From the NCBI GenBank assembly GCA_019096065.1, contig JAGUCH010000008.1:4655001-4719000 (forward strand): a DNA stretch of 64,000 nucleotides, written 5' to 3'. The translations under genes and the position numbers were made by a program. Under the pieces are notes generated by a model. It saw nothing but the letters and a program-made list of their open reading frames with translations. It had not been told where the DNA came from and did no database searches. Each line of letters opens with the position of its first letter. Positions within the stretch are counted from its first letter, which is position 1. Origin of the DNA: Paracyclopina nana. Taxonomy: Eukaryota; Arthropoda; Copepoda; Cyclopoida; Cyclopettidae. Shown piece by piece: positions 1 through 64,000 of this stretch.

Positions 1-1235
1 GAATCATGATAGTATCAAATCTTCATGAATCATAAATTGTGTTTTTGAAGGCCGGCCCTAATTGGATTGCATTTTATATGATTTCGTTTATTGAGTTCGC
101 CATGGAGGCTTTGAAAAAAAAGCTAACATTCTCATTAGCCAAAAAGCCAACCGGAGAGGGAGCCAAATTGAGATCAAAGCAGTTACTAGTTCTCAAATTG
201 CTTCTCCATGTTAATGAGGATTAAGAAAGTGAATTTATGTCTGTACCTCCATGAACCAAGCTGGGGGGATTTTATTCAAAAAGGGCCCTTCAGCTATGTA
301 TGCAGTATAAGGAAAGTTTTTTCAAGAGGGGCCAGGAGATTTTCCCCAAGCTTGTTTTCATTTGGCTTATTGAAGCTTTTGTCTGCGTCGCAGGAAACGA
401 AGGCTGAGTTTAATTTAAGTTTAAGGGCTTTTGACGAATGACCTTACAAAAGTCCACTACTACTCTCTTTCGCAGCATCGGCCAAATGTCCCTTGGGAGC
501 ATCGAATGCAGCTCACGTCCTCATTGTTGGACCGTGTCCGACAGAAACAAACACATTGTTTCTTTTCTTCTTGACCATCTTAGTCTGCCATAGAAGTAGG
601 AGCAGCAGTCGATCTGAGGAAATTGGTCGGAAAATTGCTTCCAGCTCTCTCTCTCTCTCTCCATATAACTGTCGAGTTGGCAACAACTGGCTGTGTGTGT
701 ATGAAGAAGGTGCAAATTATTGTAATAACCTTACCACCATCAGCCACTTTTTGATTAGAAAGCCATAGTATTGAGAGAGCATGCTGGAAAACCTTGTTTG
801 TGTGTGGAAGTATTAGCTATACTATATAGTCGTCGTAGTTGCTGTACAACGTGACCCAGGGGGCTATGAAAAGTTGGTGTCACACCGAGCCATTCCAAGC
901 ACGTTGGGGAAAAATGGGGCAATCCCCCACCCATTCAGATTGAGGAAGAATCCTTGATTTTGACTCGTGAAAAACAGCTGGTGTTGGCAAGATTTGCTTG
1001 AGTGGATTTTTCGCGCACTGATGAGCCATTGTGTGCAAGGTAATTCTACTGTGGCCTCATCAATCCAATGCAATCAAGAGATGAGCTCGAGCTCTAGATG
1101 ATTCAGGCACATGGCCCGAGGCTGAATATGATGGCAAAAAAAGATACTAGTGTAGTAGCAGTACACTGCAAGTAACTTTAATGGAGTCCAAAAGTACTTG
1201 AGAGCCTGAGCTTTTCCTGTACAGACTATGGCATA
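1..1235. other. Gene-poor flank, no supported gene
   Basis: I see no exon with good splice sites, no recognisable domain and no RNA gene here. The open frames are short and overlap on both strands, as expected by chance. A (CT)n microsatellite lies near 645-660. Confidence 0.5.
645..660. repeat. (CT)n microsatellite
   Basis: A short run of CT dinucleotides is visible directly. No functional meaning is inferred. Confidence 0.8.
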
Positions 1236-1390
1236 AGCCCGGTTCCAACAACAAAATAAGTATAGTATAAGTACGATTAACCAGTATAGTATGGTACAGC
1301 TGAGCGCGCGAGCTAGCAGGCACCATACTATACTTATAAGTATAAGTAAGGTGTCCATACTATACTGATTTTCATTGTTGGAACCGGGCT
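1236..1390. mobile_element. Palindromic MITE, 155 bp
   Basis: The segment starts with AGCCCGGTTCCAACAA and ends with its reverse complement, so the terminal inverted repeats match over at least 16 bp. The inner part repeats variants of AGTATAGTAT in both orientations, so most of the unit could fold into one hairpin. The bases ATA flank both ends and may be a 3-bp target duplication. No coding capacity is visible. A non-autonomous DNA transposon (MITE) is the simplest reading; the superfamily cannot be set from three flanking bases. Confidence 0.72.
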
Positions 1391-4300
1391 ATAGCTAAGC
1401 CCTTCAAAAGAGCCAGATCTGCAAAAAAGCCAAACATCTTTGGCCACAGATTTCGAGGGAAAAGCAATATTTTCTATGCTTCTTACAGAAGATGAGCCTC
1501 ATTCTAGCTTTCCTTTTGGCCGGGAAGAAAATTATGAGCAATTTGCATGTGCTTTTTGGCCAGGTGTTTCATGTGCCATCTCATTTGTTTGGTGTGCCAT
1601 TTATTATTTCCCTGCATATCTGGCGGTGGTACGTGTGGCCATTCGATTTATGTCAGTGGATATTTACAAAAGAGGCCATGATTGACAATTGCTATTGGTG
1701 GTGGTAGCTTTGGTGAGCATGACTAGTTCTGCTGCTGCAAGGAGCCTTGACGACAATTTACTCGGTTTCCTGTCAAACACTCACCAACCAATATAATCAT
1801 TGCATTGCTGCAGCCAAAGGCCGAATTTCTCCGGTTCCTATCTTGCAATGATAAAGTAGCCTTCATTGTGAATTCTGCCGGCATAGGGTCAACAACAAAT
1901 GCAGCAGCACTGGATTTGCCTTGGCCTTGGGGAAATGGCTATCACAATCGATTATTTTAGCTACTCTATACCATTGCTGCAATGCAAGAATCTCAGCTAG
2001 TAAGAGCGGGGGGAAAACTTTTTTTACCAAAAGTGCTTTGAGGGCGTGAGGTTTTGTGGCGAGTTGAAAGGCCCCTTTTTATACATTTATTTTCCAAAAA
2101 AAAAAATAGTAAACAGTTGGAGCTGTCTGTGTGGGCAACTTGTCCTTGCTGTCTTCTCTCACAATATGCCCACGACAGCTATAGAATCCATGCTTTCAAC
2201 TCTATGTACCAAAGTTTCCATCATTTTCCACATAGTAGCATGCATGATGCAAAATCTCACAGCTTTATCAAAAATGCAGCTACTATATGGTCCACACTAA
2301 TTAGTTGCAGAAAAATGGAGCCCAAATCTGGCTTTGAACAACAACCAGAGCTTGCCAAATTAGGATTAGGATTTACTACAACAGAGCTCTCTTCTGCATG
2401 CTCGTGTGGAGAAAAATGGTTGAAAAAGCAATTTGTGCCAAAATTCTGTTAGGCTTGCTGTTGCGTAACTCGATTTCAAAATGGCAGAGAGAAATAACCT
2501 ATTTCTCCTTTTTTCTCATAGGACATGTTATCATTTCGTGCATAGATGATCATTCGTGTTGTCTTTCTCTGTGCGGGTCACGATTGTGTCACAATGCTAA
2601 CTAGTTGCAATATTGGCAGCCAGTTTTAAAAGGAAGGTTTTTTCTGTATTGTTTGATGTGCCAAATCGAAATAGCAGCAGTAGAGCAAATATCGAGAGGG
2701 CTGAAATTGAGATTGCTACCCTCTTAGCTCCGCCACATTTTTTAACTTTTCCCTCTTGACTAAAAAAAAGGGACGAAGCAGAGAAAAAGATTTCTGACAA
2801 GAATGACAATGGATTCGAATCGACAGCCTCGGAATTGATAGTGCTTCTCGAAAAATGAAGTTGAAAGAGAGAGAAAAAAGTAAATTGATCGTGTTGTATT
2901 CCTACTAAAATGACATTTAAAAATGCCGCCAGCCAAGACGAGGAAAAAAAACCTCTGTCCCTCATCCATTATTTAGGCAAAGACTTCTTTGCTACTGCAG
3001 AACAAGATTTACATGAGTCTAGAGGATTTGCAAAGTAGGTATATATACACACTGTAATACCTAGTAATGCTAATTCCTTCGAAATCACAAAGGAAGATCT
3101 TTCCTTCTCTTGTTACAGCTCCTGGTGCTGTAATACAACCATGGTAATGCTGAGAGGACACTATACAAAACACAGTAGCTGGATACATTTTTGAAAAAGT
3201 AGCTCGGAAAAGTTTCCTCCAGTTAGTCAAGCAGGAGCATTCAGAAAGGCACAAACAACTAATGTTAATTAAATTGGAGATGAGAGAGCTTGTTGGCTTT
3301 ATGCCTGCTACCAGTTGCAGTTGCTACAATTTCGTTCATTAGTGTTGAATACAGATAGCTCTGATTACTGAGCACTACGTATGCTACCTTGCCTTCTACA
3401 TTTACTGCTTAACTATGTATTTATGAGATATAGTATGTGTAGCAGAACTAATTCCACAACTATTCTCACAATTATTTGGTATAGTTGTTTTTATGTGCTG
3501 CTGCTTTTGTATAAAAGTTTTTATTTCAAAGTTTGTTTTGGAAAAACTTGGAGAACATCTCCAGAGCCTTCAAAGTATCAAAAGATGTGCAAAAAGAAGA
3601 AAAACCTCTGCCAAAGTGAGCACGGCCATGAAGAAGAGGAAGAAAGAGACTTAAAAAGGGTTCTCATGTCTGCTTTCTTTTTTATATAAATAACTTGCAC
3701 AGCTTGATTTGCACCACAAGATAGGAGCCAGCTAGGAAGGCCAGGATACGACCATAGCAGTACATATCAATGCACATCACAAACAAAGAAATGCATCAAA
3801 ACTTCAACGCAAGAGAAGCAATAATCAAAATGGCCAGACTAGCAGAAAATCTGCCTGTGGCTTTACCCGAGTTATCATTGCCAAAAAAAAGCGTGGAAAA
3901 GAAACTGGCGTAAACATTTATAACGCCTGAAAGCTTTCAACTGGTAACTTGACACACACTGTTAAAAGATGTTACTAGCACATCAGTGCAACTGCAAACA
4001 AAGCTGAAAGAGTTTGTGTTTCGAGCATTATCACCAGGTATTCGCTAGCAACTGAGCCAGCTTCTTCTGAGAGTGCTGTGCAACTGAAATAGAAGTTTTA
4101 ATTGCTGTTTTCTGCTAGAAGAAGAGGCTATATTCTGTACACTTTCTTGGCACAGAGCTACCATTTTGCTACAGCGAGAAAAGCTCTCTTTCACCATCAA
4201 TAAGAAGACTATGAGCAAACAACAACAGAAGAAGGAGATACTACTAGCAGTGCAAATAAAGGGAGTAGAATGCACAGCAACAGTTAAGTAGGGACCTGAA

Positions 4301-4751
4301 GCTGGCCAAGAAGCCAGGGAAAAAGACAAAGGACTTCATCAAGCCAAGATGAATCCTCGTTTAAACACCACACTCCATTTGCTGCTGCGTAGTAATTTAG
4401 CAAGTGAAGAAAGACCGAGGGCTGGAATCCATCATCAGAGCCTGTTTTACTACTTTTTCTACTCACTTTAATTATGTGCGAAGAAACTAGTGTACCACGT
4501 CATAGTAATAAAGACACTTATGGGCTCTTTTTGCCACCGTGGTAAAAACCCATGCATGCATGCATGACTGGGCGACAAGAGTTACGAGGCTTGAAAGCAA
4601 TTACAAGGTCACGCAAGAGTTCGATTTTTGCGGCCTCTCACTTGTAGTTGCAGGCTACTGCGAACATGTTATAGACTGCTATACACAGTTCAATTTATTG
4701 ACTGGAGATGAACGTGAATGCAGATCAGTCGACTGGACCATTCGTCTTGCT
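1391..4751. other. Intergenic, no supported gene
   Basis: About 3.4 kb with only short, AT-rich open frames and no domain signature. A (CATG)4 tract occurs at about 4551-4566, just upstream of the IGFBP-like gene. Confidence 0.45.
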
Positions 4752-5803
4752 ATGGACTGGAAAACCTTATTGACATTGGCTTTTTTGGGCCTGCGAGCCA
4801 CGCTTATTAGGGGAGCCCCCTCTAGCTCAAATTGCACTCAGCTTTGCGAATTAACCTGTCCAGAAGTAATGGCTTCACTTTTAAGCTGATTCAAACGCAA
4901 ATCGGTTTTAATTGCTATTTTTAAGCCCGAGCCTTGCTGCGCTAGCGGGGAGAAATTGAACGCATCGTTTGATGAGTGTGGATGCGCAATTACATGCGGC
5001 CGATGCCTCACCCCCAATGGATTTCTGTGTAATCCCAAGGAAGATATTTGCGCAAAAGGAGCCAAATGTGTGCCGCTTCTGCAAGGAGAAGACACACAAG
5101 CCAACCAGACTAATCCTAGCCTACAAATGGGTTTGAGATCTTTTGTCCTCTTTTTTTTGGCTGAATTGCAGCAGCAAAGCTTTCTTTTTTTTGAAGGAAG
5201 TATTCATCAGTGCATGGACAAAACTAGAGCCACCCTGATGCGAGCACAAAAGCAAATCATGATGATGAACAACACAGATAATCCCGAAATGTCCCCAATT
5301 GACCTGGCCATGAGTCAGTTCATGCATTCTTACCAGCTAGGTGAACATTTCTTCTTTTTATGATGACATGAGCCAATAGAATGTAGGGCCTTGATTAATT
5401 AGAAAACGACACGGACTACTACGACAGAGGAGCTCTCTTCTCACCAACTCAAACATGCAACAAAACTTTTGATGAGCAAGGTTTGATCCTCCAAACTTAC
5501 GCAATTTTGACCAATGCTTTGGAAGGAAATGAGAGCAGCGTTTTTTCTGCCTCTCCTGGCTTCGTCAATCATTCACTCGGAGTGCTTTTTGAAGTTGTCA
5601 AGCTCACACAAGAAACCACCCAAGAGGAAGGCTTCAAACTGATGAAGATTGTGCCCCTTTTGGAGGGCCTTGGCAAACTTCAGATTGACTTTGAGAGAAT
5701 TTTCAATGGTACCCAGCTCTTGGGTGATGACCCAAACTCGGGGCCGAATTCTACTGATGACTGGATGACTAGCATTTTATACACGTCTTCGCCTGTGTAC
5801 TGA
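4752..5803 (+). CDS. Secreted cysteine-rich protein with IGFBP-type N-terminal domain
   Basis: Three exons fit: 4752-4865, 4926-5340 and 5403-5803, with introns of 60 and 62 bp (GT-AG) and matching phases. The ATG at 4752 opens a signal peptide (MDWKTLLTLAFLGLRATLI). A cysteine-rich block follows, including DECGCAITCGRC and later CAKGAKC, the Cys spacing of the IGFBP N-terminal module found in insulin-like-growth-factor-binding and related single-domain secreted proteins. The last exon encodes an unrecognised, partly amphipathic acidic segment with several N-glycosylation sequons (NKT, NGT, NST) and ends at a stop at 5801-5803. The middle exon contains a hydrophobic stretch around 5130-5190 that could be an in-frame intron; I found no phase-compatible splice pair, so it is kept as coding. 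Binding of an insulin-like peptide is inferred only. The IGFBP assignment rests on cysteine pattern. Confidence 0.72.
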
Positions 5804-8477
5804 GTATATATGCATATCAAGTGATTTTATATTTATTGACTAACTTTGAACTGAAAGAGCAATAGTAGCTCCTCGTTTACATGCAGAAAAAGTGTGCAAA
5901 AACTTTTTTTCCAGATCCACTTTGGCAAAGAGTGGCTGCAGAAGGCCGGAATTTATGCACATTTTTACCACCACAACGGCCATAATTACATTACTGATTA
6001 TTGGACTGCTACTTGCAATGTTGTAATTTTCGCCACCCTACTTGCAAATGAATGCCATGCTAGCTTGCCTTACTTATTATTATGCAGCCACCTTGTTTTT
6101 CTGCACACAACACTCAATAATAGATACAATGCATTTTTATTGCGCCACTATGGCACTCAAGCTGATGCTATCGATTTCTAGATCAGATCAGTGAATATCT
6201 TACAGCTATTCTTGTAGGGGATACGACGGAAGGAAATTGTCGGAATTTGAAGAAGGAATATATGGTCGTACGTAGTGGTGTGAAAAAGCCCAATTTTACT
6301 ACACTTCCTTTCTTTTCTCGAAGGTGGGGGAAAGTTGCGCATGAAATTGGTTTTGCTTTGAACTGCTGACATCATCATGGCCTTTTCAGCGAGGCCTCTT
6401 CATATTGTGATGACAATTAATCATAAACTGCACCAATGTGCTAATTTCTGCTACCTTATTGAGTATTTTTGCGCAAAGTGAGTGAGCTGTGTTACTAAGC
6501 ATCAGAAGAACTCCTGGGTCTAGCATTAATTCAAAAAGTTCTTGCCCGCGTCGTGGTCATGGTTCATGGTCACTAACTTTCAAGCCTGCAATTTTTCCCT
6601 GAAAATCTTAATTATCTCGGCTTTCTCCAGTTATGGTGGGGGGCTGAGAGCAGCATGATGCATGCCAGCCAAGGCTGCGAAATTGACTTTATTGGGCACA
6701 AATTTGGTAGTAGTTTGGCTTGATTAAAGTTTAGTATCCAGCTTGGTGTAGCTGCAGAAGAAGCCAGCAAAGCGTTTGTAGTAGTAGTATCGTGAAAAGT
6801 TCTGGCTTTCACTAAACCCATGGGATGAGGAGTTGCTTTTCTCGCCATCAACGCTTTGAAAATCGAGCAGTTAGGCTCTTTTGAGATTCCGAGCAGAAGA
6901 AGGAGCCATTTTGGTACTGAAGCCATAAAAGTCGAATTATTCTTGGGCCAATAAAGTGTCTTTATCGCTGTGTTTATTTTGAAATGGATGAAAGCTGCCA
7001 CACCACAGCTCTCAGGCAGAGCAGCAACTGCTACCACCCAACAAAGTGGAGTAGTAGTTTATATGGGAAAAGTTATTCTAGCCGCGTAGTCATAGTTCTT
7101 CTGTGCTCTGGCAAAACTTCTGCTTTTGGCCCCCTTTAAAAACAATGGTGGGCTGGTTGGCAAAACAGCATTAATTATGGATTTTGGAGAGGGCTTCCGG
7201 GGCCCACCAACAAGGCTACTATAGCCGCAACTGCTGCAGGTCTCGCAGCCTCTAAAATCTGGAGAGAGAAATTAACCCAGCCAAAGAGATGGAAAATGGC
7301 TGCTAAAAGTTTGCCAGTAGCAACAACAAAGTGGAGCAGCACGAATAATTCTGGAAACGTCCCATGGGAGCTCAAATATTAATTGGTGCTCTACTTCTTC
7401 GCTTCTTTGCTGTTTTTGAACTTGTATGGTATGTAAACACTCCGTTTTGTGTGCGCGCGGGGCTGGGTCAGCAGATTTTTGCCGCAGTCATAGTAGTGGA
7501 AAATGGTGTGTCTTTAGTGCTGTCAACAACAGAGTGGATGTGTTTTTCTCCTCACATCTCGTTTAGGATGACAGATATCCGCGTTTAGAAAGTGCTACTG
7601 TGTGTTTTCCGTCTCATAGGAATATCCCTTTTTTGAAGTTTCACCATATCATCATTTCTGCAGCAGTCCTCCTTTGATGTTTGAAATCAAATCAGATTCA
7701 TGGAGAAAAACTCCAGAAGTTGTCAGATTGGATTTTATGCCAGACTGGACCTGTCATTCTGCTAGAAAATTCAATCAGGCGGCGAAGAAGTCGTTTTTAT
7801 CACTAAAAATGTCCGAAATGTCAATGTCTCTTTCTGGCAATTGCTTTCTAAAAAGGCCCCCTTGTCTACTCTACCTGGCAATTTATCTTTCGCGAAATTT
7901 AGAAAGCAATTCAAGTCATTCTACTTTGCAGTATATTGTAATATGCAGTACTTTGGGTAGCACGGTTTTGGGTTGGATTCTACCACCCAAAAATATCGAC
8001 ATTTCTTGCGGAGCAAGCCTTTTGCTTGTCTTTTGTGACATCCACAAGTGCGGTTGTAAAACAGTCAAGGCTTTCCTCCATTCTTCCATCTACTACATTC
8101 TATACATTGTGGAAATACATTGTGTGAAGAATACGTGCGTGTACGTTTGAATTATTGGCAGCATTAACGAGCAGCCAAAAGCCTCTGTGACTCCCAGGAT
8201 ATGTCAGATTCTGCATTGTCCCTCAAATTGGCCTCAATTCCTTTTGTACAAGCATAGAGAGTGACACTGAAAAAGAGGTCTACTTTCTCGGATAAGCCTT
8301 TGCATGAGAGCAAAGTCTCAAAATTGTTCACACGTACGTCTTCGTGCAAATCAGGTCTGCTCCTCGTAGATTGTAGAATTTTCCCACACCTCTACTACAT
8401 ATATAGCTCAGAATCAGCTTACTGCATGCTACAATGTAAAAGATCAATACTCAAACTGCGGGTACTTTTTGTTGCAG
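5804..8477. other. Intergenic, possibly 5' part of the beat locus
   Basis: No convincing exon. The first Beat exon recognised downstream needs an upstream exon ending in phase 1 and carrying a signal peptide; I looked for it and found no match. The longer open frames (6612-7037 minus, 7674-8150 plus) lack domain or splice support. Confidence 0.4.
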
Positions 8478-11400
8478 AGAACACTGGCAAGCTACAAGTG
8501 CACCAAATTCAGGTCCCAGATCCCTTCATTTTGGGCTCCTCCAGTGATTTGTTTTGCAATTATTCGTGGACGAATGCAGAAAAAGAGACTCGGCCCATCT
8601 ACTCCATCAAATGGTACAAGGAGAACCAAGAGTTTTTTAGGTGAGTGTGGAAATGACACAAATGCCACGTCCAGATAAGCCATCAGCTTCTGGAAGAACA
8701 ATTCTGGCCAGAAATCATTGGAATAATTGCAATGGTAGAGTGTCTGTTCAACACAGTACACAACATCTACAATATATTTTTCTGGTACAATTTACAACTA
8801 ATTACTCCCTATCTATTTCTAGATTTGTCCCCTCAGAGGAGCCAGCCATGGTGTCATTTGACAAAGATGGAATCTTTGTGGATGTAAGTGTTTCCTCTTC
8901 TTCTTTGGTAGACAAATGGGATTAAACATATTCCAAGCAGATGGTGCTGGTAGATGTCCCACAATTTATCTTCCTCTCCACTGCTACTATAACTTCAAGA
9001 TCTTTTGGTCTATGATGCGGTTCTTCCAGAATTAGAAAGCAGGACAGCTCCTCAAAAATGGGCCCTATATGTGAAAGATCTAGTCTAGACCCACCTTTTT
9101 AGAACCAGGTCAAGAGCTAGAGATCAAACATCATCATACGCTTTTTTCAGAGCCAAAAGCAACATTTTCCTTAGCTTTGGTTGAGAGAGCACAAGTCACG
9201 AAAAAATTCTCACTTGTCACACCATGCATGCTTTTATTTATTGCTGGCCACTTTTTCTTCGCATAGTCACGCGTACTTGCTACGTTTCTGTGTATCTGAA
9301 GCTAAGAAAAAGGCAAAAAGCATTTTCTGAGGATACACTCAGGCCGCATTGAATATCGTAAAATTCCACTCAATAGCTAGGGACAGGATATGTCTGCTTG
9401 TGCAGTGGTTTTGCAACAAAAATGCATTTTGAATCAAGGGGTTGTGGTGCCAGAAGCATTTATGAGCTCATCGCTGCACTGCACTGAGCTGAGCTGCTGC
9501 ATGGTGCACAAAATTGGGTGCATACTGATCCTATTAAATAAGTTGTAGGATTTTGCTGTGACCAAGCCCTCCTCCAATTTCATGACATTTGCCTCTTCAA
9601 AGATGAGATGCACTTTGATTTTATATTCACCTTCAGCAGTCAACATTCATGGCAAATCTGCATACAATATGCCTTAATCAAAACTTTCCCATTGAAATTC
9701 AAACTTGTAAACGCCAATGAATGCTATTTCAGTTTGCTGGATTTGTGGTAGTTTTTGGAGCTGATGCCACACCGTGAATTCAACTCGATGTGGAGCTTTA
9801 TATGGCATAGCATAGCATAGAGAATAAAGTATAGACGCAGAATAGCTCTTTGATGCAATTCTAAGCTAAGCCCCCTTGACTCAGCCACACTTGGCTGGTT
9901 TTGAAGTGAAATCTGAATCCCACCAAAATTAGCACAGTGCTGTATGGGGACTTTTTTTGCTTCTTCGGCCATTACCCTACCAAGTTGTAACTAAATTGTC
10001 ATTTCTAGAGGAACTTGTAAATTATGAAAGGAAGCAGAAATGGCACATTAACCTCCAGAGCTGTGCACAAAAACAACATTTAGCTGAAAAAATACTTTTA
10101 TAATTACTACGGCAACTAGACACCTCATTGCTGTAGTCAGAAGACTAGATTAAAGGCAATATATGGCTCATTTTGAGTGGCACACAACCGATACTGCCAT
10201 TATCAAATATTGACGGGCTTTTGCAAAATCCGCTCAAATCAATAATGCAGCACTAAATTCTCCGTAAACCAATTAATTCTACACATCCAAAAGGCTTCAT
10301 TAAGCTTTCCACTCTTGTGAGCCAATATGAAAAGGCAGGCTAATGAAGATCATTCTTTAGCAAGGTCCTACTATCAATTTTTCGAACCTTTTGACCTTCA
10401 GCTGACACTTAATCAAGTGCTCCAACTCCGTTCCTCCTAAATGAATGTAGCACGCCTAATAAATTGTGTCGACAATTGCCTTGAAATGGTTAAGCGCACC
10501 CGTGGAGCCAATTTGCTTCTCATGCACACAGTGATGATGCATTTCCCTCTACCTTTTCATTTTTTTCAACAGCCAAAGACACCTCACATCATCATGAATG
10601 CTTGCTCCATAGCTCCTCTGCTGTTATAGCAAACCAGTGTAGAAAAATGAGCAAACGTTGCTTTTTGAAATCTGCTGACTTGAGCCAGGCCTGAATCTTG
10701 AAAAATAGATGAAGCAGTAAGCAAGCTAGCTTTACCAACCCAAATGTTTGAAGTTTTCAAAGGCTGGTGAACAAATACACTTTTTGGCTATTTTACATGC
10801 AACTACCACAATAGCTTTGGAAGCATACAACAATGTTGTTTCTTGATTTGGAATGCAGGCAACTACTATGGTGCTTCCACAAAGGCCCTAGCTCTAGTTC
10901 CCATCAGGTCGTTTTTCCACAACTGGCATGCAATTTCTGCAACAATCCACTTTCTCTCTGAGCTAGCTATGTAGAAGAGCAAACTCTATTTAAAAAAGGC
11001 ATGCTTCATGGAAAAACCACATTGCAGAAGTACAGTCACAATACAAAGAAGCCCCTTTTTTCCCCACAACTTTTCATGAATGGGAATGCTTATTTTTTGT
11101 GCAAGTACACATCCCAAAAAAATGCAGCTTTTCATGTTGAGATTTGTAAGCAGGGCCAATAAATTCTCTATGGCCATTCATTGGAGGCAACATTGGAGTG
11201 AACTGCTGTGGCTCCCAATTTATCTGGCTCTTTTTCAAAATCCAATAGTAGTACAGCTCCATATACCAAAGCAACCAGAGAGTTCCGCAAACGCGCACAT
11301 AAATCAAGAGAATCTACAGCACAGACACGAAAAGTTATTTAGACAGCTCCATTTTTATTTATGGTGAGAGATTGGGCATGGAAGGGGCTACTTTATGCTA

Positions 11401-14400
11401 CAACTAGCTCCACTGCTAAAAGGGGGGAAAGTTAATCCATCCACACAAACTTGGGGTGTCAGTAATTCAATTTTAAACTTTACATTTCAGCGTTTTCTAG
11501 GGATTACCATTAGCTAACTCGGTGGTTGCGTAGCATAGCATAGCAGCTTGAGCATGGTGGCAACTTTCCAGAAAGATTCGCATATTTAGCTGAAAAGCTT
11601 AAAGATACTTTGTGTGCGTTTCCCGGGAAAACAAGCAGAGCTTTCACTCCGTTCAGTGTCTTCAGCGAGAATGAATGCAGTTTCTGCCATACGAGATAGC
11701 CAATTTCAAAATCTGCACTCTTTTCCACTTTGGTGTTGAGTTGAAGCTCGTTGGATGAGTTATATTTTTAAGGCAAAGTTATATGCTGCTGCATTTGGGA
11801 TGCGCATCTTTGTGCGCGCTGAATTAAGCTCATTCAATTAAGGTCAATTATTCTGGGGCCACAAAGAAGGGAGGGTGGTTTTGGGTGTCCTCTCCTTTTA
11901 GGCAGTGATAATTTTACTGCTACAAAGTGTATCCGGCTAATATAATGGTACAGGGAAAGGGCTGGGTCATCATTTACAAACGTAGCCTTAAGGCATGGAT
12001 GTGTATGCAAATTACTTGCACATGGTTATCCCTCTTCTGTCGTGACACAGAAACATTGCAATTGTTCTGAAGTGGTAGCAGTAGGAGCAAGTCTGACCTG
12101 GATATTATTATTGCTACTCTACGATGTGGCTTATCAAGGACTTAAATTACTACAGTAAGGGAGGTTAGTAGCCAATAAAGATGAGATTTGCAAACATGTA
12201 AAAGCTGGATATATATGCTATATGTATATATACTTGGATAAAAAGTGCCCTTACAAAGTTTCCTCCATTTTTTACCACTCTGAGTGTACGTAGGATGTAG
12301 TAGCTGAACACGTAGCCTCCAACTTTCAGATATCGCTGGCTGCTTTGGCATTTGAAAAAAAAGTTACCATATATTGGTCTACTGCTGCCTAGGTTGCAAC
12401 CTCTTTTAGAGCCATATGGACACAAAGAATTTCGGTATTGCAAAATCCCTTCAAGAAATGACAGTTGCTGTTCAAATATTCTGTTTTGGCTGGAAGTAGC
12501 AGTATTTGGAGCCAAATGCTATGAATGAGGCGGAAACGCTGCACAAACTTTTTAATATGGCGGAGGATGAATTGAAATTGGCTTTTATGCAACGGCATGA
12601 CTATATACTAACAGAAGGGGAATACTGTAAAAAGTCCGCAATGTCAAAAGTCCTTATATATAAAATCCTCATGTAAAAAGTCCTAATATATGAAGTCCTA
12701 ATGTAAAAAGTCCTGATGTAAAAAGTACACTCTACAAAGACTATTTTTGTACAGATATCAATAATAATTCTTTGATAAAACATTAATGCATGCATTTAAT
12801 TTGTGAAACAAAGTTACCGACGCTGCTTTGATTGAATAATGTTTGACTTATCAATGAAAGAGTCTTCTGTATTTATTCGCTTTTTCTGACTTTGTTCAAT
12901 TGGAAATTGGCTACTTTGTAAAACAGGGCTGAAGTCTGATGTATCTTCAGTTTCCTGTTCAAGTTCAGTGGCCTTATGGACTGATAATGGCCTTAGGGAC
13001 TGGTAATGGGGATTAATAAACTAATAATTAGTAAAAAAAAATTTTGGGTCAGCCTTTCCACAAATTCAAGTCTTAAGGCTTCATAGATCTTCATTAAAGA
13101 TTTAATAGGATCCTTTAGAATATCATCCCTCAAATGATTGCATCAGTACCATTTGATATTCCCGTGAGCAGAACACAATCCAAGAGTTAAAATAAGAATC
13201 ACAAGAAGATATAGATAAACTTTTTAATCTACTTGTATTAAGGTTCATATTATTGTATTTATGGTCTTTTATAAAAATTGGGACTTCACATAAAAGGACT
13301 TTTGATATCTGGTCTTTATATGAGCGGACTTTTAGTATCTGGACTTTTTGCAACCGGACTTTTTTTATCTGGATATTTCACATCGCGGACTTTTTACAGT
13401 ACATCCAACAGAAGTAGTAGAACTCTGCATTCTAACTTGACTTGGAAGAAAGTTTTTCTGGCCAAGAAAAACTTTTTTTCCTGAGCTTGCTGTCCGAATT
13501 TTAAGCAACTTTTCTTCTCCTTCTTCTTTGCACAGATCACTCGATCGTCGCCTCAAGTTGTTCATTTGAGGACGTCACATTGGACAACTGCGGGCAAATT
13601 CAGATGCGAGGTCACTGCAGATGACTTCGAAACGGCCTCGAAATCTGTTGAGGCCACAGTTGTGGGTAAGTGATTCAACGACGACATATGCAAATATCAA
13701 GCAAAAGAGAAAAATCACGAGCATGTTCTGCGAAAACGATTTATACCATCAAATTGTTGCTATCTTTCTTGAAATGGTTTCCTATTTGAGATTCATTTTG
13801 ATAATGGAATGTTCTCTTTTGCATGTAGCGGTGCCTAAATATGATCCCTACATTGACGGGAACAAGCACAAATATTCCCCTGGGGAACTTGTCGAGCTGA
13901 ATTGCACCTCCAATTCCTCGGATCCCGAGGCGGATTTGTTCTGGTATATCAACTCGTTGCCGGTAAGCATAAACTGCATAAAATTCGCACACATAAAAAC
14001 ATGCTGCAGCAGAATACTGTGGCATCCTTCTCCGGCCAGCCTTTTTCAGATTTATGCAGCTAAATGCTGAGAAAAAAGAGCTCAGAAATGGTACGAGCTC
14101 TCCAAAAGTGGTTGTAGTAAAACATCATGTTGAAGATGAGGTGCAAAATGGCACCCAAGGGACCTTGCCTTTCTCGGCCCTAGTAATTATACTGGAAAGC
14201 CTAGCTCGACTCCAATTTCATGGGCCTTGATCATCCAAAAGAGAATCATCATCATATAGTCTGTTTGACTTTGTTTGGAAACCCCAAGACAATTTGCTTA
14301 ACGAGCTCGCTAACCTCAGCAGAGAGCACGATGAGAAGAGATTAGAAAGCCTATATCCTTCAACTTTTCCTTATGACTGTAGAAGCCAAAGGAGTTGAAC

Positions 14401-17400
14401 CTTAGCACACTTTTTGAAAGGAGCTCGCTATTTTTTACAGCCAAATTGCCCCCAGATGAACTAGAAAGCTGGAATATACTACTATACTGTTGCTTCTCTC
14501 CTCAGGGGAGATAGATCATCCAACTTGACATATGGTCAGCAGCAGCTCTGACAAGAAAGACAAATGATATTCAAAGTTTTTGCAAGAACGTAGTCCTACT
14601 AATGCTACCTTTGTCTTTTTTTCTTATGATTTTCCTAAACAGTGGAAACATTGACGGTATGTAATGGTCATGGCATTTCCTTTTAGGTGCGTGATAGGTT
14701 AGAGTCATGTCCAGCTTTAAACGCAATATCTGGCTAAGGAGTTTTTTTTTTGTTTTCGCGAGTCTCCTTTATAGAGTGTAAGAGGAGGAGCTCAAGTTCA
14801 AGTTTACCGATAGTTTTGAGCTGCTTTTTGCTCCTGCTCAAAAAGTGATACTTTGCTTGTCAAGGAAGGAGCTCTATCCAGAAGCAGTATGCTGCTCATG
14901 TCTGAGCTATTGGAAATAGTGTTAGGATCTCTTTAGAAGCAGCTGCACAATTTGCGTTAAAGTTTATCGGAAATGCATATGCTGCTAAAAGCTCCATTTT
15001 GAGCTGGCTGCTGACGCTAGCTGCTTTCGAATTAGAGCAAGTGAAAAAATTATTGAAATTCTGGGCAACTAGGAATGGAATTCCATATGGAACATGTAGT
15101 AGCATTTTGCGTGGTGAAATATTGTCAAAGTTGGTTACGACGAGGCCCATTCTGCGCAGTACTACATAGCAGAATGTTGACTCTCAAGAGTGTCATATTT
15201 CATTTTTCAGGCCGGCGAAGAAATGCTGGTTCGCTATCCCCGCATCCGCGAGCCCACCAATTTGCTCACTTCCATCTTGGGGTTGCGCTTTCACGTTGCA
15301 AGTCAGCACATGAGAGTAAGAAGATATTGATGATGAAAAAATCCCACTTTCATACTCGCACGACCTCAAAACCTCTTTTTACTTCAACCTCGTCTTCCAA
15401 GACTACTATAATCAAATATGCCCTTTTTTGAGTTGGCTCTCAAAAAGAGGAGTTTCCCAACTTTGGGGAATAAACAGGCATTAATTGGCCCAACAGCGAG
15501 CTGGCAATATTATATGCTTCTTTTTTTACTACTATGTAGCGTTTCTAATGTGGTAATAACACGCTGCCCCCTCACTTACACATGTAAGTTTAGAAACAAA
15601 CACTCAATACTATTGCTTTTCTATTTTTTCTGATCATGCTACTAGACTCTACAGCTGTACTGTATACAAGCGTAGGGAAGCAATCACATGGCAGCACCTT
15701 GATGGATACTGCAATAAACAGGACCTTCTTGTTGGCATCATGGCCAAAAATGCTACAAACACTGCTACTACATTTGTGTACAAATAGAAATTCTCATGCT
15801 AATGTACTATTGTTGTATTGGACCAATCGAGAGGAGGTTTTGAGGGGATACAATATAAGTATTTTATACCTATTTACTCTCATATGCTACCCTCCATTTT
15901 TAGGCCAATTTTGTGAGGGTGAAGTGCACTGCCATGCTTCTGACAGTTTATCTCAAGAGCAATGAGATCACTTTCGAGGTCAAGAGGCCGCAAAAGTTGC
16001 CGGCTCTGGAGAGCAGAGAAAAGAAAGGCAATAGTAAAGGTAACGACTATTTTTCAATTAAATTCCGGCGAATTATAGTGCATAATTTATTGTTTGGCTC
16101 ATCAAAGCGCCTGTTTCCTCCCAAATGCTACGTATTTCGCCTTATACTGTGTGATGACAAAAGGTGGCAGCTCCGGTTGCAGCACGGAAACAATGCCTTT
16201 CCTAAGTGGCTTTTGTGGTGGCAAAATCCATGCTTCACGAGCCGTTTTTTCACCACTGTCAAATTAGAATTTACATAATGACTGCTTTGTTGAGAGTTAT
16301 GGGCTTTCCTATCATAAAAGCAAAGTACCATTAATTCACTATTCAGCCCTCCTGTATTGGAATTCCTTTTGCATTTTGCCTAATATCGAGCCTTGAAAAA
16401 TGGCTCACAAAGCTAATTTCAACTGGTAAATAGCATAAAGATTGTCAAATGGAGCTAATTCGACTTGACTGCAGGATATCACTCACATTAACTCGGTTAT
16501 GCAGTGGGCAAATTAGGTTTGCTACTGTGCAAGCAGGGTATACTGCCTAAAGGCACCAAGGGCAAAGGCATTATGATTAAAGGCTCCCTGATAAAAAGCG
16601 CTCTGACGAAAGGCATAATGGGCAAAGGCAACATTGGCTAAAGGCACAAATTGTCAAAGGCACCTTTAAGCAATAAAGGTGAGTCACTCATAATGAATAT
16701 GTGGGGAAGATGCGCGCGCGTGTTATAACGATTGCGGAAAATCAGGGAAACTTTAGGCGGCAAAACAGTGCTATTTTCCGCATTTCTGTATGTTTTTGTC
16801 AGTTGGACTTACTGCTGTGCAAGAGAAATGTGTTGGCAATCCAAACAAGAAGACTTTCAAAAGATGCTACAAAAGGCTTAAAATGCAGAAAGCCAATCTT
16901 ATGAAAAATCTTCATGCGCACAAAACTGATTTGGAAACTTTCATGAAAGCAATTGGCAACTCTGAAAGGGGATTCCTTGATGGCAATTGCTTCATAAATA
17001 AAGCCAGAGTCAGAAGTTTTCTTACCCGCAACTGAGAGCACTTCAAATAGTGAGCTTAAGCGCAAAAATCGTGATCTTTCATACATTGACCAATCAAATA
17101 TCATTTCCCAAAAACGTCGACGCAAATGCTAATTCTGCTGTCAGATTTTTTACAAACAGACAAATAAATTTGTGATACCATTTTTTCTTTTAGTGCCATT
17201 TTAGTTAAGTTGCCTTTTACCAGTGTTGCTTTTGCCCACTATGCCTTTAAGCAACGTGCTTTTTATCAGGGAGCCTTTAATCATAATGCCTTTGCCCCTG
17301 GTGCCTTTACCCAGTAGAGCCTGCAAGCATACTATTTAATATGGTTCGAGAAACGTTGCGCTCGCAAGGTGAAAAGTGAAAAGCAGCTGGAAAACAACTC

Positions 17401-17735
17401 TGAAAACCAGCAAGCTGGTGTTGTAAATTCAACTGGATTCGACATTTACAACGACAGCTGTCCCTATATCACTGTAAACTTTGACACTTTCCACTTGATT
17501 TTCAGGCTTGATAGACTCTCAAATTGTCGTCGAAATCGACGACGACGACGACGAACTTGACAAGACAACCAAGAGGCCGCCAACCCAAAATTCTGGACCT
17601 TATTTCGGTTTTGGCAGCAGCAAAGCTTCGTCATCACATTCAGCATTTTTCACCCTTCACGCTTTGCCCTCAGCTACCCTGGCTTTAGTGAACTGTCTGC
17701 TCCTCGGTCAGCAAAGTGGGTGGTGGTGGTGGTGA
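8478..17735 (+). CDS. Beaten-path (Beat) family immunoglobulin protein, 5' end missing
   Basis: Seven exons join in phase: 8478-8640, 8823-8883, 13536-13665, 13829-13962, 15211-15315, 15904-16039 and 17506-17735. Ig domain 1 shows the first Cys (FCNYSW), the Beat-typical YSIKWYKENQEF and the second Cys (FRCEVTADDF). Ig domain 2 shows LNCTSNSSDPEADLFWYIN, then LLTSILGLRFHV and the closing Cys in VKCTAML. The last exon gives an acidic stretch (IDDDDDELD), a linker, and a hydrophobic end followed by WWWW and a stop, which may be a GPI or membrane anchor. Drosophila Beat proteins regulate motor-axon defasciculation and bind Side-family receptors at the cell surface; the role here is inferred by family. 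The signal-peptide exon was not found. The large introns (4.65 kb after exon 2, 1.47 kb after exon 6) each hold an inserted transposon. The terminal tryptophans come from a GTG-repeat microsatellite inside the coding sequence. Confidence 0.87.
12618..13406. mobile_element. DNA transposon with iterated-motif TIRs (AAAAAGTCC type), 789 bp
   Basis: The left end reads GGGAATACTGTAAAAAG and the right end, on the opposite strand, GGATGTACTGTAAAAAG. About 110 bp inward from each end consist of roughly seven irregular repeats of a unit containing AAAAGTCC every 15-19 bp, in inverted orientation at the two ends. The insertion is flanked by a perfect 8-bp direct repeat AACAGAAG (12610-12617 and 13407-13414). 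The AT-rich centre has no convincing transposase, so this is probably a non-autonomous copy. It lies in the intron of the beat gene between its Ig1 exons. The 8-bp duplication fits hAT and some MULE-like elements; which one is unresolved. Confidence 0.88.
16536..17321. mobile_element. DNA transposon with iterated-motif TIRs (AAAGGCA type), 786 bp
   Basis: The left end reads GGGTATACTGCCTAAAGG and the right end, reverse complemented, GGCTCTACTGGGTAAAGG. The inverted repeats extend about 120 bp and are built of around eight units carrying AAAGGC every 14-18 bp; the stretch around ATTATGATTAAAGGCTCCC is identical in both arms. A perfect 8-bp duplication TGCAAGCA flanks it (16528-16535 and 17322-17329). 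Inside, 16790-17035 encodes an 80-residue basic frame (NKKTFKRCYKRL near its middle) that may be a transposase remnant; I do not recognise it. It sits in the last beat intron. Length, terminal GGNNNNTACTG and duplication length match the element at 12618-13406, so the two are probably related families. Confidence 0.88.
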
Positions 17736-20440
17736 AAAACTGCAGACTACTCTACTACATCACCATACAGAAGACAGAAACAGAAATGGTTGTGAAATTG
17801 TAGTTTTTCTTCCATCTTTTGCAAGATGAAAGCATCATCTGTTCTGCCGCTTTCGTCCTATGGGAGTTTCCTTCAAAAGTTCCGGGACACGTGGAGCAGC
17901 TCATAATATTTAATTGTTGCTCCTTCATTCCCCTACCATACTTATACTGCTGCTGTCGTTTTCTCCAAACCAACCCAAAAAAGCAACCACTACAACAGTG
18001 TCTAATGAAATTCCATATCATATAAGATTCACCAAAAATTACTACTAATACATCGTACTATGTACTACTAATTACTTATACTCAATTTACGTCAGAACAA
18101 CGTCGAACTTGAAAATACATATATTACATTACGGATACACTTTTATTCATCATGCTTGCACTGGGATTAGTGAAATTCAGTCGATTTATGGTATCATTCT
18201 TTTTCCTTGTTCTTGAGAATAGAAGAACATAATTTTCTATTTGTGGGAAAATATGATATGGGTATCTACGTGGATCTCCTAATGAAGCAGAAAGCTGATA
18301 TCAGTTTCAAGTACAATTTTTTAAATGGGTTTGCTATAAAAATGGGTAACCTTTAAAATGTTTACTTAGAGCGGAGGCATATCTCCAACAATTCTAAAGA
18401 AATCACTAATTATAGGCCTTTTGTGTGCATGTTTGATAATCGGATTGTATTCGAAAAGAGTGTAATTAAAAAGGTAGCCAGCCGTCTTTAATGAAAATCT
18501 TAATTTCATTCTCCTCTTTTCCATCGAAGAGAAGTGATGCTTTTGAGCATGCAACTCCTGAAAGAAATTCGCTTGTTAAAACTATGGTGATGTCGTAGCT
18601 GAGGAGGAAGCTCCAAAAGGCAATTTTCCAAGGATAGTAACGCGCATTTTTTGGCCATAAAATGGGTGGCATTATCTTGGGCCAAGACTGAGTACTCTCA
18701 TTTCCAGCCTCTAAATTGAGTTTTGCAAAAATCCCCCTTACATCCTGAGTGAAAGCCGTCCTGGATTTTGCTAAGTAAAACATAAAAGGGCACTTATCAG
18801 CAAGGTTGCGTGAAAACTGGTTGAAAGGATCCGCAAAAGTCAAGAAATGGAATATTTATTCTTGCCCAGCAATGAAGGACAAAATGTATTTGGCTCGAGT
18901 GAAATGTCTAAGTAGACATCTAGTCATGAAAATAGCTAATGAGTGTCGGCAGTCACCTCATATATTTTTTCTTTTGTTTTCGTCTAGTCGCGCCATTTAA
19001 AAAGCTAATAGCATAAAATGTATTTTAATATCGTAGTTATTTAAATACATTTAGATGCTCCTTAGATACATTTGATGCTATTTGCTTTTTAAATGGCGCG
19101 ACTATTCAAATAGTGCGAAAGACTAAGCCCTTAGATTAGATAACTTCATTTTAAGCTTGTTTTCATAAAACTCAGTAAGGCAGGCATCAAAACACAAATC
19201 AACAAATATTTCATAGGCAAAATCAAGGCAAGGCCAAGGGTATGAAAATAAAGCGTGCGTTGATATTCTAAGCAATCTTTTTGGGCTTTTGAGCTGAAAA
19301 TGCATTTTCAATGACATTTGGTTCGCTTTTGCTCAGGGCTACTATAATATACTGCTTGCACCCACAACAACAAATCATTCATATATATTGCATGCATTAA
19401 TTTAGTTCTATAATTAATCACGATATTAGTACAATAGCTAGCTAGAAGTACTCTTGCTTTTTTCGGTCAGCAAAAGTTTGATTGTGATTGAGGTCAATTT
19501 TTTCCCTCCCTTTGATGGATCACTGTGCCCTTGCTTTCCCTGGAATTTATAACAAGTGGCAAGTGTCTTGTTGCCCTAAGTGGCTTTCATTTTCATGCAG
19601 AGCGCATGGAAAACAAACCAGGGAAGTTTTTATCTGTTGGCAGACGCGCGAGTTGTAGTAGTGGCGCTAGTATAACTTTATTTTCCAAGTGATTGCCGCA
19701 TGAAAGTATTGCTTTCTCTTATGTGATTCGATGAGGCAGAAGAAAAACCAAGTTCACGTTGCTGCGGATCCCGGTGCTTCCATACTGCGGTGGAGTGCTG
19801 AAAAGTGTCTTCTGCAAAGGGATTGAAGGTAGAGCTCGAGTGCAACACTTTCTTGAGACTACTGGTATATTCTGTATAGTAGTAGTGTAATGGAAGGGTG
19901 CAGCATGGACCAAATAGCGCGGCGTCCTCGACTGGCTTTATAGCATTTCATTTCCAAGCCAGCCTCCTCGAGTGCAGCAAAATTGTAGCACAGCTACTAA
20001 ATGACCACAGATGATTATAAAGTGATCAATGCACGGTATTCTACCACAATTGCCGCAAACCGTATCACGCTTACACTTGCCCAAATGTATTTTAACTCTC
20101 AAGCTGAGCCTTCTTAATTCCGTAAGATTAAACCAATAAAATATCTCGTACTCATTTTCGTTTGAAATTGCTCTGCCCCAAAAAGTTGAGGTCGCACTGG
20201 AGAAGAACGGGTTGAAGAAGAGCGCGCCAAAACTAGCTCCAAGCTCAGCTTTGGTCTGAGTAAACGTTGCGTTGTCCGGTTAGTGCGATTTAGCCAGCGT
20301 TCGCGCGGATCGAGCGCGGCTACACAGCTCGAGCCGCGACGGCTGACGGCCACTACAAAAGAAACGGCCTTTTTTGAAAACGAAGGCCACAACACAACCA
20401 GGGCCGCGCGGCGGCGGCGCGAGGATTGTCACACACCATG
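17736..20440. other. Intergenic between beat and the membrane-protein gene
   Basis: Apart from one MITE (18987-19102) I see no supported gene. From about 20150 to 20440 base composition shifts to CpG-rich, leading into the downstream promoter. Confidence 0.5.
18987..19102. mobile_element. Short palindromic MITE with TA duplication, 116 bp
   Basis: Both ends carry GTCGCGCCATTTAAAAAGC in inverted orientation, and the similarity continues to about 37 bp with a few mismatches (ATAGCATAAAATGTATT against its imperfect inverse). The flanking dinucleotide is TA on both sides, the usual target of Tc1/mariner elements. No coding capacity. A mariner-type MITE is the likely identity. Confidence 0.78.
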
Positions 20441-20500
20441 TGTGCATAAAAGGCCTAGAGGCCAAAGCACGCACATACTTCTAAGACTCATTCGAGTTTA
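20150..20500 (+). promoter_or_regulatory. CpG-rich promoter with TATA-like box
   Basis: The stretch is rich in CG dinucleotides against an AT-rich background and ends in CATAAAAG at about 20445-20452, a TATA-like box 80 bp before an ATG (20533) that opens a 10-codon exon with an excellent donor (GCG|GTAAGC). Transcription would start near 20475-20490. This is inferred from sequence alone. Confidence 0.45.
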
Positions 20501-20532
20501 CTATTGCAGTTGCGAGCACTTCCTACTTTTAA

Positions 20533-23500
20533 ATGGCCACAGCTGAGCCTTTGAAAAATGCGGTAAGCAAAGAACAACTTACTATGCTGCCTTGCTTTTG
20601 CTGAGGGGTCTGTCTCCTTTTTATTGGCTACTAAACTGGCTGCTTTCCAGCTTCGATTCCCGGCCATTTTTTAGAAGAAGGAGTCATGCACACAGACCTA
20701 GTGGTACTCTAAAATGGAAAACAGTTCCCTTGCACGTCGCAAGGCAGTGAGTCACGATTAGTGGTGATTTCCCCCCAGTTGGACTGTCCTCCTTCTTCTG
20801 CAAAAAGGGCCACGAAAATGCAAGAGTTATTGGAGCCAGCTTTGATTTGATTTATTTATTAGTGTTGTCTTGGCACGAGCTCTTATTATATCGATTGCTT
20901 TCGGCTCAAACTAGTAAGAATTGTATAATATAGCCCAAATGTACCTTTCTTGACCAATATGAGAAAGAAGCAGCAGCCATTTACAGTAAAGCTCAAAAGT
21001 TGTCCAGTTTTTTTTTCTCACTGGAATGGTCGAATTATGTAAATGCAGCAAACTTGTCGACAACAGCACAAGGCAAGATCTTTCATTTAGGCGGTACTGT
21101 ATTTTGTATAGCGCTGATCGTGAGAAGCAAGATGCTGAAAAAAGCTTGGTAGCAATGCGCAATTTCATTCCAAGAGGGAAAACTCAGCAGCTCAAAGTGC
21201 ATAAGTTTTAAAAATAGCCTTTTTCTGCTTGTCAATGCTACTGGCGAGATTCGAGTAAAAAGAAGCAAGGCTAGCCATGCAGACATTTCAGACAAACAAG
21301 TGAACTTTTTGCAATCGCCCACTCACGCTAATGTGACGTTCATCTAACGCGTATTTCGGACATATATCATTGTTACTTTACAGCTCTCCAATCTCGGAAG
21401 ATTTTCCACTACAAAAGTTGAAAATCTAAGAGGTTTTTTGTAGTATTCTTTTATGCAGTGTGATTAGTGCGCATTTCGAAAATAAGCATGGTTTCATGTT
21501 TCCATACAAAAAAGCAAGAAAAGGTAGTAAGCCAATTCATTTTTCAGCAACATGAAGACCGACTTCTTTAACTGGTGCTGTTACTTGCCACCCTGATTCA
21601 GAACGACTTTAGTGCTGCCATCTTCCTGTAGTATTATGATCCCTACGAGTTGGCGGGAAAATTCAAAATCCGCTGCTGCTTTTGGGAATGCCCAAACGAA
21701 TCAACCTGCAGCGGTACGAATCCCACACCGAAGACGACGTCGCCGAAAGAAAATGGCGTTTTCAAAGCTACCGCCAGATGTCGCCACTGGCGTTCACGCT
21801 CATCATACTTACGGTTAGCCACAGTTTTGCGGGTGCAGCTCCACTTCCAGAGGTTGATTCCCTATCAAAAATATCAAATAGGTCTCTGGAAAACCAAATC
21901 GAAGAACGAGAGAAGCCCAAGCTTTTCTATACTGGGTATGTTGTATTATTGCGTTTTTTTCTGCCGACTTGCGACAAAATTGCTTTCCCAAAAATGGCCC
22001 AGTCATTTGTGTTTGATTTAACCGTCATCAGTGCTGCAGCAGTGTGGGGCTTTTTGACAATGTGTGTAAGGCCCATTTTCAGCTGTCACTCTACTAGACG
22101 ATGAGAATCAAAAGACAAAGATAAGCCATTATAAAATACACTGCAACTACAAACTAGTTGACACTATGAGCTCAGTAATTGGAAAACTTAATAAATGGAC
22201 GCCCCGCAAAAATGCGGTGTTTTGCAGTTTTATGACAGATCTGATATTGCATATCTGCCTTGAAAAGTATTTTGGCAATTATGAGTCCCATGGGACCTTT
22301 ATTATGTGTCTTTGCAGGAGTACAATTCCAAATACAACTGGAGATGTATTGACTGTAAGCGATGGCGAGGAGCAAGGAAAAGTTCAATCTCAGCCTCCGA
22401 GTGTGGGTCGAAAAGCCCGCGTTCTGGCCTTTATTCTGAGCTTCTGTGTCCTTGTGGCCATCACTGTGAATTTCATCAACCTTCACTCTGATTATGAGGA
22501 GTTGCAAGAGTTCTACAATGGATACATGGGTCGGAAAATGCTCATTCAGGAGCGAAGGCTCACTTCGCGAACCTATCTCAATCTCCTCAGGAGAGCTCAT
22601 CGTGAAGGAATCGAGGTACTTCATTAAATAGAAGAAACCAAGGCCCAAAGCTCGCCGCAATATAGTCAAGTTTATCGCCTGTGAATGTTAGCTGTTAGGG
22701 TTAGCTTCTTCATGTTTATGCGCTATAAAAAATAAGCTGCTATCTGATTATCTCTCCTCTTATAATTGAGCAGAGCTAGATTCTTCTTGAGGCTTCTAAT
22801 TCAGTTTTTTTTTGTCTCTGTCAGCTGAGGTTTATGATACCATTTCTCTCCTCTCGTCTCATTTACTTTGGCCCCAGTTATGACAGCTTTCTCTCATTCT
22901 GCCTCTCATTTCCAGAATGAGCGTTTTGTTGAAATCACTGAAGCTTTCCAACAAGCTGAATATTCCATAGTGGGTGGGAGCAAAAGTGACCCACACTATT
23001 TCAAGTCTCCCAAGAAATCTCCCAATTGCAATGGTCATGCAGCCTCATGTGACTTGTTCAATGGCTTGAATGAAATTCACCAGCATGGGGACATAAGCTT
23101 CATTCCACTACAAGAACGAGCAGGTATGCAAAGTAAAATAACCTTGAATATTTTTTTCGGAGCATACTAGTAGTGGCATAAGTATTTTGCCGCATTAAAT
23201 GAAAAACGCAAGTCGGGGCATGGGACAATGTAATCTTCACGGCCATCTAGAAATTTTACAAGGCATAATGAGCAGTTGCTATATGGAATGAACTTTTGTG
23301 CGGACAACAAGAACTATCACCATGCCACCATAAGTTGTAATTATTTGTTTTGCAGACTGTATAACAAGAAGTGACTCTCCGCCCCTTTTCGTCTCGGGAG
23401 GTTGCGAGAGTGACAGGTTGCATGTTCCGAATCGGGCCAACTGGGGCGAACCGGATAAAAACACGCCTTCAACAACAATGACTACGCTCACCTCGCAATC

Positions 23501-23819
23501 GAGGCGCTGCCAAGACCTAGTGACCTCAGTTTCGGCCTCACCTCACATGCCAACCAATATGTCTGTTGTGGTGATGCAGCAGCCTCTTCCTAGTGATACT
23601 GCCATGCTACATTGTGAGTCTCCCGTGCTGGAGGGAAACGAGGAGTGGCTGTTGCCCCTTTTGGCCAAGGAGTTTATTGAGGATCATGATTTGGAATGGC
23701 GTGACCTTGATTACAGTGCTGACGTTGGTCCCCCGCCAACCTCGTTTTTGCTCTTCATTTGCCAGTACGATTGCAGAGTCTTCCCAAAACGAATGTCTGT
23801 CAGGTGGGCCAAAGATTGA
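20533..23819 (+). CDS. Unrecognised single-pass membrane protein, about 392 aa
   Basis: Six exons fit with matching phases: 20533-20562, 21632-21713, 21839-21935, 22318-22615, 22916-23123 and 23356-23819 (1,179 nt including stop). The N-terminus (MATAEPLKNA, then YYDPYELAGKFKIRCCFWEC) is Cys-rich; a Ser/Asn-rich linker follows. One strong transmembrane segment, ARVLAFILSFCVLVAITVNF, lies near residue 120, followed by a basic, partly helical stretch (RKMLIQERRLTSRTYLNLLR), Cys-containing sequence and a Thr/Ser-rich region. This suggests a type II membrane protein. An alternative start inside intron 2 (ATG at 21778) would read MSPLAFTLIILTVSHSFAG in frame into exon 3, a good signal peptide, so an alternative first exon is possible. 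I do not recognise the family. The end of the last exon is the least certain part; the middle exons are strongest. Confidence 0.6.
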
Positions 23820-26124
23820 TGGTGAAATTCAAATAGAAGTAGAATTCTGGCAGAAATGCCCTCTTTGCAATAGGCGAAAAATTGCTCATAAAATTGTGAC
23901 ACGATATGCGGAAGCTAGCAAAAAACTGTTGTAAAGCGCTGCATTAATTCGCCGCATTAATGGTTGCGACTCTTTGCTATAATTCTTGCTGTGACGTCAC
24001 TTTTATTTGCGCACCAAAAAAGTGAAAGCATATGAATTGAACTTTGCTAGAACTACTTTTCACTGCGATACGCACACATTTAATCGAAAAAGTTGGAGTG
24101 TCAGTGTGACGCATGAGCTTCATATGATTCACAAATGGGTTATTTTCCCAATATTCGGAAAGTTGTGCTCAGTAGCTCGCGCAACCTTTTCCAGTGAAGA
24201 AAAGAAAGCACGTCTTGTCTAGGAGGTTTGCTCGTAAGAATGCGATAAAAGTAATCCGTATTCAGGGCGTAATTCTGATCTTTGGAGCTGCATGAGGAGG
24301 AGGATATTGAAAAGCAATTTTTGTCAATTCTGTAGGAATCGCGAAAGGCGGAAGAACTTGCTCGCCCAATTCCGCCTGTGGAAACTGCTGAAACGGAAAC
24401 ACTGGAATATTGTGGTGACAGAACGGGCGAAAAAAGAAATGGCTGATCGCGAACAAGATCACATGAGAAGATGATGATAAAGATATTTTTGAAGAAATGT
24501 GCTTTCACTCGCGTGCTGAAGAAGAAGCCGCTATTAAAAAGTGCTGTTTTCGGTCTGGATGATGCAGTATAGTCCATTTTGCACAGCTGTTGCAAATATG
24601 AACAACAGTAGTTACCAACCGTGATACAGACCATAAAGCGAACTCTTTTAAGAACTCTTTAGCGTAGAGTATTTTGTGCCATTATCATTTACCATCACAA
24701 GCCGCTCCATTGCATTGTGTATGCAAGTGATTTTCATAAGTGGATGATTGTAACGCGTTCTTGTTGTGTTCAGACTTAAATGCTCAACTTTTCAAAATTT
24801 CTTCAGTCCGGATGGTTTTCCACAAAATGAATGACCAGTGAATCGCTATAACTGCTTGGAGTTTATTTTAGTGTACTATATAGATACGAGGGAATTTACT
24901 AAAGTCAACATTTTTAAGTTATTCTGCATTGTAACGTAATCATGATATGTGAAAGCATCAGGAGTATATTTGCGTAGCATTAATAGTTACAGTCATAGTA
25001 CATCATTGCTCAATAAAAGGCTACATTGCAGTCTACCTAAGCTAATTTGATAGAACTACAGGATTACTTTCGTAAAAGTAGAAGGCAGAGGTAGTTTTCA
25101 CGTTTGGCTGTTACAATTAAAATACGTAAACCTTCTTTTAAAAAATCAATGAAGCCGCGTGGGTTCACTTTTTTACTTCATGAAAAGGAAACCACTCCCG
25201 TCAGTATTTGCTTTGAGTAACCACTTTCTTTTGCACTGAAACAGCATGTTTGTGCTAGACTGGCTGTAATTTGTTGCTCAAATAATTGGTGGTAATGAGG
25301 CAAAATCTTCTTGCAGGGAGGCTCCAATAACGATCCCACAAATAAATATCCACATGTTGTTGTGTCTGCTGTGAAACCAGGCTGGCTGTAAATCTTACAT
25401 TTTTTGGCACCTTTTTCTCCTCCCTTGGGAGCAAGAAAAAAAGGTTGCTAGCTACACACACAGGCTGAAAATTGAGACTTTAAAACTCTGTCTAGCCTCG
25501 AAATCTAGCCACTTTATAACTGGGCACAAGGCATGCTAAGTTTTGCAAAGATGGCACTTTGTCCCCAGTTTTTCACCATGTGCACAAAGGTCCAGCCATA
25601 ATACCACAAGTGGGAAACTAGAAGTAGTATCTTTTTTGTCCAAGATTACCAGCCAAGCTATATCTTGTGCATCCCAAAAGGTAGCAGCTAGCAACGCAGT
25701 AGCCACTTTGGCGACAATGGCCTTTAGGAGTTGTATTTGGTAGATATGTATTTTTCAGACCAACAAAATGGGTCTAAGGGACCACACCAACTAACCCAGT
25801 AAAACACATTTGGTGGTTAGGTCATTTCTGAACTTTAATAATAGCATGGGTGGATAATGTAATTTCAAAAGCCTTAGAAAAAAGGAAGGAGGGGGTCAAT
25901 TGTCGAATCGCATGGAGCTACACGTGGCTTTGTTTACTTTTCGGCCATCTCGAGCGGAAGGTAAACACAAACGGGCGCGCGAATACGAGCTATGACTGTC
26001 ATTGCCAATTCACCAAGTTATGACACTCAAACAATTGGAAGATTGACTGTCTAGCCTGAGGTGAGGTTACCGGGGCATTAAAGTTGAAGCTGACAGGACA
26101 AAAAGGGACGTCAGCAGTCCCAGC
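23820..26124. other. Intergenic, no supported gene
   Basis: Short open frames only. A fragment near 24337-24480 has a plausible acceptor followed by a Glu-rich frame, but no domain and no partner exon. Nothing else is supported. Confidence 0.4.
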
Positions 26125-27115
26125 CTAGTTGAAGGCCACAGGGAGTTGGAGCCTGAAGGAGGAAAAGCTGTCAAAAATGCTCTTAAGTATGAACTCCCTT
26201 TTTTCTCTATATATCAAACCTGAGAAGAATAATGAGCCATAGCTGAAATGTATCGAATCTTTTTGGTGGTGAGTCTCCACAGTTTGCGCCTCGTTGCTCA
26301 ATGTGGCAATGGAAGAGACACATCTGAGGCCAAGGCTGAGTTGACCAGGTTGATTACGAAACGAGGCCTCGGTCACCTTGAAATCGAGGCCCAATATGGC
26401 CGTTTCGAGGCCATCCTCGTGCTGAATTGGCGGATATGGATGGAGAAGGTCTGGAGGCGCCTGCGAAAAATTGCGGTCACACGATCAGATAAACTTTTTG
26501 TTGATTCCCGCCGTCCGTGATCGCCAATAAATTAATAGTTGGGCCAAAAGTTTGTCATTATGTACCTACCTCTCGGTTATTGATGTACCAGTGCAAAGTT
26601 GCGGCTGGTTTGGACCGATCCGAAGTGCAATTGACCCTGACAAAATCGCCCACGTGGTAAGTATGTTTACCACCGGAAATGCGCGGTCGGCTGTTGGGGA
26701 GAACGATCACGCTTAACCGGTTTCTCTGAGATACTGTGTTGAAAAGTGGGGCTTCGGCTGAGACTTCACACCTATAACTGCCGGCACTATTTAAATTGAG
26801 GCTCAGCAAAGTGACAACGTTCTTGTCAGATCTTCTCTCCTAAAAGGTATTGGAATCCCAATTTTTCTCATGTTTGACTTAATGTAGTAAAGTTATTATT
26901 CACGTCAACTTTGACTCCAGGCAGGGAGAAAACGGTGATTTTTTGGTCTCTTTCGCCAGGAATGTAGCGGTAAAATTCATTGCCTTCTTTGTACCACTTG
27001 ATAGAGTATAATTCCTCTCCCTCTAGGTCGTAATAGCAACTCAGCGTGGCCTCGTCCCCAATGAACTTGTAACTAGGCACGTCGATCCTCGTGAGCCTCA
27101 CACATTCCACGAATC
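26125..27115 (-). CDS. Second beaten-path (Beat) family immunoglobulin protein, 5' end missing
   Basis: Three minus-strand exons join in phase: 27115-26904, 26839-26570 and 26460-26125. Ig1 shows LSCYYDLEGEELYSIKWYKE followed by NEFYRYIPG, the Beat signature, and its second Cys in SYRCEVSAEAPLF. Ig2 shows RPRISGGKHTYHVGDFVRVN, then NCTSDRSKPAATLHWYIN, then HEDGLETAILGLDFKVTEAS and the closing LSLGLRCVSSIATL. The match to Beat proteins is closer than for the plus-strand gene at 8.5-17.7 kb. The protein ends without a clear anchor, so it may be secreted. The signal-peptide exon must lie at higher coordinates (preceding exon ending in phase 1) and was not found. Its compact introns (64 and 109 bp) contrast with the transposon-expanded introns of the other beat gene. 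Confidence 0.9.
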
Positions 27116-30100
27116 CTGCAAGAATAAAGACAAACTTTGACCGATATTTTTCTCAACCCAAAAAAGGGGGAGAACGAAGTACATTAGCACAACTTTTTTT
27201 TACTCTTCTGCTCCTCACAAAACTCATTTACGTTCAAATAGTCCCATTTCTTTGAAATAGACCTATTAAAGCCAAGTTGTAGCAAGAGTTTCAATTTTTC
27301 CTTCTGCTAATAATAGGCTTTCCAGGTTGAAGCTATCACGTGCTCGCGCAAAAATGCCGCGCGTTTGTTGTGCTACACTTTATGGGCCATCAAATGGCAC
27401 ATCACGAAGTATATACACTCCTATCTGAAATTGGCTTTTGAACCGCTCGCAAAGAATCAGTTTGAACATGAGAGGCTCAAAATCCCACAAGAATGAGAGA
27501 CAAAGTTTGCATTTTGATTTTGAGGTCGTCCTCTAGCTCTCGTGGGGTTCGTTTTCTCATGCATTTTTATTTGTGTGGTGCCAAAATGTTGCAGCAGTCT
27601 ATATACTGTGTAAGTAGGTGGTGTCCAAAATGGCCATTATTTTTCATAGTCATGCATATTATATTTGCCGCTAAAATCGATGAGTTAAAAGGTGTGGAAC
27701 TGTACAAATATCATTAGATGGCCGCGATCTTTTTTACTTAAGGGTCTTGCTGCTTTTTCTTGGCAAACACTATAATGGCCAAGATTAAGGCCGAAAGGTC
27801 GTTTAGATTCCGAATTTATGGAGGATTTTGGGCTCACCAAACCAAACCACATAGGCGTGGGCGAAAAAAGAAATACTAAATGGCAACTTATAGGAGCTCG
27901 TTTTATTTGTCGATTTCCCTCCATTCAACTATGGGCCATTATTATGGGTAGAGTATATGGAAAGAAAGACTTTAACCTTTTTGAGGATTCGCTGCAAGGC
28001 CATAAAATTTGCGTAAGCAGCTTAGGCAAGTTAAGGTAGAGGAGGACATTAAGTTTCTGTCTTGTTTTTGCCCGAAAAAAGTTGGCGGCATTACCTCCAC
28101 AAAGCCTCTCTCTCAAAATCTAGGAATTGCATATTGAGGTTTTCCCCTTTTATGGAAAAGATTCCAGCCCCAGCTGCAAGATTCTTCCTTATGGAAAAAA
28201 GTTTTGCCAACTCTATTTTCCGCGTGATTTCCCTCATAATAATATCCGTACGAAATATGTCCTCACAGCTTCATGATCCATTGAAGAAGGAAACTTTGAG
28301 AGCAGCTCAATTTTCTCGGGATTCTTGCTTTTATAATAGTGCGGTATACGTAGGCGTGGATACACTGGCCAAGAGATGTTTTGAGTTCAGTCCAATCATC
28401 GGCACCTTCTTAAAGAGTGAGAGAGAGTGTGCTACTCAAGGCCAAAAAGGCCAACTTTGAGAAAGTACACAGTGACCCTTTAAATTGACATGCATTCAAA
28501 ATGCTTAATTGCATGGGTCACCTTTTACTGAAAAAGAAAGCATCTATGAATGTAGTATGAATGCTATACCAACTATTTTTCAAGAAGTCATGATGGATTT
28601 GCCTCACTGTGATCTCCAATATTTTTGAAGATTTGAAAAGTTATACCCTATATGAGGACATCAAACAGAAGTCAAACGCAATTTTCAAGCCTTGCTTGAT
28701 TGCGATCAGATCGCGCATATCTGCCATGTCTATGCTTATAAGCCAAAAAGCCGATATGTGAGATTTTTGCGGCATCCGATCAGTAGAAGTAGTGCTTTGA
28801 ATTGGGACAAAGTTTGGCCAAGAAGAACCTAGGCAGACTCAAGGAGCTTCTTGATGAGACGTGAGATGTTTGCAGAAGAAGCATTCAAGCAGTAATCGTT
28901 ATAATGCTACAAAATGTACTACAGCGTCGTCGTTGGATTGCAGAGAAGAGCTTGCATGCAGTTTGATCTTATTATGCGACGCCAGCTAGGTCACCATGGT
29001 TATAATCGTGGTACACTCCAAATTGACATCATGACAAGGCGGTTTGATACAATTACATTTCTGCCCACTCAGACATATCCAGATGAAGATGACTTCCAGA
29101 TGATTCAGCAAGGATTTCGAGCAGCTTCGAGCGAAGAAGAAAAAAGCTCCTAAGCCCATTTCAGGACCCCATTTAAAAGAAGTTTCATTAGTAATTTAGA
29201 TGTTATCAGGCAAGTGTGTAAATTCCACTTTCACAGCTAGCTTTGTGCCATAATGGCACTTCATTCCAAATGGAGCTTTCATCGTTTTATTAATGGCATC
29301 AGCTATATTTCCCCCAACTAACCAACCAACAACTCTATAAATAGCAGTAACATCATGATGCTATGCAAATAGCTATAAAAGGCACACAATGTATTTTTTG
29401 TGTTTCCTCCCCCCCAGGGTCCACTTTGAGGTGTCCAAAGCCCAGCAGCAGTAATAATAGCTAGCTAGAAATGCTACAAAAAAATCCCCTATTTTCCCTA
29501 TTTGGGTGGGAGGATCCGGCACCTAAATAATCATTGATCTTTTGTCTCTCTATCCTTGAGAGTGCTGTGACGAATTAAGTTTCTAGTACTCGGTCCTCCT
29601 TTTCCTTGTCTCCAGATTATTGCAAGTTAGGATTACGATGATCTGCATCTGGATAGCCACCATCACAAATTATCGACCCCTTTCCCCCACTTGAAGATGT
29701 ATTATACTACTTGGACACCACGTGTTTGAGAGCTGCTCATTTCATCCACTCAATTGGGCGTTGACTAGCTCTTGATGCTTAAGGGGGAAAAAGCTTTCTA
29801 ATTTCTAGGTTTTGTTTACCAATAGGCTTATATGGAGTTTTACCACCAAAAAAATGGGTTTAAAATAGAGCAATCCAACTTATGAGAGGGACCTTTAAGA
29901 AATTGCAGTTTTGAGTGAAACATAGCTAGAGTAAATTAAATAGTGACAAATCCAGGGAGTTTTGTTGAGCAACTGACTGTTATGTCCTGGCTGGAATATG
30001 TTCATTTAAACCAAGTCAATTTGTATGCTCGCATCATTAGCTCTGGCAAAGGAAAAGTTTCACTGGATTGAACAACAAATGAAGTCTCAGGGATAAAATA

Positions 30101-33100
30101 GGGGACAAACTTTCTGCGTGAGGCTGCATTAATTAGTCCCACTCTTATTTTCTGCTGCGACGTTTTTACAGATGAAACAGTCACAGTGGCAACATTGCAC
30201 AGTGGCGGAAAAGACTGCAGAAATGTCTCCCCTCCAGCTGCCTTAATGAAAGGCCGAATTCATTAGCATTCAAAGCTCTGTAGAGTATAAAAAGGCCGTT
30301 CTATAAATTGTAGTACGACTAGCTACGTTACTATACAGCCTACATGGATTTTTTTCTCAGTGTGAGTGTTTAGTTTGCGGAAAACCATGCATGCCTAAAC
30401 TGCAGCCAACTAGAAGAAAAAACAAAAACAGTGGAGAGAGAAAAAGTTTCCCTTTGGTGGCAGAAAGGGAATGAATTGATTAAGTCGCAGTATACTAGTA
30501 CGTATAGCATATACTAACGAAAAACTTTCCTCCCAAAAAGAATAGCATAACCCAGAAGGTCGTTTTCGTCTGGTTCATGCCCAGCTAACTACGCCCCCTT
30601 TTTTGCTGCTTGTATGTCCTCTAATTAAGGCAACAGCGAGCTGCGAGCTAGCGAGCAGCTATGGCTATACGTAGTAGCATATTTCCAGCAAGCTTCAGAA
30701 ATTAGGCTGTTCATTGCTCTTCTAATCTTTTGATAAGTGACTAGCTTTGATATTGTTGTTTTGGGGCCATCTCGTAACGCTAATAGAAACACGTTTGCAT
30801 TTTCCCCTTGGCTAGCCACGAGAGGCCATCAATCTTAAGGAAATTGGCCGATGCAAGTGACGACTCTACATCAAGTATGTGAGTGTGCATAGCAGGGTAA
30901 TCAGAGCTGCTGCTGCTACTACTATACACTGTTTAGAGCTCGAATCTTAACTTGTCTTTCTCTCTTGCTTAGCCTTACGATGCCCTTGGGAGGAGCGAGC
31001 CAAAAAGGCTGCAATGAATATAAACAGTACTACAACAACTTCTGCTCCTCGATAATTGTCTTTGACATGCTATCAACTGAGGAATTCTTTTGGTGTCTTT
31101 CAGCATTTTTATTAGGCGCAATTAACCATAGCCTAAATGGCTCTATATAGTGACCCACTTAATATTCCGCGAGTGTAGTTTATGAAATAATCCTGTGCTT
31201 CGCAAGTTTTGGAACTACATACTTTGTCCTAGTATTATTATGCCACTAAATGAGCACATCCGGCATTGCCTTGTCAAAGTTACGCGCTATATATAGCAGC
31301 AGCGTTTCTCATATACATAGCAATTATAAGTGGCACGGAAAAAAGCCACGAGCTTTCGAGAGAAGCCATCGAGTCGAAACTCATCCGAGCCATTTTAGCA
31401 TGAAAGCTTTCAAATAAAAATGTTGCAAGCAGGAACCTTCTTCATAAGAAGAAATCAGCTGCTGTCGTTGCGCAATGCTATCGCTGTAACAAGGAACAGG
31501 AAAGTGCATTGCAAAAAAGACGGATGAATGTGTAACAACAGACGAGCTTTGAGCTGGGGGGCAAATCTGTGGTTTCCTCCAATATGTTCTCAGGAGTGAA
31601 AGCTGCTAACGATGATTGAATACCGAGAACCAGCTCAGTTTCCATTAACACTTCTAATCCCTCTCTCAGCTGAGATGAAATAAATGAAGTCGCGGCAGCG
31701 TGAGCGTTAGCAACAACAAAAAGCTGCGCAAATTAGCCAGCTCTACTCATATACTGACCGCAAAACTCAGCCAAGCCTCCGCAGCTGACGATTGATTGAT
31801 CTAAAAAAACTTGCTTTTATCAGCTTTTATCATCGAGTTGAAAGGAAGTGCTGCTACTCCACCTAAAGTGATAATATTTCCTTTCCATCAAAAGGAGCTG
31901 GCAAAAAAACTTGATATTATACGCTTGGTAAGAATCGTGAGCTCTTTGTTAACCTACTTTGTAGATACTATTTTATGGCTATTGCGATTCGGAATTATTA
32001 TGGTGAAGCTGGGTCACAATTCACAGCAATGGCACTTAATCATGTTGCACAAAAAAGTTGGAGCTAGTAGTACAAAGATTGGCCCACATCAGTTGATAAA
32101 TGTGCGGCCTCTTTTGAAAGCAAATCAGCAAGCTTTCCATCCCTTTTCTTGCGCTACACAAAGCCTCCCTTTCTTTTTTCTCCTTTTGCAGTTGGATACC
32201 TCTTGTGATTGTAGACAAGTCGACATTAAGCCTCGAATTGCCCACTTTTCTTGGCTTGACAACACTGCACAAGATGTCCCATTTGTCAGCAAAAGATTTA
32301 GAGGGTTGTGTGCGTACTGTTACGCGTGCAATGCAACTTCCAAAACCAAAAATTCAATTTGCATTAGGACCCTTGCATGAGCCCTTTATAGACTTGACTT
32401 TGGAGGCCAAGAAGGAGGAGAGGTTGAACAATGCACCACATGGTGGAAACCTGACTAATAACGGCAATTTTGCCACTTTTGTATTTTTACATGGCTCCCC
32501 ACCAATTAGGAGAAAATTGACAAAAAAGGCCGCAGAGTAAATTGTGGAACACGAGTGGCGGCCTGTGTTATTTGCCAAATGCCTATGCACTTTTCCGCCA
32601 TGGTGTTGTCATACCATTTCTGACCTTTTCCCGACATGTTTAACCAACTGTGTTGAAGAAGTTAGCGTTCGTCGTCGACCACACACAAAAGTTTTCCACT
32701 TTTTCAATTTCCAGAAAATAAAAGTTTTCTTCATGGCTGTGCAAATAAGGTCCTTTGAATACTAAACTAAAGCAATCAAGCTGTATGGAGAAGCTGAGGA
32801 AACCTTCACCAGCCCGAAAATCTAAAAGAGTAATTGATTCAAGTTGGTGTACTGTTCTTGACAGCAGACACTTCTTCCAAAGGAGCAAAAAGGAAGAAGT
32901 TGCAACTTTTGTTATTCTACTAATGCCTTTCACAAAGTGACCCTAATTGATTTGTTGGCTTGGATGACGAAAGTCATTACAGCCTACCACTTTTCCCAAT
33001 GTAAGTTATGTATAGGGGTGCTTTTGGCCTCCTGGAATCATTACCTGCAGATCCAGCCCTGGGTGAAAAATGCACGAAATGACCAGTGCGCCATGGCTAA

Positions 33101-35880
33101 TACATATGACTGTGACAGATATTTTTACTTGGGTGGATTTTGCTCCTTTTGAAAAGGCAAATTATTTGCCTAGCTTGTTATTTATAGGGCAGCTAAGATT
33201 ATAAATTGCACTTGGCAGTAATAATGCTGTAGTTGCTTGTATACCATGGCTGTTTTACCAACATTGCAGCTGCAGCAGTAAACTTCCACACCGTTATACC
33301 TTTTCCCCTCTTATTTATTGTTTCATCCTAAATTTAGCTCAGCTGACTCAATTGAGTTTTAAAAAGGGCCCTTTCTAGACTTTTGTGAATAGTGGTATAT
33401 ATTGTGGTAGTATGACAAGAAGCCTTTCTTGGCCACATGTTGCCATAGGAAAGTTAGAGAGTCTTGGCAATAAAAGCCTACTTGAAAAATGACGTGCTGA
33501 GTGAGAGTTGTATTTGACCCTGTATTTTACAGTAAAGGAGCAGGGGGAAACAAAAAGTATTGAGAACAGCAGCTTCAGTAGCAAATTCCCTAACATCAAA
33601 CGCAAATTGGCTTTCAATACTTTTGGCCGCGAGAGTGTTTCATGATGGCGCATATTTAACAGCATTAAAAGCATGATGTTGGCCTATTTTTCAAGACTCA
33701 TCTATGCTGCACTTCGTCATTGGACAAATGAATCCCGAGGGAGAGAAACAAGTTGATTATGCACTCGAGACCATCATGGAATTTCTGCTTATGCATTTTT
33801 CGTCTATATAGTATAGCATAGCTCACAGTCATAATAATCGTTAGTGACTGGTGCTGCAAAAGAAATAGCAACTAATATTTACGTGACAGCATTATTATTC
33901 GTATTTACGCTAATCTTTCTTGACATAAAAGAATAACTTCCTTCTGGCGACTCACACCATGATTACCACTAATACCTGAGGTCAATACCACGCCATGCCA
34001 CGTACTAGTACATCAAGATTATACTAGCAATTGTGCACTACCATTTTTGGGAAAACTTAGAGTAACAAGTACTTTTGCACGAAGTGTCAGTGCACAATTC
34101 TATTAGTATAACTATACATTCAATAGCATACCATGTAAGTTGTGGTTATAGTACGTAGTGCACAACTAGATTACCAATCTAGCTAAAAATGGTTCTTGCC
34201 AACTTGGGAATCACTGAAGGCCTTAGCTAATGAAGAGGAAAGTACCTAAGAGGCTTTCTTTGGGACGATCTCTAATGACGAGGAGGTAATTAACAAGAAC
34301 AGCATTGCTTTCATGTCTCACCAAAATACGACTGAATATGCATGTAATATAGGATTACGTAGAAGAAAACACGCACAGCCTACTTTATTCAAGTTAACTT
34401 TGCTGCTGCTATTTGATCGTCGTTGGCCAATGCAATTGTGAAACCTTTTGTTGAGATTTGCAACTTTTGGCCTGGCTAATATCTAATGTTACTTCAAAGG
34501 TCGAACGAAAAATATCACCTGCCTGGCGTAACTGAATGAAAGCCCAGCTATGATGTAATTGCTTACACTTAAAGACCTGTCTACCTTGCTTTATGCCATC
34601 CAATGTATGTGACGATTTCAATCATTCTTTTGTACCAAATGGTGTCAAGTGACATGAAATAAAGTATTTTTGCTCCACAATGGAAAGATCAATGATCATT
34701 GACGTTGAAGAAAACCCTTTCTCTCTTTTTTCAAGTGCAATTTTGTATTCAGTTTCATGGGATACTATCTTGCTGAAAAGCAAGCTAGTCAGCCAGTCTT
34801 AAAATAATGGCAATTGGACCAGTTTGACAAGTGACATTTTGATCACTACTTACCTGACAAGTTGATAAGAGTCAAAAGCCAAAAGCAGATCTTCATATTT
34901 GCCACCCTTTTAGCTTTGGTAGTTGACCAGCATGAAGAAGACTTTTGTGGTCTATAAATGTTATTACCACAATGGTTAATGTTGTCCGACACGCGTTACC
35001 TCTCGAACTGAAGAGACAGCAGCAGCTCCAGCGCTTTTACTGTCGGAAATGGAAAGTGTTATACACTGCTACTGGTATACCACGACTATATACTGTCGTG
35101 CTCTTCGAGGCTCTTCGCGGATTTTTTCCCCTCACTTGCTTTTCATTTTCATAATTAAAGGTCAATTTGGCTAAAAGCTTGCATATAAGGGTGAAGGAAT
35201 TCTGCTAATTAAGAGCTACTTTCTCAACAAAGAAGCTAAGCTGTAATACAGCCACTCTATACCAGCTTATTCATGCAGTGTGAGGAGAAAGGGGAGTGGC
35301 TTTCACTTTTTGAGCCGAGCGTTGAGCCGTAGAATGCCGTTGAAAATACGGAATACAGCTAAACGTCTCGTGAGAGTGACCGAAGATGCGTTCTCCTATA
35401 CATATAGTACTATGAACTTTCAATTCTAATTTTAAGAAATGTTAAAAATTGACTCGAAGCCTAGAATTTTAAAAGTGTTCACAATTAGTTCACTGGATCC
35501 GGCTGCATACAGAGGCTTTGTAAAAAGTTGCAAAACGCTCGAATTAATGCACATGCATGTTATCAACGGTGTAATGAGTGAACTTCTCTGCTACAGTCAT
35601 AAATTGAAAAAGTTCCTAAAATTGCTCGTTTCCACAATATGTAGCATGTAAGATACTACGTAATAGCTAGGATGGCACAAATTGCAAGCATACAATTCGT
35701 ATATAGCCTGACCTGTATTTCAGCGCAAGGAAGAAGGCATGTATCCAAGGTTGCCTAATAATACAGTGTGTGGTAAGGTCAAGTATTTCTCAATTGATCC
35801 TGATTGGCCTGCAACTGTAAGCAAAAGTTTCCCATGCTATTGCTGTAGCATGTAAAAGTATAGAGTAGCCCAGTGTCCCA
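27116..35880. other. Large gene-poor interval, possibly the 5' intron of the minus-strand beat gene
   Basis: About 8.8 kb without a convincing gene. Weak items are 28914-29153 plus (79 codons, perhaps a transposon remnant), 31811-32540 plus (overlapping frames of 189 and 111 codons in different phases, no domain) and an exon-like segment at 35724-35816. The missing first exon of the minus-strand beat gene could lie anywhere here. Confidence 0.4.
35724..35816 (+). other. Isolated exon-like segment, 31 codons
   Basis: A good acceptor (CTGTATTTCAG) and donor (ACT|GTAAGC) bound a 93-nt open frame starting RKEEGMYPRLPNNTVCGKVK. No partner exon was found and the family is unknown; it could be chance. 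Confidence 0.22.
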
Positions 35881-37996
35881 TTAGTCTTCTTGGTCTTTTC
35901 TAGTTGCCTCGTTGCTGCCAACTTTATGCTGTTCTTGCTGCTGCGGTCCATGGGCCATTTTAGATACAGTCATTGTCACTTGCGCCACAGTTTTCCCGTC
36001 CAGCTCAGTGGAGATGCTTACCACGTAGTCCATTTTGTCATCAAGGCCATCAAACCGAGCGCTGTATTTGTACATGGAGTCTACATTCAAGCCAAACTCT
36101 TCGTTTGACATACTTGACGTGGTAGAGGCTGTGGAGAAGCTCTTCTTTGGCAGCGTTGAGTCCATATGGACGATGAGTGATTTCGTCTCACTTGAGATAG
36201 ATGTGAAGTCGGGGATGTCATGGTAGAATTGAGACTTGACTGGAGCCTCGAGGAGGCTCTCATTTTTGTCCAAATGTGCAATTTCCACCGTGTATTCCAG
36301 TTGTGCTCTTGGAATGGTGCGGTGAATGTAAGGGCAAATAGCAGCATCATTCCAAACGACCAATGCTGATCTGGGTGCATCTCCATTATCTTGTGGTAGT
36401 TTTTTGTCTGAAAAAATCAAAGTTGCCGTATTTTAAAATTGTTCTTCGATCAAATAAAATTCAAAGAGCTGGTAATGCCCAAAAGAATGTATTTTCATGC
36501 TAGTCTGTGACCTTCAGTAGATTTTGATACACTTTTTGATCAAAAGATTCCTAACAAAGTGCCGATAAAAAATTCATACGCTAGCTTTAATTTTTTACCT
36601 GCATCGAAAAGTGTTTGGTGGGGTCTTTTGAGGATCACCTGGTGATCCTGCGTCTTCCACAGCCTTTGGAAATGCTTGTCAAACACACAAAGGAGTCGGA
36701 AGCTCTGTGACAATCCGTTTGGCTGCTCTGCTAGCAAGTTCATGAGCAATCGGAAGTCCCTCGCTTTCTTGTCGTAATACATATCTAGACGTATTTCCGG
36801 AGGACAGCCTTCCCCCTTTCCAAGGTTCACGCACGTTTTGGGTATCTCAAGCTCTTCGAAGCTTTTGCTTGAACGCCTCTTGCAGCCAGACAGCACTTTT
36901 TCTAATTTCCCCACTTTGGGGTGAACCAGCCATAATAAATTGTAGCTGGTCAATGCCATGTACCCAATCAGGGAAAAAAGACCGATGAAGTAGACCACCT
37001 GAAAAAGACCCAGGAAAATAAGCAATATAGTACATACATGAGGCTTTCTATATTTCCTTGAATGCTTACATTGAAAAATCTGCTGTTGGGTATAATGCAC
37101 TTATAGAGGATTCCGTGTACATCACAGTCAAAGAGAGGCCGATTTAGGCCTTTGATGTTTGCGAATCCGCTGAAGAAGATGGTCAAGATGACTGACACGA
37201 TCAACTCAACCGTGGTTCTGTAAAGGTAAGAGTCGTGAGCTCGAGAGCTTTTTCTGAATTTCTGCTTCATCTCATGGGAGTTTTTAACAGTCTCCTTCTC
37301 CAGGTTGGCCACGTCTTCTCTATTGAGGGAAGTCTTCACCAAGGAGTTGTACAGGGCCTCCAAGTGCCCCTCGGATCCATAGAACCTTACATTATTTTTA
37401 TCTTGAATTTTGCATGACAGTGGCCTTTTGAAAAATTACTCACTTGATGAAAACCCTCTCCACCATAATTAGCACCATTGGAATCACCATCATGATGAAG
37501 GAAAAATAGAGGAGAAAAGGAGAGACATAAATCTCTGTGCAGTACTTATTGGCATAACTCCTCAGAAATCGAGCTGTTTGGCCCTTGAAAGAATAACATT
37601 TTATTCTACCTTTAGTTGTAACCTCTATTCAAAATGAAGATTTTACTGTACCACGTTGATTGAGTTTGGAGCTATGACGACTTCAGGTTCAACTTCATCC
37701 CATTCTGCATCCAAGGGTTCATCGGGGGTAGGCAGGGAATTTTCTTCCCACAAACTAGGATGCACTGCACACTCGATTGGAGTTCCAGACAAAAATGTCA
37801 TTGGCAGAAGAATGAGGGCTAGAAATTGGCGAAATTGCAGGGGGGAAATTTGCTCTTTTTGAAAGAAGTTCTTACCATATATCACAAAAGAGTACAATAA
37901 GTTGTCTTCCAATGTGTCCCACCAAGGCCTGAAGGCCATTTCAGCATCTGAATGCATCAGAATTTTCTTGCTCAGATCCCCAGCTAAGGCAGCCAT
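35881..37996 (-). CDS. LRRC8/pannexin-like four-TM channel subunit without leucine-rich repeats
   Basis: Six minus-strand exons fit in phase: 37996-37876, 37818-37652, 37583-37444, 37385-37070, 36998-36599 and 36407-35881, giving about 556 residues. After a 40-residue N-terminus containing FRPWWDTLEDNLLYS come TM1 (ALILLPMTFL), an acidic extracellular loop with Cys in IECAV and KYCTEI, TM2 (SPFLLYFSFIMMVIPMVLIM), a cytoplasmic loop, TM3 (ELIVSVILTIFFSGF), a second loop with two Cys (FDCDVHGILYKC) and TM4 (VVYFIGLFSLIGYMALTSYN). This layout, the PWWD motif, the DCxV...YxC loop and the post-TM4 segment DFRLLMNLLAEQPNGLSQSF match the pannexin-like half of LRRC8 volume-regulated anion channels better than innexins. 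The C-terminal ~230 residues show no LRR repeats and are unrecognised. Channel function is inferred. Confidence 0.78.
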
Positions 37997-39364
37997 TTTG
38001 AGTTCTTTTGAGTCACTTGTGGAAGCACCACTATAATGGTACTATATGTATATAGTGTAAACTAGCCGTGCTGGCTTGTATGTGGCAAATGAATGTTGAC
38101 TTAACCACCACCAAAGAAAATACTAGCCGCACTCAAACCCTCGAAGATCGATCACCTTGAGTCATGTGAATATAGTGTTTGCTTTTGGATGAAACTGCAA
38201 CTGATGAGCCCAGTCTATATCATCTTAATCATGGTGTATAGTATATACTGCTTTATCAATTCTTCTGCGTATATCGCGTCCTTTCATCTTTCAAAATAAG
38301 AGATAAGAGGGCCACAACACAAGTCCAAGTGTGAAATGTGATAAAACTTTTGCGATTTTCTGCATTGTTTTAGGAGAATTATTACATAGTTGTTGCTCCC
38401 ATGGTCAAGTTTAGAAAAATAGGTTAGCCCCCCTCATTCATCCGGATTGGCTACATTTCAGCTCATGCATGAGGCTAAGCAATAAATGACTCAATGGTTA
38501 CTAGTAACTTTAGAGCTTTGCATGAATCAGCTTTAACAAACGTGCGTTGTTGACAAATGCTTCATAGTATTCCTCGCAAAATAATGAATGAGCTTGTTGC
38601 TTTGACATTCAAAAGTTTTGTTTTGCCTGAGATGCGAGAAGCGTTAAATAATTCAAAAACCATAATTTACTCGTACTTTTTATTTGAAATCGTATCTTGT
38701 TGCAGACAATTGATATCGAGATGTCTTGCAATTTTCGATAGGCGCTTGTAAAATCTACAGCGCAATAAAAACGATTAGGTAATCACTAATTAATTGCTTT
38801 TATATTTGAAGTATTTTAAGTATGGAGCATAGAGTAGCCATATAGCGACGGTCAAGGTTCAGTGAATAGAAATGAAATTACTTCCGACATTTTCCTTTTT
38901 ATTCTCCAATAATATGGATAGTAGGATGCGTTGTTGTAAGGAACAGACTCCTTTGAATAATGCGCGACACTTTTAAATACTTGCCTATTATTTTTGCAGC
39001 AAAAATAAGTATACATATAATAATTTACACGAGGCTATGATACACATTGGATTGTACGCGCCCATTGCTGCCAAGGGAGGGCTAGTAGCTGGCTTTTTTT
39101 TTGGTTGTCCTCGACAGCAATTACACAGAATTAGTATACAGAATATCTGACTGCAAGAAGTAGTTGAGAAAATCATGTCTGGGAGATCATTGCGAGCTCA
39201 ACGCTTATGATCTCATTTCATTGAGGGTACGGAATATTGGCCGAAAAATAGTAGCTTGCTTATGAGATCATGCAAAATTTTGTTGTTGGGTGTGGCTGTT
39301 ATCTGGCAGTCTCGGCTTTTTAAGTCTAAACTTAGTCTGAAAGACCAATGTTCACCGTCAATGT
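37997..39364. other. Intergenic between the LRRC8-like gene and LBR
   Basis: No supported gene. The AT-rich upstream flank of the LRRC8-like gene presumably holds its promoter; no clear TATA box or initiator was identified. Confidence 0.45.
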
Positions 39365-41321
39365 CTAATAAACTTTGGGAATGAGATTGGCAGGTACTTT
39401 TTCACAATAAGTTTGCCATGCAAGTCCGTACTTTTTGCGATTGCGTTCGTTCTGCTGCCGACACCTCATGAGAAGGACAAGCGTTGTGAAAATTGGTAAA
39501 TAGTATACCAAAAGGTCAACTCGGCCCGCAGGTTGAACTGAAACGAAAAATACAATTAGAAATCAAATTCAACTAAAATTAAGAATAGCTTCTCACTTGC
39601 TGGCAAAACCCAGGACCATTGGATGAGAATCTCTCCAAGATAGTTGGGGTGTCTAACCAGGCCCCACCAACCCGAAATCAACAGCTTGCGGCCTCCAGCA
39701 GTGGGCAAAGTCTCCAAATCTGAAATATATCTTATGTGAGTTTTTCTTAAACGCATCAAGAGGAAAAAGTAAGTACGTTTTGTAGCAGCTCCGTTGGGGT
39801 CCTTGGCAAATTCGCATCTCTGGTTTTCAGAGGCTCTGAAAATAATGTATCCGAGAGCGTTGATGATGCCAATAGAGAGCAGGCAATACCATGGCAAATG
39901 GGGCCTGAAAAATTAATTTTATAACATTGATTTCCAAAGATTATTTTTTTGATGACTTACTGTCTATCAATGAGGTACTTGGTAATGAGAGTGGGCAAGA
40001 AAGGGAAGCTGCTATAGGAAGCCACCAATGAGAATCCAAATCCAGTATTCATAGCATCGTGAGAGAAGAAGAAGTATTCCTCGAAAAACATGGCATCCAA
40101 AGCATAGAGCACTTGGAAAGCGGAGGCAACGACCACAAGGCCATTGACTTGGCCGCCATGCTTCATGATATCCTCAACAACGAGCACGGTATTGAGCAAG
40201 GCCAATCCAATCATGGAGAACCTGAAGGTTTGCAGCTTGACATCTTGGCCAAGAATATTTGGGTTGTATTCTCGTCCATAGAAGAAGTCCACGATGAAGT
40301 TGCCTGTGCTGCCCTTGGGGTTGACGTTGGATTTCCTGCCGTTGGCGAAGTGGGCCCACAGCCTCACAATGAGGGCCATGCAAAAGGCAAAGACCAGGGA
40401 CGCGGTCATCAGGTAGAAGTATTTCACTCGCACAAATGAGAGGTCAATTTTGCGGTACACCACGGCAGGTATAAAGGTCAGCAAGGTGACGAGGGAGATG
40501 AATCCATTCATGCGCACTTGGTGGCCAGTCGAGGTCTTGACCAGAGATCCAATTGGGAGTACACTGAGGAATCTCAGTATGATGAAGAATCCCACAACAG
40601 CCATGAAAGCCTGGGGATCCCAGTATCCTTTAAGGTTGCGCGGCAACTTGTCAAAAGGCAAGGCTGGCTTGCACGAGGCCTTGGAGCAAAGCGTATGCAG
40701 CGAGATGAGGATGAAGGGGAACAAGGCCATCATGAACAGAGCTCCCACCCATTCGAAGCTGAGGCCTTTGAGGAAAGCCAGAGGGCCTACGCCTTTACCC
40801 TTCGAACGATTGGAGTGGCTAGGATTGGGAATGGCCTTTTTGCCATGGGTCTCATCGTCGTCACTGATGGCATCCACGCGAGCTGCGATGCGCGCAGATT
40901 GCCTGGTGGGTGTCATGTCCGCTTTGGGCGCAGCCACCACAGTGGTTGAGGTTCTACGTGAGGTAGACGGGGACCTTCCAGGGCTCTTGGACGCAGAAGC
41001 CTTTCTGCCAGGGCTGCGACCACGGCTGCGACTCCTGCTGGTGGGAGTGGCCTTGCCAGTGGCTGCCTTGGGCACGGTCCTTTTTACTTCTTTGGCCTTG
41101 AGGGTGTAGACAGTGCCATCCTCGAAGAGAACGTCGTACTCGTTGTCGTCGTCTCGCACGTAGGTGACTTTGGACTTGAAGTAGAGCGAAGTGCCTGGCC
41201 AACGAGCCATCACTTGGTCTCCTTCCTCAAACTCCATCACTGCCGGCTTCTTGGGGGTCTTTTTGCCCTTTGACCCTTCGGCCCTCCCCTTGGAGGCACT
41301 CCGAGCTTTGCCACTTGGCAT
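39365..41321 (-). CDS. LBR: Lamin B receptor / sterol C14-reductase family, with Tudor domain
   Basis: Four coding exons on the minus strand: 41321-39961, 39904-39777, 39719-39597 and 39537-39365, with short introns in phase. The N-terminus carries a Tudor domain (about residues 30-80, EGDQVMARWPGTSLYFKSKV) and a basic Ser/Arg-rich stretch (SRSRSRGRSPGRK), the chromatin- and lamin-binding part of LBR. Several membrane segments of the ERG24/DHCR family follow, ending with FFYGREYNPNILG, LLISGWWGLVRHPNYLGEIL and KKYGLAWQTYCEKVP. LBR anchors heterochromatin at the inner nuclear membrane; in vertebrates it also reduces sterol C14 double bonds. Several positions that enzymes of this family keep are changed here (see findings), so the enzyme activity may be lost, as reported for insect LBR. 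A 5' UTR acceptor lies at 41337-41338 and a noncoding first exon ends at 42751. Confidence 0.93.
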
Positions 41322-41336
41322 CTTGCTTGATCAAGC

Positions 41337-42810
41337 CTGGAAAAAGAGAGGAAAACGTGGCTTAGTACACACCCCTCATTAAATTGAAATACCACCACCC
41401 TTTTGTGTTCTTCGTGATGCTATCACGAAGACTCCCACAATGGGAAATTATTAGCAGAAAATTCACCAGCTGCACCCTTAACAGCGATGACAGCAGTTTG
41501 ACACTTAATAGCAGCAACCTGCAAAGTGCAAGAGTCCACGCCTAATAGTTGTAGAGCTGAAAATTGCAGCTTGAACTACTCAATTCTATCTTGGGTCAAT
41601 TATGTTCCGCCGCGCTACACATTCGGTAATGATTGCCCAATTTCGCGTGAGTTTTTCTTGCCTCAAGCCTAATGCAGGGAATTCTTATGATTATGGCACA
41701 GCTCTGGTTTCCCATGCCTTTATGAAACATAAGTAAATGCATGTTGCAGGATGATAAGGGAAGCTGTAAACGTCATTTGGATAGGAAAAGTGTAGCATTA
41801 ATCTATCACAATTTTGCTAGCACGTAGCAGGCGAATCGAAGCGGATAATTAAGAGATCTATCAAGTTTCTTATGAGAAGCAGACGCCCTACAGAGCAGAT
41901 ATTTAGATTCCATTGAAAATTCTGCCTACTAGGAGGAAACCTATGCATATTTCAACACAATAATTTCAGCCTAGCTGGGGTCAATTTTCTTGAGATTGAT
42001 CAAGCAGAAAGTGAGATAAGATTACCGCTTCTATGTTAGTGAGGGTATGCATCTTTTCTCATTGTAACCTGAGGGATGACAAGTGTTGCCTCACAACTAC
42101 CTGCCCTACCTCAACCTTTAGCCAGAAGCATTTTCCCTGTCAAAGAGAATATAGGATGACCAATTATTCAAAGCTTCCCTCCCTCAATTTACACTAAATG
42201 GTACAGTATATGCCCTCATAGATCCAGTCCCCAGGGAAACGTCACGAATAGCAAGAAATGAGGCCAAAAATAAATGTCATAAAAACCCATGCAGGTAAAA
42301 AAGAGCGTCTCTATTGATTTTCCAAAAAAAGCCATATAATTTTCATACCCAATTCAGCTCACAAGGGGTCAAAATTGTTTACCCTTATCTTTAAAGTGGC
42401 CCCCTACAAAGCTACTTTTAAAAGTGACAACATGTGTAGTTGTAGTACTAGCAGAAGAAAGCAAAATCATAAAACTTGAAAGCAGCTTAGCAAAAGATGA
42501 AATTCAGCTTAAAATGAGGCTAGCAGAGGCCAAAACATGTGAATTGTACAAACATTCCGAACTTTCACAAACCTCTTTCAGACAACAATAAAATGATGAC
42601 GCGTCCGTCAAAGCTTGCGTCAAAATAAAAACCCGCAGAATTTCAGCCGCTCATCAGCACTCAGCTAAATCTCAAACATGTCAACAAAAGATGAGAAAAC
42701 CAGCTAGGCCCGGTTAAGGCCACTAAAAAGGCCGAAAAAGGAGTGCTTACCAGTCGGTTTGTCAAAAAAGCGCGGGTTCTGCTCAACGTAGCGTCAGTTC
42801 ACTAAGCTCC
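41337..42810 (-). other. LBR 5' UTR intron and noncoding first exon
   Basis: Reading the minus strand, CTCTTTTTCCAG precedes the short leader before the LBR ATG, and a fitting donor (ACTG|GTAAGC) occurs at 42751/42750 in CpG-rich sequence. The noncoding first exon would be about 42751-42810 and the intron about 1.4 kb. No gene is seen inside the intron. Confidence 0.6.
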
Positions 42811-43750
42811 GATGCGGGCGAAATTTTCAAAAAATCGGGCGATCTGAGCGTCCCTCCCGCCCTTTATTCACTCTCTCCCCCCAAAATTGGGGCTACTCGC
42901 TTGGGCGAAAAGTTCGTTGCGCTTCCCTCCCTCCCCCCGCGAGCGCGCGTGTTTTTCGGACGCTTGCTTCCGATTGGCGGACGCTTTTAATGGGCGCGCT
43001 GTGATTGGTCGCCCTCGCCAAGTCAGCCCCGCTCAAGGGGGAAGGCCTGCCCAAATTGCCCTCGCTGCCCTCTCTGCCTAAAGTAGAGGGTAAGTAGTTA
43101 GGGTCGCCTTGGTAGATGTGCCGAAACTGCCTGAATCTGCCCGCTTTCTGCTGCCCTTTAGGAACGCTGCACACTGCTCTCTACTCCCGTTTGGCGCGGC
43201 GCGACGCTGTAATACAGAAATCGTAAGGTCGCGTCCGCTCGTAACAGGAGCCAACGCTCGGGCGCTGTAATGACTTGAGTTATACGACTTTGCCCACAAT
43301 TTGTTCTTAATGTGAACTCGCTATTGGGAGCGGAATCGCTCACTACAAGCCCCCGTGGGCTTGGGGGAGAAAGAATCGCGTGAATTTCGCCCGATTTGGC
43401 GCTTTTCTCCACAGTGGACTTGTTCGGTATTGTAGTAGGGTGGCTTTTTAGCGCGCGCGGACGAGCGCTTATGTATGTGCGGAGATTACTACAATACTCG
43501 CGCGGGGAAACGACTTTCCTTATGGATTGGCGGTATCCAAAAGGTGGCGCTTTTTTCGCTTTAAAGCCGGCTCGACTGTAGTCAGCCAGGATTCTAGTGC
43601 TGCCCTTGTAACTGCCTTCACAGCCGGGGGTTCAACGAACATCTTATGTAGAGCTACGCCAACAGTGCCAGAAACGGAGATTTTTCGGCATTTTGGGGAT
43701 TTTCAGCCAAATAAAAGCGTCTAGAGAACGCCTTCAGAAATTATCTTTAC
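42751..43750. promoter_or_regulatory. CpG-rich intergenic region, probable LBR promoter
   Basis: CG dinucleotides are frequent here, unlike the AT-rich surroundings, and LBR (minus) appears to start at its left edge while the SWIB genes (plus) lie to the right. It may serve both directions. Also visible are an 11-bp inverted repeat GTATTGTAGTA (43427-43437 against 43487-43497) and a CTCF-like core at 43542-43551. Open frames here are probably noncoding. Confidence 0.5.
43542..43551 (+). promoter_or_regulatory. CTCF-like motif
   Basis: AGGTGGCGCT matches the core of the insect and vertebrate CTCF consensus. It sits between the divergently placed LBR and SWIB genes, a plausible place for an insulator. 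Occupancy is not known. Confidence 0.4.
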
Positions 43751-44283
43751 TTTCTGGCATAATGACTCCTTGTAAATATTGTAAAAACTTGCTTCTAGTT
43801 GCATTTCACACGGTAAGTATTCCTCTATGTTGCTTTGGTTAGCATAAAAATAACGAATATTTACTATCGCCTAGCTGCCTTTTAATTTTCCGCGAAATCG
43901 TACGATTTGAAAACAAAGATTCAAATCTTAGAATTGATACCGGTATTCGGTAATTTAAATTAAAGAAGCATTCAAATCGGTCAAGGCGATAATCAGCATT
44001 GAATATCAGCTATAAATTCTAAAAGTGATATTTTGTGTCATAGCCTTTGAAAAAAGTCATAAGGCTGTTATGGGAAAAGTGCGGTGGAGAAAAGGGGTGA
44101 GTTTGCGTATGTGGTCTGGCAACCCTGGTGCGTTTCGTCGCTCTAGCTCTTGACAGCGGCGAGTGCGCGAGTCAAAGTCTGCCCGATCTCCGTTCAGCCT
44201 TAGCCGAGCTGCGAATCTTGTGTGCGCACTGCAACCTCCGAAAGACCCACTTCATTCCCGGAGCCCTTTAGGTACACATATAC

Positions 44284-44299
44284 TCTATCTATCTATCTA
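44284..44299. repeat. (CTAT)n microsatellite in 5' leader of SWIB gene 1
   Basis: Four units of a tetranucleotide lie just before the ATG at 44303 and are probably transcribed. Confidence 0.75.
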
Positions 44300-44302
44300 A
44301 CC

Positions 44303-44551
44303 ATGCCAAAGGGAGCCGGATTAACCAAGGCTTACACGCTGTCCCCCGAGTTGTCCGACGTCGTCGGCAAAAAAGAGGCCACTCGGGGCGAGTGCATTAA
44401 GCAGCTGTGGGCTTACATCAAGGAGCACAAGCTCCAGGATCCGGAGAACAAGCAGTTCTTCAAGCCTGACAAGAAAATGGCGAAAGTGTTTGGCGAGGAC
44501 AAGATGAGGGGCTTTGGCATGGCCAAGTACCTCGGCAAGCACTTGAGCTAA
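44303..44551 (+). CDS. Stand-alone SWIB-domain protein 1 (intronless)
   Basis: A single exon of 82 codons starting at ATG 44303 (context ACCATGCC). The whole protein is one SWIB domain: IKQLWAYIKEHKLQDPENKQ, then MAKVFGEDKMRGFGMAKYL. In eukaryotes SWIB usually occurs inside SWI/SNF BAF60 (SMARCD) proteins or the UAF30/TRI1 family; free SWIB domains of about 80-90 residues are common in bacteria. A nuclear or chromatin role is inferred only. The gene lies 260 bp upstream of a close paralogue that has one intron at the MAK/VFG boundary; this copy lacks it, which suggests cDNA-mediated duplication or conversion, or intron gain in the other copy. Confidence 0.9.
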   Translation: MPKGAGLTKAYTLSPELSDVVGKKEATRGECIKQLWAYIKEHKLQDPENKQFFKPDKKMAKVFGEDKMRGFGMAKYLGKHLS

Positions 44552-44809
44552 ATCATGTACTACTACTATTCACGCCCGGCTCCCTATTTTACTCCGCTAC
44601 AACTCTAGTCGTGAGCATCAAATGCATCAAAATACGTCGTGTGTGTACACCTACAAAGTTCAATTCAGCTTTTCCCCATAATATCACAATTGTACAAGCT
44701 AACTTCTCTTGCAAAATACAACATATACCTTGAACAATTTTTGCTTCTTTTTTTAGCTACAACTGCTTTCTGCATACTCGCCTCATAACCAGTCCCCAAA
44801 GTTGCCAAA

Positions 44810-45114
44810 ATGCCCAAAGGAGCAGGACTCACCAAACCCATGAAGCTCAGCTCTGAGCTGGCTGACATTGTGGGCAAGAAGGAGGCCAGCAGAGCCGAAT
44901 GCATCAAGCAATTGTGGGCTTACATCAAGAAGAACAATCTCCAAGACCCCGAGAACAAACAGTTCTTTGTGCCTGACAAGAAAATGGCCAAGGTAATATA
45001 TTTCAGCCTTGAATCAATTACCATATTCACTGATTTTTTCCTGTCTAGGTTTTTGGAAGTGACCGCATTCGTGCCTTTGGAATGGCCAAGTTCCTCTCTG
45101 CCCACTTGTCTTAA
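44810..45114 (+). CDS. Stand-alone SWIB-domain protein 2 (one intron)
   Basis: Exons 44810-44992 and 45049-45114 with a 56-bp intron (AAG|GTAATA, CTGTCTAG|GTTTTT) in phase 0, giving 82 residues. The protein is colinear with the neighbour (both begin MPKGAGLTK and share QLWAYIK and LQDPENKQFF) but differs mainly near the N-terminus and in the last 20 residues (VFGSDRIRAFGMAKFLSAHL). Reading through the intron would give an unrelated tail, so the spliced form is preferred. A poly(A) signal AATAAA follows at 45364. Function is as uncertain as for copy 1; tandem duplication is clear from sequence. Confidence 0.9.
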
Positions 45115-45363
45115 ATATCTCTCATTCATGAGGGGTAACACAATCCCACTCAACCCAAAACTACCCCCTTATTTCATCCTCCCCATATTATACTATTACT
45201 TATTTACCACTCATTGATGGAAGTATTATTACTTAATAGAATGCCTGGCGTTACAGCTTGATGATATCCCTTATGGAACTGTTTGAGATTGTCTCTCAAA
45301 TGTATCTATGTGTGAGTCCCCAAGTAGGGTGTGTACCTTATGTAACATCTGGTAAAATATCGA

Positions 45364-45369
45364 AATAAA
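45364..45369 (+). terminator. Poly(A) signal AATAAA downstream of SWIB gene 2
   Basis: A canonical hexamer 250 bp after the stop of SWIB gene 2, the first one downstream on the plus strand. Confidence 0.45.
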
Positions 45370-45455
45370 GAGTACAAATTTGAATCTTCCATTAGAAGTC
45401 ATTAAGTGTCTCAAACGGAAGGTTTTGACATTTTTGTCACAAAACCTCCCCTTCT

Positions 45456-45471
45456 CATGCATGCATGCATG
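45456..45471. repeat. (CATG)4 tract
   Basis: Four perfect CATG units, palindromic. A second (CATG)4 tract occurs at 4551-4566. Confidence 0.8.
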
Positions 45472-46063
45472 TATGTAGCATGGCTGCAAAGACCTGTGGT
45501 TGCATGGTTAAAAGAGCTTACCTCTCAATGCAGGAGTTAAATATGTGCATCAAGTTCTCAAATCACACTTCCCAATTAGAAATTAGCGCACCCTATATTT
45601 GTAAAAAAAATTAACATTTTAAAGTTCTTTCATCTTCCTCATATTAGCTTGTCAAGACAAAGAAATTCATTTTTGGAAGATTGCTCAGGCTTGATAAGTG
45701 ACGAATGCGGTGGTGAGTGGTTCCATGATACCTCGAATTATTTTAGCGCAGTGAGTGTCCGATGCATTGCGATGCATTGCTGTTGAGAGAGTGTCTCATT
45801 GAGCGCGACTAGGAACAAAACTACGGTGGGACTAATTGTGTAAAGTCCACAATAATTTGCTGCAACGTTCAGTGGGACAAAGATATCAGAGCTTGAATTT
45901 GATGCCCAAGGGTCTGGATCAGATTAATTTTAAGAGCCAAATTGTAATTTTTTCGTACAGGAGAATCAGTTGGTCAGGCTGAATAGTTTATTTAATGACT
46001 AGAACATACATGACGAAAATAATGCCATAAAAGTACATCCTCTAATTAGATTAGATGTTAATA

Positions 46064-47601
46064 TCAATGTGAACTTGAATGGTTTGCATGTGCAAGAGTT
46101 CCATAATCACAGTGTCCACCACCATCACTGTCCTCATGAGAATCAATTTGGAACTGAAATATGATAACCAGAAAAGTTGCCATTGTATTCACCATCTGGA
46201 AAGAATCCATTAAATATTCCAATTTTTCCAATGACTACAAATCAAGATGTACCATCATGAAAGAGTGTCTGGAAAGTCCAAAAAAGCCTGTTGCACTCAA
46301 AGTCGTTTCAACTTGATCCAAGTAATCAGACATGACACAACACTTGTAAAATATTTTTTTAATTATTTAACTGAGATAAAGATGAAATAAGATACCTTTT
46401 CTTGGCTCTCATTGTCCAAAAGCAAGTACCCACTTGCACTTGATTTCAAATAATGCTTCATGTTTTCTGCTCTGTTAATTATGATTTGGCAGTAATTTGC
46501 CAAAGAATAAATTGAAATAATGTCAAAAGTAACGTAAGATAGAATGAAAAAAGCTATATCGTAATGACACCAGCTTATCACCACAAAAGAAAAGTAAACC
46601 AACATTATAGTAGTAATGAGAGAAGTGAGAAATCTAATGAACACCATTGGTGAATTTGCATCAATGATAGTTTTCAAAATGTCAACTAGCTCATCAAGCA
46701 ATTCTGGGAAAATGTTCAATTCATTTTTCCACATCTCACGTCGATTGACCATTCTTTCATGTAAGGCTCTGAGTCGATCATTGAAGCTGGACAGCATGAA
46801 CAAAAATAGGAGGTATTGAGATCCATAAGTGCAAGCCACAATTATTGAGTAAATTCCCGTTAAAGCAAAAGTAAATGCACAATTCTGAAAGACAGACTCA
46901 ATCAAGCCAAAGTAATCAAATTGGCAGGACTCATTGCCCATCAAAAAGCCAAAAGCAGTAAATGCAGAAGCATAACAGAGAGTGATGAAGAGTAAGAAAA
47001 GTTCAAATTTCCCATTCCCTACAGGTCTGATATTATGGCTTAATAGAATGTCATCAAAGACAGCAAACTTTTGTAGCACTTTAACTACCTGAAACCATGT
47101 TTGCATGCAAGTGAAGTAATTTCAAATAATCTTTCATTTCTTACAATTGGGCTTCTTTTAATGCTGAAACCGACCAATGCAACCAAAAGAAAGTAGTCTG
47201 GTAGGGATCGAGATGAAGCATCCAACCGAGAAATGGTATTTTCAGCCAAATTAAATGTAATCAAGCACTTAGAATTTGATTGAATTAGTCATATTGATTT
47301 ATGAATGCAACTGGAATTTTGTTACTCTAAGACATCCAATGATAATTAGGATAATCAGCCAAATTTGTGACCAAATATGAATTGCACTATTTTTTTCAAA
47401 TACCCATGGAAATGTTTCAGTGGAGCCTTTAGTCAAGGGAGTGGTCAGAGTCCATCTTGTAAGCCTGAGGAACCAATTAGCCTCTTTGTAAATCATTGGC
47501 TCACATCCTCCTTTTAGGTTGTCATAACTTTTTCTAAAATAGTTTGGTGGCAATGGATCCACAGAGCTGACCTTGATAACTCTTGATGAATCTGGTTTCA
47601 T
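46064..47601 (-). CDS. Gustatory-receptor-like 7TM protein
   Basis: Five minus-strand exons join in phase 0: 47601-47326, 47267-47145, 47088-46396, 46342-46253 and 46195-46064, about 437 residues. The protein has several hydrophobic segments (SQIWLIILIIIGCL, DYFLLVALVGF, LFLLFITLCYASAFTAFGFL, FTFALTGIYSIIVAC, TTIMLVYFSFVVISW, FILSYVTFDIISIY) and ends with VNTMATFLVIIFQF, which matches the TYhhhhhQF signature of arthropod gustatory receptors in its last transmembrane helix. The short exons near the 3' end are also typical of that family. A short Asp/His-rich tail follows (HEDSDGGGHCD). A role as a ligand-gated cation channel in chemosensation is inferred from the family. The ATG at 47601 is chosen because the earlier in-frame codon is GTG. 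Position of the fourth exon is the least certain. Confidence 0.75.
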
Positions 47602-48532
47602 GTTCACCGCTTTTTTTCTAACCTACTTCCAGTGGAAAAAAACTATGACTATCCAATTGGCCATTTGTTCTGAATATGCAGCAAAAGTTGGCATTGTGGT
47701 TACGTATGGAAATGTCTAATTTTCTTAAAACACATATCATCAACACCCGTATCGTAGTAAAACTAATGTCTTACCTATTCAGTGCACAGATGAAGAATGA
47801 TTTCAGGATCAGTAGCATTTTGCTCATGATTAAGCAACTGAATTGATGTTTGCTCATATAAAGAAATTCAAATAAAATTGCAGAAACCTTTTTTCTCACA
47901 CTTTATTTTTTAAGGATTCAATATCTAAAATCCCAATTTTCACAGGTAGCTCTTTTAGTACTTACCCTAAACACGCTTTCAAATTATCGACATCTCGCTT
48001 CATGGATATTGAACTTTTCCCATTCCAGGTGATCAACAACTTATTTGAATGAGAGTGCAGAGAAACTCTTTGCAGATAAGCTTGGTCTATATTAATGATT
48101 GCTTAATAACCATAAAAGGAATAAATATATCCTGAGGGCTCAGCTCAAAATTTTGTCACCATTGGGAAACTTTCAACAGGATCTGTAGCTAAGTACCTGG
48201 TAACCTGAATACTATGACAGCTGTTTTGCTATTGGTGATTATACATTTATGTTTCAAAAATTTCGATTTATGCTCGGCAGTCATGTCCATTCCAATGGCA
48301 AAGGCAAGAGCCCAAGGTAATCCACTTCTGGTACTTCTTTTGGTATTTTGGGGATAATTGGGCTTCGAAAAAAGGGAAAGATTCATAAATGTAGGCCACA
48401 AATCATTTTCTAAAATATTGGTTATTTACCCGAATAGGGAATCTTGCAACAAGTGAAGAATATTTTAGTTAGTTGTATTTCATTTTCGGTAATCCGTTTA
48501 TTGTGTAAAGACTTTTGTTTACATTTTTGTAG

Positions 48533-48628
48533 GATGAGAGATCGGAGGACCTCGACGATTCAGTATTTAACAATCAAGTTATTACAGGGAATCAAAATTA
48601 CCCTAGCTACCGCCGAAATATTTGCTAG
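48533..48628 (+). other. Possible terminal exon, 31 codons
   Basis: A strong acceptor (TTTACATTTTTGTAG) leads to an open frame beginning DERSEDLDDSVFNNQVITGN and ending at TAG, with AATAAA five bases later (48633-48638). No upstream exon was found, so the gene cannot be named. Confidence 0.28.
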
Positions 48629-50053
48629 AAATAATAAATGAACTCTTTTATCATGTTCAAAGCATGACTTTATGAAAAACCAAAACATTTGTAAAAATCG
48701 AGAGTCAATAATTGCCCTAAACTTTGTACTTTGCTTTTTGAGGTCAGGTGAAACAGTTCACAATATTTCAGGCCAGACAAGCAACTGAAAAAGCTATGTA
48801 ATTGCAAATTCAACCTTAAAATTGCAAGAAACGATAAATAAAAGATTTCTCTTTCGGCAAAACTTTTTGTTTTTAAAGGTAGTTGCACAGTTTTGTACCT
48901 TAGCATGTCTATGTGCGCATAAAATTGGCTGGATTGAGCTAGTTTTCTGCAGAGCAATATCGTGAGTTCAATTCGTACAACTTGCTTGCTTTGCTTTTGC
49001 TTTTGAAGCCTGGAGTAACTTGAGTGAAACGGATGAAGTTGGAGGGCTAAAATCTCATGCAACCTGTGAACAAAACTTGTCATCGGCTCAAGCTGTCAAT
49101 TTCAAGTTGACAGCATCAAAAGAAAGAAAACTCTCCAAATTACTTCACAATCAATAGCATCTTCCCCTTTTTGGTAAGACTCTTCTAACAATATGTAATG
49201 CAACTTTTGAACTGGGAAAATGATGTCATTATTGTTTTCGGCCTATAAATGAGGGTTAAACTAGTATTATCTTGGCTCATTTTGATGCGACACGTCTTGC
49301 ATTAATGATTTGTGTGCTAGCTGCCTCAATTTTCTGCTAGCTTAAATTACACATTACTTTGCCCTCTAATGCAGACAAAGAACAAGTGTGTAAGCTGCAT
49401 GTAGCCATTCGAAAATGCATTTCAAGCTTTCTACATTTGTGATCTTCAACCATGCACTCAGGCAACATTCCTGCTTTGTCGTCGCACATAATTTTGGCTT
49501 TGAGTTTTTATAAGCATTTTTTATCCACAACACCAGGCCAGGTGAAAATTTCGTTGTGTGCTCCATTGTATGTGATGCTCATAGATCATGACTGAAAAAT
49601 TTATGTAATGATCGCACGATCTCGGAAAAAAGCACCTGCAATTTTCCCTGCGCAGGTTTCAGAAAAAACTGGCTTCAATCACGACCTTTCAAAACTGCGT
49701 TGTCTGGAAAAAAAGCAACATTGATTCCAATTAAAGAATGAGAGAGTAGCATTGGAAAACTGGCTTTTGGAGCTTGGCAAAAAAAGGTTGCTAACCCCAT
49801 AAAAATACTTGCTAGTTGCTTCACGGGGTTCTTTTAGCAGCAACGATTAAAAGCTTGCTTCCCTTATCTCGTGATGAGATTTTTGACCCTTTACTGCGTC
49901 CCACCATTCTAACAGCATGTGTAAGGCTGTTATTGTTTATTCTGCTATGTCAACTGGCTACATTCTTCTTCTTTGTCTTCAGCGGGAAGCTAATGATAAA
50001 GAAAATATTCAGAATATAAACTTACAAAAAGTGCGATGAAAAGAGTCTTGTCT

Positions 50054-50434
50054 CTAGCTAGAAATTGAATTTGGAGACATGAATCCCTTGAAAAGAATTA
50101 TTATTTTGGATAGATTGGTTATGGCGTCTCGGAAATTAGGTTTCGCTGAGTCACTCAACCTTTCTCTTTTCTTTGACAAAGCCAAATTGCTCCAATAATC
50201 ATCGATCAAAAACTCCATTTCGGCCTTGCAGCGAACGTAGTAGCTCTGTTTCCATGGAGTTGTGGCCGTTCCATGATATTGATGGATCGCCATTTTTCGT
50301 GAAATTGGGGATGTGCACCACCTCAAAGCGATAGGGGGTGGGTATGCTCGTTTGCTCACTATGTTGCCCAGTCTTACTCCCCTCGAATTTGTGCAGTATT
50401 CTTCTTCTTGAGCCCACCGTGAAAACAAAATCAA
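50054..50434 (-). pseudogene. Unassigned coding-like fragment, possibly frameshifted
   Basis: One frame reads through 126 codons, while a second frame of the same strand (50417-50199) gives a coding-like stretch (FEVVHIPNFTKNGDPSISWN) before a stop. A single frameshift between them would be one explanation, but neither part is recognised. It could equally be chance in a locally GC-richer segment. Confidence 0.2.
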
Positions 50435-51696
50435 TTATACTCTACCTGGGCTTAGTATTCGTCTTACTAAGAAACGTCGTTGTTGCAGCTAGTTTCTTCC
50501 TACACCAAAGCACCTTTTGCCTCCCACTCGAGCTTTATAGCACCCATAAAGCTACGTGCTATGCATTGTAAAAATTCATTAATGCATCGAATGGAATAAG
50601 AGACTCGACAATCCTGTTCAATTAACGAGCAGTTCTCTTATTACTCAGAAGGAAAATATTATTTTGCTTTCATAGCTGTTTTTCCAGTTTGGGACCGACC
50701 AAAAAAATTGTATCACTTTGATTTGCAAGACCTGATTCTCCTCCTTGCACAACGCGTATTCATGGCTTGCACTAACTGCTGCTGCTGCTTCTTCTTCAAG
50801 AATAACGAGTTCAGGGTTCAAAGGCAATTCAGCATAAGTTTCGCAAATCAACGTACCTTCTTTGTCAAGGCTGAATGAGGATGGAAAGCGCATTCATTTA
50901 TAGCACATTTACAGAGTCGCATGTTTTGTCCAATTTTAGCCACCCTCTCTCAATATTGCTACTAATTAGTATGGATGCTTGCAACATTCATAATTATTAC
51001 TCCTCCTCACAAAAACCTCATTACTGTTAACGTGTAAACGTGTTTTTTCAGTCCACCTTCATTTGGCTGTAGTTCCGCTTCCAGCCAAGTTTTTCTCGGA
51101 AATCCTTTCTTAACACTAGCTCCTTCTCCATGCTTTTGAATGCAAAGAGTTTTATGTTATCTTTCATCAAAGGTTGAAGGAGAACAACAATCTGCGTACC
51201 ACTATATTTAGAAGCAGGTGGCAACAGAGTACAAAGGGCAAAAAAGCCAATGTGGTCCAAATAAGCATTAATTCTCTGTGCTTGCTTACGTAAGTAATGC
51301 GCAATGAGTCACAGTGGCCCATCCAGCTGTTTTCGGGCCTCTCCTTTATAAAATATAGCATAGTCGAAAATCAGCCTGAAATCGTGATGAAGAGATTGGG
51401 AATTTTCATTTGTCCTTTGTATCCAGTGTGGCTATGTATAAGTCGTATGATTTCGAAGCACTTGTACATAGGAGTGTAGTATAAGGCAGTTAGCAGCACA
51501 CAGCACAGGTTTTCCCCGGGCAGGCGTTACGGTTTGGGTGCTAGTTTAGTTCCACGCAAACTGTTCAGCAGATTGTACTGCGTACACCGAGTAGCAAAAC
51601 TCTCGCTTCTTCAAGTGATATCCAGGCCTCCCGGATGTTACCATAATGGTCTATCCTCTCATTTTGACAGAATGATTTGAGGAGGATATTACCACG

Positions 51697-54061
51697 ATGA
51701 CGATTCCCATCGAGGTCAAGGACGAGGATGTAGTGGTGGAGGCCATGTCTGTGCCACGGGACGAGGAAGAGGCTGTGACACGACCAATGCTATTCGAGAG
51801 GTCAGAACTGCAGTTGCAGGACACATTAGAAAGGTAATGTAAATAAAGCATAACAATAGCAAATACGTAGCATGAATTGATTTCTGACATATTTTTGACT
51901 TGTCATCGACTCTCCGGCCTTTGTCATTCACAAAATATCAATATGCCAATTTTAAGTATACTAGCTAGCATAGACTCCCATGTCATTTTTTCCCTTTGAA
52001 TGTCGCAATGAAACATGATAAAATTGGACTCTTCGTTTGTATGCATGCTGTGCAAAAATCCTTGACACACTCTTTTGCCACGAACCTGATCCGCAAAAGC
52101 AAGCTAACTTCTACACTAATGTGTAGTTGCGCTAAATTACGACGTTTGCTACATTTACAAGCTATATTTGATTTGCAGGGCGCCAAAGAAGGCCAGAGTT
52201 GTGACCCAAATTCTGGCTGTTGTGGCTGTGAGCATTGGGGCTTTCATACATGGAACAACTGTGTCCTTTCCAGCTGTTGCTATTCCCAGCATATTGAGGT
52301 CCAATCAAACAAATCTAACTTCTGAAGATGCCTTCATGCCATTCCATGTCAGTCCGAATGACATTTCACTCATAGGTACTCCTATTATTTCACCAAGCTG
52401 AATGCTTGTATGATAACATTTCCCATGCAAATTTCAGTCAGCATTGCCTCGTTTGGCATGCTTTTTGGTAGCCTCATCGCAGGCCCCACAGCTAACTGCA
52501 TCGGCCGAAAATGGGCCTCCATCTTTGGATCGTGTGGAGCTTTGGCTGTGGGATACTCATTGTTTGCCGGAGCCCAATACGTGTGGATGATGCTGTTGGG
52601 CAGATTTCTCACCGGTGTTGGTCTGGGATTTTCAACCACAATCTCCACCATCTACATCATGGAGGTAGACTTTTGAAAAAAATAAATATTTTTGTCTCTT
52701 TTGACGGAGTTTTATTACGCCAATTAACAATATTCTAGTAGCTGTAAAGTGTGATAAACACACACTGGTGCCGCATTTCCGCACCCTAGCCACGTCGAGT
52801 GTAAAAAGAATTTGTCGGGGAAAATTAGCAGCCAAAACTGTCAAATCATGCGTGCTTTTTTCAGGTTGCCACACCAAATATGCGAGGAAGTCTTGCTGTG
52901 GTTCCTGCCATCGCAGGAACTCTGGGCGTTCTCATTGCCCAAGTCTTGGGAGCCAACTTCAACTGGCAATGGTTGAGCATTGTGTGCGCTGCCCTCAACG
53001 TGCCCTTTCTCCTCATGCTGATTTTCATTCCGGAGAGTCCAGTCTACCTCATCACCACTGAGCAGATTGAACGGGCGCACAAAAGCCTCCGAGTTCTACG
53101 CGGCCCAAAGTGGGATGTGACCAAGGAGTTGACTGACATCAAAGTGGCCTCCGAGGGACGTGAAACGTATCACGTGCGCTTGCAGGACTTCTTCGTGGGA
53201 ACCGTTCTCAAGCCATTTGTGATTGCCTTAACACTCATGTTTTTCTTTCAATTCTCTGGCATCAACATCATCCTCCAATACACAGTTGACATTTTCAAAT
53301 CTGCTGACAGCTCCGTGGAAGATTTCTTGGTAATTGCCACATATGCTATATGCATGCATTCAATCCCAAAATGATCTCCGCATATCTCTTTTCAGGCTAC
53401 GATTCTGGTTGGCATTGCCCTCCTCATCTCAAATATCATAACGTTGTTCGTGGCCAACAAGATGCCCCGTCGACTCATGCTGATCTTCTCTTCATTTGGA
53501 ATCTCTGCAGCACTCATTGGCATGGGAGTCTATCTCCACCTGAAAGCGTTGGAGAAGCTGGCCTGCCTGCAGTACGATCACAGCAACAATTTCAACAATA
53601 CCACCACCATCGTCAATCTGAATGACGATGATGCCACAGCAGTGTCAGGTGACAACTGCGAAGCCATCTACACCCACTCAATCGGGTGGCTGCCCCTACT
53701 CATCCTTATGGTCTACATTTTCTTCTTCAACCTCGGATATGGTGCCATGATTTGGATCACCGTGGTGGAAATCCTGCCTCTTCACGTGAGATCAGTGGCC
53801 ACTTCTCTCAGCGTGGCCTTCACGAGCCTTTGCTCGTTTCTGATCTCGCACACGTACATCGACCTCAAAGACACTATTGCAAGTGAGGGTGTGTTCTGGC
53901 TTTATGGCTCCATCAGCTTTGTGGGCTTGATTTTCATCGTTGTGTGTGTGCCTGAGACCAAGGGCAAAAACGAGGCTGAATTGAGGGAGTATTTCCAGAA
54001 GAAAGATGTCCCATCGAGCAAGCACCACTTAAGCAAGAAACAGACGGATTCGAGAGACTGA
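51697..54061 (+). CDS. MFS sugar transporter, Tret1/GLUT-like
   Basis: Five exons in phase: 51697-51833, 52179-52375, 52438-52664, 52865-53329 and 53396-54061, about 563 residues. After an acidic N-terminal tail (EVKDEDVVVEAM) come the twelve helices of the sugar-porter family. Visible marks are GRKWASIFGSCGALAVGYS (the loop 2-3 GRK motif), GRFLTGVGLGFSTT, FIPESPVYL (the PESP motif before the central loop), FFQFSGINIILQYT (QxSGxN in helix 7) and PETKGK at the end of helix 12. These are typical of SLC2/Tret1 transporters that move trehalose or hexoses across the plasma membrane; the substrate is inferred. An extended loop between helices 9 and 10, with NNT sequons, is longer than usual. The ATG at 51697 follows ACCACG. 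Confidence 0.9.
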
Positions 54062-54585
54062 GCTTGTGATTTATGCATTTTTTCACCCTTTTCTCACCTA
54101 TTCCCCTACTATATATATACATACTACATACCCACTAGCCTTTTTAACTTTGTATCGAAGAAAAGTTATGATAATCAACAATTTAATAATAACAATATGT
54201 AGTGGAGCTTGTGAAGGTCCAACTGAAAAAGTGAGTTTTCATGCTTTAATACCCCAAGGACATGACTCGGATCGGAATCTATTTTTTTTTTAAATGCAGT
54301 TCAGAAAATCCTTGCATTGAACGTCAGCCATCACGAAATGCTGCAAACGCTTGTGCAATGTGCACTTTTATTGCAAAGTTTCACCTTGAAATCATCGCAA
54401 GCACTTTTCTCGGAACTTTCGCAACTTTTTTTACGCCAAGGTTGCGTGATATATTTTGCGTATAAAGTTCCGTCGAATCAGCTGCTCAGTAATTTTGTTG
54501 TGTACGTTTTTGGCTGTGGCAAATCAAATCAGCCATTTTTCAGCTATCCAGCCGGCGCTCTCACAAATTCGTGAATGAATTGAAA

Positions 54586-55868
54586 ATGATTGCAGACAAC
54601 GTTCAAGATTTCCGCCATGTCATCGAGGAGAAGCTAAGGGCCAAAAAATCCGCTCTGGACCAAACGGAACAACATTTGAGGAAATTCTCAGTTTTGAGAG
54701 CCAACAATGCTGGAGGCAGAACAGGATCAGTGCGTGGACGTCTTGGACCTCCAACTGGTCAAAGGACTCCTATGGAGTCCAGATTGGGTCCCAAAGTGAA
54801 CAATTCGTCCAATTTGCAGCACGCAGATGATGACGCCTTTGAGAATCAGGACAAACGATCCGTTGTGGGTCGGGTCATCATGGAACAGCAAAAGTCTCGC
54901 GATGAAGCTCTAGCCGAAGAAGGCCAAAAAATGGACAACAAAGAGAAACAAGTACTAAAGAATGTCCCTTGAGATTAAGGAGGCTTTGTAATAATTTTTG
55001 CCATTTTCAGAGAAATCGACGCATGTTTGGCAATCTTTTGGGAACTTTGCAAAAGTTCAAGCAAGACGAAAATCGCGTCAAAGAGCGAGAAATGAAGAAA
55101 CGCGAAATTGAAAAGAAAATAGACGAGAAAACCGAAAAAGAAAAGGAGGAAGCGAATCGAACCAAAAACGAGCTTTTCTCTGAGAAACGCAAGCAGCAAA
55201 ACGAAATCAGAATCTTGCAGGTATATTGATTGATAATGTAGTGTACAAAATTTAATTGCTTTGCCTAGGCTCAAATGAATCGCGTGCAAGAATTCGAGTT
55301 ATGGGAGAAGAATAAGAGGCGTGAAATGCAATACATCAGAACGAGTGTGACAGCCTCAGATCAGCCGCAGATTTATTACATGCCCAAAGCACACAATGAC
55401 AGTACCTTAGCAAAGTATGAAGCCTCTCTGGCAATCATTGAGGAGGAAATCAAGCTGGGAAAAGCAGCTTTCGAAGAGGACTTGCTGAAAATCGAGTCGA
55501 AGCTGAACAATCGGGACTTCGGCGAAGATGAAGTTGACGAGGAGGAGGACGAGGAAGAGGAGCTCAAGCCCAAATCAGTCATTGTCAAACAACCTCACAA
55601 ACGTATCCGTGATGAGAATGGCAAGACTCGGGAGAGTGAAGTTGAGTCCATTAAAGTGACCATCTCTAATGAGAAAGTGAAGAGCAAAGCCGAGGAAGAG
55701 GAGGAGGAGAAACCTCCTGCCAAAAGGCATAGGAGAGGCTCCAGCTCAAATTCATCTTCCGGGACTTCAGACTCAGATTCTTCCTCCGAGTCAGACGGTG
55801 AAGATGACATTCAAAAGCTTGAAAAGTTGAAGAGGAAAATCAAGCAGGAGATTAAGAAAGAAAAGTGA
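54586..55868 (+). CDS. Pnn: Pinin, splicing and desmosome-associated SR-related protein
   Basis: Three exons in phase 0: 54586-54951, 55011-55220 and 55269-55868, about 391 residues. The ATG at 54586 opens MIADNVQDFRHVIEEKLRAK; the earlier in-frame codon is GTG. The pinin/SDK conserved region is clear across exons 2 and 3: RNRRMFGNLLGTLQKFKQDE, a long charged coiled coil, NELFSEKRKQQNEIRILQ and QYIRTSVTASDQPQIYYMPK. The C-terminus is acidic, then Ser-rich (SSSNSSSGTSDSDSSSESDG), and ends in Lys-rich sequence. Pinin binds spliceosomal and exon-junction-associated proteins in nuclear speckles. It is shorter than vertebrate pinin, which has a longer RS tail. It starts 525 bp after the sugar transporter, on the same strand. 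Confidence 0.92.
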
Positions 55869-56156
55869 ACATTTCTTTGGCATTTATTACGACGCTAGTT
55901 TTAACAAATTCCTGTAAAGTTAATCGTTATTTCCCACTTAACAATTATGTTACCCTAAAAATAGCACCTTTTGTCAAGCCTTCTACAACGCAATCCAGAA
56001 TGTATCAGAATGACAGTGTCCTACTACGCTACAATGATTTTATGGGTTCTTAAGTGCACATTTTAAGGCCCTTAATACAGCAGCGAATTTTACGCTGTCA
56101 ATTGCCATAAAACCAGGAACGCAGCAGTAAAAAGGCTGTCCTCCTCAATTCACACT

Positions 56157-58337
56157 ATGTCCATCATCATGATGGAGCTTGCAGCGATAACTGTCCTTGT
56201 CGTCCATCTGCAGTTCACTGAATCCAGCATTATCACTGTAGACGATTTCCCAGACACGGAGAAGCTGAATTATGTCAAAGAAAACTGGGTTGAGCATAAT
56301 GTGAAAGTCGACACGCTTCCCTTGAATTCTTCGGGGATTTTCGGTGGTCGTGTTGGTCAGCTGCCCTTTATTTGCTACGACTTTGAAACCTGCGATCTCG
56401 TCAGCACCAGAGTGACAAGGACCAAAAGGTGTCATTTTTCAGCACTTTTAATTGCAACTTTTTCAATGTAGCTTTTACAAAAGGTCCATTGACGGGTGTG
56501 ATCACCAGCTTTTCATCGCTGCCTTGGGTTCAAATATAACATTGTGCCTGATTGATAAAGACATCAAAGACGAGCCTATTGTGTCTGACAAGTTTGCGAG
56601 GTTGAATGTCACAGTTTTCAGCAAAGACAATACATCAACAGAAATAGCTTTGAGCGCTCTCGATCTTCATTTGGCTTCGGGTTACGTTCTCGAGGAGGAT
56701 TTTGCCAGCGTTACGGGATTTATATTGGACGGCCATTTTTATGGAACTGTCTTTCTCAAAGATGCTGTACACTTCTTGGAGCCCATGGGCAAAGAATCCA
56801 GAGATCTGCACATTTTTGGCGAAGGCCTCTCTACACTAATAAGAAGGTATACATACTTATACAAAGAAAAACACTATATGTAGCCTTTCCCATAAATCCT
56901 TGGCAGCCAACCTGTGCCAACGCGAAAGAAGAAAAATAAAGGCATCTTGACTGGCAGGAAGCCATTCCAGAGGAAAATCTGCGATTTGACCATTGTGGCT
57001 GACCACACATTTTTCCAGGAGGTTGGACTCAACAACCTGGACAAGACTGTGCTCCAAATGCTGTGGCATGTCAAGGAGGCCAATGAGATGATCCAAAGCC
57101 AGGATTTTGACAACGATGGCACCTCCGAATGCATTGGATTCACCGTGTCAGAAATCACCATTTTTCAGCAATCCGAAAATGTAGTCAATCTTCTGACTGG
57201 AAACTTTTCCGTTCCCGAAGATTTCCTCAAGAGATTTTCAAGGTAACTTCATTTCCTTTGCTAGGAGTTTTGACAGAATAAAATCCTCGCTTTTTTTCTT
57301 TTTTCAAGGTATAATTTCGATGGATTCTGCTTGGGAGTTTTGTTCACAAATAGAGCATTTGAGGAGCTTGTCTTGGGACTATCCTGGAGGGGCAATCCTG
57401 ACGATCAAGGAGTCGGCGGCATTTGCCAATCGAGGGTTCGCATCAAGAGTGACAAGAGTGCCTACAGTTTCAATGCACTTTTTATCAGCCTCAAAAGTTC
57501 CCAGGAAGAACGCATTCCTATGAGAATGGGAGTTTTGAACTTGGTTCACGAATTGATGCACAGCTTTGGAGCAAAACATGATCCTGAGCCTTCTGAGGAT
57601 CCCCAATGCACTCCCCATGACAAGGTAATGCAACATATTATATTATGCTATTGGTGAGTGACATGCAAATGTACTACTCTATATGGGAGTTGTACAGTAG
57701 GGTATGACGGATTAATGGGAACAGCTATAAGTCAATATAATGGTAGTTTTGCCCATGCCATAATAATTTGCGCAAATAAGGGCTATTTACTTGGCTAAGG
57801 CTGAGTGCCATTAATATGCATTATAGATAAAAGCTGATAAAAAATCACAAAAAAAAATATTTCTCAATGGAGCTGCAGTTTGCTCCAAATGTCGAGAAAA
57901 TGCATTTTTTGGACACATAAAAAATTGAAAAAGCCTTCTTTGTACAGAGTGGAGTTGCATTTTACTCAATCTCTTTCCAGTGGGTCAATGGTCGGTTTTT
58001 GATGTCGAAATTCTCCAACGATGGACATAAATTGAACCACCATATTTTGTCACCCTGCACAAAATCCTTGGTCAAAACAAACCTTGAAGCTCCTCACCGA
58101 GTGGGATGTTTGAAAAAGGTCGATTCCACATTCTGTGGCGATGGAGTGGTGGAAGAGGGCGAAGATTGCGACTGTGGCACAACTTTGCAGTGCATTGCGT
58201 CTAGATCTTGTTGTGGGCCCTCATCTGGCTCAAAAAATAAGCCTCCGTGTAAATTCCAAAGGCACGAAAAGTGCATTTTTGAGCAGGACCCATTATCCGC
58301 ATCGAATTTGCTGAAAATCACACAAAAGCCAGCATGA
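56157..58337 (+). CDS. ADAM10-like metalloprotease ending within the disintegrin domain
   Basis: Five exons in phase: 56157-56428, 56472-56846, 56907-57242, 57309-57624 and 57981-58337, 551 residues. A signal peptide (ELAAITVLVVHLQF) and prodomain lead to a basic segment (TRKKKNKG) near the usual prodomain cleavage point, then the catalytic domain: KICDLTIVADHTFF, LGLSWRGNPDDQGVGGICQS and the zinc site HELMHSFGAKHD (HExxHxxGxxHD, near residue 408), with Met in GRFLMSKFSNDG as the likely Met-turn. The order and the WxG...GGIC motif point to the ADAM10/ADAM17 branch. The disintegrin domain starts (FCGDGVVEEGEDCDCG) but stops at 58335-58337, before the Cys-rich and transmembrane parts. Either a soluble truncated enzyme or a missed splice; I found no good donor in the last exon. 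Confidence 0.85.
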
Positions 58338-59351
58338 AAGGGCCCTCCCTTTCATATCATCATTTCCCAAAGCAATATATATATATAAGATATAATAATA
58401 CTAATCGTCACAAAAAGCACTCTCTTCATGTACTAACTTTTGACCATTGAATGCCTGGATTTTTTCCCCTCTCCTCAACAAAAGCTGCACAAAAGTTGGC
58501 TCTGTAGTGCTTCCATTAGAGCCTGAGAGCAAAAAAAGGAAAGAAATTGCTACAATTTAATCTCTTACGGCTGGCTCTTGGCAACAAAAACAATCAGTTT
58601 TAACCGGTTTTGGTAGACCAGCTAAGCTAAGCTGAGACGCGGGACTGATCGGTGCATTTTTCCAGTCGCACGTGTTCAATTGACCTAGTTACTCAGTTTG
58701 AGATCAATTGGCGAGCCTAATATATTATCTATCGGCCATGAAGGCCGCTGCGAATGCGATCGTGGTCTTTACGGGCCAGAAGGAGGCTGTACGGCGTCGC
58801 AGTCGTATTATATCTATATACGCGAGCGCGAGCGCCGCTGGTTTGAGAAGAAGAACGCTTTCTCAGCGATGGCATGGCACGTCGGCCTCCTCATGGCCTC
58901 CAGTTGGTTGTTGGAGGCCGACAAGCACGAACACAAGACTATCACATTGAGTATCTTGATACACTGTCAGTTGATCTAAGGCCAAAACACAAAAACGATG
59001 TCACCAGCATCAGCCTCGATCTCACCGATTTTCCTTGATATTGTTACGCTAGTATGGGTAAGTCGTGAGATTTTTTGCATGTTGCGCTTTTCATTAAATT
59101 GCAAGTACTTCTTTTTTCAAGAGGGAATGAAAAAGCAGCATTTGACTTTTTGCAAAGAAAGTAATAACGCAAATGTGTGGAGGTCTTTTTTTGCTGCTTT
59201 TATGCTTAATGAAATTCTACCATAAAAGTACTTCTTCAGCTTACTAATAAAAAAGTTTATTAATTCAGTTAATCTAATCACTTTCAAAATATGATGGTAA
59301 AAGTTTTTTGCAGCGAGTGTACTGGTTTACAAAGCTTCTTCTGAATTTCAG
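58338..59351 (+). other. Intergenic and probable 5' UTR exon of neurexin
   Basis: A strong donor (GTATGG|GTAAGT) at 59057/59058 ends an exon-like segment; joined to the neurexin acceptor at 59351 it gives an in-frame stop before the neurexin ATG, so it would be 5' UTR. Upstream, 58698-58979 is open and contains EGRCECDRGLYGPEGGC, EGF-like in spacing, but without clear splice sites. Confidence 0.4.
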
Positions 59352-59368
59352 CTTTGTTAGCAAGGAAA

Positions 59369-59995
59369 ATGTTGTTCCTGTTGATTTTCGGCCTCCTCAA
59401 AAGTTGTGCGGAGGCCTTTGTCCTCGAGGGATCGCAGACTTCTTACGCCCAATTTCGCAAATGGTATTCGAGCCCCAACGCCAGCCTCGAGTTTGAGTTC
59501 ATGACCTCCGAGCCAAACGGCCTCTTGCTCTACACAGACGATGGAGGCTATTACGATTTCCTCGAGGTCAAGCTCGTCGATGGCGGCCTCCGGGTGCGAT
59601 TGAATTTGGGCAGCGGAGCGCAAGTGGTTGACCTGGGTCGTGACCTCCACAAAGGCTTCACGTGGCACCAGGTGGCCATTGCTAGGAACTTGAGCCAAAC
59701 TGTGGTGAGGCTGGACAACTCCTTGGAGGCCGTGTTGCCCGACGCCAACAAGTTCCGGCCAGTGCATGGGAAGAAGCCGTTATCAGCCGAGGATAGCCTC
59801 GAGTTTGGCAGCAATTTCAGTGCCAACTCTTTCGTTTATGTTGGAGGTTTGCCCTCCTTCTACTCGGCCAGGTTGTCAAGCTTGGCCTTGCCCAGTGCTG
59901 TGTTTGAGCCTCGTTTTCGAGGCTCTATCAGGAACATTGTGTATGCGGATGACGAGACCGGACGACCTCGGAGGCAGGAAGTCATGGCTTACAAG
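59369..59995 (+). CDS. Nrx-1: Alpha-neurexin, first coding exon (continues beyond window)
   Basis: A single exon from acceptor 59351/59352 to donor 59995/59996 (AAG|GTAAGC) with ATG at 59369. It encodes a signal peptide (MLFLLIFGLLKSCAEA), then the first laminin-G/LNS domain: FVLEGSQTSYAQFRKWYSSP, PNGLLLYTDDGGYYDFLEVK, LVDGGLRVRLNLG, SFVYVGGLPSFYSARL and FEPRFRGSIRNIVYADDETG. The match to arthropod Neurexin-1 alpha is very close over the entire exon. Neurexins are presynaptic receptors that bind neuroligins and organise synapses. The remaining LNS and EGF domains, the membrane segment and the cytoplasmic tail are not in the window, so the gene runs on to the right with long introns. Codon usage is clearly GC-richer than the surrounding introns. 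Confidence 0.94.
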
Positions 59996-62900
59996 GTAAG
60001 CTTATATCAAGATTTCCATCGCAGCTTTTCTTGAAACATTTAGCAAAGCATGCGCTGCAAATGATCAGCCAGCTGTATAACTTCTTAGGGATATTTGCTT
60101 TGAAGGGCCAGCCCCTTCTTCACGTCAAGATGAGTGCTTTTTCTAGAATCCTTGAGAGAAAAAGATGCTCTTCCTATAAAGCTGCCAATATTGACGCGGA
60201 ATTTTCAATACTGCTCTACCATAAGGCTAAATAGCCTCTATCCGTCTGTTTGTTAGCCTAGACAATAAGCTAATACTCTTTAGCTCCCTTGGGAGCATTT
60301 GGTGGAGCTTCTCTGGTGAATTGCGAGTGTGTAGTGCACCACTCATTTCTTTCGTGCCACACAGTTAAATATTTACCTGATGCTCTTTTACAATGCTATG
60401 TGGGACAGATCTGGGAAAACAAGCCCATTTATCAAGCGTTGAGGGACTTCAAAAGTTTCGTTACGAGAGCATGCCCTAAGTATAGGGAATCGTTGCCAGA
60501 TAGGGAATTGGTCCTACAACTCGAAGCAGTTTGCCTTCGGATGTTATTTTCTGGGAGGCAAAGAAAGCACGTGTTATTGTGTGTAAGCTCCAGAAGAGCC
60601 CAATTTATGGACAGCCATAAAGATGCCTATCTAACTGATGTTTGCCACCATTGCATACTATGAGAATTTCAAAAGTAAAATGGCATCGTGGGAGCAGCCC
60701 AGCTTTTCTTGCAAATAAACCTAGCCGAGATTCCCTAATCTTACTGGGGAACTTTTGGCTTTTTTGTCGCAATGCTGAGCTACTATGTTGCGTACTGGTT
60801 TGGCCAAAAGTCCTGAATTTATATTCACCTTGGTGAAAAGAGAACCAGAGGGAGATTCTAAAGGGGCTATAGAGCTTTCACATACTATTATCAGGTCGTT
60901 CTCAAGGCACCTTTCTGTCTATAGCCCCGCACATAGGGATCCTAACAGGGCGAGTTTTGCGGCTGCAATATGATGATCTGAATTTATTCAGATTAAATTC
61001 CAAGATTCCACTATACTACTATATAGGACACAAAGGCAGACGGCTACATATAGCAAATGTGTTAAGCCTTTTTTAGAGAGGTGAAAGCTTCTGCTACAAT
61101 TGACCTGGATCCCTTTTTCCCAGCCTGTGTGTGTGTGTGTATCGTCTTGCTGTTATATCGATTTCTTCGACTTAATCCTCTTTAAGGCCGTTAAAAACTT
61201 CAATGACAACGGCAGCTTACTTTGGTTGTGGTACACTACCTTTGCAATGGCAAAAAGTGCACCAAGTCCACTTGCTTTCATCTCGTTGTTGAAGTCGCTG
61301 TTGCTTTTGGTTGTGTCCTCGAAATTGAGGATCCTTGACAACCTCCCTTGAGAGTGACATCATGGTACACTACACACATGATGATAGTAATAGCGGGAAA
61401 GGCATCAATAACTCGCATTTTCCGTCGTCTAGCAATCCAGCTTTGCTAGGAGACTCTCCGTGAAAAACTGTATTGCTAGAATAATCTCTGTTATATTAGG
61501 GAAGTAATTTCTCCCCCTAAAATTGTCTTTTCAAAAAGTCTTCACTAAGACGTGTTTCAGGCCTCACCTTGCATTATCATTGTACTACGTTCACGTTTTT
61601 AATGATCAGAAAAGCCCTCTTTGCTAGCCTTTCCTTCAAAGGCCATTAACGAGGGAAAAGAAGAAGAAGGCTGATCGTTATCTAGATAGTATACATGAAA
61701 TAGCTCACACCGTTTTGGTAGGTAGAAGCTAGAGTAGCTGGATTTTTTGCTTAAAGGCAATGCGAAAAGTTGAGCTCCCTAAATAGAATGCATCTGTGGC
61801 CAATAATGCCTCTGAATGAGCTGCTTCCCCCATAAAATACAAATTTTATGATGTGATGGTCCAACACGAAAACCACTCTGGTCTAGTAAAACGAGGTATG
61901 CTACTGTGGCTTCATTGCCTGCTTCAGCCTCGACTGAAGACCCATGTGCACTCCAAGTAACATTGGAGCATCTCCATTAAAAGCAGGGTTAGTGCACCTG
62001 AATGGCACTTTTTCTGCTATGGCTGCTATATCACTGGAGAAATTAAAGCTGCTTTCTCTTCGTGCTTTTTGCGGCAAAATTGTGGGAAATCTTTGGCACA
62101 AAGCTGCACTTAGTTTTTTTCCCTTCTTCCGGCCAGGAATGAATACATTTTGGCGAGCTTAGGATTTTTTTCACGTTAAAAGAGGATTGAATCCAAAAAA
62201 CCTCACCGCTTAAATGACCGTAGGCACTTTTTCATTCCGAGGTTTCCTTTGATAAATAAAGCAGTGCAAGTAGCTGAGCTCATTCTTGTGGTCACACAAT
62301 CGCAAAAAGCCGTGAAGTATTTTTCTTTCTTCGCGAAACTATCCAGAACAGCAGTTTAGTCTGAGCGGCAGCCAACATTTCTTCCCCATAGCTTTGGGAA
62401 AGTTTTTTAAAAAGGGACGTTTTGAAATTGACCATTCTTAAATGCCTGCTATTGAGAGCCGGGATATATATCTCTTGTGGCGAAAAAGGATTGAGTTGTC
62501 ACTTCTTTGGACAAAGAGAGAAAAGGTTCTTACTTTGACCAGTGTGCCACACCACTACATACAGCATATAAGGCGAAGACGCGTCTTGAGAAAGCTTCTT
62601 TAGCTTTCTAAAGCCTTTCCTCATCACAGTCATCATCAGCTTTTGTTGGTATTTACTGGGTGTCCTAGGGTGCAATCAGCCATATCAAAGTGCATGAAGG
62701 GAGAGAGGACACTAACTAGTGTGGTTATCACCATGGGGAAATCCGCCTTTTTTTGTTAGCTGATGTAGCAATAATGAAAGCCTTCGTCTTCTTCCTCTAC
62801 CTTCCATTAAAACTTTTCCTGCTGCTAGTGAGTACGGAGGAAAATTCGCAAGATATTTTCCACTGTGTGTGTGGTGTGTAACATCATCTACGCAAACTTT

Positions 62901-63541
62901 TCCAGCCTCGCATCACAAACATCAAACAGTCATTTCGAGAGCCATGGGACGTATTTGAAAGGGAAGTCCCTAAGGACGTTGTAAAAATGAACGAGCTTGC
63001 GACTATGGCAGTAATATGGTGTACTCTTATCCGCCCACCCTTTAAGAAACATTTATCCAAGCTCATCGCAAACTTATAGTTTATTGATGCCACAACAGAC
63101 CGAGACTTTCCCCCTCCATTTACTCAAGTTTTTGCTCCAATTAGAATTTTTGTCCACTCTAGCTGTAGTGAAGACGAAATCCTTTATGGAATTTTGGCAA
63201 GGAAGCCAACCGACGAAAATTACTTTTTGTTCCTGCGCGTGGAGCTACTTCTTCTTTTGTTGTCTAGGAATTTTTTGTGCCGTTTCTCCCTTTGAGATCC
63301 TTTTGTAGCCTAGAGTGTTTATGAAAAGTGAGCGCAGAACTGTGTTTTATGTTCGAAAATCGGGAGGAGGATATTTTTTCCAAGAGCGTTCAAGGAAAAA
63401 CTTTTTTCATTTATCAATCCTCTTTCTGATGACTGAACTCAAACTGAATGAAGCCTTATCTTCTGGCGTAATCTCTCGAAATACATCTCCCAAACTGAGC
63501 GGTGTACATCCTTTTAAAAAGAGTTAAAAATGAGTTAATTG

Positions 63542-63556
63542 CCGCTAGGTGGCGTG
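63542..63556 (+). promoter_or_regulatory. CTCF-like motif, plus strand
   Basis: CCGCTAGGTGGCGTG agrees with the CTCF consensus at nearly every core position. Confidence 0.42.
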
Positions 63557-63623
63557 TTTATAGTTTTTCATCGTGGCTGCACGGCCGATCTGGCCGACTT
63601 GGCCGCGTGAGCACTTTAACGCA

Positions 63624-63636
63624 GCACGCCATCTAG
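63624..63636 (-). promoter_or_regulatory. CTCF-like motif, minus strand
   Basis: On the minus strand CTAGATGGCGTGC resembles the CTCF core. It faces the plus-strand motif about 70 bp to the left, so the pair is in convergent orientation. Confidence 0.38.
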
Positions 63637-64000
63637 CTTATAAACTTTGGCTCAAGTTGGCCCTAAAATGAATTGGGCTTTACGATTTGCCATATCATTA
63701 TGTCGCCCAAAAAACCGTCAGTGAAAGATTTTATCATACATGATATCTCAAGGGCGGCGAAACTCTGTTTTATGTCCAGCTAGCTGATCAAATTATAGGC
63801 CACAAGTACGTGAGAGCACCGAATATATAATAGTATATGCATTTTTTGGATGAGCCTCCTCCACATAAGCAGTAAAAGTCGATCCATGGGGAAGGATGCT
63901 GTTGTTGTACTACACAATGTTTGCACAATTTGGGCTGGAGGACAGGACCTTTTGCCAACAAACGAGCAATCTTACAGACACGCACGAGGGCCCAGGCTCT

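Follow-up and report, generated by a model that had tools for sequence, protein, structure and literature searches.

A copepod gene family with a candidate LRRC8-type pore and a probably FN3-like domain in place of leucine-rich repeats

The LRRC8 channels (LRRC8A-E; VRAC/SWELL1) are described as pannexin-like channels that acquired leucine-rich repeats (LRRs) (PMC3928549, PMC9399500), as restricted to chordates (PMC9851909) and as having likely arisen with the chordates (PMC5064130). A gene on the minus strand of a 64,000-nucleotide stretch of Paracyclopina nana DNA (the window) raises the question of whether the pore of these channels also exists in an arthropod, joined to a cytoplasmic domain other than LRRs. 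The first-pass annotation had taken the host for an arthropod, in agreement with what the genome contains: a run of five TTAGG units gave 5,073 matches on one strand and 4,205 on the other (overlaps counted), those listed falling on contig C1 close to its beginning and at 17.75 Mb, and the cuticle domain PF00379 gave 80 matches. Both the repeat and the cuticle domain are features that we take to be arthropod markers. The insect odorant-receptor family had no match in a search whose control stayed silent as well. Our main reading, with a probability of about three in four, is that the window gene codes for one of the subunits of a large-pore anion channel that is LRRC8-like but has a different cytoplasmic domain, a function proposed from sequence.

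The channel gene runs from 37996 to 35881 in six exons encoding 556 amino acids, and its stop codon ends at 35881. Its features are the following:

37876..37996, minus strand: exon 1, aa 1-41, with the start codon, the N-terminus carrying FRPWWD and the start of TM1
37652..37818, minus strand: exon 2, aa 41-96, with the remainder of TM1 and the first part of extracellular loop 1; Cys57 is at 37771-37769
37444..37583, minus strand: exon 3, with the end of extracellular loop 1 and TM2; Arg101 is at 37571-37569 and Cys111 at 37541-37539
37070..37385, minus strand: exon 4, with the cytoplasmic loop, TM3 and extracellular loop 2; Cys230 is at 37126-37124 and Cys239 at 37099-37097
36599..36998, minus strand: exon 5, aa 249-381, with TM4 and the helical region after it
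35881..36407, minus strand: exon 6, aa 382-556, with the C-terminal domain and the stop codon
35944..36369, minus strand: FN3-like domain with a long loop inside, about aa 395-536, from the family profile; probable, not proven

The introns measure 57, 68, 58, 71 and 191 nt, and their boundaries were picked by hand as GT-AG. The same six exons were recovered when the 556-aa protein was aligned back to the DNA, which is a consistency check and not independent proof. Hydropathy analysis gave four hydrophobic spans (29-59, 111-147, 196-223 and 245-273), so that both ends of the protein should lie on one side of the membrane. Many charged residues occupy the loop that joins spans 2 and 3, and four conserved cysteines sit in the loops opposite, which would place both the N- and the C-terminus in the cytoplasm. 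Cys57 and Cys111 precede TM2 and Cys230 and Cys239 precede TM4; FRPWWD occupies residues 22-27, and a D-x-x-x-L-x-x-LL helix (Asp329 to Leu337) follows TM4. The four cysteines are invariant and the helix is kept in all seven aligned members of the family to which the protein belongs.

That family was found by searching the 92-Mb genome (10 contigs). The window protein matched 19 places at E up to 10, of which six are its own exons and the other 13 belong to contigs C6, C4 and C2, while PF12534, the Pfam model of the pannexin-like region of LRRC8, gave a single genomic match, in C7 (on contig C7), a gene beyond those found with the window protein. No additional family loci came up when the genome was searched with C7 or LRRC8A. 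Six paralogues were modelled (C6b, 524 aa; C4a, 495; C4b, 483; C2a, 779; C2b, 629; C7, 967), and the family in this genome, window gene included, has at least seven genes. The fitting procedure permits GT-AG introns only, so the canonical splice sites of the paralogue models are there by construction; the C2a model is uncertain in its middle and includes a 4-nt exon that is probably artefactual. Identity within the family and to the window protein is 18 to 36% over the alignment, the C4a/C4b pair excepted, which argues that apart from this pair nothing in the family is recent. Sixteen columns of the seven-member pore alignment are invariant, the four cysteines among them.

Three of the six paralogues and one lone first exon share the 121-nt first-exon length of the window gene, and four of the six share the phase at its end. 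Third codon positions have changed more than first and second positions in both paralogue pairs tested. The six paralogues, the common first-exon length and phase and the third-position excess speak against a chance open frame and confirm the window gene as a genuine gene. We consider it very unlikely that the gene is decaying or encodes no channel, whether as a pseudogene or as a membrane protein with the fold and no pore: the lone first exon at a neighbouring paralogue locus would suit such a reading, but the seven models are open, their four cysteines are invariant and the codon-position bias is present in two paralogue pairs. The lone exon itself lies before C6b (L021:2041-2161, contig C6); it is complete, with a GTGAGT donor and a PWWD motif, and no matching rest was seen. 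It could be a broken copy, or C6b could use it as an alternative first exon and thereby exchange the N-terminus of the channel.

We then asked which channel family the pore resembles. The best Pfam match of the window protein was PF12534 (E 8.5e-4, 18.9 bits, below the cut-off of 25), and against the PDB the protein alone reached LRRC8C at E 0.19 only. Taken alone it is a weak case, and the LRRC8 likeness becomes decisive only through the family profile. Whole-length Pfam scans covered the window protein and five of the six paralogues (C4b being scanned by its C-terminal domain alone); PF12534 was matched by all five scanned paralogues (E 4e-12 to 0.018), above cut-off in three. A profile of the seven pore regions found 29 distinct sequences among PDB chains at E up to 10, namely 26 LRRC8 sequences (A, C or D chains or chimeras; best LRRC8C, E 4.4e-27) and three of pannexin-2 (best E 1.1e-5). 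The LRRC8 similarity spans the N-terminus, TM1, TM2 and TM3-TM4, and the pannexin-2 match covers profile positions 152-301, from TM3 to the helix after TM4. The PF12534 check proposed in the first-pass annotation therefore succeeded at the level of the family but not for the window protein by itself. As a scale for these values, pannexin-1 searched against the PDB found Innexin-6 at 2.5e-5 and LRRC8D at 0.36 only, and an innexin from this genome found Innexin-6 alone.

Innexins, CALHM proteins and connexins were absent from the 29 PDB matches of the family pore profile. Solved CALHM and connexin members are present in the PDB, and with 0/29 matches a CALHM or connexin identity is disfavoured. 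Profile-profile comparison with hhalign gave 98.8% over 244 columns between the family and LRRC8A/C, 44.6% between the family and pannexin-1 and 27.2% between LRRC8A/C and pannexin-1; the family against six innexins of the same genome gave 1.9%, and those innexins against pannexin-1 14.4%. In the reverse direction, human LRRC8A searched against the genome at E up to 10 matched four places, all in family genes and none in an innexin: C7 twice (1.5e-4 and 0.003), C4b (0.13) and C2a (0.5). A canonical LRR-bearing LRRC8 elsewhere in the genome was not found with PF12534 or LRRC8A in these exon-by-exon searches, which a finely split gene could escape.

The similarities to LRRC8A-E comprise the PWWD N-terminus, TM1 to TM4 and the outer-loop cysteines; the window protein differs by a shorter TM2-TM3 loop in the alignment, by lacking an LRR domain in favour of a probably FN3-like C-terminus, and by its arthropod host, LRRC8 being reported as chordate-restricted. 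Innexins share the topology and the two-plus-two cysteine plan, and this raises the possibility that the family consists of very divergent innexins of this genome, in which the YYQWV signature was lost and the sequence drifted toward LRRC8. The innexin family here is large (109 exon-level matches at E up to 1), and hhalign found a weak common stretch of 37 columns at TM4. However, PF00876 was matched by none of the six scanned members (for the window protein, among families listed up to E 10), Innexin-6 is missing from PDB matches in which LRRC8 reaches 4e-27, and the ordinary innexins with a YYQWV-like TM2 in the same genome stand apart from the family, whose TM2 lacks YYQWV. Together with the 1.9% hhalign value and the tree comparison given below, these results make an innexin origin very unlikely.

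Phylogenetic analysis used 16 rows: the seven family members, LRRC8A, LRRC8C, pannexin-1 and six innexins, a narrow sample of the superfamily in which PANX1 is the only pannexin. The family and LRRC8A/C formed one side of a branch with support 98/97, and when pannexin-1, the longest row, was left out, the six innexins split from the nine other rows at 100/100. Branches were long in both trees. The approximately unbiased (AU) test rejected trees joining the family to the innexins (p 0.028) or to pannexin-1 (p 0.026); both rejections are modest, come from one common likelihood difference (9.7) and were posed after the tree had been seen.

Pannexins PANX1-3 share with the family the four-TM large-pore plan, an FFPYILL-like TM2 and the helix after TM4. 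A pannexin identity is disfavoured by the AU result, with PANX1 alone in the tree, and PANX2 is a weak profile match only. A broader version of this idea is a separate lineage on the pannexin side, neither LRRC8 nor pannexin, whose union with LRRC8 would be due to long branches or to slow-changing common parts. In its favour, pannexin-2 is the sole other family that the profile found, from TM3 to the helix after TM4, the branches are indeed long, and the family lies nearer to pannexin-1 than LRRC8A/C do. Against it, the LRRC8 likeness is far stronger and extends over the N-terminus, TM1, TM2 and TM3-TM4, pannexin-1 stands apart in the tree, and its union with the family was rejected. We regard such a lineage as unlikely. 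The LRRC8-type pore that the first-pass annotation had proposed is thus upheld by the family profile, the reverse LRRC8A search, the profile-profile comparison, the tree and the AU tests; the landmarks that it named (PWWD near the N-terminus, two cysteines in the second loop, a helix after TM4) are all in place, and neither the Pfam and PDB profile searches nor hhalign and the AU tests matched innexins or a different four-TM family better.

The C-terminal part of the protein is where it departs from LRRC8. Pfam detected no LRR family in the window protein or in any of the five paralogues scanned over their whole length, and the reading frame of the gene stops after the C-terminal domain. Hidden LRR exons 3' of the gene were looked for by a motif scan of 12 kb on its strand: the three minus frames of 24001-35880 contained 0 copies of LxxLxLxx[N/C]x[LIVF], a count to be read beside an average of 0.3 in shuffles and without a positive control. 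As the LRR domain is missing, we do not class the window gene as an LRRC8.

What stands in place of the LRRs is probably an FN3-like domain. The C-terminal segment aligned across the seven members has one invariant column and a mean column identity of 33%. Its profile matched 12 sequences in the PDB, nine of which are fibronectin or tenascin, with a best E of 8.7e-6 that adds up weak stretches in the domain's last third. The domain end follows the FxxLxPxxxYxxxxxTxxNG-like pattern of FN3 proteins, and C2b ends in a stretch that resembles the end of one fn3 stretch of C7 (BLAST, 38 residues, E 0.004 with a 10-kb target). C7 continues beyond the C-terminal domain with four Pfam fn3 stretches (E 2.9e-28). 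On the other side, the Pfam fn3 model matched the C-terminal domain in none of the seven members, hhalign of the domain against the C7 fn3 units was weak (1.7%), and the window domain differs from known FN3 proteins in its long loop and in its cytoplasmic position, as predicted from the topology. The first-pass annotation was largely right, and its statement that the C-terminus carries no LRRs is supported by the six scanned proteins and by the lack of an LRR motif in the downstream scan; its description of this part as having no known fold is probably wrong, since the family profile points to FN3, a likely though unproven assignment.

Two paralogues have C-terminal arrangements of their own. 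In C7 (L025:2158-5171, contig C7), TM1 and TM2 are in exons 1 and 2, and one 2,475-nt exon spans TM3 through the four fn3 stretches to the stop codon; this gene has the top PF12534 score among the scanned members and the best LRRC8A match in the genome. C2a (L023:3931-6931, contig C2) seems to carry a fused thioredoxin domain (Pfam E 5e-9) with a CGLC motif, and a single open exon (6113-6530) runs from the last part of its C-terminal domain into the thioredoxin. The fusion could alternatively be two genes run together.

How a pore of this type came to be coupled to FN3 bears on its age. The family may descend from a true LRRC8 that lost its LRRs and acquired FN3, by replacement or by an old transfer followed by replacement, as opposed to a lineage that never had LRRs. 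C7 groups with LRRC8A/C inside the family in the 16-row tree, weakly (82/67) and with the placement lost when pannexin-1 is removed, and a review repeats the chordate origin yet reports LRRC8-like genes in the cnidarian Nematostella and suggests horizontal transfer (PMC9399500). These Nematostella genes give a non-chordate LRRC8-like gene a precedent. On the other hand, LRRs are absent from all six scanned members, the AU test did not reject a tree in which the seven genes form a clade that excludes LRRC8 (p 0.31, one genome), and identity within the family, C4a/C4b excepted, is already as low as 18 to 36%. We hold a descent with replacement to be possible, though doubtful. The first-pass annotation had named two origins, descent from the pre-fusion state and a lineage with replaced LRRs, and the data from this single genome, which give the change no direction, would fit either. 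Our wider proposal, for which we see the chances as even, is that the LRRC8-type pore is an older animal module and not a chordate invention, coupled to FN3 (in one gene perhaps to thioredoxin) in this arthropod lineage and to LRRs in chordates, and that arthropod subunits with and without arginine at the filter place would build heteromeric volume- or redox-gated anion channels of their own.

The filter place itself was read from the alignment with LRRC8A. Arg101 of the window protein lies ten residues ahead of Cys111, as R103 lies ahead of C113 in LRRC8A, where it lines the outer constriction (PMC9851909, PMC10480491). Arginine is found here in two of the seven members (Arg101 of the window protein and Arg96 of C6b), and the others carry G (C4a and C4b), I (C2b), N (C2a) and M (C7). 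Within LRRC8 the arginine belongs to A and B only, with Leu or Phe in C, D and E (PMC10049205). Arginine in two members against G, G, I, N and M in five suggests that the family forms mixed Arg/non-Arg channels, in the way that LRRC8A combines with C, D or E. As channels without R103 stay anion-selective (PMC10480491), Arg101 alone predicts little and proves no selectivity. The N-termini offer a further likeness that is only suggestive: C6b reads E7-V-R9 where LRRC8A has E6-L-R8, and D7 and K10 are found in the window protein.

From these features a working model can be drawn. The window subunit would assemble, by itself or together with paralogues, into a hexameric or heptameric pore predicted to pass anions and small osmolytes. 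Its outer constriction would be lined, in this subunit, by Arg101 at the place of LRRC8A Arg103. The cytoplasmic end, probably FN3-like in place of LRRs, may relay an opening signal through the helix after TM4.

Nematostella aside, no invertebrate, FN3-bearing or LRR-less LRRC8 was found in the literature searched (open-licence papers), nor did that literature yield an arthropod LRRC8-type family in which FN3-like domains take the position of LRRs. Finding an LRRC8-type pore that carries a different cytoplasmic domain, and finding it beside ordinary innexins in a protostome, allows the sequence of the pore and LRR steps to be tested, and the FN3-like variant would serve as a natural experiment on the part of the LRR domain in gating. 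Arthropods would gain a candidate volume-regulated anion channel in addition to bestrophin, of which Drosophila bestrophin-1 is the example.

Other observations concern the surroundings of the gene and its genome. The innexin family looks unusually large for an arthropod, with several of its matches arrayed in tandem at C8:4.06-4.07 Mb. Upstream of the channel gene, its nearest neighbour is a lamin B receptor gene (39556-41330, likewise on the minus strand) with LBR_tudor and ERG4_ERG24 matches. Further upstream, a 252-residue open frame (46366-47121, minus strand), which had no Pfam match at E 0.01, reads like a gustatory receptor.
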